A DNA stretch of 47,462 nucleotides from assembly GCF_001425485.1 (NCBI RefSeq), contig NZ_LMQW01000014.1, positions 1 through 47,462 on the forward strand. Reading direction: 5' to 3'. Under the pieces are notes generated by a model. It was not told the origin of the DNA and ran no database searches. It saw only the letters and a program-made list of their open reading frames with translations. How positions within the stretch are numbered: position 1 is the stretch's first letter; each line of letters opens with the position of its first letter. The position numbers were made by a program, and so were the translations under genes. Source of the DNA: Aureimonas sp. Leaf427 (lineage in GTDB: Bacteria > Pseudomonadota > Alphaproteobacteria > Rhizobiales > Rhizobiaceae). Of the stretch, positions 1 through 47,462 are shown piece by piece.

Positions 1-94
1 AACTCCGCGGAATACCGCGCCCTCTTCGACATTCTAGGATCGTCCCTATCAGCAGGCGATCCACTCTAAACACTGGTCCGGTTTTCCGGGACCA
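1..94 (-). mobile_element. Edge of an IS3-type insertion sequence (partial)
   Basis: On the minus strand an ORF starts at 32 and runs off the window edge. Its first ten residues are MSKRARYSAE, which resembles the start of IS3-family OrfA proteins (typically MSKR-RYSAEFK). About 40 bases upstream of that start lies a near-palindrome at 74-94 (TGGTCCGG...CCGGGACCA), which I take as the terminal inverted repeat. The family call rests on ten residues and the position of the repeat, so it is tentative. The rest of the element lies outside the window. Confidence 0.5.
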
Positions 95-190
95 CCTCTC
101 GTTTTGTTGCCTCTGCTTCCAGGCGCCGCATTCACCTCGCAGACCCTCGCAGCTTTGAGTGACGCTTGCTCGTGTTTGCCGCGCTCCGCG

Positions 191-367
191 TCAATCCGTC
201 TCCGCGACGAACGAGCGAACTTCTGCCGAAAGCTCTGTTGGCTCGATACGCCTGAGCTTCGGCTTAGCGAATGCCTGTGCTGCGACGACGGCTTTGATCG
301 CGACAGGCCGATAGTGAGACAGCATATCGTTTAGAACACGTTGCCGTTCAGCGGACTCAAGGGCCAT
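191..367 (-). CDS. Small hypothetical protein (58 aa), possibly a gene remnant
   Basis: A short minus-strand frame starts at ATG 367 and ends in TGA at 191. It begins MALESAERQRVLNDML, continues with an Ala/Val-rich stretch (AIKAVVAAQAFAKPK), and ends in SFVAETD. The frame stays open upstream of the ATG for more than 30 codons (containing FVFTVALQRKWW), so this may be the 3' end of a longer, damaged gene lying between the IS edge and the large operon. A weak GGTGG lies about 8 bases before the ATG. I do not recognise the family. Confidence 0.35.
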   Translation of the reverse strand: MALESAERQRVLNDMLSHYRPVAIKAVVAAQAFAKPKLRRIEPTELSAEVRSFVAETD

Positions 368-473
368 CAAGTATATCCACCATTTGCGCTGCAGAGCGAC
401 TGTGAAGACGAAGCGCCGGCTTAATTGAGGAACAGGACGCGTTGGAAACGCGAAATTTGCGATGCCGCGTCCG

Positions 474-764
474 TCAGATTTTGCAGTAGGTTTTAATGGA
501 TACGGACTGTACCCACTCAGCGGTTCGTGTGCTGTGGGCTTTCATAAAGTTTGAGCCAGCATGCGCGTCGAGCGCGGCCTGATCGGCCCAGACTTCGTAG
601 AAGGCAAAGTGGTCCGGCTTTTCCGTTGACTCGTGTAAATCATACTGGATGAAGCCAGCCTCCGTTCTCGTATGAGCGACTAGTGCTTGAAGGGCTTCGC
701 GTAATGCATCGGCCTTTCCTTCATGGGGGATGACCTGCGCGAAAACAAAGACTTTATCCGACAT
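474..764 (-). CDS. ABM-domain protein (putative quinol monooxygenase, YgiN type)
   Basis: This 96-residue protein has the single ferredoxin-like ABM (antibiotic biosynthesis monooxygenase) fold. The usual blocks are visible: an N-terminal strand (VFVFAQVIPHEGKADALREAL), a central GFIQYDLHES, the FAFYEVWADQAALDAH block, and a final strand. Members are small cofactor-free monooxygenases or heme- or quinol-linked enzymes, normally dimers in the cytoplasm. It is the last gene of the long leftward operon and follows the OsmC gene by 57 bases. The substrate cannot be told from sequence. A role in handling a reactive by-product of the pathway is inference from its place beside OsmC. Confidence 0.85.
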   Translation of the reverse strand: MSDKVFVFAQVIPHEGKADALREALQALVAHTRTEAGFIQYDLHESTEKPDHFAFYEVWADQAALDAHAGSNFMKAHSTRTAEWVQSVSIKTYCKI

Positions 765-821
765 TGCGTATCCTATGTGCCGATCGATGAATTCCCTGCG
801 CGCTTCAGGTGACTGACACCA

Positions 822-1271
822 TCAAACGACGTTGATCGTGACATTGGACTTGATCGAATTTGCGATAAAGCATCCCTTGTGGGCTCGGTGGTGGAGGCGC
901 TCCAATGCTGCATGGTCTGGCGTCTTGCTTCCGCCGAAAGTGACCTTCGGGCTAATGGTGATGGCCGATACCCATTGGGAGCCATCAGCGCTTTTCTCCA
1001 CGTGACCCACGGCTTCGTCCTCGTAGCTTTCAATTTTGAATCCGCTGCCCTCACAGACGGCGAGGAAGTAGAGCATGTGGCAGCTGGCCAACGCATTGAC
1101 GAGCAGCTGCTCCGGGTCCGCCAGCGTGTCGTTGCCGAGGAAGGCGGCAGCGGCCGAAACAGGAATCGTCACCTCCGGGCTGATTGTAGCCGTATGGTCT
1201 CGGCTGTAGGTGCCGGGCTGGGAGGGGTGGTCAGAGGCTGTCCACTGGATGCGTACGGAATGCTGTGACAT
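822..1271 (-). CDS. OsmC family peroxiredoxin-like protein
   Basis: About 149 residues starting at MSQHSVRIQW. The OsmC/Ohr signature is clear: TISPEVTIPVSAAAAFLGNDTLADPEQLL, then the redox block NALASCHMLYFLAVC, which carries two cysteines seven residues apart, and a C-terminal AHKGCFIANSIKSNV. OsmC proteins reduce organic hydroperoxides in the cytoplasm. I chose the ATG at 1271 because it gives the normal family length. A GTG at 1307 would add twelve residues. It lies between DUF1445 and the ABM gene in the operon, suggesting defence against peroxides made during catabolism. Confidence 0.9.
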   Translation of the reverse strand: MSQHSVRIQWTASDHPSQPGTYSRDHTATISPEVTIPVSAAAAFLGNDTLADPEQLLVNALASCHMLYFLAVCEGSGFKIESYEDEAVGHVEKSADGSQWVSAITISPKVTFGGSKTPDHAALERLHHRAHKGCFIANSIKSNVTINVV

Positions 1272-1329
1272 GGGGTTAGGCCTATTCGACAGTTGGTGGT
1301 TCGACACATGACGAACCGAAGGTCATGAC

Positions 1330-2166
1330 TTACGCAGCGGCTGCGGCGCCGGCGAGCAAATCGGTGACAAGCATGTAGCCCGGCTCGTGGGTGATGGCGA
1401 AGTCAAGCTTGGCTTCCTGCAGAGCAAGTTGGGGCGTCACTCCACAGGCCCAAAAACCACAGACGTCCCCCGCCTCGATCACCGGCCGATCACCGAACTC
1501 GGGCTGCTGGATATCGGCGATGCCGATTTCGGAGGGATCACCGAGGTGCACGGGAGCGCCGTGCGCCAACGGAAGGCGCTCTGACAAGACAATCGCCTGA
1601 ATGAGGTCGTGCGGCTTGAAGGACCGCATCGACACGACCATCGAGCCCTTGAACGGACCAGCCGGCTCTACGGGCAAGTTGGTGGCGTACATCGGCACGT
1701 TGCGTCCGGCGCTGATATGCCTGATTTCGATGCCCACTTTCAAGATTGCGCTTTCGAAGGAAAAGGAGCAGCCAAGCGCGAAGGTCACAAGGTCGGGACG
1801 CCATAGTTCCTTGAGGTCGTCCACAGTCTCTGTATGGATACCCGAGCGATAGACGCGGTATCGCGGCACGTCAGTACGAATGTCGATCGAGCCGAGGCCG
1901 GGAAGGCCGGGATCGCCCGGCCTTCCGACTCCAAGCAGTGGGCAGCTTTTTGGGTTGCGCTCGCAAAATAGCTGGAAATCGGCTGCATGGGACTCCGGCA
2001 GGATCACGAGATTGGCCTGCATGTAGCCGTCGGCATAACCGGTGGTAGGCAGACGCAGCTCGCCACGGCGGATTGCTTCGCGGACCTTGGAGGCCGACAT
2101 TGCGCCATTTCCGGAGGTGGTGGTCAAGTTCACGTCTTGGGCCTGAACGTCCGAAAGTCTCGACAT
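1330..2166 (-). CDS. DUF1445 putative hydro-lyase (YcsI type; N-terminal half of D-glutamate cyclase)
   Basis: About 278 residues beginning MSRLSDVQAQDV. It matches the DUF1445/YcsI family along its length: the REAIRRGELRLPTTGYADGYMQANLVILP opening, the central CPLLGVGRPGDPGLP, the FALGCSFSFESAIL block with conserved Cys, the MRSFKPHDLIQAIVLSERLPLAHGAPVHLGDP stretch, and the late GDVCGFWACGVTPQLAL. The mammalian mitochondrial D-glutamate cyclase DGLUCY joins a DUF1445 domain to a DUF4392 domain. A DUF4392 protein is encoded separately at 13627-14694. The start at 2166 lies 4 bases past the stop of the upstream gene, so the two are probably translationally coupled. The enzymatic reaction of stand-alone members is not established. 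Confidence 0.88.
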   Translation of the reverse strand: MSRLSDVQAQDVNLTTTSGNGAMSASKVREAIRRGELRLPTTGYADGYMQANLVILPESHAADFQLFCERNPKSCPLLGVGRPGDPGLPGLGSIDIRTDVPRYRVYRSGIHTETVDDLKELWRPDLVTFALGCSFSFESAILKVGIEIRHISAGRNVPMYATNLPVEPAGPFKGSMVVSMRSFKPHDLIQAIVLSERLPLAHGAPVHLGDPSEIGIADIQQPEFGDRPVIEAGDVCGFWACGVTPQLALQEAKLDFAITHEPGYMLVTDLLAGAAAAA

Positions 2167-2170
2167 AGAC

Positions 2171-2587
2171 TCAGCTCGTCCCCAGGGCACTGAGCATCGC
2201 CTCGGCGATGGCGACGTCCTTTTCCGCGGGTCCGCCGGAGACGCCGACTGCGCCGATCACCGTCTTGCCGTCGCGGATCGGCAGACCGCCACCGAACACG
2301 ACATAGGGTCGGCGCCCACCGTGGTTGTCGAGGCCGTAGTAGAGGGCGCCAGGCTGCACGAGATCCATCCAGCTGCCGCTCGGCGAGCGCAGCGAAAGGG
2401 CGGTGTGAGCCTTGTTGTGAGCCAGCTCGACCGTGGAAAGCGCAGCGTCCCCCACACGTAGAAATGCCAGCAGATTGCCCCCCTGATCGAGGATTGCGAG
2501 TGAGGACGGCTCGTCCAGCTCGAGCGCCTTCGCCGCGCCAGCGTTCAACGCCTTGAAAGCGGCTTCGTGGGTGATTTGTTCAGCCAT
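2171..2587 (-). CDS. GlcG/HbpS family heme-binding-like protein
   Basis: A 138-residue protein of the GlcG/HbpS (DUF336) family. Diagnostic parts are AFKALNAGAAKALEL near the start, SLAILDQGGNLLAFLRVGDA, AHNKAHTALSLRSPS, YYGLDNHGGRRPYVVFGGGLPI and the C-terminal IGAVGVSGGPAEKDVAIAEAML. Family members bind heme or other small ligands and often sit in operons for two- or three-carbon acid and diol metabolism (glc, propanediol, PduO C-terminal-like domains). Here it follows the SDR gene by 42 bases and is almost joined to the DUF1445 gene. An accessory role for a pathway enzyme is inferred. Confidence 0.88.
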   Translation of the reverse strand: MAEQITHEAAFKALNAGAAKALELDEPSSLAILDQGGNLLAFLRVGDAALSTVELAHNKAHTALSLRSPSGSWMDLVQPGALYYGLDNHGGRRPYVVFGGGLPIRDGKTVIGAVGVSGGPAEKDVAIAEAMLSALGTS

Positions 2588-2629
2588 GGGAATGCCGGTC
2601 CGTTCGTGTTGCAGGTGTTCGTTCTGCGA

Positions 2630-3385
2630 TCAGCTGTAAATGCCGCCGTCGACGTTGATGGCTTGTGCCGTTATGTACGAGGACTCGTCCGACGCGAGAA
2701 AGACGAAGAGCGGCGCGACTTCGTCGGGCGTTCCCTGTCGCCCCAGCGGGATGACGCGAGGAATCGCTTCTTCCTGCTTTTCACGCCCGCCCATGAAAGC
2801 GATCACCGGTGCGTTGAACGGAGTGTCGATCCAGCCTGGGCAAACCGCATTCACCCGGACACCTTCGCCCGCGAGCTCTATGGCGAGCGTCGTCGCCATG
2901 CCGATCACTGCGGCCTTAGATGACGAATAGGCGAGCAGCCCGGTCGCTCCCCGCTTGCCGGCAAGCGAGGACATCAGCACGACGGACGACTTCCCTGCCC
3001 GGCGGAGATGCGGCAGGGCTTCGCGTACGAAAATGAAGTTGGCCCGGACGTTGACCGCAAAGGTCTTGTCCCAGTCGGCGGTCGCGAAGCTTTCGGCCCG
3101 GCCGGAAATTTGGACGCCGGCGTTGAGGCATAGCGTGTCAAAGCCGTCCATCCATTCGGCGGCTTGCTTCACCGCCGACGTGATGTCGGCCTCCTGGGAG
3201 AGATCGGCACGGATGAACCGCACCTTTCCCTGGAAGCGCTTCTCGACTTCCGCGCCACCCGCCGCGTCGATGTCGATCATCGATACAATGGCGCCCTCTG
3301 CGATTACGGCTTCGAGAATGGCTAGGCCAATATTCGCGACGCCGCCGGTCAGAAGCACGCGTTTACCTGCCAGTCTTGCGGACAT
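2630..3385 (-). CDS. SDR family NAD(P)-dependent oxidoreductase
   Basis: A classical short-chain dehydrogenase of 251 residues starting MSARLAGKRVLLTGG. Visible elements are the Rossmann glycine motif TGGVANIG (residues 13-20), the NAG motif (88-90), the catalytic Ser near 140 (VVLMSSLAG), the YxxxK pair Tyr153-Lys157 (YSSSKAA), and the PG motif after the active site (NAVCPGWIDT). An Asp at the end of beta strand 2 (SMIDID) suggests NAD rather than NADP. The ATG at 3385 gives the standard length. It lies directly after the lipoyl E2 gene and probably oxidises a hydroxyl intermediate, perhaps acetoin- or diol-like, but the substrate is unknown. Confidence 0.9.
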   Translation of the reverse strand: MSARLAGKRVLLTGGVANIGLAILEAVIAEGAIVSMIDIDAAGGAEVEKRFQGKVRFIRADLSQEADITSAVKQAAEWMDGFDTLCLNAGVQISGRAESFATADWDKTFAVNVRANFIFVREALPHLRRAGKSSVVLMSSLAGKRGATGLLAYSSSKAAVIGMATTLAIELAGEGVRVNAVCPGWIDTPFNAPVIAFMGGREKQEEAIPRVIPLGRQGTPDEVAPLFVFLASDESSYITAQAINVDGGIYS

Positions 3386-3448
3386 GGTGTCTTCCTTCTT
3401 TGAACAAGCGGGCACTCGGCTCGTTGGCCGACATGCCGTCCAGAAGTT

Positions 3449-4570
3449 TCAGGCCGCGCTGCGCACGGTCTCCAAGATCGCTTCGTTGATGGCGGAAGCG
3501 GCTTCCATCTGTGGCATGTGGCCAGCTGCGGGGAACGACCGGAAGCGCACGTTCGGCGGCAGCCCATCGGCCTCGGCCACCGGAATGATGGCATCGTCCT
3601 CGCCCCAGAGAACCGTCACTGGGCACGTAAGCTTCGCCAGTTTGTCGCCGATCTGCTGCAGCTGGCCGTTTTCGTCCGCGATGGTCGCCGCCATTGCCGC
3701 CAATGACTCAGGCACGCCTTCTAGGCGTTTGAAGCGCAGCGTGCCTTCGACCATGTCGTTCGTGATCTTCGACGGATCGGCGAACAATAGCTCAAGGACC
3801 TTCTGTAGCGGGCGACGGCGCTCTGCGGAAACGAAGCCATCCAGGTATTCCCGGTTGATCTCGCGGCCGAGTCCGATCGGCGCGATCAGCGTCAGTGACG
3901 CCACCCGGGACTGATCCGCCGACGCGAGGGCAGTAGCGATCGCTCCGCCGAAGGAGTGCGCGACGAGATGGAACTTGCCGGGTGCGATAGCATCAACGGC
4001 TGCCGTCACCGACGCGACGATGCGGGCGAATATGTCTCCTTGCGAAACGGGCGAGGACGCGCCGTGTCCCGGCAGATCGAGCGAAACGGTCCGAATGGTC
4101 TCCGCGATCGCCGGCTGGTTGAAAAGCCAAGTCGTGTGGTCACCGCCGAAGCCGTGGATGAAAACTACCGTCGCATCAGACTCTAAGCCGGCTTCCGACA
4201 CGTTGATCGTACCGTCAGGGACTTCGATGAGGCGCGGTGCGTTACCTTCCACCGCCCCTTCCCCTGCTACGCCAGCCCGGTCGGCATATGTCTCGACGAA
4301 CGCGTCGATCTCTTCCTCGCTCGCCTCGCCGTCGACGATCACGGCAGCAAGGGCTCCAACAGGAGCCGTCGTTCCGATGGGCAGCACGATGCGCCGCAAC
4401 GTGCCGCTGGCCGCTGACTCAAGTACGTTGGTGACCTTGGTTGTCTCGATTTCAACAACCTCTTGGCCGCGGTCGACGTGACCGCCCACTTCCACGAGCC
4501 ATCCGCAGATCTTGCCTTCGGTCATCGTCATGCCCCACTTGGGCACGGTGACTGCCTCGATGCTGGCCAT
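3449..4570 (-). CDS. acoC: Lipoyl-domain/alpha-beta hydrolase protein (acetoin dehydrogenase E2 type)
   Basis: This 373-residue protein has an N-terminal lipoyl domain (residues 1-80) with the lipoylation lysine at about Lys45 in IETTKVTN. After a linker, an alpha/beta-hydrolase domain runs from about 131. It shows the oxyanion HGFGG (139-143), the nucleophile elbow HSFGG (Ser206), an acid in WGEDD (325-326) and the catalytic His351 in AAGHMP. This is the architecture of AcoC, the E2 of acetoin dehydrogenase, rather than a standard 2-oxo-acid dehydrogenase E2: there is no E3-binding domain and no CAT-type acyltransferase domain. It follows E1 beta by 6 bases. No dihydrolipoyl dehydrogenase (E3) gene is in the window, so E3 must come from elsewhere. 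Confidence 0.9.
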   Translation of the reverse strand: MASIEAVTVPKWGMTMTEGKICGWLVEVGGHVDRGQEVVEIETTKVTNVLESAASGTLRRIVLPIGTTAPVGALAAVIVDGEASEEEIDAFVETYADRAGVAGEGAVEGNAPRLIEVPDGTINVSEAGLESDATVVFIHGFGGDHTTWLFNQPAIAETIRTVSLDLPGHGASSPVSQGDIFARIVASVTAAVDAIAPGKFHLVAHSFGGAIATALASADQSRVASLTLIAPIGLGREINREYLDGFVSAERRRPLQKVLELLFADPSKITNDMVEGTLRFKRLEGVPESLAAMAATIADENGQLQQIGDKLAKLTCPVTVLWGEDDAIIPVAEADGLPPNVRFRSFPAAGHMPQMEAASAINEAILETVRSAA

Positions 4571-4576
4571 AGCTGC

Positions 4577-5584
4577 TTACCTTTTCACGATCTGGTGCAC
4601 CGCCTTCGCGATGGCCGCCGCACTTGGAACGTAGGCATCTTCGAGGACCGGTGAGTAGGGCACGGGAGTGTGGGGCGCCGTCACAAGCTTGATCGGCGCC
4701 TTAAGCGCATGGAAAGCCTTGTCGGCGAGCAATGCCGAGATGTCGGCGGCGACGCTGCAACGAGGGTTGGCCTCGTCTACGATAACGACCCGTCCGATCT
4801 CTTCGGCTAGCTCGACCAGCGTTTCCTCGTCCAGCGGCGAGGTCGTCCGCGGATCAACAACGCAGGCCGAGATTCCCTCCGATGAAAGCTGTCGCGCCGC
4901 TTCCTCGGCGACGATCGCCAGGCGGCCGATGCCGATGATCAAGACGTCCTTTCCGTCACGCGCGATCCGCGCTTCGCCGAAAGGGATCGTGTAGGAGCCG
5001 TCGGGCACATCGCCGATCGTGTCGTAGAGCATCTTGTTTTCAAGGAAGATGACCGGATCGTCGTCGCGGATCGCCTGGATCAACAGCCCCTTGGCGTCGT
5101 AGGGCGTCGATGGAATTACGACCTTGAGGCCGGGAATGTGGGTGAACAAGGGATAGAAGGCTTGGGTGTGCTGCGACCCGGAGCGGCTGCCGGCTCCATA
5201 AGTGGCGCGGATCACGAGAGGTGTCGTCGCACGCCCACCGAACATGTAGCGGAACTTGGCGATCTGGTTGGCGATCTGGTCAAAACAGACTCCCGCGAAA
5301 TCCACGAACATCAGTTCGGCAATGGGCCTGAGGCCCGTCAACGCCGCACCTGCGGCTGCGCCGATGAAGGCCGTTTCGCTGATCGGCGTGTCGCGGATGC
5401 GCTCGGAGCCAAACGCATCGAGGAGACCGCGCGTTACGCCGAACGCACCACCCCAAGCGTCCTTGACGCCGTTCGCGCCGGCGCCGCCAGTGAGGTCTTC
5501 GCCCATCATGATGACGCGCGGGTCACGGGCCATCTCCGAGCGAAGGGCTTCGTTGATAGCTTGCCGAAAGGATTTTTGCGACAT
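4577..5584 (-). CDS. acoB: 2-oxo-acid/acetoin dehydrogenase E1 component, beta subunit
   Basis: A transketolase-like E1 beta subunit of 335 residues beginning MSQKSFRQAINEALRSEM. Typical blocks are RVIMMGEDLTGG, the FGSERIRDTPISETAFIGAAAGAALTGLRPI stretch that contributes the cofactor-activating Glu, QHTQAFYPLFTHIPGLKVVIPSTPYDAKGLL, DDPVIFLENKMLYD, and the C-terminal transketolase domain with CVVDPRTTSPLDEETLVE. It pairs with the alpha subunit encoded just upstream (13 bases) to form the TPP-dependent E1 heterotetramer. The ATG at 5584 was chosen over an upstream in-frame ATG at 5728 because the extra sequence is Arg/Ser-rich and lies within the alpha gene. Acetoin specificity is suggested only by the AcoC-like partner. 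Confidence 0.93.
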   Translation of the reverse strand: MSQKSFRQAINEALRSEMARDPRVIMMGEDLTGGAGANGVKDAWGGAFGVTRGLLDAFGSERIRDTPISETAFIGAAAGAALTGLRPIAELMFVDFAGVCFDQIANQIAKFRYMFGGRATTPLVIRATYGAGSRSGSQHTQAFYPLFTHIPGLKVVIPSTPYDAKGLLIQAIRDDDPVIFLENKMLYDTIGDVPDGSYTIPFGEARIARDGKDVLIIGIGRLAIVAEEAARQLSSEGISACVVDPRTTSPLDEETLVELAEEIGRVVIVDEANPRCSVAADISALLADKAFHALKAPIKLVTAPHTPVPYSPVLEDAYVPSAAAIAKAVHQIVKR

Positions 5585-5597
5585 GGTCGTCGAGCCT

Positions 5598-6575
5598 TCA
5601 AATGTACTTGACGTAGACGTCGGTCGTAAGGGCGGACAGGTCGGGGAACGGCGCCGCTCGTGCCTTCTCCACCGCACTGTTAAGCAAAACCTCGATCTCG
5701 CCATCGATGTCGTCGAGCTGGTCCGCATCGATCAAGGCGGCCTCGCCCACGCGTTTGCGGAAGTTGAGTAGGCAATCGCGCCCCGAGCGCATCGCTGCCT
5801 TCTCTTCCGCGGTACGGTACGTATCGGGATCTCCGCTGTAATGGCCGTAATAGCGGGGAACGTGGATATGTAGCATGGTCGGGCCCCCGCCACCTCGCGC
5901 CCGCTGGACGGCTTCGCCCGCGGCCGCGTGAACGGCGAAGACGTCGGTGCCGTCCAATTCGAGGGTCGGGATGGCGAAGCTCTCGGCACGCAAGGTGAAA
6001 CTACCTGCCGATACGTGTGCGTTGAAGGTCGCCTCGCCGAACTCATTGTCTTCGATCACAAAGATCATCGGAAGCTTCCATATGGACGCTAAGTTGAAGC
6101 TTTCCGACATGGCACCTTCGTTCATCGCCCCGTCGCCCGCGAAAGCTACGGCGACGCGATCATTGCCAAGCACTTTGGCGGTCAGGGCGGCGCCGCAGGT
6201 GATGGGCACGCCACCTGCAACGATGCCGTTCGCCCCAAGCATGCCATGGCGGAGGTCGGCGATATGTTGTGATCCGCCTTTGCCGTTGCAGGTGCCTGTC
6301 GCCCGGCCGAACAGCTCTGCCATCATCGCATCGACATCGAGGCCCTTCGCGATTGCGTGGCCATGACCGCGATGCGTCGACGAAATGTAATCGCCGTCTT
6401 CTAGGTGAAGGCACACGCCGACCGCCGAGGCTTCCTGGCCAGCATAGAGGTGGGTGCTGCCCGGAATGTCACCGGTCCCCATCTCCTCCATGACGCGCTC
6501 TTCGAAGCGCCGGATCAGCCGCATCGATCTGTAAACGTTAACAAGCTGTTCGCGGGGCAATTGCAAAGCGGACAT
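5598..6575 (-). CDS. acoA: TPP-dependent dehydrogenase E1 component, alpha subunit
   Basis: A 325-residue E1 alpha subunit beginning MSALQLPREQL. It has the RRFEERVMEEM opening, the phosphate-contacting HRGHGH (68-73), and the thiamine-diphosphate and magnesium motif GDGAMNEG (148-155), closed by the Asn in EDNEFG (near 177). The late block HVPRYYGHYSGDPDTYR matches the conserved phosphorylation-loop region of the family. It is the first gene of the dehydrogenase trio and begins 92 bases after the ABC permease stop. The 5' end of the reading frame contains a sequence matching the LacI operator of this region (6530-6543). The substrate could be acetoin or another 2-keto or alpha-hydroxyketone compound. 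Confidence 0.93.
   Translation of the reverse strand: MSALQLPREQLVNVYRSMRLIRRFEERVMEEMGTGDIPGSTHLYAGQEASAVGVCLHLEDGDYISSTHRGHGHAIAKGLDVDAMMAELFGRATGTCNGKGGSQHIADLRHGMLGANGIVAGGVPITCGAALTAKVLGNDRVAVAFAGDGAMNEGAMSESFNLASIWKLPMIFVIEDNEFGEATFNAHVSAGSFTLRAESFAIPTLELDGTDVFAVHAAAGEAVQRARGGGGPTMLHIHVPRYYGHYSGDPDTYRTAEEKAAMRSGRDCLLNFRKRVGEAALIDADQLDDIDGEIEVLLNSAVEKARAAPFPDLSALTTDVYVKYI
6530..6543. promoter_or_regulatory. Candidate LacI-family operator inside the acoA 5' coding region
   Basis: TGTAAACGTTAACA lies 31-44 bases inside acoA. It differs by one base from the site in the leader of the lacI gene (21666-21679) and by two from the site in the promoter of the long operon (12599-12612). It could act as an intragenic operator controlling the dehydrogenase half of the operon, or be a chance match forced by the codons for LVNVY. 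Confidence 0.35.
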
Positions 6576-6667
6576 GGTGAATCCTACCTTTAAGGCTTCG
6601 CTGGGACTGGCGTGCGGCAATTCGGACTGTCGCGGTGCGTCCAGTGCAGTGCACTCGACTTGAGGCT

Positions 6668-7714
6668 TTAGATTTTCATTTGACGGTTTCGTCGGTACTG
6701 GTCGGCCACGACGGCCGCGACGATGATCATCCCTTTGATGATCTCCTGATAGTAGGATCCGATCCGAAGGAACGTGAAACCGGACGTGATGATGCCAAGC
6801 ACGATCACGCCGATGACCGTGCCGCCGATCCGACCCACGCCGCCCGCGAGCGACGTTCCGCCAATCACGGCGGCGGCGATGGCGTCGAGTTCATAGGCCG
6901 TACCCATCGCCGGCTGCGCGGAAGCCGCCCGGGCAGCTGTTACGACACCCGCCAAGCCGGACAGCAAGCCGGCTACGGCATACACTTTGATGAGATGAGC
7001 GCCGATGTTGATGCCCGATACACGAGCGGCTTGCGGGTTCGCACCGATGGCATACGTGAACTTACCGTAGCGAGTGTAGCGTAAGGATACATGGGCGATC
7101 AGCGCTACGACGGCGAAGATGATCACAGGTAGGGGCAGCGGAAAGCCCAGAACCAGGAAACTTTTTCCTAGCCAGGTGAATTCCGGTGTCAGCAGCGGAA
7201 TGGGCTGGCCAGTCGTGTACCACTTCGCGACTCCGCGGGCGCAGACCATCATCCCTAGCGTAGCGATGAAGGGGGGTATGCCAGTGGCGGCGATGACCCC
7301 GCCACTGATGACGCCGGTTCCGATGCCTACCGCAACTCCCGCCAGCAGCGGCCAGATCGGAAAAAGATCGGTCAGCAGCGGGTAGATAGCCCGCGTGTCC
7401 GCGCTGCTTTGGGCGAGCGATGCGGCAACCATTGCTGCGAGACCAAGAACGGACCCCGACGCCAAATCGATACCGCCGGTGATGATGACTTGCGTCACCC
7501 CGATGGCGATGATTCCGACCACGGACACCTGAAGGATGATGATCGACAGCCGCTGTTGATTGCCGAGGAAGCTCTGTCCAACAACGATCCAGCCAAGAAT
7601 CTCGAAGATGAGGGCGATGCCGATCAGCATCCCCAACATTGAAAGCTCACGCTTGAGCTTTTTCTTCGGCTCATCCTTGGGCGCTGTGCCAGCATTCTCT
7701 TGGATCGTGCTCAT
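6668..7714 (-). CDS. Ribose-type sugar ABC transporter permease (RbsC family)
   Basis: A 348-residue integral membrane protein of the BPD_transp_2 (RbsC/AraH/XylH) class. After a charged cytoplasmic N-terminus (KDEPKKKLKREL) come about eight to ten hydrophobic segments. The family blocks are GGIDLASGSVLGLAAMVAA, GIPPFIATLGMMVCARGVA, the ANPQAARVSGINIGAHLIKVYAVAGLLSGLAGVV loop that contacts the ATPase, and AAVIGGTSLAGGVGRIGGTVIGV. Its ATG overlaps the stop of the ATPase gene by one base (TGATG), so translation is coupled. It forms the inner-membrane channel of the CUT2 transporter with the two upstream genes. Confidence 0.95.
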   Translation of the reverse strand: MSTIQENAGTAPKDEPKKKLKRELSMLGMLIGIALIFEILGWIVVGQSFLGNQQRLSIIILQVSVVGIIAIGVTQVIITGGIDLASGSVLGLAAMVAASLAQSSADTRAIYPLLTDLFPIWPLLAGVAVGIGTGVISGGVIAATGIPPFIATLGMMVCARGVAKWYTTGQPIPLLTPEFTWLGKSFLVLGFPLPLPVIIFAVVALIAHVSLRYTRYGKFTYAIGANPQAARVSGINIGAHLIKVYAVAGLLSGLAGVVTAARAASAQPAMGTAYELDAIAAAVIGGTSLAGGVGRIGGTVIGVIVLGIITSGFTFLRIGSYYQEIIKGMIIVAAVVADQYRRNRQMKI

Positions 7715-9252
7715 CAGGCTGCAAGCTCCATGATCTTGACTTGATCGGCTTCGACGCGATCCAGGATGCCGGACATGCGACCCCGTCGCATCGTCATGAT
7801 ACGGTCGCTCATTCCAAGAATTTCAGGCAGTTCCGAGGAGATCATGATGACCGCCAGACCTTCAGCAGCAAGGCTGGAAATCATGCGGTGTATTTCCGCC
7901 TTCGCGCCGACGTCGATGCCCCGCGTAGGTTCGTCGAGGATAAGTATCTTGGGCTTCGTCAACAGCCAGCGGCCGATCAAGACCTTTTGCTGATTGCCGC
8001 CGGATAGGTTCAGGATACGCTCGCCCATGTCCGGCGTCTTGACCCGCAGCTGCTCGGACATCCGTGCGCAATCCTGCGAAAGCCGCCTCTGTTCAATGAA
8101 GCCTCCCCGGGCATAATCCCGCTGAAGTGCCGCCAGCTGCATGTTCTCCTGGATGTCCAGAAGCAAGAAGCACCCGGTATCCTTCCGGTCCTCGGTCAGA
8201 AAGGCCATGCCGTGTCGCATGGCGACAGAGGGTGACCTAACCTCGATGGTTTCACCGTAGAGTTTGATGGTTCCGGATGTTGCCGGCGTGACGCCGAAGA
8301 TCGTTTCGGCGATGTTCGAGCGACCAGCACCGACGAGACCGGCAATGCCCAGGATCTCCCCCGCACGCAGCTTAAAAGAGACATCTTCGAAGACACCCTT
8401 AAGCCCAAGGTTCTCGACCTCGAGTACCGTCTCGCCGATCCTGGCTTCCACCTTGGGAAACATCTGTGAAAGCTCGCGGCCGACCATCATACGGATGATG
8501 TCGTCGCGCGTGACATCCGCGGAGGAGTGGGTTCCGATGTATTTGCCGTCTCGAAAGACTGATACCTCGTCGGCGATCTCGAATAGCTCATTCATCTTAT
8601 GAGTGATGTAGACGATCCCCTTGCCGTCCTCACGCAGCATGCGGATGATGCGGAATAGGTGCTCGACCTCTCGCTCTGTGAGTGCCGAGGTCGGCTCGTC
8701 CATGATCAACACCCGGGAGTCGTATGAAACCGCCTTCGCGATCTCCACCATCTGCCGCTCGGCGACGGTGAGGTTGCCAACCTTTTCATCAGGGTTCAGG
8801 CTGATCGACAGCCTTTCGAAAAGCTCAGCGGTTCGGCTGTGCAGCTCCCCGTGATCTATGAAACCGAACCGATTCCGCGGCTCGCGTCGGATCCAGATGT
8901 TTTCAGCGATCGTCATGGGAGCCATCAGGTTGAGTTCCTGATGAATCATCGCGATGCCATGTTCGAGCGCATCGAGCGGCCCGGATAGCCTGGTGGGCTT
9001 CCCGTTGATTTTCAGCGTGCCTCCGCTTGGAGGATGGATGCCAGCAATGATTTTCATCAAGGTAGATTTGCCGGCGCCGTTCTCACCCATCAAGGCGTGG
9101 ACGGTACCCGGACGCAGCCTGAACGATACGTCGTCGAGGGCGAGAACGCCGACAAACTCCTTACGAACATTCTCGACTTCCAGGAGGTACTCGGATCTAG
9201 GGCTTCCCGTTGAAGCCGGAACGCTCGGGGCGTCAAACGAGGCGGCCGCCAT
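7714..9252 (-). CDS. Sugar ABC transporter ATP-binding protein with two ATPase domains (RbsA/MglA type)
   Basis: A 512-residue double ATPase of the CUT2 class. The first domain has an intact Walker A (GENGAGKST, about 57-65), a degenerate signature ([15 protein letters not shown]) and Walker [12 protein letters not shown]. The second has a divergent Walker A (GLVGAGRSN), signature LSGGNQQKV and Walker [13 protein letters not shown]. This asymmetry is normal for RbsA-like proteins. It sits between the binding protein and the permease, which it overlaps by one base, and energises import of a monosaccharide or polyol-like ligand. Confidence 0.95.
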
Positions 9253-9344
9253 GTCTTCGTACCTTCCAAGATGCGCTAAAGGGGCCCATAGCCAAGCCGA
9301 CCGACACCGGATGCGCCCGGAGGCGCATCCACAGCCAAGAGGGA

Positions 9345-10283
9345 TCAGTTTTTTGCGAGGTAGGTTTCGACGTTCGTCGGCGTCACGAGTTCGTAGGGGA
9401 TCCAGTCCGGCGATTGCACCGCCTCGCCCTTCGCGAGCTTCATCGCATCTTCGAGCGAGTTCCTTCCCTGGCCGATAGCGTCCTGAAACACGGTGACCTT
9501 AAGGTCCCCCTGCTGCATGTAATGCATCGCCTCGCGCGTAGCATCGATGCCGGCTACTACGATGTCCTTCATGTCCAAGCCTGCCGCCTTGAGCGAGTTC
9601 ACGGCGCCGATAGCCATTTCGTCATTGTTGGCTATGACGGCTGCCGGCGTGTGGCCAGCCGTGATCCAGTTTGTCATCAGGTCCTGCGCCTTCACTGGAT
9701 CCCAGTTAGCGGACTGCTCATCGAGCACCTTCATGAACTTGCAGTCGGGAGTTGCGGCAACGTCGTGGATTGCCTTGCTGCGCAAGACGGCAGTCTCGTT
9801 CGCGAGAATACCTTGAATGATCAGGATGCCCGCTTCCTCCGTCTTGCCAGCTTCCTTGAGCAAACGGCAGACTTCCGTCGCCTGCAACGTCCCAGCAACA
9901 TACTCGTCAGAGCCGACGAAAGCGGCCTTGGGGCCGAGCTCCTTCAGGTCGCTGGGCGTGTTGTTCACGTAGACCAGCGGGATCCCGGCGTCAGCAGCCA
10001 TCTTGGTAATTGTTGGGGTCGCAGATGTTTCCACCGCATTCACGATGATGGCGTCCACTTTGGCGGCAATGAAGTTCTGGACCTGCGACAGTTGACGGCT
10101 GACGTCGCCTTCAGCGAACTCGACTTGTAGCGGCTGCTGAGCCTTGTCCGCAGCCTCCTGCATTCCCTTCACCAGAACGACAAGGTTCGAGTCGCTGTGA
10201 GAGATCGAGGCGCCGATGTTTCCGGCAAAGGCGCTCGACGCCGACATGGTCGCCAGCACGGCGATAAGAGCAACCTGCTTCAT
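9345..10283 (-). CDS. Sugar ABC transporter periplasmic substrate-binding protein (RbsB family)
   Basis: A 312-residue type I periplasmic binding protein. Residues 1-20 form a signal peptide ([20 protein letters not shown], cleavage likely after AFA). The mature part carries the Peripla_BP_4 pattern: [38 protein letters not shown] in lobe 1, then [21 protein letters not shown] and [15 protein letters not shown] in lobe 2. The ligand is not identifiable. The neighbouring Gfo/Idh dehydrogenase and isomerase/epimerase genes argue for a sugar, cyclitol or polyol. It is the first transporter gene, 141 bases after the isomerase, with the ATPase 92 bases downstream. Confidence 0.95.
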
Positions 10284-10424
10284 TTCAATACCCCATTGCC
10301 AACGGGTGTCCGGGGCACCCTTTCACGTCCGGATCGCCCTTCAACAAGGGACCTGCTTGTACTTGCACCCTCGGGCGGGCACGGACGAGAACCCGCCGAG
10401 CCCGCCGATAAGGACGCTCAATCG

Positions 10425-11273
10425 TCAGCGAGCGTTTGCTGCATCTACCAGCGGCTTCATGTATTCCATGCAAGTACGGGCCACGTAGTCGGGTTCGATT
10501 CCCCGGCGGTGAAAGCCGCACTCCATCGAAAGATAGCCATCGAAATCAGTATCGCGTAGAGCGTCGACCAGCGCCTTGAAGTCTCCGCGGCCTTGGCCCG
10601 GTGGCAGACGGTGATCGTCCGAGATGTGCAGGTGAACCAAGTTCTTGCCCATCCGATAGACGTAGTCGCTCATCACCTCGTTCATTGTGATAACGTGATG
10701 AGTGTCGAACATCAGGCGGACATTCGGCTCTCCGACGTCTTCCAACATGTTCATGCAATCTTCGCAGGTATTGACGATGTTGCTGTCTTCCGGCGTCGGC
10801 TCGATGACGATCTCGACTCCATGATCTTGTGCGAACCGTGCAATCTCGGCGATTGCGTACCGCGCCCATTCCCATGCTTGCCGCTGGGTGGTGCCGAAGA
10901 TGAACCAGCCCGGAAGGCAAACGAGACGCTTGCCGCCCCAGTCCGCGGTCAGTTTCACCATGTCCTTATAATGATCGATGGACCACTGCCTCTCCTCCGG
11001 AATGGGGGATGCAACGTTATTGCCTGGTCCACCGCCATGAGCTGGCAACATCGCCGCCAGTTTGAGGTCCTCATCCTCCAGCAGCTGACGGATGTCCTTG
11101 CGCCGCTGAGCACTCAAGGTCGGCGGAAAAACGTGCGGACTGGCCGCTCCGATCTCGATGCCTTCGTAACCAGCGCGCTTGATGCGTTTGATTGTTTCCT
11201 CGAGCGTATAAGCCGGCAACCAGGTAGGGTTGCTGGCATAAGGCCAAGTGTGGAAGGCAAGTTTCAGCGTCAT
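10425..11273 (-). CDS. Sugar phosphate isomerase/epimerase family protein (AP-endonuclease-2-like TIM barrel)
   Basis: About 282 residues starting MTLKLAFHTWPYASNPTWLP. The AP_endonuc_2 TIM-barrel fold is indicated by GYEGIEIGAASPHVFPP in strand 2, IVIEPTPEDSNIVNTCED (metal-ligand Glu), RLMFDTHHVITMNE (Asp and His ligands), LVHLHISDDHRLPPGQGRGDF (His) and YLSMECGF (Glu near the C-terminus). These are the positions of the usual divalent metal site of IolE/IolI/xylose-isomerase-like epimerases. It is encoded between the dehydrogenase and the transporter. A 2-keto-sugar or keto-inositol epimerisation after oxidation by the Gfo/Idh enzyme is the natural inference. The ATG at 11273 was preferred to 11300. 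Confidence 0.9.
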   Translation of the reverse strand: MTLKLAFHTWPYASNPTWLPAYTLEETIKRIKRAGYEGIEIGAASPHVFPPTLSAQRRKDIRQLLEDEDLKLAAMLPAHGGGPGNNVASPIPEERQWSIDHYKDMVKLTADWGGKRLVCLPGWFIFGTTQRQAWEWARYAIAEIARFAQDHGVEIVIEPTPEDSNIVNTCEDCMNMLEDVGEPNVRLMFDTHHVITMNEVMSDYVYRMGKNLVHLHISDDHRLPPGQGRGDFKALVDALRDTDFDGYLSMECGFHRRGIEPDYVARTCMEYMKPLVDAANAR

Positions 11274-11347
11274 CAACGTTTCCCGAACTTGGAAGATCAA
11301 CTGACTGCCAGTGTGCAGTCATAGGACGATCATTGGTTTGCGCTGCG

Positions 11348-12511
11348 CTAGGCCGCGTTGCGCTTGACCTTCTGCCAGTCGCTCTTCTCGCCGGAAACGA
11401 GGATTGCGTCGGCGATCCGCTCGATCTGGACACCGTCGGCGAAGCTCGGCGCACCCTGCGTTCCCGCCTTGATTGCCTGCAGGAAGTTGTACCATTCCAA
11501 CGATTTGATATCGATGTAACCCTGCCCCATCCCCGCAATCGGCCAAAGCAGATCGCCGTAGGGCTGGCTCGGTCCGGAGTAAATCGTACGGAAACCAACG
11601 GTATCTTCGGGATCATCGGCAAAGGCGACCCGTAGTTCGTTCAGACGCTGATAATCGAACGCAATCGTGCCCTTCGTGCCAGCGATCTCAAACCCCAGCT
11701 GGTTATGGTGGCCGTAATGGTTGCGCGTAACCTCGATGGTGCCGAAGGCTCCGCCATCGAACTTGATCATGGTAAGTGCATGGTCGTCGACGTCCACTTT
11801 ACCCATTTCGGTAGAAGCTTCTGCCTTTTGACCGAAGGCCTGGCCTGCAGGTAGCGGCCGCTCAGCGATGAACGTCTTGACGATCGCGTTGACCTCATCG
11901 AACTCGCCGACAAGAAGACGCGCGGCATCGATGACGTGAGTACCGATGTCGCCGAGCGCGCCAGAACCCGCCTTCGCCTTGCTGTAACGCCATGTCAGCG
12001 GCCGCTTCGGATCGACGCCCCAGTCCTGCAGGTAGTAGCCGCGGAAGGTGAGGATCTTGCCGATACGACCTTCATCGATCAAGCGCTTGGCCATTTGAAT
12101 GGCCGGCGTGTGTCGGTAATTGTAGGAGATCATCGTCACGACCCCAGCCTGCTCGGCAGCGGCCAACATTTCCTCTGCTTCAGCGACGGTCATCGACATT
12201 GGCTTCTCGCAGAGAACGTGCTTTCCCGCCTTTGCGGCCGCGATCGCGATCTCGGCATGGGTGTCGTTCGGCGTGCAGATGTCCACGATGTCGATGTCGT
12301 CTCGGGCGACAACTTCGCGCCAGTCCGTCGCATACTCGGTGAAGCCGTATTGCTCCGCGGCACCCTTCGCCAGCTCCTCGGTCACGTCAACGACGACCTT
12401 ACGCTGGACTGGAACCGGAGAGCCGAACAGGATCGGCACAACCGCTGTGGCGATTGAATGGGCCTTCCCCATGAATCCCGTACCAATCAGTGCGATGTTT
12501 AGCGTCTTCAA
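11348..12511 (-). CDS. Gfo/Idh/MocA family oxidoreductase
   Basis: An NAD(P)-dependent dehydrogenase of 387 residues. The Rossmann motif IALIGTGFMGKAHS comes at residues 5-18, followed by the DVTEELAKGAAEQYG, VDICTPNDTHAEIAIAAAKAGKHVLCEKPMS block with the catalytic Lys of EKP, and GDIGTHVIDAARLL with the catalytic Asp and His. I place the start at a TTG (12511), because GGGGAG lies 7 bases upstream and the protein then begins directly at the Rossmann strand. The in-frame ATG at 12613 would add 34 unlikely residues. It is the first gene of the long leftward operon and probably oxidises a ring or chain hydroxyl of the imported sugar or cyclitol. Confidence 0.93.
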   Translation of the reverse strand: MKTLNIALIGTGFMGKAHSIATAVVPILFGSPVPVQRKVVVDVTEELAKGAAEQYGFTEYATDWREVVARDDIDIVDICTPNDTHAEIAIAAAKAGKHVLCEKPMSMTVAEAEEMLAAAEQAGVVTMISYNYRHTPAIQMAKRLIDEGRIGKILTFRGYYLQDWGVDPKRPLTWRYSKAKAGSGALGDIGTHVIDAARLLVGEFDEVNAIVKTFIAERPLPAGQAFGQKAEASTEMGKVDVDDHALTMIKFDGGAFGTIEVTRNHYGHHNQLGFEIAGTKGTIAFDYQRLNELRVAFADDPEDTVGFRTIYSGPSQPYGDLLWPIAGMGQGYIDIKSLEWYNFLQAIKAGTQGAPSFADGVQIERIADAILVSGEKSDWQKVKRNAA

Positions 12512-12598
12512 AAAAATTCTCCCCGCTTTTGCGGAATCAATTTCACACCCGAGAGTGCCGGCTATCAAAACTGCGGCCAACAGGCTGTCCGCCTGTGA

Positions 12599-12612
12599 TG
12601 TAAACGTTGCCA
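12599..12612. promoter_or_regulatory. Candidate LacI-family operator of the long catabolic operon
   Basis: TGTAAACGTTGCCA lies 15 bases downstream of the TTGACA box and about 90 bases before the first gene. It matches the LacI/PurR-type pattern TGTNAACGNTNNCA, shares 11 of 14 bases with the site in front of the lacI gene (21666-21679) and 12 of 14 with the copy in acoA (6530-6543). Placed over the -10 region, it would allow repression. Confidence 0.5.
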
Positions 12613-12627
12613 TTGGCGTCCTATGGC

Positions 12628-12633
12628 TGTCAA
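12628..12633 (-). promoter_or_regulatory. Candidate -35 box of the long catabolic operon
   Basis: TTGACA reads on the minus strand, about 120 bases before the TTG start of the Gfo/Idh gene. The expected -10 position falls within or beside the LacI operator at 12599-12612. No good TATAAT match is visible there, so the promoter may be weak or need activation. Confidence 0.4.
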
Positions 12634-13148
12634 CAATGTATTTGCAAATAGATTACGCTGCAGCGCACTGTCGCCTAAAACTTAGGCTGCTGCCTTTCTG
12701 CTAGCCACTTCAGTGCTCAGGATGTGGCCGTCACGAGATAAAAGACAATATACTTCTACTGAATTTACTGATTTCGCTGTATAAACCGTAGTAAAGGGGC
12801 GCATCGTCTAGAAGACAGCTTAGATTGATTGGGATTATTTCTTATTTCATCGTAAATTTCGCGCAGAAAACTTCCTGTACGCTTGATTCTAGCATAGGAA
12901 GGACAACGCAAAGGGCAACTGATATTTTGCTGAGCGTCATCTGCTCTGAACCGAAACGGACAGTCCGGCGGAATCTGTCCATGCACTTTGTGGTTAACGT
13001 TGCAGTGCAGCACACCCGATCATTCCGCTTCGCGGAGTTGGACGAATAACCGCGTCCCTCGTGTTATGTGGATCGCTTATCAATTCAGCGCGGGAGATGA
13101 CCGTGCGCACTCCGACTTCGAGGGGGATTACGAGGCTCTAAGCTGCCT

Positions 13149-13616
13149 TTAGACAGTGAGTTCGAATAATGCCTCAATCTCTACTGCCATTCCGGATGGC
13201 AGGGACGGGCTGCCTGTCGCAATGCGTGCGTGAATGCCTCGCTCTCCGAAAACGCTCTTCATGAGGTTAGAAGCCGCGTTCATCACGGCCGCGTGGCGTT
13301 CGAAGTCGGGCGTGCACCGTACGATCCCTGCCAGCCGCACCACACGCGCGACGGAGGCGATCTCGCCGCCGCACGCATCGCTCACCTGCCGCAGGATGTT
13401 GAGGCCGCAGATCTGCGCGGCCTTCTCGCCGTCCTCGAATGAGAGGTCGCCACCAACCGTTCCTTTGTAAGCAAGTGCTCCCCTGAGGCGCGGCCCCTGC
13501 CCGGCAACGAACAGGAGGTTGCCCGTACGTACGAAGGGAGTGTAGCTTCCCTGCGGTACATTCGGCTCGGGAAACTCGAAGCCGAGTTCCGCAACCCGGT
13601 CCTTGATTGTCGCCAT
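13149..13616 (-). CDS. RidA family protein (YjgF/YER057c/UK114)
   Basis: A 155-residue RidA-like protein starting MATIKDRVAELGFEF. Family blocks are FPEPNVPQGSYTPFVRTGNLLFVAGQGP near the start and, later, VVRLAGIVRCTPDFERHAAVMNAASNLMKSVFGERGIHARIATGSPSLPSGMAVEIEALFEL. Archetypal RidA carries an Arg that hydrolyses imines, in an IVRCTP-like context. Here an Arg is present in VRCTP, but the longer 150-residue form belongs to the Rid4-7 type groups, whose function is less certain. It is the last gene of the leftward set after the DUF4392 gene and downstream of a PLP dehydratase, which would release enamine or imine intermediates that RidA proteins remove. Confidence 0.9.
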   Translation of the reverse strand: MATIKDRVAELGFEFPEPNVPQGSYTPFVRTGNLLFVAGQGPRLRGALAYKGTVGGDLSFEDGEKAAQICGLNILRQVSDACGGEIASVARVVRLAGIVRCTPDFERHAAVMNAASNLMKSVFGERGIHARIATGSPSLPSGMAVEIEALFELTV

Positions 13617-13626
13617 ATTCGGGTTC

Positions 13627-14694
13627 CTATTTGATCTGACGCCAGTCGCCGCTGTCGCCTTTCCAGTTGGTGGAATGGCCGAGCGCGCGCATGACGCTGC
13701 CTCGTAATGCCGTGACGAGGCCGAACCATTCGTCGGCATGGATGCCATCGACCGCAGGCTCTGGCGCCATGAACATGCCGTCTACCCCGCCGAAGGTGAC
13801 ACAAAGTTCAATACAGCGCTTCTCCAGCGATGGCTCATGAAAGACGACCGGATTCTCCAGGAGGCAGGAGAGCGCGGCAACTAGCCCAGTGGCACCCCAG
13901 TTCGATACATTGGCGATGATCAGATGGTCGGCGGCGGTCGCGGCGCCGACGCCTCCGCGGCCGGGAATGCCGCAGTCTTTGGCTTTCGGAGAAAAAGTAG
14001 GCAGCGCCTCGGCAATGACGCCCATACCGAGTTCATTACCGCCGTCTCCGATGGCGATGAAAGGGATGTCCTGCTCCTGTGCGTTGCGAAAGAACTGATC
14101 GAGATCCGCGACCATCCCGTCCAATGGACGGCCACCAAGGCCGTGATACAATCCGTTCGCGTTGGCTCCCGGGCGTTCAATCGACAGCACCAACGAGGGT
14201 CGCGTCTCACTGAGTAATGCATCGGTCGCTGCCTTGCAGCCGACCGCATCTTTCGGCACTGTGCGAACGTATACGGGGCGAACGAACTCGATGGACCGGA
14301 TCTGCCCATCTTCCGGAAAGGGCAATGGTGCCAGACCGGCGCCGCGGCAGGTGCCGACCATCATCTCTTCCCAGTCATTGTCGACAAGGATGACCGTTTC
14401 GATCCCAAGACCGAGGAAGAGCGCTCTTGCGATCAGTGCAGCCCCGACTGGGCCGTCGGTTTCCGGGACCCCCGCGCCTTCAGGAAATCCGGTTGCGATT
14501 ACGACGGGTCCCTTTCGCTGCCGCACCGCATCTACGATAATCTGAGCGGCCTGCATGCAAGAGGGACCAGGCTGTTTGTCCTGCAAAGCGGCATAAAGGT
14601 TGGTGATCAACCCAACTCCGGTGAGATCAATCGCCATGAATTTTTCGATTGTCTCAGAAACGAGATCGTATTTTTTTGTATTCTTCTGGAGCAT
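13627..14694 (-). CDS. DUF4392 glutamate cyclase-like protein (C-terminal half of D-glutamate cyclase)
   Basis: A 355-residue stand-alone DUF4392 protein. Conserved parts include VVIATGFPEGAGVPETDGPVGAALIARAL, ETVILVDNDWEEMM, SLVLSIERPGANANGLYHGLGG (Glu-Arg-Pro), the Gly/Asn block FIAIGDGGNELGMG and NWGATGLVAALSCL. In animals this domain is fused behind DUF1445 in DGLUCY, which converts D-glutamate to 5-oxo-D-proline. Here the two halves are separate genes about 11 kb apart. The gene lies 9 bases after the serine/threonine dehydratase gene and 10 bases before ridA, and faces the PxpABC 5-oxoprolinase genes. A role in D-glutamate or related amino acid conversion is inferred; the bacterial proteins are barely characterised. 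Confidence 0.9.
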   Translation of the reverse strand: MLQKNTKKYDLVSETIEKFMAIDLTGVGLITNLYAALQDKQPGPSCMQAAQIIVDAVRQRKGPVVIATGFPEGAGVPETDGPVGAALIARALFLGLGIETVILVDNDWEEMMVGTCRGAGLAPLPFPEDGQIRSIEFVRPVYVRTVPKDAVGCKAATDALLSETRPSLVLSIERPGANANGLYHGLGGRPLDGMVADLDQFFRNAQEQDIPFIAIGDGGNELGMGVIAEALPTFSPKAKDCGIPGRGGVGAATAADHLIIANVSNWGATGLVAALSCLLENPVVFHEPSLEKRCIELCVTFGGVDGMFMAPEPAVDGIHADEWFGLVTALRGSVMRALGHSTNWKGDSGDWRQIK

Positions 14695-14703
14695 GGCGGG
14701 TCC

Positions 14704-15705
14704 TCAGGCGATGTAGCTTGCGAACTTGTCGGGATCGACGTTGCCGCCGCTTAAAATCACGGCAACGTTCTTGTTTCTTACGTCCAACTTGCCAGAAAGG
14801 ACGGCTGCCAGCGCTACTGCACCGCCGGGCTCGACCACCAATTTCAGTTCGCTGTAGGCGAATCGAACCGCCTCGATGACTTCCGTATCCGTGGCGCTTA
14901 GCCCGCCAGCAAGATGGGCGCTGCAGACGGGAAGAGTGTAAAAGCCAGGCGTCGGGACAAGCAGGGCGTCGCAAATCGAGAGGGCAGAAGGATCGTTTCT
15001 CTGCGGTTTCCCGCTCGCAAGCGAACGTGCCATGTCGTCGAAGTCAGCGGGCTCGACGCTGTAGACGGCTGTTCCCGGGGACGCCCCGGTCACGGCGACA
15101 GAGGTACCGGCCACGAGCCCGCCGCCGCTGCAGCATGCGAGAACGGCGTCGAGTTTGATTCCAGCTTCTTCCGCCTGTTCCACGATCTCGAGCCCGACCG
15201 TTCCTGCCCCCAGAATAATGTCTGGGTCGTCGTAGGGAGGGACAATCACCGCGCCTGTCGTGGCGGCGATCTCAGCACCGATCGCTTCGCGCGTTTCCTT
15301 CGTCTTGTCGTAAAGACGCACTACCGCGCCATTGGCACGTGCGCCGTCGATCTTGGTCTTCGGCGCTTCCTGGGGCATCAGTATCGTTGCTTTCACCGCC
15401 TGACGCGAAGCGGCGTAGGACAATGCGAGCGCGTGATTTCCTGAAGACCAAGCAACAATCCCGTTCTTTCGCTGGACTTCGTCGAACTGCAGGATCCGGT
15501 TCAGGGCGCCGCGAAACTTGAACGATCCGGTGGTCTGTAGCGTCTCCGCCTTCAGCCAGATCGTACCACCGAGGCGATCGTCCAGTCGCTCGCTTCGAAG
15601 TAGCGGCGTGCGAACGATCTTTCCTCGTATCCGCTCGTGGGCTGCCCTCACGTCGTCAAGGGTGGGATTGAAGTCGTGATAGTATGTGGATGGCACGTCA
15701 AGCAT
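14704..15705 (-). CDS. PLP-dependent threonine/serine dehydratase (or serine/aspartate racemase-type) enzyme
   Basis: A fold-type II PLP enzyme of 333 residues. The cofactor lysine is Lys63 in SFKFRGA. The SSGNHALALSYAA block binds the substrate carboxylate, and ACCSGGGLVAG is the glycine loop that holds the PLP phosphate. The length lacks a C-terminal ACT regulatory domain, so it resembles catabolic threonine dehydratase, threo-3-hydroxyaspartate dehydratase or serine racemase. These cannot be separated by eye. The ATG at 15705 has GGAG about 8 bases upstream. It is the first enzyme gene downstream of a LysR regulator and sits 9 bases before DUF4392. Dehydratase products (enamines) fit with the RidA gene in the same set. 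Confidence 0.9.
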   Translation of the reverse strand: MLDVPSTYYHDFNPTLDDVRAAHERIRGKIVRTPLLRSERLDDRLGGTIWLKAETLQTTGSFKFRGALNRILQFDEVQRKNGIVAWSSGNHALALSYAASRQAVKATILMPQEAPKTKIDGARANGAVVRLYDKTKETREAIGAEIAATTGAVIVPPYDDPDIILGAGTVGLEIVEQAEEAGIKLDAVLACCSGGGLVAGTSVAVTGASPGTAVYSVEPADFDDMARSLASGKPQRNDPSALSICDALLVPTPGFYTLPVCSAHLAGGLSATDTEVIEAVRFAYSELKLVVEPGGAVALAAVLSGKLDVRNKNVAVILSGGNVDPDKFASYIA

Positions 15706-15778
15706 CGAGCGTTCTCCTTCAGTGCTCGATCGTAGGGTCGACGATTATCAAACTCCAATACGGATGTAGTATCCGCTC

Positions 15779-16675
15779 CTATAAGCTGGACTTATACTCA
15801 CTGCTGCAAATCTGGGCCCTGAGCGCGAGATCGTGCAGCAGCGCATCATCAAGAGCGTGTATGTAGCACGCGACAAATTCGAGGGGCTTCAAGCCAATCT
15901 CGACACCAAGTCGCACAAGGTCGCCGTCAGCCAGCTCAGCACGCACGATCTCGGTGGGAATCAACGCGACCCCAATTCGGTCTCTTGCCATCTTCACCAT
16001 TGTACTCAGGGACGCGTTCGCGAAAATTCGCGGCGGTCTCATTATGATCTTGGCAATCACCTCCTTGACTGTCGTGAATGGATAGGTCTCGCGCGGATAC
16101 GTGATGATCGGAAAGCCGGCGACGTGGTCGATGTCGGTCCGCCATTCCTCTGGAACAAGGTCGGGATGGGCCACGAAGGACAGCGGGTAAGCGTTCAATG
16201 GCAGGCTTGCGCATCCCGGATCGCCGGATGGGCCGAGCATGAAAGCGAGATCGATCTCTTTCGCCTGAAGCGCTTGGTGCATTCGCGGAGAGATATCCAC
16301 GGTGATGTCGATCGTCAGGTTCGGCATCTCGGAATGGATGCCCTCGATGAATTTCGAAAGCCACGTATGTACGATCGTCTCGGAAACGCCGAGGGACACG
16401 GTGCGTCGCACGTTTGGTCCCCGCGCCAGTTCACTTTCCATCCGTGCCCTGAGCCGCATGAACTGTTCGGCGTACTGATATACCAGTCGCCCGTATTCGC
16501 TAGGCAGGCAGTTTCGAGTGGGCCTTAGTAGCAGTTCATGACCGACGCGCTGCTCCATCGCTGCGAGGCGCTGGGAAACAGCAGGCTGACTCGTGCCGAG
16601 ATGCTCCGCGGTGCGGCTGAAGCTCCTCAGTTCGACAACCCAAAAGAATATCTCCAATGAACGCATGTCGAGCAT
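15779..16675 (-). CDS. LysR family transcriptional regulator
   Basis: A 298-residue LysR regulator. The N-terminal winged helix-turn-helix spans residues 1-60 (MRSLEIFFWVVELRSFSRTAEHLGTSQPAVSQRLAAMEQ), followed by the linker helix and a periplasmic-binding-type effector domain (TVSLGVSETIVHTWLSKFIEGIHSEMPNLTIDITVD, LAFMLGP, IGVALIPTEIV). It is encoded in the same direction as, and 73 bases upstream of, the PLP dehydratase, rather than divergently as is common. It probably controls the dehydratase-DUF4392-RidA set, with an amino acid or keto acid as effector. Confidence 0.93.
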   Translation of the reverse strand: MLDMRSLEIFFWVVELRSFSRTAEHLGTSQPAVSQRLAAMEQRVGHELLLRPTRNCLPSEYGRLVYQYAEQFMRLRARMESELARGPNVRRTVSLGVSETIVHTWLSKFIEGIHSEMPNLTIDITVDISPRMHQALQAKEIDLAFMLGPSGDPGCASLPLNAYPLSFVAHPDLVPEEWRTDIDHVAGFPIITYPRETYPFTTVKEVIAKIIMRPPRIFANASLSTMVKMARDRIGVALIPTEIVRAELADGDLVRLGVEIGLKPLEFVACYIHALDDALLHDLALRAQICSSEYKSSL

Positions 16676-16728
16676 ATGATGGATCCTCGTTCCAACGATC
16701 GGACATGCCGGCAGGGTGCCTAAACGTT

Positions 16729-17391
16729 CTAGCGACGACTTCGCTGGAGTGCGGCGATCACCAAGCGTTCCGATCGTCGCAAGTAGCTTTCCATGAGGCG
16801 CGAGGCGTCGGCGATCTGCTCCGCCTCGATGAGTTCCACGAGCTTTGCATTCGTCTCGATGAATGGTTCGTGCAGATGTGCAGTATCAGGGAACTGGCCG
16901 AAAACCAGACGCAGCTCAGCGAGGACCAACTCGAAACAAGCGCTGAGACGTGAACTGTCGCAGAACTCCACCATGGCACGGTGATACGTCATGTTGATTG
17001 TCCCAACTTCCTGCCAGTCGCTGACATCGCGGGCTTCTTCCGCCTTTCCAACCAAGTGTCGCATCCGACCGAGCGCCGGATGGTGCCGGCTCGCTGCCCC
17101 GATCGCACCTTGCTGGATCACCGAACGAACGCGGTAGATGTCGATAACTGAGGCCTCGTCAGGCGCTCTCACAAATACGCCGCGGTGAGGGACATGCACC
17201 AAGAGCCGTTGGCTGGTGAGAAGGCGAAAGACTTCACGAAGCGTGTTGCGGGAGATGCCGAACTGTGCCGCGATCTTCTGTTCCGAAAGACGCTCGCCCG
17301 GACGGAAATGCCCTGTGATCAGCAGGTCACGGATTTGCGACGCGACGATCTCGGACAAAGGTCCGTCGGCAAGCGGCTCTTCCGTTTCCAT
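16729..17391 (-). CDS. GntR family regulator with FCD domain (FadR subfamily)
   Basis: About 220 residues starting [17 protein letters not shown] GntR winged helix comes first ([51 protein letters not shown]). An all-helical FCD effector domain follows, with metal-site-like residues in [16 protein letters not shown] and [11 protein letters not shown] prefer the start at 17391 to the ATG at 17454, because the longer version reads through a palindrome that looks like the operator. It is divergent from pxpA and is the best candidate regulator of the PxpABC-biotin carboxylase genes, responding to a carboxylic acid. Confidence 0.9.
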
Positions 17392-17443
17392 CCGTGTGTC
17401 GAACCCTTTTTCAACGCCGCGACAAACGCAGCGCTTATGGATC

Positions 17444-17454
17444 TTGTTGAACAA
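17444..17454. promoter_or_regulatory. Candidate GntR/FadR-type operator between gntR and pxpA
   Basis: TTGTTGAACAA is an 11-base palindrome (TTGT-N3-ACAA) about 50 bases before the pxpA start and about 50 before the chosen gntR start. FCD-type GntR regulators often bind TTGT/TGGT half-sites in such divergent gaps, so it could control both directions. Confidence 0.4.
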
Positions 17455-17502
17455 TCCGATATTTGTTACTCAACGAAAAACCATTACGAAACGGACGTTC
17501 GC

Positions 17503-18288
17503 ATGGCAAGCATCGACCTGAACAGCGATCTTGGCGAAAGCTTTGGCCCTTGGAAGATGGGAGACGATCGCTCGATGCTCGCCACCGTGACGAGCGCCAA
17601 CGTTGCGTGCGGGTTCCATGCCGGCGATCCAGCCGGCATTCTGGACGTTCTTCGCGAAGCGGCGAAGCAAGGCGTTTGCGTTGGTGCCCATGTTGGCTAC
17701 CGAGACCTCGTCGGTTTCGGACGCCGCAGCATGGACCCGACGAGCGCCGAACTCGTCGGCGATACGATCTACCAGATCGGAGCCCTGCAGGGGCTCGCGA
17801 GAGCCGCCGAAACGACGGTGCGCTACGTGAAGCCGCACGGCGCGCTCTACAACACCATGGCCACGGATACCCGCCAGGCGGCGGACGTGATCGCCGCCAT
17901 CAAAGCGATCGATCCGGAATTGGTGCTGATGGCGCTTTCCGGCGCTCCCGTCGTGAAGCAGGCGCGCGCCGCCGGCCTCAGAGTCGTCTGCGAGACCTTC
18001 GCCGACCGCGCCTACAATGCCGACGGCAGCCTCGTAAGCCGCCGCCTGCCAGGCGCGGTCATCCATGACGCAGACGCTGTAGCGGCCCGCATGCTTCGCC
18101 TCGTCGAGGAAGGGCGCCTCACGACGATCGACGGCACAGACATCGTGCTGGAAGCCCAGTCCATTTGCGTCCATGGCGACAACCCTGAGGCCGTCGCGAT
18201 CGCTCGGGCCCTCCGGGAGGCCTTTGCCGCCCATGGCGTAGAAACGAAGCCCTTCGTTCAAGGTCGAGGCGGCGCGTCCAATGGTTGA
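17503..18288 (+). CDS. pxpA: 5-oxoprolinase subunit PxpA (LamB/YcsF family)
   Basis: A 261-residue YcsF/LamB protein starting [22 protein letters not shown], the diagnostic N-terminus with its acidic active-site cluster. Further blocks are [68 protein letters not shown] and the late [11 protein letters not shown]. In bacteria PxpA works with PxpB and PxpC to hydrolyse 5-oxoproline to glutamate using ATP. The start at 17503 matches the family. The longer frame reaching back to 17185 lies inside the divergent gntR. Its stop overlaps the start of the next gene by 8 bases, so the subunits are made together. Confidence 0.95.
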
Positions 18289-19879
18289 CCGTCTTCGCTT
18301 CCTGCCGTGCGGCGGCGACGGCCTGCTTGTCGAGTTGGCCGATCTCGAAACCACCCTGACACTGCTCGATCGCCTGCTGGCAGCTCGGCCGGAAGGAGTG
18401 ACGGAGATCGTACCCGCCGCGCACACGGTGCTGGTCCGCTTCAACCCTTTGTTCACGAGCCCCCGGCAACTCGCGGACGTGATCGCCCGCAACGATCTGT
18501 CGCTCCGCAGCGAACGAGAGGGCGAGGTGTTCGAGATTCCCGTCGTCTACGACGGCGAAGATCTGGCCGATGTTGCCGAACACCTCGGCTGGTCTATCGA
18601 GGAAGTGGTCCGCCGTCATTCGGACGCCACCTATACTGTCGCCTTCACGGGTTTCGCACCGGGCTTCGCCTACATGACCTGCGACGATCCCGGCTTCGAC
18701 GTTCCCCGCCGCAAAAGCCCTCGCGTGCGGATCCCTGCCGGCTCAGTCGCGATCGCCGGCAAGTTCGGCGGCATCTATCCAAGCGACAGCCCCGGTGGCT
18801 GGCAGATTCTCGGGACCACGCCCCTTCGCATGTGGGACACAGGCCGGGAGCGCGCCGCAATGCTTGCGCCAGGCGATCGCGTGCGTTTCCGCCGCATCTC
18901 CGCAGGAGCGCATGCATCCTCGCCCGGCCACCCGGAACAAACCTCGCAAGCTGTGCCGGCGAGGGAGGGCCTCCTTGTCACTCGAGCCGATCGTCCGGCC
19001 TTTTTCCAGGATCTTGGCCGCGCCGGCATGGCCGGCCAGGGCGTTTCGAAATCGGGCGCGCTCGATCGTGCGGCGATCCGGGAGGCCAACCTCTGCGTCG
19101 GTAACCGGCTTGGCGAAGCGGCAATCGAGATCACCTACGGGGGCTTCGCTCTTCTCGCGGACCGCCCGGTGACGGTCGCGGCGGCGGGCGCCCCCTGCTA
19201 CCTGACGATCCGCAGGACCAACCGTCCTACGGTCTCTGCGCCGACGGGTCGGCCCTTTGCCCTCGATGCGGGCGACGAGCTCGTGTTCGAAGCGCCCGCG
19301 GAAGGCATGCGCAGCTATCTCGCGGTGCGCGGCGGCTTCAGCGTCGACCCCGTCCTCGGCTCGGCTTCCACCGACACGCTCGCAAAGGTCGGCCCCGCGC
19401 CCATCGCACGGGGCGAAGTCCTCGTCCCGGCGGACCGGGCGAACGGCTCCGTCGATCCCGACCGACCGCAGCAGAAGGCGCTGCCGACCGCCCTCGACAC
19501 AGTTTGGCTCGATGTCGTGCTTGGCCCCCGCACCGACTGGTTCACCGATCACGGGCTGCGTACGCTTCTGGCGCAGGACTGGACGGTCACGGCCGCATCG
19601 AGTCGCGTCGGCATGCGCCTATCCGGCGCGACGCCGCTTGAACGCAGGGACACGGCCGAGCTGGCTTCCGAAGGCACGGTGCCCGGAGCCATCCAGGTGC
19701 CGCACGACGGCCAGCCCGTCCTGTTTCTTGCCGACCATCCGATCACAGGGGGCTATCCGGTGATCGGGGTCCTGGCCGCCCATCATCTGGATCTCGCCGG
19801 CCAGATCCCGATCGGCGCCCGCATCCGCTTCAAGGCCGTCACCGCATTCGAGCCGCAGTCCAGGGAAACCGAACGATGA
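18281..19879 (+). CDS. PxpB-PxpC fusion (KipI-KipA type biotin-dependent carboxyltransferase family)
   Basis: A 532-residue fusion. Residues 1-220 match KipI/PxpB (allophanate hydrolase subunit 1), with [56 protein letters not shown] and [17 protein letters not shown]. Residues 225-532 match KipA/PxpC (subunit 2), with [33 protein letters not shown] and, near the end, [30 protein letters not shown]. In E. coli and B. subtilis these are two proteins. The same pair forms the carboxyltransferase domain of urea carboxylase. It overlaps pxpA by 8 bases and the biotin carboxylase gene by 4 (ATGA). Possible activities are 5-oxoprolinase or carboxyl transfer to a lactam or amide nitrogen. Confidence 0.93.
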
Positions 19880-21618
19880 AGAAGCTGCTGATCGCCAATC
19901 GGGGCGAGATCGCCATCCGTGTGGCCCGTGCCGCACGCGACTATTGCGTCACCTCCGTCGCACTTTACTCCGACGCGGACGCGGGCTCGTTGCATGCGGA
20001 ACTCGCCGACGAGGCCTATGGGCTCGGCCCCGGCCGGCCGGCCGACACCTATCTGAACATCGAGAAGATCATTTCCATTGCCGCCTTGGCTGGCGCTGAC
20101 GCAATTCATCCCGGCTACGGCTTCCTTTCGGAACGCGCGGAGTTCGCGCAGGCGGTGATCGATGCTGGCCTCATCTGGGTCGGACCTCCCCCGGCAGTGA
20201 TCACCGCACTGGGCGACAAGGTTGAGGCGCGGCGCATCGCAAAGCATGTCGGCGCGCCCCTCGTGAAGGGATCCGACGGTCCGCTGGCCTCGGCTGCCGA
20301 AGCCGTTGCCTTCGCGCGGGAAGTCGGCCTTCCCATGGCGATCAAGGCGGCCTTCGGCGGGGGCGGGCGCGGCATGAAAGTGGCCCATCGCCTTGAGGAA
20401 GTGGGCGAACTTTTCGACTCGGCCGTCCGGGAGGCGACGGAAGCTTTCGGACGGGGCGAATGCTACGCGGAACAGTTCCTGGCCCAGCCGCGCCACATCG
20501 AGGCGCAAGTCCTCGCGGACCGACACGGGCAGACCGTCGTCCTTGGAACGCGCGACTGCTCGCTGCAAAGACGCAACCAGAAGCTCGTGGAGGAGGCACC
20601 CGCTCCTTTCATCACCGAAGACCAGCGGACCAGGATCCATGACGCGGCCCGCGCCATCTGCTCGGAGGCCGGCTATGTCGGAGCGGGAACGGTGGAGTTC
20701 CTCCTGTCCCGCAACGGCGTCATCTCCTTTCTCGAAGTGAACACCCGGCTCCAGGTCGAGCATCCCGTGACGGAGGCGACGACCGATCTCGACATCGTGG
20801 TGGAACAGCTCCGCATCGCCGACGGCCTTCCTCTGACGGTTACGCAGACGCCTGAGCCTCGGGGACATGCCTTCGAGTTCCGCATCAACGCCGAGGATCC
20901 CGGCCGCGGCTTTTTACCGACGCCCGGGCGGATCGACGTGTTCCGTCCGCCGTCCGGTCCGGGCGTTCGGCTTGACACGGGCGTCGAGGCAGGTCGCGAG
21001 ATCCCCGGCCTCTACGATTCCATGATGGCCAAGCTGATTGTCACCGGGCGGACGCGCGAGGAAGCCCTTGCACGCGCACGCAGGGCGCTTTCCGAATTCC
21101 GGATCGAAGGCGTCGCATCGGTGTTGCCGTTCCATCGGGCGGTCGTCGAGGAGCCGGCCTTCACCGGCGAGAACGGCTTCGGTATCTTCACTACCTGGAT
21201 CGAAAGCGAGTTCCGCGGCGTGTCGCCTGCGCCTCGGGTGGATACAGTGGACGGTGGTCTTCTGCGTACCTTCATCGAAATCGACGGCAAGCGTCATGTC
21301 TTGGCGCTGCCCGCCGCACTTTTTAGCGGCTCGCTCGTCACAGCCACGTCATCCGCCTCCGCAACCGCCGTCACGACGTTCGAACGCGGCGCCGTGATGA
21401 CACCGATCCCCGGGATCCTTCAAGCTTGGATCGCCGAAGACGGCGCCATGGTGAGGGAGGGCGACGTTGTGGGACAGATCGAGGCGATGAAGATGGAAAC
21501 CCGCATTCATGCGCCGACATCGGGACGAATTCGCTGGTCTTCGAAACCCGGGGACACCATCGGCCCCGGCACCGTTTTAGCGACGATCGAAGACGTAGAG
21601 CTCGACGCGAATGGCTAA
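19876..21618 (+). CDS. Biotin carboxylase fused to a biotin carboxyl carrier domain
   Basis: A 580-residue protein. Residues 1-445 form a biotin carboxylase: [22 protein letters not shown], the HPGYGFLSERAEFA block, the ATP-grasp glycine loop AAFGGGGRGMKV, and the catalytic EVNTRLQVEHPVTE. After a linker, residues 500-575 form a BCCP domain whose biotinylated lysine is Lys539 in EAMKMET. No carboxyltransferase domain follows. The gene overlaps the PxpB-PxpC fusion by 4 bases, and that protein resembles the carboxyltransferase domain of urea carboxylase, so a two-chain biotin-dependent carboxylase is likely. Routine annotation would call it an acetyl-CoA carboxylase biotin carboxylase, but no accD/accA-type partner is present. 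Confidence 0.93.
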   Translation: MKKLLIANRGEIAIRVARAARDYCVTSVALYSDADAGSLHAELADEAYGLGPGRPADTYLNIEKIISIAALAGADAIHPGYGFLSERAEFAQAVIDAGLIWVGPPPAVITALGDKVEARRIAKHVGAPLVKGSDGPLASAAEAVAFAREVGLPMAIKAAFGGGGRGMKVAHRLEEVGELFDSAVREATEAFGRGECYAEQFLAQPRHIEAQVLADRHGQTVVLGTRDCSLQRRNQKLVEEAPAPFITEDQRTRIHDAARAICSEAGYVGAGTVEFLLSRNGVISFLEVNTRLQVEHPVTEATTDLDIVVEQLRIADGLPLTVTQTPEPRGHAFEFRINAEDPGRGFLPTPGRIDVFRPPSGPGVRLDTGVEAGREIPGLYDSMMAKLIVTGRTREEALARARRALSEFRIEGVASVLPFHRAVVEEPAFTGENGFGIFTTWIESEFRGVSPAPRVDTVDGGLLRTFIEIDGKRHVLALPAALFSGSLVTATSSASATAVTTFERGAVMTPIPGILQAWIAEDGAMVREGDVVGQIEAMKMETRIHAPTSGRIRWSSKPGDTIGPGTVLATIEDVELDANG

Positions 21619-21665
21619 GGATCCAATCTCTTTCCATTGACTAGCTGAGGATGGCATGATGTCGA

Positions 21666-21679
21666 TGTAAACGATAACA
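21666..21679. promoter_or_regulatory. LacI-family operator in the lacI leader
   Basis: TGTAAACGATAACA, an imperfect palindrome centred on the CG typical of LacI/GalR-family operators, lies 40 bases before the lacI start and 47 bases after the carboxylase stop. It indicates autoregulation. Related sequences occur at 12599-12612 and 6530-6543. Confidence 0.6.
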
Positions 21680-21719
21680 TGCCGTGCCCGCTAAGCTGGC
21701 GAAGGGTTGTGATCTACGC

Positions 21720-22724
21720 ATGTCGAAGGCCGGAAATTCTCAGAAGCCACCGACTATCCGGGATGTCGCTCGCGAGTCCGGTGTCTCGATCGCGACCGTA
21801 TCGCGCTTCTTCTCGGGAAAGAGCAGCGCCGTCGCGCCTGAAACGTCGGAAAGCGTGCGGCGGGCGGCGGAGTCCCTGGGGTACACCCCGTCCGAGATCG
21901 GACGGTCTTTGAGGCTCGCGCGAAGCCGCGTCGTTGTCGTACTTGTTCCCAGCTCGACGAACCATTTCACGACGGACGTCTCCGCCTCGCTCGAGAGCGC
22001 GCTCAACGCGAAGGGGCTCTCGATGGTCCTCGCGAACACCGAGGAGGATCCCGACAAGCAGGACGGCCTCCTATCCGACGCTCAGGGGTTGCGGGCAAAG
22101 GCCGTGGTCCTTCAAGGCGCTATCGACACGCCGAAGCTGCGCGAGATGGCCGCTCGGCAGAACAACCTGATCTTCGTCAACCGGCAACCGGCGCCGGGCA
22201 TCGTCGCCCCCTATGTCGGAATCGATAATTTCGCGGCCGGCTTCGCAGTAGGCCGTTACTTCGTCCAACGTGATTACCAGAACTTTGTTGCCATCCATGG
22301 ACCCCGGCAATATGCCGGCAGCAGCGCCCGGCTTGACGGGTTCCTTGCAGGCATCGGCGAAGCTGGTCCGGTGATGCGGTTCGAAAGCCCGTTCTCGATG
22401 GAAGGCGGCTATCGCTACGGTACCCTGCTCGCAGCCAACATGTCACAACGGTATGCTGTGTTCTGCGGGAACGATGAAATTGCGTACGGCGTCTACAGGG
22501 CCGCCACAGAGCGTCAACTTCAGGTGCCGGACCAGATGGTCATTTGCGGCTTCGACGACAATCGGCTCAACGAATGGCTTGCTCCCTGGCTAACAACGGT
22601 CAAGGTTCCGGCGTTCGATTTCGGACCTGCTATCGCTGACCTCATCGAAAAAGTACCAACGGCGACGAAGTCGTGCGATCGGTTCATACTTCCATTCTCG
22701 CTTATTCAACGACAATCCGCCTAG
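21720..22724 (+). CDS. LacI family transcriptional regulator
   Basis: A 334-residue LacI/GalR regulator beginning MSKAGNSQKPPTIRDVARESG. The helix-turn-helix and hinge region (TIRDVARESGVSIATVSRFFSGKSSAVAPETSESVRRAAESLGYTPSEIGRSL) is intact. The effector domain is periplasmic-binding-like (VVVLVPSSTNHFTTDVSASLESALNAKG, VYRAATERQLQVPDQMVICGFDDNRLNEWLAPWLTTVKVP). The ATG at 21720 gives the standard family start. It is the last gene of the rightward set, yet its likely operators lie before itself and in front of the long sugar-type operon at 12.6 kb. I infer that it represses that operon and responds to its sugar-like substrate. Confidence 0.93.
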   Translation: MSKAGNSQKPPTIRDVARESGVSIATVSRFFSGKSSAVAPETSESVRRAAESLGYTPSEIGRSLRLARSRVVVVLVPSSTNHFTTDVSASLESALNAKGLSMVLANTEEDPDKQDGLLSDAQGLRAKAVVLQGAIDTPKLREMAARQNNLIFVNRQPAPGIVAPYVGIDNFAAGFAVGRYFVQRDYQNFVAIHGPRQYAGSSARLDGFLAGIGEAGPVMRFESPFSMEGGYRYGTLLAANMSQRYAVFCGNDEIAYGVYRAATERQLQVPDQMVICGFDDNRLNEWLAPWLTTVKVPAFDFGPAIADLIEKVPTATKSCDRFILPFSLIQRQSA

Positions 22725-22785
22725 CCGCTCGAACTACCTGTCTGACACAAAGGCCTGTAGTCCTAAGACCAGAAGCGAGGGAAAG

Positions 22786-22917
22786 ATGCCGATCTACTCA
22801 CTTGGGCACGCAATGGCTCACATCATTCTGAACTGGAAACGTCGGAGCAAGCCAAAGGGTGATGTGCCGACGTGGCGGTCGGCAATTGTGGCACGCTGGG
22901 CTTCGTTGCGGCATTAA
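22786..22917 (+). CDS. Possible small protein (43 aa)
   Basis: A short frame starts at ATG 22786 with GAGGGAAAG directly upstream, a better ribosome binding site than most genes here, and ends in TAA. The product is basic and Trp/His-containing (MPIYSLGHAMAHIILNWKRR, then ARWASLRH at the end). It lies 61 bases after the lacI stop. I recognise no family. It may be a real small protein or a chance frame. Confidence 0.3.
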   Translation: MPIYSLGHAMAHIILNWKRRSKPKGDVPTWRSAIVARWASLRH

Positions 22918-23187
22918 GTGGCAAGCGATGCTAGAGCGGCGATCCCTTTCCGAGCGCCTGTCTGTGGAGCGTTGAACTTCGAAGCGGGCGCGTTTTTCTG
23001 CGTCGAATCGACTGGCGGACGTTCAGTCATAGTTAACGACGTTCTATAGCGTGCTGTGCTCTCCTGCTTTTTGAGATCGGTTTCTTTTGCGCTCCCGAAC
23101 CTGTCCACGGATCGACGACGTTGCATCTTCGGAACCGAACGGAGTCAGGAGGATTCGAGATGCATACCGTATACAAGCGAGGTTTCG

Positions 23188-23388
23188 ATGACCGCATCCG
23201 AGACGCTCCGCGCGTTCGAGAGCAACCTGATCACGAAAGCCGAGGCCATCGAGCAGGCGATGTGCGAGTGCATCGACGATGTCTACGAACGCGCAGCAAG
23301 CGAAAGCCGCAGGGAACGGCCACCCTCCCCTTTGCGAGCAGCGACATGGTCCCCGGCAATCCTTCCTCCGCGGAAAATGTGGTCCTGA
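23188..23388 (+). CDS. Hypothetical small protein (66 aa), possibly frameshifted
   Basis: A frame starts MTASETLRAFESNLITKAEAIEQ and its first 43 residues look like a plausible helical, acidic protein (EQAMCECIDDVYERAASESRRE). After that it turns Pro/Arg-rich and stops. In another frame the following 38 codons (TLPFASSDMVPGNPSSAENVV... ending KRRKILTIN) look more protein-like. A single frameshift near 23317 in an older gene of about 80 codons would explain this. I do not recognise the family. Confidence 0.3.
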   Translation: MTASETLRAFESNLITKAEAIEQAMCECIDDVYERAASESRRERPPSPLRAATWSPAILPPRKMWS

Positions 23389-23682
23389 CGCCGGGGGACA
23401 AACGCCGAAAGATTCTTACCATCAACTGAAAATTTGTCCGGTCCGATGACGCGGAAGCGGTCACCGAACGAGCACCATCACCAAGAACGATGTGGCGTGC
23501 AGGGACAGCTCGCGTCTTCGCGTCGGACATTTAAGCTGAGCGTCGCAGGTCCTAGAAGGGACTTCTCGCCATAGGTTCTTCACGCGAGAGGACAAAAGTC
23601 GCAATTGTAATCATGTTGCACCGAAGGACTTAGCGACTTGCCACTACGGTCGCGTCGATCCTGTAGGGGCAAAGAACATAGT

Positions 23683-23760
23683 ATGAGTAAGAAGCAGATT
23701 ACCGACGACGAAAGCGCAGCACGTGCCAAGGCCGATCGTTTGAGGGCGCTCAAGCTGAAG
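23683..23760 (+). pseudogene. 5' fragment of a small gene cut by the IS21 element
   Basis: Twenty-six codons starting MSKKQITDDESAARAKADRL and ending RALKLK run straight into the left terminal repeat of the IS21 element at 23761. The highly charged, helical composition resembles the start of small hypothetical proteins in rhizobia, but I cannot name it. No matching 3' part is found on the other side of the element. Confidence 0.4.
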
Positions 23761-23811
23761 TGTCAACGGCGGAGCAATTCCAGGCCAGTGCGGCGGAGTA
23801 AAAGCAGGCCA
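23761..23811. repeat. Left terminal repeats of the IS21 element
   Basis: Two tandem repeat units (23761-23787 and 23790-23811) share GGCGGAG...AGGCCA. They are mirrored by the units at the right end (26303-26324 and 26349-26375). They are the presumed transposase binding sites. Confidence 0.7.
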
Positions 23812-23826
23812 CGTTGCCGGGAGGGG

Positions 23827-23870
23827 CGCGACACAGGAAAGGGCCCGATCGGGCCCTTTCCTGTGTCGCG
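23827..23870 (+). terminator. Perfect 44-base palindrome, terminator-like on the plus strand
   Basis: A perfect inverted repeat with 22-base arms and no loop, centred between 23848 and 23849 (left arm from CGCGACACAGGAAAGGGCCC). On the plus strand it is followed 7 bases later by a run of six T (23878-23883), like a rho-independent terminator. It lies between the IS end and the istB stop. It could stop transcripts entering the element from the left, and in RNA form could end the istAB transcript. Confidence 0.55.
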
Positions 23871-23885
23871 AGGATCGTTTTTTGA

Positions 23886-24767
23886 TCAGGGTTGGGTGAT
23901 CTCGCCGGTTCGTGGATCGACGGCGTCGGCGGCACTGGCCTGGTTTTGCTCCGCCCTGGCGGCGGCGCGTCTTCGTCCGGCGGATTGCTTGAGGCGGTAG
24001 CTGTCGCCGTTCATCGTCAGGATATGGACGTGGTGCGTCAGCCGATCGAGCAGCGCGCCGGTCAGCCGCTCGGACCCCAGGACGCTCGTCCAGTCCTCGA
24101 ATGGAAGATTGGACGTGATGATCGTCGAGCCGCGCTCGTAGCGCTGCGAGAACACCTCGAACAGAAGCTCGGCACCGGTTGCCGACAGCGGCACGTAGCC
24201 GAGTTCATCGACGATCAGCAGCTTCACCGCCTGAAGTTCGCGTTGCTGCTTCAGAAGGCGACGCTCGTCGCGGGCTTCCATGAGCTGGTGGACGAGCGCC
24301 GCCGCGGTCGTGAACGCGACGGTGAAGCCCTTCTGACACGCGGCCAGACCGAGCGCCAAGGCCACATGGCTCTTGCCGGTGCCCGAGTTGCCGAGCGCGA
24401 TGACGTTCTCCCGACGCAGGATGAACTCGCACCGCGCCAACTCGAGCACCAGCATCTTGTTGAGGCTGGGGATGGCGGTGAAGTCGAACGTGTCGAGGCT
24501 TTTAACCGCCGGGAACCGCGCCGCTTTGATCCGCCGCTCGATCGTACGGCGCTCCCTGTCGATCAGCTCCAGCTCGATCAGGCGCAGCAGATAACGGGGA
24601 TGGTCGACGCCCTCGCGGGCGCATTCGCGGGCGACCTTGTCGTACTCCCGCAGCACCGTCGGCAGCTTCAACTGCTTCAGATGGTGCGCGAGCAGGACCT
24701 GCGGCGTACCACTCGTCGTGCCCGTCGGCATCGCGTCCGTGCCCGTCTTGCCTGCCTGGCCGCTCAT
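23886..24767 (-). CDS. istB: IS21-family helper ATPase IstB
   Basis: A 293-residue AAA+ ATPase of the IstB/DnaC-like type, starting MSGQAGKTGTDAM. It has the HHLKQLKLPTVLREYDKVARECAREG N-terminal region, Walker A GNSGTGKSH (about residues 117-125), Walker B LLIVDELGYVPLS, and a sensor block STIITSNLPFEDW. IstB assembles on DNA and activates the IstA transposase. The ATG at 24767 overlaps the istA stop as ATGA. The much longer in-frame extension to 25454 lies inside istA and is not real. The C-terminal 40 residues are Ala/Arg-rich. Confidence 0.95.
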   Translation of the reverse strand: MSGQAGKTGTDAMPTGTTSGTPQVLLAHHLKQLKLPTVLREYDKVARECAREGVDHPRYLLRLIELELIDRERRTIERRIKAARFPAVKSLDTFDFTAIPSLNKMLVLELARCEFILRRENVIALGNSGTGKSHVALALGLAACQKGFTVAFTTAAALVHQLMEARDERRLLKQQRELQAVKLLIVDELGYVPLSATGAELLFEVFSQRYERGSTIITSNLPFEDWTSVLGSERLTGALLDRLTHHVHILTMNGDSYRLKQSAGRRRAAARAEQNQASAADAVDPRTGEITQP

Positions 24768-26263
24768 GCCGCGTGGCTCTCGACCAGGACGGCGTAGTCG
24801 GCCGCGGCCGTCGTCCTGACATCCATCTTCGGCAGATGTGGATAGCGAGCCAGATCGAGCCGCAGGGGCCGTCGTTCGATCCGCGACAGGGCGATCAGCT
24901 TGATCGCGTCGAACCCGATGGCGCCGAGCCGGATCGCTTCGCTGACGGCACCTGCCACGATCTCCATCGGCATCGCCTCCATCAGCCGCAAGACCTGGAT
25001 GAACTCCCGTTTGCCCCGGTTGCCCATGCGGGCTTCGAGAAGATGGCGCAGATGCTGAAAGGCCTCGGGCAGGTCCCAGCCCTGCAACGGTGCGGCCTGG
25101 TCGAGAGCGTTCGGCTTCATCTCGATCAGCATCAGGTAGTGCAGCGGGTCGAAGACGAAGGCGCCGCTCGCATAGGACCGCCGGTGCCGGGCGATCTCCT
25201 CGCCGGCGCACAGGATCACCACCTCGTCGACGAAGCCCTTCACCAGAACGTCGCGGAAGCCGAACGCCGTCGGCACCGAATAGTCGTTGCAACGATAACG
25301 AACCAGAGAGGTCGACGAGACCCGGGCAGCCCGCTTCTCGCACGGCTCCAGCGCCACCGCGGGCAGATCCCGGAAGGTGGCGAGGTCGGCCGCGAGGCGC
25401 TCGCCGATCGTCTCGGCATGGCGTCCGGCGATCTCGCCTTGCCGTTGCCGACAACGATCCGCCAGCATCGCGTTCAGATCCTCAAAGCTGGCGGCACGCG
25501 GAATCGGCGTCATGAAGTTCGACCGGGCATACTTCACCAGTCCTTCGACCTTGCCCTTGTCGTTCCCCTTGCCGGGCCGTCCGAAGCGGTCCCGGAACAG
25601 GTAATGGCTCTGAAGTTCGGTGAAGGCCCGGGTGCGCTCCCGCTTGCCGTCGCCACAGATCCTGGCCACCGCGATCTTGGTGTTGTCGTAGAGGATCGAC
25701 AGCGGCACGCCCCCGAAAAAGGCGAAGGCCGACACGTGCCCCTCGAGAAAGGCCTCCGTCGTCTCCCTCGGGAAAGCCATCACGAACGGCGCATCCGACT
25801 GCGGCACGTCCATGCAGAAGAAGTGGATCTTCTGCCGGACCCCGCCGATCACGCCGACGGCCTCGCCGAAGTCCACCTGGGCATGACCCGGTGGATGCGC
25901 CAGCGGAACGAAGGTCTCGCGCAGGCGCCCTCGGGCGATCCGCACATGGTCCTTCACCACCGTGTAGCCACCCGCATAGCCGTGCTCGTCACGCAGCCGC
26001 TCGAAGATTCGCTTGGCCGTGTGACGCTGCTTCACCGGCGCCACTCCGTCCGCCGCCAGGATCGCGTCGATGACCGGGAGCAGCGTTCCCAGCTTCGGCT
26101 TGGCGACCGGCTTCGTGCGCGTGTAGCCCGGTGGCAACGAGAACCGGCACATCTTCGAGATCGTCTCGCGACTCAACCCGAACACCCGAGCTGCGTCGCG
26201 TTGGCTGTTCTTCTCGATCATCACGAAGTGCCGAACGGCGGCGTAGACTTCCACGGCAAACAT
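24764..26263 (-). CDS. istA: IS21-family transposase IstA
   Basis: A 499-residue DDE transposase. The N-terminal helix-turn-helix (VRHFVMIEKNSQRDAARVFGLSRETISKMCRFS) is followed by the RNase-H-like core, with acidic positions in HAQVDFGEAVGVIG, LSILYDNTKIAVA and GNDKGKVEGLVKYARSNF. The C-terminal region has CNDYSVP and a beta-barrel-like part. Full family length, no internal stop, and coupled to istB by an ATGA overlap, so the element looks functional. Confidence 0.95.
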   Translation of the reverse strand: MFAVEVYAAVRHFVMIEKNSQRDAARVFGLSRETISKMCRFSLPPGYTRTKPVAKPKLGTLLPVIDAILAADGVAPVKQRHTAKRIFERLRDEHGYAGGYTVVKDHVRIARGRLRETFVPLAHPPGHAQVDFGEAVGVIGGVRQKIHFFCMDVPQSDAPFVMAFPRETTEAFLEGHVSAFAFFGGVPLSILYDNTKIAVARICGDGKRERTRAFTELQSHYLFRDRFGRPGKGNDKGKVEGLVKYARSNFMTPIPRAASFEDLNAMLADRCRQRQGEIAGRHAETIGERLAADLATFRDLPAVALEPCEKRAARVSSTSLVRYRCNDYSVPTAFGFRDVLVKGFVDEVVILCAGEEIARHRRSYASGAFVFDPLHYLMLIEMKPNALDQAAPLQGWDLPEAFQHLRHLLEARMGNRGKREFIQVLRLMEAMPMEIVAGAVSEAIRLGAIGFDAIKLIALSRIERRPLRLDLARYPHLPKMDVRTTAAADYAVLVESHAA

Positions 26264-26375
26264 TCCCGGCCGTCCCCCGCAAAAGAGAACAGCCTAACCA
26301 CTGGCCGGATTTTACTCCGCCGCGCTCGCCATCATGACGGCGCTCCCGTGGCCTGGTTTGTCACCGCCGTGCACA

Positions 26376-26504
26376 GCCGTCACTGAGCCCTGGTCGAATG
26401 GCCAGACCGAAGGCCATGTCAACCGCCTGAAGCTCGTCAAACGCCAGATGTACGGGCGCGCCAAGCTCGATCTGCTCGAAGCGCGGCTGATCGGAGCACC
26501 TTGA
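26376..26504 (+). pseudogene. 3' remnant of an ISL3-family transposase gene
   Basis: Forty-two codons (AVTEPWSNGQTEGHVNRLKL onward, ending EARLIGAP) match the C-terminus of ISL3-family transposases, and nearly every residue matches the second copy at the right edge of this window (47240-47462, minus strand). The reading frame begins exactly at the right end of the IS21 element. The upstream part of the transposase is missing on the other side of that element. After the stop, GCGTCAGACCC at 26519-26529 belongs to the ISL3 terminal region shared with the other copy. Confidence 0.8.
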
Positions 26505-27098
26505 TGGTCATCGAAAGTGCGTCAGACCCAGTTTTGAATGCCGTTTGACAAACGTCCGCCTACGGACAAGTCGTAACCCTCACTGTAGGTCCTACAAGGG
26601 TCGGAAGTGAAACGGCAACTGTCTGCCACTTCGCTTCGGAAGCGAACGGACCGCTTTTCAGCCTGATCGGCCCCGCGAAGTCGTGCGTCAGAAAACGTCG
26701 CTGAACATCGGTTTATGCACCAGCGGTAGCTCGACGGTGTGGCGGGCCGAAGAGGTGTAGGATACCGTTGACCGCTACACGAACTCGGCGGCAAACATCT
26801 ACCGCTTGGACTGGCGAAGCGTGGCATCCACGTCTCGAACGGAAGGACCGCCACTGTCCTCGCATCTCCGAAATAGGTATCCTGGCAAGCTACGCGGGGA
26901 GTGCGGACGCGGCCGCGCGGCTCGTCTATGCTCGATCGGGCGGATAGCGGCAGCCGGACCCCGAACCTGAATGCGAAGCGACGGAGTATAGCTGGGAACC
27001 CGAATACGGGGGTATCAACTTCGTATGATCGATAGCCCCTCCCTGTTCCCCGATCCGCCGCTTGCAATTGGCCCACTAAGCTGACGCAACCTTAGCAT
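26505..27098. other. Non-coding region between the ISL3 remnant and livF
   Basis: About 590 bases. The first 40 are the ISL3 end. The rest has no convincing gene: the longest frame (minus, 26522-27076) is a Ser/Arg/Cys-rich chance reading that crosses the IS end. No tRNA or clear hairpin terminator was seen. Confidence 0.5.
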
Positions 27099-27818
27099 TC
27101 ACGCGGCGTCTGGCGAGAAACCGAAATAGGCCGTGTCGAGCTTGCCGTCCTCCGCAAGGTCTGCGGGCGTGCCTTGGAGCACAACGTTACCATTGCGAAG
27201 CACATAGATTCGGGAAGCGAGGTTCATGATGCGCCCGGTCGACTGTTCCACAATGAGAAGCGTAAGGCCGGACTGGTTCAGGCGCTTGAGGCTGTCGTAG
27301 ACTTGGTCGACGACCAGCGGCGCCAAGCCGAGCGAGGGCTCGTCTATCATCAGCAACGCGGGACGCTGAAGAATGGCGCGGGCGATCGCCAACTGCTGTT
27401 GCTCTCCGCCCGAAAGATAGCCGGCGATGCCCTTGTAGCGCTCGCGTAAGATGGGAAAGGTCTCGAGGACCATTTCGAGGTCCGACTGCGCGGCGGCCTT
27501 ATCCTTTCTGATCAAGCTTCCGATCCGCAGGTTTTCCGCGACGGAAAGCGTCTTGAAAATGTGCCGTCCTTCGGGGATCAGAGCCAGTCCGCTTCGGCAG
27601 ATCTGTTCCGGCGTCTTGCCTCTCAAATTCTTCCCATTGAAGGTGATCTGTCCGCGGCTGGGCGCCATCAGCCCCGAAATGGTCTTGAGCAAGGTGGACT
27701 TGCCGGCGCCGTTGGGACCGACCACAAAGACGGCCTCTCCTGCCCCGACCGTAATGTCGATGCCCCTCAAGGCGGTAAGGCGCCCGTATCCGGCGACAAG
27801 CTGGCGAGCTTCGAGCAT
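27099..27818 (-). CDS. Branched-chain amino acid-type ABC transporter ATP-binding protein (LivF family)
   Basis: A 239-residue ATPase starting MLEARQLVAGYGRLTALRGI. It carries Walker A GPNGAGKST (about 35-43), the Q-loop region, signature LSGGEQQQLAIARA, Walker B ALLMIDEPSLGLAP and the switch His region replaced by VEQST in the LivF manner. The ATG at 27818 has AAGGG 8 bases upstream; the longer reading begins at a TTG. It is the only liv gene on this side of the mocR locus: livG, H, M and K lie 8-11 kb away. It follows the acetamidase gene by 180 bases and probably serves the same transporter. Confidence 0.95.
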   Translation of the reverse strand: MLEARQLVAGYGRLTALRGIDITVGAGEAVFVVGPNGAGKSTLLKTISGLMAPSRGQITFNGKNLRGKTPEQICRSGLALIPEGRHIFKTLSVAENLRIGSLIRKDKAAAQSDLEMVLETFPILRERYKGIAGYLSGGEQQQLAIARAILQRPALLMIDEPSLGLAPLVVDQVYDSLKRLNQSGLTLLIVEQSTGRIMNLASRIYVLRNGNVVLQGTPADLAEDGKLDTAYFGFSPDAA

Positions 27819-27998
27819 GTTCAAACCCTTGTTCCCATCAGAGACGGTCGCACCGACCCGGTATGACCCGCGATTGTTATGGCCCGGCCGCCGTCCCCGG
27901 GCGCCTTGAGCATCCGGCGATAGGCAGGCTTGCCCAGGCAGAGAGACGCTTTCCCTTCAGCAGGGTGTAGCATCACGCCCGGTCGCAAGGCTGGCGTT

Positions 27999-28913
27999 CT
28001 AGACGAGAAGGCTCTTTTCCACCTTGCAGATGAACGTGGACTTCGGGTTCATGATTTGCGTGGCACGCCCCTCGGCGACTGAGGAGAGAAGCATGTAAGC
28101 GTCGGCCTCGGTGAACCCGTGCTCGTCGGCCAGCCAGTAGATCATCTCGCGATAGGCGACGCGCATGGCGTCTTCTAGGGGGCGGCCAAGTCCAACCGTG
28201 CCGATGTGCGAGTCCGTCTCGAACCGGGGCCATGTCATGCGCGTGGGTCGGTCCTGAACGTCGACCGACAGGGTGAGACGCGCCCCGATGTCGATAGCGC
28301 CCATACCGCAGACTTCGCCGTCGCCCTGCCGGGCATGGCAGTCTCCGATGTAGAGGTAGCCGCCATCGACGTTTACCGGAAGATAGACGGTGCATCCCGG
28401 TCCCATCTCCTGCACGTCGATGTTACCGCCGTGTTCGCCATTGTCCAAGCTGAGAATACTGCCGAAAGCCGGAGCGACACCAATGACGCCGGCCATCGGG
28501 ACGATCGGGATCTTGAGCTTCTCGCTCCAGTGGATGACCCCGTCCGAGACCCGGACAGGCTTGAACTGGCTGAAGCGCTCCTGTCGTTCGAAGATCCATT
28601 CCTGGAACAGGCCGCTATGGGGCGCCAGGCCAGTCAGTCCGAACTCCTCGAGCTCCATTTCCTTGATGCGGACGCAGAGCATCTGGCCCGCCTTCGCACC
28701 CTTGATCTCGATCGGCCCGGTCATCGGGTTGAAGAATGGATACCGGAAATCCTCCGGACGGATGACCGCGTCCAAAGACGTCACGAGGCCGCCGTTGTAG
28801 GCCATCTCGCAGGCGACTGTGAACTCCTCGCCCGGCTCGACCCGCGCGACGCACGCGTCCTTGGCGGAGAACTCATATTTCAGGTCGACCTTGTCGACGA
28901 ACTGGGTTGTCAT
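27999..28913 (-). CDS. Acetamidase/formamidase family protein
   Basis: A 304-residue FmdA_AmdA protein. The family blocks are VEPGEEFTVACEMAYNGGL with its acidic residues, NPMTGPIEIKGAKAGQMLCVRI, the APHSGLFQEWI loop, GVIGVAPAFGSI, GEHGGNIDVQEMGPGCTVYLPVNVDGGYLYIGDCHARQGDGEVCGMGAIDIGA, and EHGFTEADAYMLLSSVAEGRATQIMNP. The His and Asp residues of the GDCHARQGDGE segment are the expected zinc or catalytic site. Such enzymes hydrolyse short amides to acid and ammonia. Its position beside livF and the class IV aminotransferase suggests that the ABC transporter brings in an amide. Confidence 0.92.
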   Translation of the reverse strand: MTTQFVDKVDLKYEFSAKDACVARVEPGEEFTVACEMAYNGGLVTSLDAVIRPEDFRYPFFNPMTGPIEIKGAKAGQMLCVRIKEMELEEFGLTGLAPHSGLFQEWIFERQERFSQFKPVRVSDGVIHWSEKLKIPIVPMAGVIGVAPAFGSILSLDNGEHGGNIDVQEMGPGCTVYLPVNVDGGYLYIGDCHARQGDGEVCGMGAIDIGARLTLSVDVQDRPTRMTWPRFETDSHIGTVGLGRPLEDAMRVAYREMIYWLADEHGFTEADAYMLLSSVAEGRATQIMNPKSTFICKVEKSLLV

Positions 28914-29008
28914 GTCGCTCCTCCAGACTGATGAACGCTACAGATTGCTCTGTGCGCGGATGCTGCCTTGTGGCTTGCCGCCCCCGTTGAGAAAGATCAG
29001 GCCGCTCC

Positions 29009-30130
29009 TCACGTCGGGCTTTCGACGCTCGATGAACGAACCGCATGATCGCATACGTTCGACCATTCAAGATCGCATCCAGCACCGGGTTCGTCGGAGA
29101 CCATGAAATGGCCATCCTTAATGACCGGGAAGTCCTTCAGAAGGCGGCGCACCGGATCCGTGCCCGTGTGCTCGGGAATGTACTCCACCGCCATGATCGT
29201 ATTTTGCGCGCAGGCGAGATGAAGATGCAGGTACGGGAAGACGTGCGGAAGCACTCTACGACCTCGCGCTGCGGCGATCGCGATCGCGTTCATGGCGGTG
29301 GCGATACCTCCGCAGCTTGTCGCGTCCACACGCAGGATGTCGACGCCAGAGCAGAGGTCGAGATAGCTATATGGATCGAGCACATCCTCTCCCGCAGCGA
29401 GCGGCGTGCGCAACTTCGAGCCCAGTTCGCCCGACAGACGCCACTGCTGCGGGAGGAACGGATCCTCTATGAAGGCTAAGCCGCAGTCGTCGATGCGACG
29501 ACAGGTGTCCAGCGCCTCCGTCAAAGTTCGCCAGGACCAATGGGTGTCCACGGCCAGCGATAGGTCGTCCCGGTACGTCGAGGCCAACGTCTGGACGTAG
29601 CGTCCGTTTGCGACCACGTCCGATCCCTTTATCATGACTTTCGCAATGGTCTCGCCGGCGTCGCGATGGCGGGCGACTTCGTCTAGGATTTCCTGGATCG
29701 GACGGTCGTTGTAGGAAAAGCCAAGCACGGGCAAGGCCGGAACGCTCCGGCGCATACCGCCGAGCATCACGTAAAGGGGCAACCCGGCCCGTTTGGCCGT
29801 GATGTCCCACAAGGCGACGTCGAAGAGGCTCATCGCACGCAAGTGCGACGCTCGCGAGGGAACGAACGAGGTTTCCAGATAGTCGGCGGTCTCCTGCCGC
29901 ATGAGCGGATCGCGACCGAGCAGATGCGGCGCAAGTGCTTCCAGGCTGTCGAAGAGTTGGCTGCCGCTTCTATAGCCGATGGCGTGGCCAGTGATGCCGG
30001 CGTCCGTGCGGACGCGGACGCAGACGTAGTCCCGCGATTCGACGGTTACCGAGCCCAGCCGGACGGGCTTCTCCAGGAGGAGTCGGCAACTCGCGATGTC
30101 GATCGCCTCGATCCGGATGGTGTCTTCCAT
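29009..30130 (-). CDS. Mandelate racemase/muconate lactonizing enzyme family protein (enolase superfamily)
   Basis: A 373-residue enolase-superfamily enzyme starting MEDTIRIEAIDIASCRLLLEKP. The N-terminal capping domain runs to about 125. The barrel shows the KVMIKGSD lysine motif and magnesium ligands in AVDTHWSW (Asp), FIEDPFLP (Glu) and LAAGEDVLD (Glu-Asp). An Asp follows in ILRVDATSCGGIATA, then His in VLPHVFPYLHLHLACA. This favours a mandelate racemase-type base set (Lys plus His) over a muconate cycloisomerase. The reaction is probably dehydration or racemisation of a carboxylate next to a hydroxyl or amino carbon. It lies between the aminotransferase and acetamidase genes, 95 bases from the latter. 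Confidence 0.92.
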   Translation of the reverse strand: MEDTIRIEAIDIASCRLLLEKPVRLGSVTVESRDYVCVRVRTDAGITGHAIGYRSGSQLFDSLEALAPHLLGRDPLMRQETADYLETSFVPSRASHLRAMSLFDVALWDITAKRAGLPLYVMLGGMRRSVPALPVLGFSYNDRPIQEILDEVARHRDAGETIAKVMIKGSDVVANGRYVQTLASTYRDDLSLAVDTHWSWRTLTEALDTCRRIDDCGLAFIEDPFLPQQWRLSGELGSKLRTPLAAGEDVLDPYSYLDLCSGVDILRVDATSCGGIATAMNAIAIAAARGRRVLPHVFPYLHLHLACAQNTIMAVEYIPEHTGTDPVRRLLKDFPVIKDGHFMVSDEPGAGCDLEWSNVCDHAVRSSSVESPT

Positions 30131-30364
30131 CGTAATTATCCTCCCCTGCAGATCGGAAGCCCAGCGACTCAACGCGTCGCTCGGCCAAGCATCCGGCCTC
30201 TTCCGATGAAATCGAGGTCGCCATTGTTATGCTGGCCGGTGAGGCGAAAGTTCCGCGTCTTGCCCTTCGGGCTTGCCGCAAGCCTCTGGCGGGCCCGGAA
30301 CATTCCCGAACCCGCCGATGGCTGGAAGCACTGCTGTCCCGGATTTCGGTCTAGCGACGGGGCG

Positions 30365-31297
30365 TCAAGCAGCGTCGTATTGCACCGGCTCGCCGTGCCA
30401 TCCGTTCTTGCGCTTGGTCCAGTAGGTCTCGCGGAGTTCCTCGCTGACAGGCCCCGGACGGTCGTTGTTCATGATCCGTCCGTCGATGCGGCTAGCGCCG
30501 ATGACGCCTCCGGCGGTGGAGGTAACGAAGATCTCGTCGGCATCGCGAACCTCTTGGGCGGAGATCGGGCGGATCTGAACGTCGATCCCCAGTTCCCGAC
30601 ACAGTTCCAGCACCGAGAGACGGCTGACGCCCTCGAGCATGTTGTAGTCGGGCGTGGCGACGATGCCGTCCGTCACGATGAAGACGTTGAAGCCCGGCCC
30701 CTCCGTGAGGTTGCCCTTCAGATCCAGGAGAACCGGGAAATCGGCGCCCCTGTCCTCGGCTTCGAACATGGCCATGTTCATGTCGCCCCAGTGGAAATTC
30801 TTCGCGGTGGCGTCGACGCTTTCGTGCGGAATGCGGGGGATAGTGGAAATCGCAAGTTTGAGGCCGCGCGCCAGATGCTCGTCGGGGACGAGGCTGGTGA
30901 AGGGGGCGGCGTAGCAGGCGATGTAGTTCCGCGCCTTGGAGGGCACGCGTACGCCGAGGCTCGCTTGCCCGCGTAGGCAGTCCATCGCCACATAGGCACT
31001 CCTCAAGCCCGACAAGGCCATGATCCGATGCAGGATGTGGCGGATTTCCGCGTCTGTTTCCTTCGGAGTGAACCGGTAACGTTCGATCGAGCGACGAAAG
31101 CGCGCGAGATGGTCGTCGAGACGGAAGAATTGCCCGTCGAAAACGCTGACCACGTCGTACACCGCATCCGAACGGCGATAGGCCCAGTCGGTCACGGGAA
31201 CGCGGGCTTCGCTGATTGGCATGAAGGCGCCGTCGAGATAGGCTGCCCCCTTCGACCAGTCGACGGTGCTCTGCTCGGCTGAGTTGATCTTGCTCAT
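30365..31297 (-). CDS. Class IV PLP-dependent aminotransferase (D-amino acid/branched-chain type)
   Basis: A 310-residue fold-type IV aminotransferase starting MSKINSAEQSTVDWSKGAAYLDG. Family signs are the early PVTDWAYRRSDAVYDVVSVFDGQFFRLDDHLARF segment, the likely PLP lysine in DATAKNFHWGDMN, then DLKGNLTEGPGFNVFIVTDG, the ASCII-plain PLP-phosphate block ISAQEVRDADEIFVTSTAGGV and RPGPVSEELRETYW. The TAKNFHWGD lysine context differs from the usual ILVE (K-N) and D-alanine aminotransferase contexts, so the amine donor is uncertain. It is the first gene of a leftward set divergent from mocR, with a 161-base gap between them. A MocR protein commonly controls such a neighbour. Confidence 0.92.
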   Translation of the reverse strand: MSKINSAEQSTVDWSKGAAYLDGAFMPISEARVPVTDWAYRRSDAVYDVVSVFDGQFFRLDDHLARFRRSIERYRFTPKETDAEIRHILHRIMALSGLRSAYVAMDCLRGQASLGVRVPSKARNYIACYAAPFTSLVPDEHLARGLKLAISTIPRIPHESVDATAKNFHWGDMNMAMFEAEDRGADFPVLLDLKGNLTEGPGFNVFIVTDGIVATPDYNMLEGVSRLSVLELCRELGIDVQIRPISAQEVRDADEIFVTSTAGGVIGASRIDGRIMNNDRPGPVSEELRETYWTKRKNGWHGEPVQYDAA

Positions 31298-31458
31298 ATT
31301 CTTCGCATCCGGGTGTTTGGTTGCCAAAGTTCTGTCGCTGTGTAGAAGATCGCCCGCGTGCGCGGGAACGGTCTCAATTCACGAGCGATATAGGCTTTAA
31401 GATCGTTTGACCTTACACAGCCTATGCCGCGGGGTGGCGGCCTGAAAGGTCCGGTTTA
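31298..31458. promoter_or_regulatory. Divergent promoter region between the aminotransferase and mocR genes
   Basis: A 161-base gap separates two divergently read genes. MocR-type regulators usually bind direct repeats in this place. I see an A+T-richer stretch near 31380-31420 but no clear repeat that I could name as the operator. Confidence 0.35.
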
Positions 31459-32940
31459 ATGCGAGGGAGTGAGGCCAATTCAGGCGGCCGTCTGCCGATC
31501 GACGCTCTCCACGTAGATCGACAGAGCGGTGTGCCGATCCAGAGGCAGATCTACCTGGCGCTGCGGGACTTCATTCTGCGAGGCGTGCTCGATCAGGGAA
31601 CGAGGCTCCCGGCGACACGCGAGCTTGCGAAGGATCTCGCCATTTCCCGGAACACGGCGGTGCGCGTTTACGAGCAGCTGAGCAGCGAGGGTTACGTCGA
31701 GACGCGGCAGGGTTCGAGGACCTATGTAGCGGATCTGCCATCTTCCACGAAGGCCAACCACAAGCTCGGCCCCGAGGCCTCGGCGGCAGATCTGTCCCCA
31801 TTCGCAATGGCATTTGATATCGACGAGCGCATCGACTTTGCGCCGGGTGCGGCTGCCCTGAGACCCAGCACGCCCGATACGGGAGTTTTTCCGTTCAAGA
31901 CGTGGAACCGCCTCCTCGGCGGTCATCTGCTTTACCGCAACGTGGAGCTTTTGAACTACAATTTTCCGTACGGATATCCACCGCTCCAGGAAGCCATCTC
32001 GAAGTATGTACAGGCCTATCGCGGCGTTCGCTGCGAGCCAGACCAGGTCCTGGTGACGAACGGCGCCCAGTCGGGACTGGACCTGCTGGCTCGAGTGCTG
32101 TTGGACAAGGGCGACGTCGTCTGGATGGAAGAGCCGGGCTACGTGAACGCCCGTCTCGTATTCGGTGCGGCGGGCGCCGACCTGAGGGCGTGGAAGGTGT
32201 GCGAGGCCGGATGGGATTTCGCGGACCTCCCGGTAGGGAAACCGAGGGTCATCTACACGACTCCCTCTTCACAACACCCGCTCGGCCTGACTATGGGCGC
32301 GGAGCAAAGACTCCGTCTTCTGGAAACGGCGAGCCAGCACGAGGCCTGGGTCATTGAAGACGACTACGACAGCGAATATCGGCTGGCTGGCCGCTCTGTT
32401 CCGGCCATGCAGGGAAACGACGCGTTCGGCCGGACCATCTATGTCGGAACATTCGCAAAGACCATGTTCCCGGCGATACGCATCGGTTTCGTCGTCTTGC
32501 CGCCTTTGATCGCCCAACGTGTCAAGCGAGCCGCTCTCTACAGCGGAAACCAAGTGAGCCTGCCCATGCAGGCCACCCTGAAGGATTTCATCGTGAATGG
32601 GCATTTCGCCCGGCACTTGCACCGGACACGCCGCCTTTACGCGGAGCGTCGGTCAATCTTCACCGAGCTCGTGGCTTCCAGGCTGGGCGCATGGCTCCAG
32701 CCTTATCAATCAGACGTCGGAATTCAGATCGCATACCGACTTACGCGTCCCATGAATGACGTGGCGATCGCGCGCCGCGCCAACCAGCAGGGTCTGAACG
32801 TGGTGCCCCTGTCACGCTATTACAGCGGTCCCCCAGTACCCGGACTGCTTATGGGCTATGCTGCGCTCGACGAGAAGGCGATGCGGTCGTGTCTCGCGAT
32901 CCTGGCCTCAGTCATCGAGACCTCCGAAGAGATCCACTGA
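31459..32940 (+). CDS. MocR family regulator (GntR DNA-binding domain fused to an aminotransferase fold)
   Basis: A 493-residue MocR/PdxR-type regulator. Residues 20-92 form the GntR winged helix (PIQRQIYLALRDFILRGVLDQGTRLPATRELAKDLAISRNTAVRVYEQLSSEGYV). Residues 125-490 form a fold-type I aminotransferase domain with the PLP lysine at Lys334 in TFAKTMFP, the Asp in IEDDYDSEYR (about 301-304) and the VTNGAQSGLDLLARVLLDKGD block. These proteins use PLP or its amino acid adduct as effector. It is divergent from the class IV aminotransferase gene and convergent with the dehydroquinase-like gene, so it most likely controls one or both flanking leftward sets. Confidence 0.95.
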   Translation: MRGSEANSGGRLPIDALHVDRQSGVPIQRQIYLALRDFILRGVLDQGTRLPATRELAKDLAISRNTAVRVYEQLSSEGYVETRQGSRTYVADLPSSTKANHKLGPEASAADLSPFAMAFDIDERIDFAPGAAALRPSTPDTGVFPFKTWNRLLGGHLLYRNVELLNYNFPYGYPPLQEAISKYVQAYRGVRCEPDQVLVTNGAQSGLDLLARVLLDKGDVVWMEEPGYVNARLVFGAAGADLRAWKVCEAGWDFADLPVGKPRVIYTTPSSQHPLGLTMGAEQRLRLLETASQHEAWVIEDDYDSEYRLAGRSVPAMQGNDAFGRTIYVGTFAKTMFPAIRIGFVVLPPLIAQRVKRAALYSGNQVSLPMQATLKDFIVNGHFARHLHRTRRLYAERRSIFTELVASRLGAWLQPYQSDVGIQIAYRLTRPMNDVAIARRANQQGLNVVPLSRYYSGPPVPGLLMGYAALDEKAMRSCLAILASVIETSEEIH

Positions 32941-33103
32941 ACGGGTGTGCTAAGAGTTCGCCTGAACCCGCGGCAGACCCGTTCAGGGCCATCTTGACCT
33001 CATGCATCCTGATACCTGGATTGGCCGTCAGGACGCATCTTCGCCGCTCATAGCATGGCATACCCTGCCATCGACATTTCAGGCATCAAGACCCGTTACG
33101 GCA

Positions 33104-33562
33104 CTAGACGACGAGGTCGGCCAACGCGTCGACCGCGTACAGGTAGCCGCGATGACCCAGCCCTGCGACCACGCCGGTCGCGAACTTGGATACGAGCGAG
33201 CCGTGTTGAAACCCCTCGCGGCGGTGGATGTTCGAGAGATGCACCTCGATCACCGGCTTATCCAGCACTTTGAGGCTGTCTGCGAGGGCGACGGAGGTCG
33301 TCGCCCAGGCACCCGGATTGATGATGACGCAAGCTTTCGCCTCGCGCGCCTGATGGATCCAGTCGATAAGCTGCCCTTCGTAGTTGCTCTGGCCGAAGAG
33401 CGGGATCGTCAGCCCTCGGCTTTCGGCCCGTTGACGGGAAGCCTCCTCTATTTGCGCGAGCGTGGTGCTGCCATAGACTTCCGGCTCGCGCACGCCCAAG
33501 AGGTTCAGAGAAGGACCGTTCAGAACGAATACGGGATGCGTCACTGGCAGATCGCCTCCCAT
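33104..33562 (-). CDS. Type II 3-dehydroquinate dehydratase-like protein with altered active site
   Basis: About 152 residues with the AroQ flavodoxin-like fold: VLNGPSLNLLGVREPEVYG (the catalytic Tyr of EVYG is present), QSNYEGQLIDWIHQA, INPGAWATTSVAL and VIEVHLSNIHRREGFQHGS. The family's INPGAYTHTS is changed to INPGAWATTS, losing the usual active-site His and Tyr. QSNHEG has become QSNYEG, and the late arginine/histidine pair (FRHHS) is FQHGS. The Asn and the EVHLSN His remain. A GTG at 33544, preceded by GGGAGG, could be the true start and would give the normal length of 146. It ends the livK-G-H-M-NIPSNAP set. A catabolic dehydratase role is possible. Confidence 0.88.
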   Translation of the reverse strand: MGGDLPVTHPVFVLNGPSLNLLGVREPEVYGSTTLAQIEEASRQRAESRGLTIPLFGQSNYEGQLIDWIHQAREAKACVIINPGAWATTSVALADSLKVLDKPVIEVHLSNIHRREGFQHGSLVSKFATGVVAGLGHRGYLYAVDALADLVV

Positions 33563-33564
33563 CG

Positions 33565-33879
33565 TCAAAGTGCGACGGGCTGAAGCAGTTCGTTGGACGC
33601 GTAGCGTACGAGCGCCCCGTCCTTGTCGGTTTCCGCCCAAACTCGCTGCCATTCCTCATCCTGCAGGAACGCGCCCCATTTCTGCTCGCGCTCTGCAAGG
33701 CTTTCCCACTCGAGAAGGTAGATGAACTGGTCGTTCGCCTCGCCAACAATCACGGTCCAGGCTCCGATCGTTTTGATGCCGAGCCGTTCGTAGATGCGCG
33801 TGTTGTGTTCCTTGAAGCGTTTAACCACCAAACCGACCTTCTTGGGTGCTGCGTGATATACCCGTCGTTCGTGAATCAT
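33565..33879 (-). CDS. NIPSNAP family protein
   Basis: A 104-residue NIPSNAP protein starting MIHERRVYHAAPKKVGLVVKRF. The ferredoxin-like barrel motifs are visible: MIHERRVYH in the first strand, the IKTIGAWTVIVGEANDQFIYLLEWESLAEREQKWGAF core, and a C-terminal DEEWQRVWAETDKDGALVRYASNELLQP. The start at 33879 has GGAG 8 bases upstream. Such proteins are often found beside aromatic or amide catabolic enzymes and may bind or convert a small substrate; no defined reaction is known. It lies 80 bases after livM and 2 bases before the dehydroquinase-like gene. Confidence 0.9.
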   Translation of the reverse strand: MIHERRVYHAAPKKVGLVVKRFKEHNTRIYERLGIKTIGAWTVIVGEANDQFIYLLEWESLAEREQKWGAFLQDEEWQRVWAETDKDGALVRYASNELLQPVAL

Positions 33880-33959
33880 GATCGTGTCTCCGTTCTGGTT
33901 GGGGAAGTCGCGAGGCTCCCGGCGAAGGGTTCCGGTCCTCAGTTGAACTTGTCGGAATC

Positions 33960-35009
33960 TTACTGCGAGGGAGCTATGCGCGCCGCCGGAAGCGGATCCG
34001 TGCCTACGCGCCGCGGCCACTGGATCTCTTTCCCGCCCATGATCCCGTCTTTCCGGAAGACCAGGATCAGCAACATGCTGAGCGCCAGGATCATCTCCTG
34101 CGATCCGGGAGGGATGGCCACGTCGAACGAACCCAAGGAGAAGCCTGCTTCAGCCCGGCGGAAGATGTCGATCACGAAGCTGAGGAGTGTGACCCCGACC
34201 ACGGTGCCCGCGAGGCTTCGCATCCCGCCGACGACGATCATCGCCACGATGAGGAAGGTATGGCTCAGAAAGAAAGAACCGATCGAGACCGTGCCCGTGA
34301 AGTGGGCGAAGAGGACGCCGGCGAAGCCCGCTACGAAGCCCGACAAGGTGAAGGCGATCAAGCGGGGCCAGTAAAGCGAGATGCCGGCAGCCCGTGCGGC
34401 GACCTCGTCCTCGCGCGTCGCCCTCAGCATGAGTCCCCAGCGGGACGTCTGGAAAAGGAAGGCGACGACGATGGCCCCGATCGCGGCCAGAAGCGCGACG
34501 TACAGCGACACGTAGACGGGCAGGCCAACGATGGTCGAATTCCCCATCGTGACCGACACCCAGTTCGAATAGACCGTGTTCACGATGAACAGGAGCGCCA
34601 GGGTTGCGATTGATGCGCTGAGGCTGGCCAGACGCATGAGGACCAATCCGGAGATGAAGGCAACGCCGCCAGCGAGCGCGACCGAGGTTAGGCCCGCCGT
34701 CAGCAGCGAGTAGGTCTGCTCCTTCAAGAAGGGCGGCAGACCCGACATCGTGATCGGCTTCAGCATCGCGCAGCAGGTCTGCCAAGTGGTGGCATAGGCT
34801 GCGATGGCAACGAAGGACATGTGCCCGAACGAGACGATCCCGGAATTTCCGGCGAAGATGTACAGCCCGACCGCGAAGACGAGACGTATCAGAGCTTCGG
34901 TCGCGACCCGGGCGCTTCCCGCCATGCCGAGGATGTCGACTAGGTAGGTCAGGCCCGCCAGGGGCACGACTAGAGCCAGGACTGGAAAGAACTGCTTCAG
35001 GTAACGCAT
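33960..35009 (-). CDS. Branched-chain amino acid-type ABC transporter permease (LivM family)
   Basis: A 349-residue membrane protein with about ten hydrophobic segments. The LivM signs are GNSGIVSFGHMSFVAIAAYATTW near the second helix, the EAA-like loop RAAGISLYWPRLIAFTLSGFVAGFAGVLFAHFTG, and VGGMRSLAGTVVGV. It overlaps livH by one base. The N-terminus starts directly in a helix (MRYLKQFFPVLALVVPLAGLTYLVDILG). It forms the channel with LivH. Confidence 0.95.
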   Translation of the reverse strand: MRYLKQFFPVLALVVPLAGLTYLVDILGMAGSARVATEALIRLVFAVGLYIFAGNSGIVSFGHMSFVAIAAYATTWQTCCAMLKPITMSGLPPFLKEQTYSLLTAGLTSVALAGGVAFISGLVLMRLASLSASIATLALLFIVNTVYSNWVSVTMGNSTIVGLPVYVSLYVALLAAIGAIVVAFLFQTSRWGLMLRATREDEVAARAAGISLYWPRLIAFTLSGFVAGFAGVLFAHFTGTVSIGSFFLSHTFLIVAMIVVGGMRSLAGTVVGVTLLSFVIDIFRRAEAGFSLGSFDVAIPPGSQEMILALSMLLILVFRKDGIMGGKEIQWPRRVGTDPLPAARIAPSQ

Positions 35010-35923
35010 CAGACTCTTTCCTTCGCTCCGCCGGTGACGAACAGCCCCTGCGGGCGGACGAGCAATATGAGGATGACGATCGCGAAGACGACTGCGTCAC
35101 GAAAGGGGCGCGCCTCTTCCGGCAAGTAGGCCTGCAGGAGAACGCTGAGGATGCCGACGATGTAGCCGCCCAGAACGGCCCCCGGCAGCGAGCCGATACC
35201 GCCGATGACGGTGGCGAAGAACGCGTAGACGGTCGGCATGAGACCCATCCGGATGTCGAGGCTGCCGGTCTGGATGACAAAGAGCATCGAGATCGTGCCG
35301 GCGAGAATGCCGCTGATGGCGAAGGCGATCGCGATCACAAGGTTCGCAGGCACGCCCAGCAGCCTCGCCATCGAGAAGTTCTCCGAAGCGGCCCGGAGCT
35401 GGATTCCGAGCGAGGTCTTCTTCAGGAACAGCACCAGCGTGACGAGGAGCACTACGGCGACCGCCATCGTCAGCAGCTGGATGCCGGGAATCCTTAGTCC
35501 GAAGACCTGGACCGCGCCCGTCAGTCCCTCGCCGATGCTGATCGTCTTTGGACGCCCGCCATGCAGCATGAGGATGAGGCTTTGGAGGAAATAACTAACG
35601 GCGAACGACGAGATGAGGAGCGTCGTCGTGTCGGTGTTGCGGAGCGGGCGGAAGGCCAGCCGCTCGGTCAGCAGCGCCAGGACCATCACCGTCAATATGA
35701 CCGCGAAGATCATAGGTACCCAGTGCAGGGCGCCGAACATCAGGATGGGAACCGCCGAAGTCGAGGGCACGACGAGCGAATACGCGCCGATGGTGATGTA
35801 ATCGGCCTGCGCGAAGTTGATGAGCCGCATCACGCCGAAGACCAGACCGATGGCGAGGGCAACGAGCGCGTAGAGACTTCCCAACGCCACCGCGTCGATC
35901 GAAACCTGTGCAAAATACAGCAT
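35009..35923 (-). CDS. Branched-chain amino acid-type ABC transporter permease (LivH family)
   Basis: A 304-residue LivH permease with about eight membrane segments. Characteristic parts are GSLYALVALAIGLVFGVMRLINFAQADYITIGAYSLV, the EAA loop RAASENFSMARLLGVPANLVIAIAFAISGILAG, and ATVIGGIGSLPGAVLGGYIVGILSVLL. Its stop overlaps the livM start by one base. It begins 8 bases after the livG stop. Together with the ATPases and binding protein it makes a HAAT-family importer. Confidence 0.95.
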   Translation of the reverse strand: MLYFAQVSIDAVALGSLYALVALAIGLVFGVMRLINFAQADYITIGAYSLVVPSTSAVPILMFGALHWVPMIFAVILTVMVLALLTERLAFRPLRNTDTTTLLISSFAVSYFLQSLILMLHGGRPKTISIGEGLTGAVQVFGLRIPGIQLLTMAVAVVLLVTLVLFLKKTSLGIQLRAASENFSMARLLGVPANLVIAIAFAISGILAGTISMLFVIQTGSLDIRMGLMPTVYAFFATVIGGIGSLPGAVLGGYIVGILSVLLQAYLPEEARPFRDAVVFAIVILILLVRPQGLFVTGGAKERV

Positions 35924-35931
35924 GTTTGGCT

Positions 35932-36687
35932 CTACACCCTCGCGTTTGTCCGGGACGCGTCGTCCCCAAGATAGGCACGCAGCACGAGCGGATCCGTCTT
36001 GATTCGCTCAGGCGGTCCTTCTGCAAGGCTTCGACCCCCGTCCAGCACGTGCACCCTGTGGCAGACACCCATGATGACTTGCATGTTGTGCTCGATCAGC
36101 ATGACCCCGCATTCGATCTGCTTCGGAATGCGCACGATGACCTCCATGAGGTTCTCGCATTCCTGATCGTTCATCCCCGATGCCGGTTCGTCGAGAAGGA
36201 CGAAGGAGGGACGGAGGGCCAGAGCCCGCGCAATGCTGACGCGTCGCTCCGAACTGTAGGACAGAGACGTGCAGGACTGGTCGGCCTCTCGTTGCAAACC
36301 CATCCATTCCAAGATGTCCCGCGACTGTTCGATTGCCTGCTTCTTCGACAGCCCGATGCCGAGCCCGGCGACCGTCAGGTTCTCGATTACGGAAAGACCG
36401 CGAAAGAGGCGCGCAGCCTGAAAGCTCCGCGCGATCCCGGCCCTCGCCATGTCCGTGGCGCTAAGGGAGGATACGTTCCGCTCGTCGAGGAGGACAGCGC
36501 CCGGCTTCGTCTTCTGAAAGCCTGTCAGCACGTTGACCATGGTGGTTTTGCCGGCGCCGTTTGGGCCTATGAGGCCAAGTATGTCTCCCGTGCGAAGCGA
36601 AAGCTCGACCCCGCACAGGGCCTGAATTCCTCCGAATGAGACATGGACGTTCTTGGCCTCCAGGAGTTTCGCGTGAGATCTGGCCAT
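35932..36687 (-). CDS. Branched-chain amino acid-type ABC transporter ATP-binding protein (LivG family)
   Basis: A 251-residue ATPase. It has Walker A GPNGAGKTT (about 41-49), the FQAARLFRGLSVIENLTVA Q-loop region, Walker B FVLLDEPASGMNDQE, and HNMQVIMGVCHRVHVLDGGRSLAEG with the switch His. The ABC signature reads LSYSSERRVSIARAL instead of the family's usual LSYGEQRRLEIARAL. The Gly and Gln of the signature loop are changed to Ser and Arg, which is unusual. It heads the livG-H-M run, 278 bases after the binding-protein gene. Confidence 0.93.
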   Translation of the reverse strand: MARSHAKLLEAKNVHVSFGGIQALCGVELSLRTGDILGLIGPNGAGKTTMVNVLTGFQKTKPGAVLLDERNVSSLSATDMARAGIARSFQAARLFRGLSVIENLTVAGLGIGLSKKQAIEQSRDILEWMGLQREADQSCTSLSYSSERRVSIARALALRPSFVLLDEPASGMNDQECENLMEVIVRIPKQIECGVMLIEHNMQVIMGVCHRVHVLDGGRSLAEGPPERIKTDPLVLRAYLGDDASRTNARV

Positions 36688-36965
36688 CGAGATCGCTCTC
36701 CCAAGTATCGTTCAGCATACGGAGTCGAAATGCCCTTGCCGTGCGGGCGGTACGGTTCAAGCCGTCGCACGGTGCGAGCGGCGCCAGAAGCCTTCGGGGC
36801 CGGGCTGCATCCGACCGGGCGACCTGCGGATCGGCATGGGGCCGTGGCCTCTTTTTCGGGATGGGCCAGCGGCAGTCGCGGTTAAGAGTCAGGCCTTTAC
36901 CGAGGTGAGTAGGCGAGGGCGGATCCGCTTGGTTGCGGGGGTGCGGATCCGCCGTCTCAGCTCGG

Positions 36966-38174
36966 CTATTGGCCGCTTCGTAGAAGCAGGTTCAGGTCCG
37001 GAACGAACTCGTTCTGAAAGACGCCTTGGGGTCTGAAGGAACCGTCCTCGACCTTCATGATGAGCTGCGGACGCGAGACCTGGATGTGGGTTTGGTCGTT
37101 GTAGGTCGTCGGCCCGCAGGTCAGCGGCTCGTCTTTGAACTGGTTCATGACTGCGACGACGGCTTCCGTCTCCACGGATTTCGCTCGTTCTGCAGCGCGG
37201 GTCCATTGCTCGATCGTGCAGAACCCTAGTACGGAAAACTCCGTCGTGGGAAGCTTTTCCCAACGCGCTTTGTATGCCGCAAGGAAGTCGTTGATCTCCT
37301 TGCGCGGATCGGGTTGCGTGATGGACATCAAGGTCGGCACGTAGAAGTCCTTGAGCCCAGGCACGCCGCCCAACCAGTAGTCTCCGCTCATGCCGGTATC
37401 GGCCAAGATTGGCATGTCGACCTGGGCGGCGCGAAGCTGCCGCACTGCGATCGGGCCCTCGGGCAGGGAACTGCACATGAAGATGAAGTCCGGCTTCTGC
37501 GCCAAACCCTTGATGCCGGTAATCTGGACCGCGATCGAGGGGTCCTTGCCCTGGAACGTGTCGCGTCCGAGAAGGGTGCCTCCGGCATTCTTCCAAGCTG
37601 CGGCGAAGCCGGCGCAGGAAGACTTCGTCGCCTCCATGGTCACGTCTTCAAGCATGAAGGCGTTTTTGAAGCCGAGTTCCTTGAAGGCGTATTCCGCCAT
37701 GACGATGCCGGCGGCCTGCCCCGCCGTATGGGCCGAAAAGACGTAAGGCCCGACACCTTGGACGCCCATCTTCGGATCGCTCGCACCGAAGGAGATCGCA
37801 GTCGTCTGGGCGTTCTGGGCGACGAACGCCGCAGGTGACCCGGTGTCGTAGTCGCCCGATACGATCATGAGGTCTGCTCCCCAGTCGACAAGACCAGAGG
37901 CCGAGTTGACCGCCAAGGTTGGGTCAGTCTTCGTGTCGATCACCTGATATTCGATCTGGCGACCGAGTAAGCCTCCTGCCTTGTTGATTTCTTCAATCTT
38001 CAGGCGGGCGGCGTTGTAGGGCTCCTCGTCGTAGGCAGCCATCCAGCCCGATAGTGCGATCGCAAAACCCACCTTGATGGGCTCGGCTTCCTGGGCAGCC
38101 GATAAGCCGGCCGTCATCGCGACGGCCGCCATTCCAACGCCTGCCAGAAGCGCATTCTTCCAAGACCAACGCAT
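36966..38174 (-). CDS. Branched-chain amino acid-type ABC transporter substrate-binding protein (LivK family)
   Basis: A 402-residue periplasmic binding protein with a signal peptide of about 26 residues (MRWSWKNALLAGVGMAAVAMTAGLSA, then AQEAEPIKVGF). The Peripla_BP_6 pattern is present: IKVGFAIALSGWMAAYDEEPYNAARLKIEEINKAGGLLGRQIEYQVIDTKTDP, NAQTTAISFGASDP and, in the second lobe, MVEATKSS-like and GLAQKPDFIFMCSSLPEGPIAVRQLRAAQVD. HAAT binding proteins of this type take amino acids, short amides or aromatic acids. The ligand is unknown. It is the first gene of the right-hand leftward set and has its own 277-base gap before livG. Confidence 0.95.
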   Translation of the reverse strand: MRWSWKNALLAGVGMAAVAMTAGLSAAQEAEPIKVGFAIALSGWMAAYDEEPYNAARLKIEEINKAGGLLGRQIEYQVIDTKTDPTLAVNSASGLVDWGADLMIVSGDYDTGSPAAFVAQNAQTTAISFGASDPKMGVQGVGPYVFSAHTAGQAAGIVMAEYAFKELGFKNAFMLEDVTMEATKSSCAGFAAAWKNAGGTLLGRDTFQGKDPSIAVQITGIKGLAQKPDFIFMCSSLPEGPIAVRQLRAAQVDMPILADTGMSGDYWLGGVPGLKDFYVPTLMSITQPDPRKEINDFLAAYKARWEKLPTTEFSVLGFCTIEQWTRAAERAKSVETEAVVAVMNQFKDEPLTCGPTTYNDQTHIQVSRPQLIMKVEDGSFRPQGVFQNEFVPDLNLLLRSGQ

Positions 38175-38943
38175 TCGTAGTTCCTCCCTTTTTCAACCTC
38201 GTGTGTCCTGACGGACCGACCTCAACAATGGCTGTGTTTCAGTGTCCCACCCCGGGTGGCTGAGCCGCGACTACATCACGCCGCATGCCGGACGTTTAAG
38301 CGGACCGCTGGCGCAAGGAGTGAGAATGCCACGAACCTTGACCCTCGGTGTGCAACCGAGACGACCGCCACGTGGACGCCTCACGGTGGCCGGAAACCAT
38401 CAAAACTGGATCCTCATCCGCTGTCCAAACCTCTCCCGTAGACCGCGGAACCCTCTGAGTTCGAGGATCATAGCGTCAAAAGGCGGAGGCAAGAGGTCCT
38501 GATTGGAAGGAAACGATGGTACCACTCTCCCCAAAGGCCTCGTTGGAAACCTGCCAGCTGCCGTAGAGACGACAAACTGCTGAGAATGCGACATCCGCCG
38601 AATTTTGGCGCTCGGTATCGCGGACGCAGATGTCCGGAGAGCATACGGCGGGCTGACGATGCAGGACCGCCCAAACGATTCGAACAGTGCTGGCGGCTTT
38701 GATCGACTACCTACTGCCGAAAGGCTCAGGCTGCTAATGCACCGATTTGGTGTAAAGCGCGTTGAGTGATGGACCAAATTTTTAGGGACAGCTTACCCTA
38801 CAGACCTGCAGGCCATGACCACGAACGGTAAATGGCCTCAGATTCTGAGGAGCCGCTACCGAGGTCTCGCAAAGCATCTGAAGGGCTTGGGTGTTCAGTG
38901 CAAAGGATGTGTAAGCTCAAGCCTCATCAATCGGAGCCGCCGA
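38175..38943. other. Non-coding gap between livK and a GST gene
   Basis: About 770 bases upstream of two divergently read genes. The frames present (for example minus 38400-38777) are Arg/Ser/Pro-rich with no recognisable product. I see no RNA gene. It must hold the promoters of livK and the GST gene, but I cannot place them. Confidence 0.45.
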
Positions 38944-39612
38944 ATGCGTCCCGTCATCACCGCCTTCGAAGCATCTCCAGATAGGGGAGAGGGGCTTGCA
39001 CGTGACATGCGGGTTCGCTGGGCTCTAGAAGAGGTCGCAGCGGCCTACGACGTCCGCCTCGTGTCGTTCGAGGAGATGAAGGAGCCTGCCTACAAACGGC
39101 TTCACCCATTCGGCCAGATCCCGACCTACCAGGATGGGGACCTCGAACTGTTCGAGTCCGGTGCGATCGTCCTTCACATCGCCCAGCAACATTCCGGGCT
39201 CCTCCCGAAGGATGGGCAAGGCCGGGCTAGCGCTCTTGCTTGGCTGTTCGCGGCTTTGAACACCGTGGAGCCGCCGATCCTCGAGAGGGAACAGGCTCGC
39301 TTCTACGAACGCGACAAGCTCTGGTACGATGATCGTATTCCCCTCCTGGATGATCGCATCAGGGCTCGGTTGAACGATCTCTCGAGATGGCTCGGGGAAG
39401 ACGAGTGGCTGGGCGATACGTTCAGCGTCGGCGACCTGATGATGGTCACGGTGCTCAGACGATTGGCAGGAGCGGGTGTCTTGGAGGACTTTCCAAACCT
39501 TATCGCCTACGTCGCCCGCGGCGTCGCACGGCCCGCCTACAAGCGAGCGTTTGCGGATCAATTGGCTGTGTTCAACGGAGCTGGACCAACAAGACACAAC
39601 ACGGCGCGGTAA
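38944..39612 (+). CDS. Glutathione S-transferase family protein
   Basis: A 222-residue GST starting MRPVITAFEASPDRGEGLARD. The thioredoxin-like domain (1-80) shows RVRWALEEVAAAYDVRLVSFEEM, HPFGQIPTYQDGDLELFESGAIVLHIA with the cis-Pro and the ES pair that holds the glutathione gamma-glutamyl group. A helical C-terminal domain follows (WLGEDEWLGDTFSVGDLMMVTVLRRLAG, the GST N-capping box). GGAG lies 11 bases before the ATG. It is clearly related to the second GST at 43795-44490. A detoxification role by conjugation is likely; the substrate is unknown. Confidence 0.93.
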   Translation: MRPVITAFEASPDRGEGLARDMRVRWALEEVAAAYDVRLVSFEEMKEPAYKRLHPFGQIPTYQDGDLELFESGAIVLHIAQQHSGLLPKDGQGRASALAWLFAALNTVEPPILEREQARFYERDKLWYDDRIPLLDDRIRARLNDLSRWLGEDEWLGDTFSVGDLMMVTVLRRLAGAGVLEDFPNLIAYVARGVARPAYKRAFADQLAVFNGAGPTRHNTAR

Positions 39613-39839
39613 GCGCAGAGGTCGTCCACCAAACGCTTCTCGGTTGCCAAGATCGTCGTCCTCTCGGCATGGCCGATCATCTGGATCATGTAGCTCTGCT
39701 CGGCGTTTCCCTGCCGATCGATGAAGGGGTGCGCAAGACTGTGGGGATCCTTCAGATCGGGCAGGGCGCCGATGTCTTGGTTAGTGACGCCGGGTGCACA
39801 GAACATGAGATAAGGCACCGCCGTCGTTGGCACGACCAT
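39558..39839 (-). CDS. Hypothetical protein (93 aa)
   Basis: A minus-strand frame starting MVVPTTAVPYLMFCAPGVTN. It has the composition of a real protein (DIGALPDLKDPHSLAHPFIDRQGN, then AEQSYMIQMIGHAERTTILATEKRLVDDLC) and strongly GC-rich third codon positions. Its last 55 bases overlap the 3' end of the convergent GST gene, which argues that the end is not original. GGAG just precedes the start. I do not recognise the family; it may be an intact small gene or a truncated one. Confidence 0.35.
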   Translation of the reverse strand: MVVPTTAVPYLMFCAPGVTNQDIGALPDLKDPHSLAHPFIDRQGNAEQSYMIQMIGHAERTTILATEKRLVDDLCAYRAVLCLVGPAPLNTAN

Positions 39840-39939
39840 CTCCGGCGGACCGCAAATGTCGGCCTTGGAACAACGTTATGCATCCTCTCGGTGTTTTGCG
39901 GCTAAACTTCTCGTAAGTGCAGCCCGCAAAGGCTCAATG

Positions 39940-41127
39940 TCATCCGAGCTTCGGCAGCAGGATCGTGGTGAGACCGAGAAGCGGCAAGTACGATACGGCG
40001 CTGTAGACGAACTCGATACCCCTCGTATCGGCAAGTCCGCCGAGAAGGGCAGCGCCGAGCCCGCCCGCGCCGAAGGCGAACCCGAAGAAGATGCCGGCCA
40101 CGAGGCCGACGCGTCCCGGCAGCAATTCCTGCGCGAAGACCACGATCGCGGGGAACGCCGAGGCGAGAATCATGCCGATGACGACGCTGAGGACGCCGGT
40201 GAAGAAGAGATCGGCATAGGGAAGCATAAGCCCGAAGGGGATGACGCCGAGGATCGAGAACCAGATCACGAAGCGCGCGCCGAACCTGTCCCCGATCGGC
40301 CCGCCCGCGAAGGTGCCGACCGCGGCGGCCCCGAGGAACAGGAACAGCATGAGCTGCGCTTCGCGAACCGTCAGCTGGAACTTCTCGATGACGAAGAAGG
40401 TGAAGTAGCTGGAGATGCTGGCCATGTAGACGTTCTTGGTGGCGGTCAGAAGGACGAGGATGCCGAGGGCGAAGAGAACCTCCCCTCGCGGCAGCGGAAG
40501 GCTGCGGCTTGCGGGCGCGCGGGTCGCGTGGAGCCGGCGCTGCCCGGCATACCAGCGGCTGGCCCAGCTGAGGATCACGATCCCGAGCATCGCGATGGAA
40601 GCGAACCAAGCGATACTGCCTTGTCCAAACGGCAGGACGATGAAGGCCGCGAGAAGCGGACCGATCGCCGTTCCCGCGTTGCCTCCCAACTGAAAGAGCG
40701 ATTGGGCGAAACCGTGCCGGCCGCCGGATGCGGAACGAGCAATCCGCGACGACTCCGGATGGAAGACAGCCGAACCGAAGCCAACAAGGCTCGCCGCCAC
40801 GAGGAGCAGCTCGAAACTGTCGGCCTGCGCCAGAAGGATGAGCCCGAACATCGTGCTCAGCATGCCGACGGGAAGCGAGTAGGTGAGGGGCCAGCGGTCC
40901 GTGACGATGCCGACGGCCGGCTGGAGAAGCGAAGCCGTGACCTGGAAGGTCATCGTCAGGAGACCGATCTGAACGAAGTCCAGATCGTAGTTTTGCTTTA
41001 GGAGCGGATAAAGCGACGCCAGCAGCGACTGCATGATGTCGTTCAGCATGTGGCAGACGCTGACGGCCACGAGAACGGAGAGCGTCACCTTTTCGAACCG
41101 CGGTGTGGCGGAGGCGGCCATGGACAT
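39940..41127 (-). CDS. MFS transporter, fosmidomycin-resistance (Fsr) type
   Basis: A 395-residue major facilitator with twelve predicted membrane helices. The Fsr-type opening is plain: VSVCHMLNDIMQSLLASLYPLLKQNYDLDFVQIGLLTMTFQVTASLLQPAVGIVTDRWP. The next diagnostic block is GFGSAVFHPESSRIARSASGGRHGFAQSLFQLGGNAGTAIGPLLAAFIV, where the His-Pro-Glu motif is typical. In E. coli Fsr exports fosmidomycin; in other bacteria relatives export diverse drugs. The central loop is short and charged. No regulator is directly attached. Confidence 0.93.
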   Translation of the reverse strand: MSMAASATPRFEKVTLSVLVAVSVCHMLNDIMQSLLASLYPLLKQNYDLDFVQIGLLTMTFQVTASLLQPAVGIVTDRWPLTYSLPVGMLSTMFGLILLAQADSFELLLVAASLVGFGSAVFHPESSRIARSASGGRHGFAQSLFQLGGNAGTAIGPLLAAFIVLPFGQGSIAWFASIAMLGIVILSWASRWYAGQRRLHATRAPASRSLPLPRGEVLFALGILVLLTATKNVYMASISSYFTFFVIEKFQLTVREAQLMLFLFLGAAAVGTFAGGPIGDRFGARFVIWFSILGVIPFGLMLPYADLFFTGVLSVVIGMILASAFPAIVVFAQELLPGRVGLVAGIFFGFAFGAGGLGAALLGGLADTRGIEFVYSAVSYLPLLGLTTILLPKLG

Positions 41128-41274
41128 GAAAAGAGCTCCCTCGTTGCCTCGCCTGCATTGTCAGGCAGGCTGAACGTCCGCCTGATAGACCTGCCGAAGC
41201 CGGCATTCAACGACGGTTGTGGAGCGGGCGACGGGTCTGTCGGCGCATCCAGAGGCTTTAATGCTCACGGACAC

Positions 41275-41589
41275 TCACGTGCCGTTATAACGCCTTCCAT
41301 CGACCATGACCGCTTTTTGCCACTTGCTGGGCGCCTTGTCCGTTCGATGAATGCAGCCCGGCCAGCAGCAAGGCCGCCTTTTCCCCTCCGATAGTTCCTC
41401 CAGGGCCCGCTCGATGCGCCGCTGTCTTGTCGCTGGCTGCTTCGCGTCTTCGATCCAGCAGATGAACTCGTTTCGGCCAAGTGGCGTCAGCCCCTCCCAG
41501 AGCGGGTATGCGATCGGGTCGGATCGCAGGGCAATCTGAAGATCCTGCCCCGCTTCATGGACGGTGCCATGCGGGAATATGGTTTCCAA
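41275..41589 (-). CDS. YdeI/OmpD-associated family-like protein
   Basis: A 104-residue protein beginning METIFPHGTVHEAGQDLQIAL. The C-terminal pattern WEGLTPLGRNEFICWIEDAKQPATRQRRIERALEELSEGKRRPCCWPGCIHR resembles the C-terminal YdeI/OmpD-associated (DUF1905/bacteriocin-protection) module, where PLARNEWICWVEDAKRPETRARRI is usual. The N-terminal part of the longer family is absent, so it is a short form. The function is unknown; it stands among stress and resistance genes. Confidence 0.75.
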   Translation of the reverse strand: METIFPHGTVHEAGQDLQIALRSDPIAYPLWEGLTPLGRNEFICWIEDAKQPATRQRRIERALEELSEGKRRPCCWPGCIHRTDKAPSKWQKAVMVDGRRYNGT

Positions 41590-41639
41590 TGAAGCCTCCA
41601 GAGATCACTTCGCGCCGGTCGTTCTGCCTTGTACCCGCG

Positions 41640-42143
41640 TTATTCGGTTTCGACAGAAAGAAGACCGTCGAGCTGCTCCAGTTGCTCCGGCAGTGCGGCC
41701 GCCCCGCCCCGTAGGGCCTCCTCGATCTCCTCTTCCGATGGATACAATTCGTGGAAGGTCAGCAGCGTCCTTCCGTCCGTAACTCCGAACGTCACGGTCG
41801 TGACCGCGCCCTCTTCGCCCTCGTCGTTCGTCCAGACGATACGTTCGTTCGGCACCACCTCGAGGTACCGGCCGAAGAATGCCATGGTGCCCGAGCCGGC
41901 GGTGCCGAACTCCAGCCGATACTGACCACCTGTACGGACGTCCATCTCACAAGACACGAGCACAACCCCGGATGCCGAAGCTGGTACCCACCACTGCCGA
42001 AAGGACGCGGGCTGGCTCCATGCTTCGTAAACAGCGCTGGGCGGGGCATGGAAAGTCCGCGTGATGACGAGTTCACGCAGTCCTTTGCGTTCGACCGGCG
42101 AACGGTTTCCATGACTGTCGGTTCGGTTGCCCTTCTGATCCAT
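41640..42143 (-). CDS. SRPBCC/AHSA1 family protein
   Basis: A 167-residue protein of the SRPBCC (START-like) superfamily, AHSA1 type. It has LVITRTFHAPPSAVYEAWSQPASFRQWWVP, CEMDVRTGGQYRLEF, the FFGRYLEVVPNERIVWTNDEGEEGAVTTVTFGVTDGRTLLTFHELYPS strand set, and a C-terminal helix. These proteins form a hydrophobic cavity and may bind small ligands. It stands 84 bases before the VOC gene in the same direction and shares the context of other small stress-type proteins. Confidence 0.9.
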   Translation of the reverse strand: MDQKGNRTDSHGNRSPVERKGLRELVITRTFHAPPSAVYEAWSQPASFRQWWVPASASGVVLVSCEMDVRTGGQYRLEFGTAGSGTMAFFGRYLEVVPNERIVWTNDEGEEGAVTTVTFGVTDGRTLLTFHELYPSEEEIEEALRGGAAALPEQLEQLDGLLSVETE

Positions 42144-42226
42144 CCCGTTTCTTCCTGGTCTTTTCCCTATTCGGCGTTTTTCGATCGTCGCGTCAGTTCG
42201 TTTCCAACGGGATGCAGGGTCGATGC

Positions 42227-43021
42227 TCAGAGGCCGGCGGCGCTGTTTGCGCGACGCGGACCAACCAGGCCGAAGCGCGTGCCGCGATCGTCCTCTGCAA
42301 CGAGGGCGAAGGCCTCGCCGGGAATCTCGTCTGGGCCCTGCAAGGATTTGCCCCCGGCTGTTTCCAGCCGCGCCTTGGCCGCATCGATGTCGTCGACCGA
42401 GAAGTAGACCTGCCAGCCCGGCTGCCCATTCGGCACCTCGCCCATTACCGCGCCGATGCCATCGCTACCAGCCTGGAGGAAGCGGTACTCGCCGAGATCG
42501 CCCATCGGCATGCTCCCTTCCGCACGAAGGCCGAGGATGCGGCCGTAGAAGGCGATTGAAGCCTCCGGAGCCGGCGTCGAAAGCTCGTTCCAGACGGCGT
42601 GACCTTGCGGGGCACGCGCTCCGCACACGAAGGCCCGGGATGGCGCCTCGTCAAAGCCGCGCATGATGTAGGCCATCTGCCCCTGCGGATCGGCGAGGAA
42701 AGCGAAGCGTCCCACGCCCGGAATGTCGGTTGGGGGAACATGGATGGTCGCTCCAGCTAGGCTAGCCTCGTCCGCTGTTCGGTCGACATCGTCGACGCCG
42801 AAATAAACGAACCAGCGGGTCGGCATCTCCATGCCCGCCGGGCACTGCATTATCCCGGCGACGCCCGTGCCACCCGTTTCCGCGATCCGGTAGTCGCGCT
42901 CCATGCTGCTCCGCGGCCGCGAGAAACGCCAGCCGAGCACATGGCCGTAGAAGCGCTCCGCGTCGTCGGCATTCCCGGTGATGAGCTCGTACCAGATCGG
43001 CGTCCCCTGCGTGTTGGCCAT
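42227..43021 (-). CDS. VOC family protein with two glyoxalase-like domains
   Basis: About 264 residues starting MANTQGTPIWYELITGNADDAERFYGHVLG. There are two VOC modules. The first is IWYELITGNADDAERFYGHVLGWRFSR through GRFAFLADPQGQMAYIM, and the second is AVWNELSTPAPEASIAFYGRILGLRAEGSMP through AFALVAEDDRGTRFGLVG. Members include bleomycin-resistance, glyoxalase and ring-cleavage proteins. The arrangement suits an open, possibly metal-binding cavity. It overlaps the DUF1428 gene slightly at the start. Confidence 0.9.
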   Translation of the reverse strand: MANTQGTPIWYELITGNADDAERFYGHVLGWRFSRPRSSMERDYRIAETGGTGVAGIMQCPAGMEMPTRWFVYFGVDDVDRTADEASLAGATIHVPPTDIPGVGRFAFLADPQGQMAYIMRGFDEAPSRAFVCGARAPQGHAVWNELSTPAPEASIAFYGRILGLRAEGSMPMGDLGEYRFLQAGSDGIGAVMGEVPNGQPGWQVYFSVDDIDAAKARLETAGGKSLQGPDEIPGEAFALVAEDDRGTRFGLVGPRRANSAAGL

Positions 43022-43023
43022 GA

Positions 43024-43734
43024 TCAACTCTCCCGGCTGACGACGGCAAAGCCGCCATGGATGACTCTTTTGGCGTCGAAAGGCATCGGAATATCGATCC
43101 TTTCCATCTCAGCTGAGACGGCCTCATGTCCAGCATCTCGCGTTTCCCTGTCTGGCCATTCGATCCACGCGAAGCAGACGGTCTCGTCGGCTTGCGTCTT
43201 CACGGCGCGGTGGAAGTCGGTGACCTTTCCTTCGGGCACGTCGACGCCCCAGCACTCGACATGGCGTGTTGCCCCGTTGCGCAGGAACAAAGGCGCGGCC
43301 TCCCGGCAGTGGCGGACGAACTCCTCCCGTCTTGCCGTTGGCACGGCTAGGACGAAGCCGTCGATATAGCCGAAGGCGCCGCCGGGACCTTCGTCGATCA
43401 TTGGCTCGAACCCGCCGTAAATCATCCGTTTTCCGTCGAAGGCCATGTCGGACATGTCCATGCGCGGATCGCTCATCATGGCGGGCTCTGCGGCATTCTT
43501 GGTTGCCTTGTCCGGCCAGATTACCCAGCCGAAGGCGACGAGTTCGCCGTCCTTCGCATCGACCGCACGGCGAAAGTCTGTTGCCTCGCCCTTCGGCACA
43601 TCGTCGCCCACGGCATCCAAGACACTTGACGCGCCGAACTCGCGAAAGAAGGGAGCTGCTTGCACGGCCTGTTCCACGAAGCGGTCGCGCTTGCCTGCCT
43701 CTATGGGAAGCACGCAACCTAGGACGTAAGACAT
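43024..43734 (-). CDS. DUF1428 protein with two tandem domains
   Basis: A 236-residue protein made of two DUF1428 modules. The first (residues 1-116) begins MSYVLGCVLPIEAGKRDRFVEQAVQAAPFFREFGA. The second (118-236) begins GYIDGFVLAVPTARREEFVRHCREAAPLFLRNGA. They share AFGWVIWPD/CFAWIEWPD and FDGKRMIYGGFEP/FDAKRVIHGGFAV. DUF1428 proteins are usually single-domain (about 117 residues), so this is an internal duplication. The function is unknown; the fold is dimeric alpha-beta barrel-like. Confidence 0.9.
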   Translation of the reverse strand: MSYVLGCVLPIEAGKRDRFVEQAVQAAPFFREFGASSVLDAVGDDVPKGEATDFRRAVDAKDGELVAFGWVIWPDKATKNAAEPAMMSDPRMDMSDMAFDGKRMIYGGFEPMIDEGPGGAFGYIDGFVLAVPTARREEFVRHCREAAPLFLRNGATRHVECWGVDVPEGKVTDFHRAVKTQADETVCFAWIEWPDRETRDAGHEAVSAEMERIDIPMPFDAKRVIHGGFAVVSRES

Positions 43735-43794
43735 CGGCGCTGCCTTTCGGTTGATCGAAGAATGGTTCGAATGAACGGAGGAGGGTGGTTGATC

Positions 43795-44490
43795 TCAGCC
43801 AGCCGGCTCGTACTTGGCCGCATTCTTGCGAAACGGCTGCATCTGCGCCTCCATCGCCCGTTGAAACGCGGGGCGGCCGGTGTTGCGCCTGACATAGTCG
43901 CCAAGCGCCGGAAAGGCGTCGAGATCGCCAGTCGTCTCGGCGTTGCGCAGGACGACGGACATCATGAGATCGGCGATCGTGAAGCGCCCGCCGACGAGGA
44001 AGGGGCGGTCGCCGAGTGCGTCGGCCAAGCGCGACAGCCGCAAACGAAGAAAGTCACGTGCCTGGGGCTCGATCCGCTCGGCGGCCTCACGGTCTTCGGC
44101 GAAGTAGCGGAGATAGCCGCAGCGATCGATCGGCTGACCAAGCGAATCCAACGCCGCAAAGAACCAGGAGAAGCAGGCTTGGCGCTCGGTGGCGTCGTCC
44201 GGAAGCAGCACGTCGCTGGCCTCCGCGATCCGCCAGGCACAGGCGCCGGACTCGAACATGGAGAGGTCGCCAACTTGCATTGCCGGAACTTGGCCGAAGG
44301 GTTGGCGGGTCAGATTGGAGGCGCTTGCCCGCTCAGCGAGGGGCAGAAGGTCTGCGTCGTAGGGAAAGCCGGCCTCCTCCAGAGCCCAGCGCAGGCGCAG
44401 ATCGCGCACGTAGCCTTGCGCTAGGCCAGGCACCCAGTCGTAAGCGGTGACTGAGACGGGGCCGCTCAGGAAATCCTCGCGCTTCATCAT
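43795..44490 (-). CDS. Glutathione S-transferase family protein
   Basis: A 231-residue GST starting MMKREDFLSGPVSVTAYDW. It has the N-terminal thioredoxin fold (RDLRLRWALEEAGFPYDADLLPL, QPFGQVPAMQVGDLSMFESGACAWRIA) and the helical C-terminal domain with the N-capping box GRFTIADLMMSVVLRN. Its start overlaps the stop of the VOC gene upstream as ATGA, so the two are co-expressed. It resembles the GST at 38944-39612 through both domains. Confidence 0.93.
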   Translation of the reverse strand: MMKREDFLSGPVSVTAYDWVPGLAQGYVRDLRLRWALEEAGFPYDADLLPLAERASASNLTRQPFGQVPAMQVGDLSMFESGACAWRIAEASDVLLPDDATERQACFSWFFAALDSLGQPIDRCGYLRYFAEDREAAERIEPQARDFLRLRLSRLADALGDRPFLVGGRFTIADLMMSVVLRNAETTGDLDAFPALGDYVRRNTGRPAFQRAMEAQMQPFRKNAAKYEPAG

Positions 44491-44894
44491 CCGGCCTCCG
44501 CGATGCCGGCGACCGGAGCGGGCATGTCGTTGATGTGCAGAATGTTGCCGTCTGGGTCCTTGAACCAGACCAACTTCATGTCGCCGGCGTGATGGATGCC
44601 GTCTCGATAGGTGGCGCTGGCCATCTCGTAGTGTTCGAAGAGAATGCCCTTGTCCGAGAGATCGGCGACGATCGCCTCGATCTCGCCGGCCGCGTCGAAG
44701 ATCACGGCATTGGCTCGGTTCGTACCTGCCTCCTCGGAGCGATAGACCACGAGATGTGTCGATCCGGTCCGGTAGACCGCGACATCGCTCCCGTCCTCCA
44801 CCGCAGCAAGACCTAAGATCCCGCCGTAGAAGGCGCGGGCGCGGTCCATATCGGACACCGCAAGAATGGCGGACGAGATCTTGTGCGAAAGCAT
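44487..44894 (-). CDS. VOC family protein (glyoxalase/bleomycin-resistance-like)
   Basis: A 135-residue single VOC module starting MLSHKISSAILAVSDMDRARAFYGGILGL. It has the second half-motif IVADLSDKGILFEHYEMA and the end block HAGDMKLVWFKDPDGNILHIND. The paired betaalphabetabetabeta units and the DPDGN turn are typical of glyoxalase-I-like proteins. It is divergent from the marR gene and is the first gene of the VOC-GST pair, so it is the likely target of that regulator. Confidence 0.92.
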   Translation of the reverse strand: MLSHKISSAILAVSDMDRARAFYGGILGLAAVEDGSDVAVYRTGSTHLVVYRSEEAGTNRANAVIFDAAGEIEAIVADLSDKGILFEHYEMASATYRDGIHHAGDMKLVWFKDPDGNILHINDMPAPVAGIAEAG

Positions 44895-44939
44895 GGCGGG
44901 TCTCCAATCCCACGACGGCCTCGAACGCTTGTTTTCTGG

Positions 44940-44951
44940 GTTGATATCAAC
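44940..44951. promoter_or_regulatory. Candidate MarR operator
   Basis: GTTGATATCAAC is a perfect 12-base palindrome in the 69-base gap between the divergent VOC-GST and marR genes, 46 bases before the VOC start and 12 before the marR start. It fits the position and symmetry of MarR-family binding sites. Confidence 0.5.
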
Positions 44952-44963
44952 ATATAATGTGTC

Positions 44964-45437
44964 GTGTCAAATGAAGTCTGCGTCCCGGCGCTACCGGAAA
45001 CCTCCACTGTACCTTTCGCGACGACAATCCACGTCCGTGATCATTGCCTTTGCCTACACACGCAGCGAGCGGCCCGGGCCCTGTCGCGCCGCTTCGACGA
45101 AGCCCTGCGCCCCACCGGCTTGAAGAGCGGGCAGTTCTCGCTTCTCATGTCGTTGAACCGGCCGCAACCGCCGACCCTTGGCTCTGTGGCGCAGCTCCTC
45201 GCCATGGACCGCACGACCCTGACTGCGAACCTGAAACCCCTCGAGCGTGAGGGGCTCGTCGAAGTGCGGGTGGATGTCGAGGACAAGCGCGCCCGTCGCC
45301 TCATCCTGACGGAAAAAGGGCAGGCGTCCCTTGCCTGCGCCACCCCGATCTGGACGACGGAGCACGCGGCTATCGAGGCTGAGCTCGGCGACGGCGAAGC
45401 CGGCAGATTGAGAGGGGCTTTGAACCGACTTGTCTGA
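44964..45437 (+). CDS. MarR family transcriptional regulator
   Basis: A 157-residue MarR regulator. The winged helix is clear: LKSGQFSLLMSLNRPQPPTLGSVAQLLAMDRTTLTANLKPLEREGLVEVRVDVEDKRARRLILTEKG. The N-terminus is longer than usual by about 15 residues (MSNEVCVPALPETSTVPFATT) and the true start may be further in. It contains Cys residues (CLCLHTQ) near the dimer helix, which could be redox-sensing. Divergent from the VOC-GST genes, it is probably their repressor. Confidence 0.9.
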   Translation: MSNEVCVPALPETSTVPFATTIHVRDHCLCLHTQRAARALSRRFDEALRPTGLKSGQFSLLMSLNRPQPPTLGSVAQLLAMDRTTLTANLKPLEREGLVEVRVDVEDKRARRLILTEKGQASLACATPIWTTEHAAIEAELGDGEAGRLRGALNRLV

Positions 45438-45633
45438 TAGGATGTGCAAGGACAGATTTAGGCGAAGCGTATACGTGTTCGGCTGACATTGGTGCAGCGT
45501 GTTTGTTCTGCGCCTGTTTCGAATATGAGTTCCGACACCTTACAGTGAGCGGTCGGAATTGAACCTGTCTAGGCCGCAGATACTCCGACACTTGGTCCTC
45601 GAACCGCACGTCTGTAACATCAGTTCGGTTTTC

Positions 45634-46362
45634 TTACCGTAACCACTCGATGATGAACGGGACGAGGATCGAGGTGGCGAGGCCGTTGAGGGCCATCGCA
45701 AGCCCAGCGAAGGCGCCGGCGATGCTGTCCACTTGGAAGGCGCGCGCTGTGCCGATCCCATGAGAGGCGAGACCGGCGGCAAACCCTCGGGCGGCATAGT
45801 CATTGATGCGGAAGAGGTTCATCAGCGGGGTCACGATCATCGCGCCTATGATGCCGGTTGCAATGACGAATACCGCCGTCAGAGTCGGGTCGGCGCCGAT
45901 CTGCTGAGCGATGCCCATCGCGATGCCCGCCGTTACCGATTTCGGCGCGACCGCCGCTTGCAGCGCTTGCGGCAGGGCGAAGATCACGGCTAGTCCAACG
46001 GCCGAACCAATTCCGGTGGCCGCGCCGGCGACGAGCGCGGCGAGTATCGGGAACCATCGCGACATGACTAGCGCGCGATTACGATAGAGCGGCACCCCGA
46101 GCGCGACCGTCGCTGGTCCGAGTGCGAAATGCACGAATTGAGCTCCCGCGAAGTAGGTTTCGTAGGATGTGCCGGTGGCTCCGAGTACCGGGACGATGAT
46201 GCAGATTGAAAGAAGGATCGGATTCACAAGCGGATGGTTGCCGCTCCGCTGCGCCACCGCCCGTGCGAGGAGGAAGACGCCGAGCGTCATCGTAAGCCAA
46301 AGTAGCGGACTCGCGGCAAGGTAGACCCAGAGGTCAAAGATCGGGGTGCCTGCGTCCTTCAT
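45634..46362 (-). CDS. lrgB: LrgB/CidB family membrane protein
   Basis: A 242-residue LrgB-family protein with about six hydrophobic segments and the diagnostic blocks LGPATVALGVPLYRNR, ALPQALQAAVAPKSVTAGIAMGIAQQIGADPTLTAVFVIATGIIGAMI and AARGFAAGLASHGIGTARAFQVDSIAGAFAGLAMALNGL. In other bacteria LrgA/LrgB and CidA/CidB affect murein hydrolase export or act as small organic acid (pyruvate, 3-hydroxypropionate, glycolate) transporters. Its start overlaps the lrgA stop as TAATG. Confidence 0.93.
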   Translation of the reverse strand: MKDAGTPIFDLWVYLAASPLLWLTMTLGVFLLARAVAQRSGNHPLVNPILLSICIIVPVLGATGTSYETYFAGAQFVHFALGPATVALGVPLYRNRALVMSRWFPILAALVAGAATGIGSAVGLAVIFALPQALQAAVAPKSVTAGIAMGIAQQIGADPTLTAVFVIATGIIGAMIVTPLMNLFRINDYAARGFAAGLASHGIGTARAFQVDSIAGAFAGLAMALNGLATSILVPFIIEWLR

Positions 46363-46736
46363 TAGCTTTCTTCCTCATGAAGCCGGGCTGCAAGCCTGAA
46401 GACCCCAACCGTCACGAGCAGCGTGATGACCGTAGAGCCGACTAGAGTCGCGATGAGGGATATGCCATGCGCGAGAATGAGACCGTAGGACTGCGCGACC
46501 CCGACGCCCGCCGGGATGAACATCACGCCGAGATACTTGAGCAGTCCATCGCCCGCAGCCTGCACGCGCTCGAGGGTCTGTACCGGCCGACCCGCGGCCA
46601 AGCGATCGAGGCCCGCTTGATAGGCGATGAGGACCAAGATCCCGATGACGGGGCCCGGCACGGGCACGTTCAGAAGATGTGCAACGGCCTCGCCTATTAG
46701 TTGGCAGGCAAGGAGAACGAAGAGACCTTGGAGCAT
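46362..46736 (-). CDS. lrgA: CidA/LrgA family membrane protein
   Basis: About 124 residues starting MLQGLFVLLACQLIGEAVAHLLNVPVPGPVIGILVLIAYQAG, with four membrane helices, the conserved VPGPVIG motif and VMFIPAGVGVAQSY. It is a holin-like partner of LrgB and shares a TAATG junction with it. The upstream ATG at 46763 would add nine non-conserved residues. The context could mean organic acid or murein-hydrolase control; nothing here decides between them. Confidence 0.9.
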   Translation of the reverse strand: MLQGLFVLLACQLIGEAVAHLLNVPVPGPVIGILVLIAYQAGLDRLAAGRPVQTLERVQAAGDGLLKYLGVMFIPAGVGVAQSYGLILAHGISLIATLVGSTVITLLVTVGVFRLAARLHEEES

Positions 46737-46922
46737 GTCCTCATCCGGAGTTTGGGCGCGCAAAGGATCTGCGCGATCAACGCGTAGTTATCACGGCTAT
46801 GGGGGCATACGCGGTTGACGCTCGCAAATTCGCATTCCGGATAACGCCGAGCTGTTGGAACTCCGAGCGATCGACGCTTGCGGCAGGCGAGGCCCCTCTG
46901 ACTTCAGCGGGAGCCTTGCTGT

Positions 46923-47200
46923 TTATACGGCTCGATCAGGCGTCCAAGCCACAGGATGTCGCACGACCCAGCCTCCTGTGGTGGCAAGGCGCGCCGCAAC
47001 GCCCTCGATCTCTTCCCGTCGTTCAACGATGACGGAGCGGGCTCGCTCCAGGGCTTCTCGGAGATCCATTTCGACGCTCGCCCTTGCCACTGGATCGGAC
47101 TCCAGCCTTTGCGCGATTGCCTCCGGGGAGGGCGACGGGATGGTCAGGAGCGTGTCTCCGAGGCCTAGCGCCAACTCGATCCTTGCAACAAGGTGTCATT
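46923..47200 (-). pseudogene. C-terminal fragment of an FtsH-like AAA+ protease gene
   Basis: A minus-strand frame with LVARIELALGLGDTLLTIPSP in its upstream part, followed by a helical end (DLREALERARSVIVERREEIEGVAARLATTGGW). This matches the C-terminal end of FtsH-like or related AAA+ zinc proteases (for example ATRLA...GLGDTLLW...RALERA-EAIL). The frame has no start codon of its own in a suitable place and runs directly into the ISL3 end near 47200. It looks like the tail of a gene whose body is gone or lies beyond the IS copy. Confidence 0.45.
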
Positions 47201-47462
47201 CGGCGTGCAAGTTTGGGTCTGACGCAGTCTCGATGACGATCAGGGCGCTCCAAGGAGGCGAGCTTCCAGAAGATCGAGCTTAGCGCGACCGTACATCTGG
47301 CGCTTGACGAGCTTCAGGCGGTTGACATGCCCTTCGGTCTGGCCGTTCGACCAGGGCTCGGTGACGGCAGCGCGCACGGCGGCGAGATCCCTGGCGATGC
47401 CGCGGGCGAAGGACGCGATCAGGCTGGGTTTTGCGTCGCAGAGCCACGGATCGAGGTCAGCC
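47200..47462 (-). mobile_element. ISL3-family insertion sequence end (partial)
   Basis: The left-hand end as drawn, running off the window. The terminal region, near 47198-47230 (GTGTCATTCGGCGTGCAAGT onward, then GGGTCTGACGC), matches the sequence at 26513-26545 in reverse order. It contains the transposase 3' end at 47240-47462 on the minus strand. Confidence 0.75.
47240..47462 (-). CDS. ISL3-family transposase (partial, C-terminus)
   Basis: Seventy-four codons, cut by the window edge. The reading ADLDPWLCDAKPSLIASFAR, then GIARDLAAVRAAVTEPWSNGQTEGH and VNRLKLVKRQMYGRAKLDLLEARLLGAP, ends in TGA at 47240. EPWSNGQTEGHVNRLK is the signature of the ISL3 transposase C-terminus (the catalytic Glu lies in TEG). 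The sequence shares nearly every residue with the remnant at 26376-26504. Confidence 0.85.
   Translation of the reverse strand, partial: ADLDPWLCDAKPSLIASFARGIARDLAAVRAAVTEPWSNGQTEGHVNRLKLVKRQMYGRAKLDLLEARLLGAP

Follow-up and report, generated by a model that had tools for sequence, protein, structure and literature searches.

The window analysed here, a stretch of 47,462 nucleotides from Aureimonas sp. Leaf427, contains three consecutive genes which code for PxpA, a PxpB-PxpC fusion (PxpB-C) and a biotin carboxylase-biotin carboxyl carrier protein (BC-BCCP) (table 1). The first two reading frames overlap by 8 bases and the last two by 4 bases (ATGA). Coordinates, overlaps and Pfam domains thus bear out the initial annotation, which had described PxpA, a PxpB-C fusion and a BC-BCCP protein lacking any carboxyltransferase (CT), arranged without gaps. 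No RNA families or tRNAs were found in the window.

Table 1. Positions and supporting evidence for the three-gene set and neighboring genes in the window
Feature	Position	Strand	Size	Evidence
PxpA (LamB/YcsF family), predicted metal-dependent ring-opening hydrolase	17503..18288	+	261 aa, 27.3 kDa	Pfam PF03746, E 1.3e-99
PxpB-PxpC fusion (CT_C_D then CT_A_B), predicted carboxyltransferase	18281..19879	+	532 aa, 56.8 kDa	Pfam
BC-BCCP, AccA3-like	19876..21618	+	580 aa, 61.8 kDa	Biotinyl Lys539
GntR-FCD regulator, divergent, candidate 5-oxoproline sensor	16729..17454	-		Pfam GntR and FCD
PLP-dependent dehydratase, threonine/hydroxyaspartate type, possible pathway partner	14704..15705	-		Pfam PALP, E 6.4e-70
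D-glutamate cyclase-like protein, C-terminal type (PF14336, DUF4392), probable pathway partner	13627..14694	-		Pfam, E 2.4e-72
D-glutamate cyclase domain protein (PF07286, DUF1445), 15 kb away	1330..2190	-		Pfam, E 1e-58

PxpA scored 370.7 bits against NF003814 (cut-off 226) and therefore qualifies as the PxpA subunit of PxpABC. PxpB-C matched the Pfam domains CT_C_D (2.3e-61) and CT_A_B (1.5e-80); it fell below the NCBI equivalog cut-offs for PxpB (TIGR00370, 131.6 vs 145.55) and PxpC (NF045499, 181.6 vs 500), and exceeded only that of the broad family TIGR00724 (233.8 vs 230.2). Its AlphaFold model (mean pLDDT 90.4) was matched by Foldseek to TTHA0988, MSMEG_0435-0436, E. coli YbgJK and urea carboxylase, the last with an E-value of 4e-19.

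BC-BCCP matched Biotin_carb_N, CPSase_L_D2, Biotin_carb_C and Biotin_lipoyl, with no carboxyltransferase domain among its Pfam matches, and by the same analysis the operon encodes no other carboxyltransferase for it to serve. Over residues 2-571 it aligns with structures 5mlk (E 3.3e-197) and AccA3 (E 6.7e-194; 598 aa in PDB). The BC part is 47% identical to E. coli AccC and keeps 13/13 of the residues which form the biotin carboxylase active site. Together with the biotinyl motif EAMKM around Lys539, the BC site and biotinyl lysine of a biotin-dependent carboxylase are both present. All parts of urea carboxylase (BC, BCCP and a KipI/KipA-type CT) can thus be recognized in the Pfam domains of the two proteins, as had been claimed. 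The expectation that BC-BCCP would be labeled "acetyl-CoA carboxylase" held for one of ten annotated plasmid relatives and failed for the other nine, of which eight are called "biotin carboxylase N-terminal domain-containing protein" and one "ATP-grasp domain-containing protein".

Linkage and descent of PxpB-C and BC-BCCP

Across 199 sampled Pseudomonadota genomes, BC-BCCP lies directly downstream of every fused PxpB-C gene (10/10). It was also found next to 79/80 fused genes in a similarity-picked genome scan and in 10/10 annotated plasmid regions; Sinorhizobium meliloti Rm41 is one carrier of the set. On the counts from the sample and the scan, chance adjacency was rejected for the fused sets. 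In every fused locus classed as BC-linked (99/99), a single downstream frame in the same orientation encodes both BC and BCCP. Locus L198 has a set of the fused type in two frames, with BC-BCCP next door. At locus L053 the fused PxpB-C lacks BC-BCCP; the top hit in that genome, which is a MAG, is a BC alone (53% identical). Sets without BC made up 63 of the 120 sampled places; two of 122 places outside the genome of the window were left out (a weak match and an incomplete one at a contig end), and L167, with BC on the other strand beyond the 3.5 kb limit, was counted as without BC. Three split sets (L202, L207 and L214) were counted as BC-adjacent, yet they have the canonical residue signature, their CTs fall in the E. 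coli branch and their BCs in that of E. coli AccC, showing that adjacency alone is not proof. One further locus, L209, holds an odd set without PxpA.

A structural link comes from PDB entry 9yx5, titled "Structure of the long chain acyl-CoA carboxylase complex from Mycobacterium smegmatis with MSMEG_0435-MSMEG_0436 bound", which also holds the AccA3 sequence, as judged here from title and chain names. The MSMEG pair (PDB 3mml, 9yx5) belongs to the same CT branch and has the same signature pattern as the window protein; unlike the latter, it consists of two separate chains, annotated as allophanate hydrolase subunits 2 and 1. Its contact in 9yx5 may be with another subunit, or the binding may be accidental. 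In M. tuberculosis, AccA3 is described as a subunit common to several acyl-CoA carboxylases (PMC11001197). It is a BC-BCCP of similar length to the window chain, but according to the same source it serves acyl-CoA carboxyltransferases, none of which occurs in the window operon. Taken together, operon fidelity and the 9yx5 complex support the view that PxpA, BC-BCCP and the KipI/KipA-like CT are parts of a single enzyme.

In a CT tree of 115 of 171 prepared rows, from which the signature columns were left out, the window type and MSMEG_0435-0436 share one branch (SH-aLRT 99), and the CT groups with actinobacterial PxpB/PxpC. In a quick BC tree, which included 20 of 99 fused-set rows and no named AccA3 and was built after removal of two short rows and seven duplicates, the BCs of the fused sets form one branch (99) with 10 actinobacterial BC-BCCP chains. 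Urea carboxylases are separated from the window CT and BC by supported branches in both quick trees. They also differ in architecture: all 37 sampled urea carboxylases have BC, CT_A_B and CT_C_D in this order in a single frame (the BCCP query matched 15 of them), with no PxpA gene within the 37 sampled stretches, whereas the window has two chains with CT_C_D first. Descent as a split urea carboxylase is therefore contradicted by the reversed CT order, the actinobacterial grouping of both CT and BC, and the replacement of the general base (Lys1605 to Arg143), and was rejected. By descent, the set is probably an actinobacterial-type PxpABC which entered Pseudomonadota along with an AccA3-like chain of its own; actinobacterial PxpABC would share a housekeeping chain of the AccA3 type.

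The same genome has a second, split set (L005) consisting of PxpA, an 80-aa BCCP, BC, PxpB' and PxpC'. As in the window set, PxpA shares its locus with BC, BCCP and a CT pair. In contrast, the CT of L005 branches with urea carboxylase (100), its BC lies in a branch near AccC, and by alignment it has Lys at the general-base site. The L005 signature was also seen at locus L171, with no BC within the fetched stretch.

Residue signature of the fused type

PxpB-C is characterized by the signature F162 D365 L367 P372 R417 W420 V443 H486 P487 V494. Positions 162/367/494 are Phe/Leu/Val in the window set and Tyr/Leu/Cys in urea carboxylase, whereas sets without BC usually have Gln162 and basic residues at 367 and 494. 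By this comparison, the fused type, without the basic residues of E. coli-type PxpC, resembles urea carboxylase at these sites, where the latter has hydrophobic, aromatic or Cys residues. At the general-base site, the window PxpB-C has Arg143 instead of Lys. This base, Lys1605, is described for the CT of K. lactis urea carboxylase (PMC5770610); Lys occupies the site in 37/37 urea carboxylases, and Arg143 in 90/90 fused sets and 66/67 sets without BC (E. coli counted twice). Seventy-nine of the 90 fused rows were similarity-picked, and the comparison left out the ten plasmid loci L038-L047 as well as L053.

In PxpA, residues D9, E12, H112, D168, H224 and D226 are conserved in all 203 aligned rows (E. 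coli included twice), and His63 is replaced by Gln in 31 of them. Position 64 is Val/Ile in 89/89 fused-type sets and Pro in 57/58 sets without BC. PxpABC of E. coli (pxpBCA) and B. subtilis (YcsF, KipI and KipA) shares with the window the three subunit families and some gene partners, but has no BC-BCCP, mostly basic residues at 367/494, Gln162 and Pro at PxpA 64.

Fisher's exact test for signature versus BC adjacency, in a table in which one (L165) of nine non-basic rows without BC is a gap, gave a P-value of 1.1e-8, which is inflated by kinship since the two coincide in no more than about two lineages of the CT. A tree-aware test (5 pairs) gave no significance, and the claim of a significant association was withdrawn. 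For actinomycetes, 58 of 73 listed places were taken, the remainder being 11 long frames resembling urea carboxylase and 4 matches that were partial or below threshold; 4 of the 58 proved urea-carboxylase-like. The signature is nearly universal in this sample without a local BC, which was present in 1/53 places, excluding L306, whose genome had been chosen for having a fused set. Thus, the signature could mark descent only.

Gene partners, proposed reaction and alternatives

Genes beside the fused sets include pcp (pyroglutamyl peptidase), PF07286, DUF969/979, NRAMP and GntR. A GntR homolog occurs in 75/89 similarity-picked fused loci and 6/10 sampled ones, a PF07286 homolog in 41/89 and 4/10 (inside the operon in many relatives), and the peptidase in 8/89 and 2/10; peptidase and DUF969/979 also accompany 7/63 sets without BC. 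C. glutamicum PxpR, a GntR-type regulator, is described as binding 5-oxoproline (PMC13274462). With PF14336, PF07286 and GntR, the window itself has a 5-oxoproline gene context. Proteins with PF14336 were found near the set also in the Sinorhizobium loci L038 and L039, where the dehydratase likewise adjoins the DUF4392 gene; the window dehydratase scored below all NCBIfam equivalog cut-offs shown. These partners point to 5-oxoproline, not to urea or guanidine. Of the earlier suggestion that a lactam, amide or guanidine nitrogen is carboxylated before hydrolysis, the lactam would fit, and the partners argue against guanidine and urea.

5-Oxoproline is a cyclic form of glutamate, and its ring opening is thought to proceed by direct phosphorylation. 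We propose, with a probability of roughly 0.55, that the three genes encode a biotin-dependent 5-oxoprolinase, the anatomy and partnership of which are supported and the chemistry of which we infer. Judging from its intact domains and residues, BC would use ATP and bicarbonate to form carboxybiotin on BCCP, and the biotin arm would bring the carboxyl group to the PxpB-C active site. PxpB-C would pass this group on to the lactam nitrogen of L- or D-5-oxoproline; PxpA would then hydrolyse the activated ring, and the carbamate would lose CO2 to give glutamate. The net reaction, 5-oxoproline + ATP + 2 H2O -> glutamate + ADP + Pi, would equal that of the known enzyme, so that such a mechanism would be overlooked in plain assays. 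Our literature search found no paper joining PxpABC and biotin carboxylase as one enzyme. Against the proposal, a paper on caprolactamase (PMC8453981) relates, with a citation of the Pseudomonas putida 5-oxoprolinase, that earlier work reports no need for bicarbonate.

The same biotin-dependent machine might act on another lactam or cyclic amide, such as a hydroxylated 5-oxoproline or exclusively 5-oxo-D-proline, whose product the nearby dehydratase and RidA-like genes would process. A dehydratase of the threonine/hydroxyaspartate type next to DUF4392 in the window and two Sinorhizobium relatives would fit this idea, as would the glyoxylate-utilization genes glcF and bhc that follow in L038/L039; the D-glutamate cyclase domains suggest the D form. 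We consider this unlikely in view of the pyroglutamyl peptidase in some fused operons, of peptidase and DUF969/979 beside sets without BC as well, and of C. glutamicum PxpABC, which is described as serving 5-oxo-L-proline (PMC13274462).

Rather improbable is an ordinary phosphorylating PxpABC whose operon is shared by BC-BCCP as a regulator, scaffold or separate carboxylase. In work by Niehaus in 2017, PxpA, PxpB and PxpC of B. subtilis together reportedly restored activity with no biotin protein, Arg143 is common to sets without BC, and such sets account for more than half of the sampled places; against this stand the near-perfect adjacency to fused PxpB-C, the absence of another carboxyltransferase from the operon, the 9yx5 complex and the loss of the basic residues. 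A true split urea carboxylase or other N-carboxylase for urea or guanidine, with PxpA replacing allophanate hydrolase as in the wider initial proposal, would have the same three activities and agrees with the fold match of PxpB-C to urea carboxylase, but both trees, the CT order, the lack of PxpA near the sampled urea carboxylase genes, the changed general base and the gene partners make it very unlikely.

If the set is a biotin-dependent 5-oxoprolinase, the conversion of 5-oxoproline to glutamate, a step of damage repair and salvage, would have a second, unrecognised chemistry using CO2 and biotin. Actinobacterial nitrogen salvage would then be tied to the biotin chain feeding lipid synthesis, the PxpB/PxpC pair bound in the mycobacterial acyl-CoA carboxylase would be explained, and PxpB/C positions 162, 367 and 494 with PxpA position 64 would provide a sequence test by which annotated genomes could be sorted into the two types. 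More tentatively, and with somewhat less than an even chance, the name "5-oxoprolinase" may cover two enzymes. One would be the phosphorylating type of E. coli and B. subtilis, the other a lactam carboxylase dependent on biotin; to the latter would belong nearly all sampled actinomycete PxpABC, which would borrow the AccA3-type chain used in lipid synthesis, and the fused sets of proteobacteria, which have their own chain. The P. putida 5-oxoprolinase of Meister, whose component A is said to be a hexamer of dimers (64 + 51 kDa) and component B to be 82 kDa, may be of the biotin-dependent type, since the window BC-BCCP is 62 kDa, PxpB-C 57 kDa and three PxpA 82 kDa.

Organization and occurrence of the three-gene set

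The window is the entire contig 14 of the 5.43-Mb Aureimonas genome. The initial annotation was right in its description of three genes, for PxpA, a PxpB-C fusion and a biotin carboxylase (BC)-biotin carboxyl carrier protein (BCCP) chain without carboxyltransferase (CT), as seen from the overlapping plus-strand genes and domain matches. The products are of 27.3, 56.8 and 61.8 kDa, respectively. Domain matches over the BC-BCCP protein cover the three domains of biotin carboxylase as well as a biotinyl domain, in which the motif EAMKM contains Lys539; none is to a CT domain. Thirteen biotin carboxylase active-site residues compared with Escherichia coli AccC are all conserved. A structural model of PxpB-C (mean pLDDT 90.4) has the CT fold, with structure matches.

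Features of the window in and around the pxp operon
Feature	Position	Strand or orientation	Remark
PF07286 D-glutamate cyclase protein	1330-2190		domain match
GntR-FCD regulator	16729-17454	divergent from operon	
PxpA	17503-18288	+	overlaps PxpB-C gene
PxpB-PxpC fusion	18281-19879	+	overlaps both PxpA and BC-BCCP genes
BC-BCCP protein	19876-21618	+	overlaps PxpB-C gene
LacI regulator			downstream of operon
Transposase gene with rve domain	24764-26263		downstream of operon and neighbouring LacI gene

Beyond the divergent GntR-FCD gene lie genes for LysR, a PLP-dependent dehydratase and then a DUF4392 protein, whose Pfam name is D-glutamate cyclase-like. The genes for E1 alpha, E1 beta and a lipoyl-alpha/beta hydrolase protein at 3449-6620, with a PF07286 protein and an SDR close by, presumably resemble an acetoin dehydrogenase cluster, and the transposase is presumably IS21 istA-like.

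With tblastn, 399 plasmid records were matched; in all 10 regions examined, the gene order was PxpA, PxpB-C, BC-BCCP, with a PF07286-type gene interposed in three. Scanning of named genomes yielded at least 551 confirmed relatives, the best 80 of which, i.e., picked by similarity, were analyzed. These belong to Rhizobiales, Pseudomonas, Cupriavidus, Photorhabdus, Xenorhabdus, Gilliamella, Kineococcus, Cryobacterium and others, and BC-BCCP is downstream in 79 of the 80; the sole exception (L053) is in a MAG in which the top match is a BC alone (53% identical). A fairer sample than these 80 is a set of 199 Pseudomonadota genomes, 88 of which contain CT_A_B. It was found at 126 places, four of them in the Aureimonas genome, and 120 of the 122 other places were analyzed. 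They comprise 37 urea carboxylases and, for PxpB/PxpC, 63 split sets that have no BC, 10 split sets close to a BC and 10 fusions. PxpA was present within the stretch in 0, 55, 8 and 10 of these, respectively, and BC-BCCP accompanied all 10 fused PxpB-C. A recount found BC and BCCP in a single frame, downstream and on the same strand, in 99/99 fused loci classed as BC-linked. The fusion as such was present in 12 of 59 genomes of one Pseudomonas genus sample, centre genome counted.

Relationship to urea carboxylase

The proposal that the set descends from a split urea carboxylase proved wrong; it is ruled out by domain order, both the CT and BC trees, and the general-base residue. Urea carboxylase has BC, CT_A_B and CT_C_D in one frame (37/37 sampled), whereas in the window CT_C_D precedes CT_A_B. 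In the CT tree (a quick tree of joined PxpB and PxpC parts with letter make-up warnings, 13 signature columns excluded), the window and all 26 actinobacterial PxpB/PxpC rows used, Mycobacterium smegmatis among them, form one branch (SH-aLRT 99); urea carboxylases and split sets such as L005, from the same genome, form a separate one (100). In the BC tree, also a quick one with letter make-up warnings and containing no named AccA3, all 20 fused-set BC rows used and 10 actinobacterial BC-BCCP chains form one branch (99), outside which fall the BCs of urea carboxylases and L005-type BCs. We consider these actinobacterial chains to be probably AccA3-type, judging by their BC-BCCP make-up and the AccA3 match of the window protein. 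In Kluyveromyces lactis urea carboxylase, Lys1605 is the likely general base (PMC5770610). Comparison of the CT active site with urea carboxylase, which the initial annotation had suggested, placed Arg143 of the window in this column, counted along the alignment, and Lys in L005; the column has Lys in 37/37 urea carboxylases and Arg in 90/90 fused sets.

L005 (contig 50, 152000-164000) is a second BC-linked set, composed of PxpA, an 80-aa BCCP, BC, PxpB' and PxpC'. With a CT that clusters with urea carboxylase and has retained Lys at the general-base site, L005 comes closer than the window set to a true urea-carboxylase-like split enzyme. Another locus, L209, has the odd order CT_C_D, CT_A_B, BCCP, BC, with PxpA absent from the stretch; it branches beside urea carboxylases and is possibly another N-carboxylase.

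Two types of PxpABC and the actinobacterial relatives

Fused sets have Phe162, Leu367 and Val494 (window PxpB-C numbering) in 90/90, and sets without BC (67 rows) have Gln162 in 56, Arg/Lys367 in 51 and Lys/Arg494 in 58. Urea carboxylases have Tyr162 and Leu367 in 37/37 and Cys494 in 36 (one gap). In the phylum sample, site 494 was non-basic in 17/20 sets with BC nearby versus 9/63 without BC, one of the nine being a gap (P-value = 1.1e-8, kinship ignored). A tree-aware test had 5 independent pairs only and was not significant, and thus the link between signature and BC rests on about two origins. PxpA position 64 is Val/Ile in 89/89 fused-type sets versus Pro in 57/58 sets without BC; among 45 actinobacterial rows without local BC it is Val in 39, Ile in 2, Leu in 1 and Pro in 3. 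The adjoining His63 is Gln in 31/203 rows.

Two additional pxpA, pxpB, pxpC sets on contig 12 (L006 and L007) lack BC and have the canonical signature, which brings the PxpABC-type sets of this genome to four. Three canonical-type loci elsewhere (L202, L207 and L214) lie close to BC and BCCP genes belonging to the AccC branch; these loci lack the biotin-type signature.

In the class of Kineococcus, CT_A_B was detected in 59/98 genomes. Four of the 58 actinobacterial places fetched were urea-carboxylase-like; the window's signature pattern was present in 53 of the remaining 54, and BC-BCCP adjoined in only two of the 54, one being the centre genome. MSMEG_0435-0436 of M. smegmatis has the same pattern. 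PDB entry 9yx5 (released 2025-11-26) is titled 'Structure of the long chain acyl-CoA carboxylase complex from Mycobacterium smegmatis with MSMEG_0435-MSMEG_0436 bound' and also contains the AccA3 sequence, which the window BC-BCCP matches. The acetyl-CoA carboxylase BC and BCCP are separate in E. coli, as in Pseudomonadota in general. AccA3 is the BC-BCCP chain common to several acyl-CoA carboxylases of Mycobacterium tuberculosis (PMC11001197). Actinobacterial-type PxpB/PxpC would borrow such a chain and, on transfer to Pseudomonadota, would have brought its own AccA3-like gene. That split homologues of the urea carboxylase CT work with other BCs is one of two possibilities raised by Lombard and Moreira (PMC3199775).

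Predicted reaction and substrate

The partnership of BC-BCCP, PxpB-C and PxpA is well supported. The BC is intact, the biotin site, CT fold and conserved PxpA residues are present, the genes form an operon, and a complex of a relative has been solved. Carboxybiotin would be made by BC, the carboxyl moved to the lactam by PxpB-C, the ring opened by PxpA, and CO2 released. We infer both the carboxyl transfer to 5-oxoproline and this order of steps; biotin-dependent ring opening of 5-oxoproline is a plausible, predicted chemistry.

In the plasmid locus L047, the operon reads GntR, DUF969, DUF979, pyroglutamyl peptidase (PF01470), PxpA, PxpB-C, BC-BCCP. Similarity-picked fused loci (n = 89) have a GntR homologue in 75, PF07286 in 41, NRAMP in 41, DUF969/979 in 14 and pyroglutamyl peptidase in 8; the corresponding counts for phylum-sampled fused loci (n = 10) are 6, 4, 3, 2 and 2. 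Among the 63 sampled sets without BC, pyroglutamyl peptidase and DUF969/979 occur 7 times, PF07286 5 times, NRAMP once and a GntR homologue never. Human D-glutamate cyclase, whose product is 5-oxo-D-proline, consists of a PF07286 half and a DUF4392 half. In Corynebacterium glutamicum, the GntR-type regulator PxpR binds 5-oxoproline, which PxpABC converts to glutamate (PMC13274462). Based on these gene partners (peptidase, PF07286, DUF969/979 and GntR), the C. glutamicum system and the D-glutamate cyclase role, 5-oxoproline is most likely the substrate.

The main text of the C. glutamicum paper does not contain the word 'carboxylase', and open-access full-text searches found no paper joining PxpABC with biotin carboxylase in the text accessible, which is weak evidence of novelty. 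Elsewhere, pxpA and accC are named only in expression lists (PMC7642360). Pseudomonas putida 5-oxoprolinase, consisting of component A (64- and 51-kDa chains, a hexamer of dimers) and component B (82 kDa) (PMC8453981), matches the window chains in size only; earlier work cited there is stated to report no bicarbonate requirement. Among the genes special to Lactiplantibacillus pentosus are extra genes for BC and BCCP as well as pxpB/pxpC, the two groups being treated as unrelated (PMC12427679); together they may form a single BC-linked set in lactobacilli. There, pxpB/pxpC carry the annotation 'biotin-dependent carboxyltransferase family protein', and thus biotin is already suggested by the name of the family. 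In two Sinorhizobium plasmids (L038 and L039), glcF-type oxidase genes and the bhc genes for using glyoxylate come after the set, a hint that the pathway may be wider.
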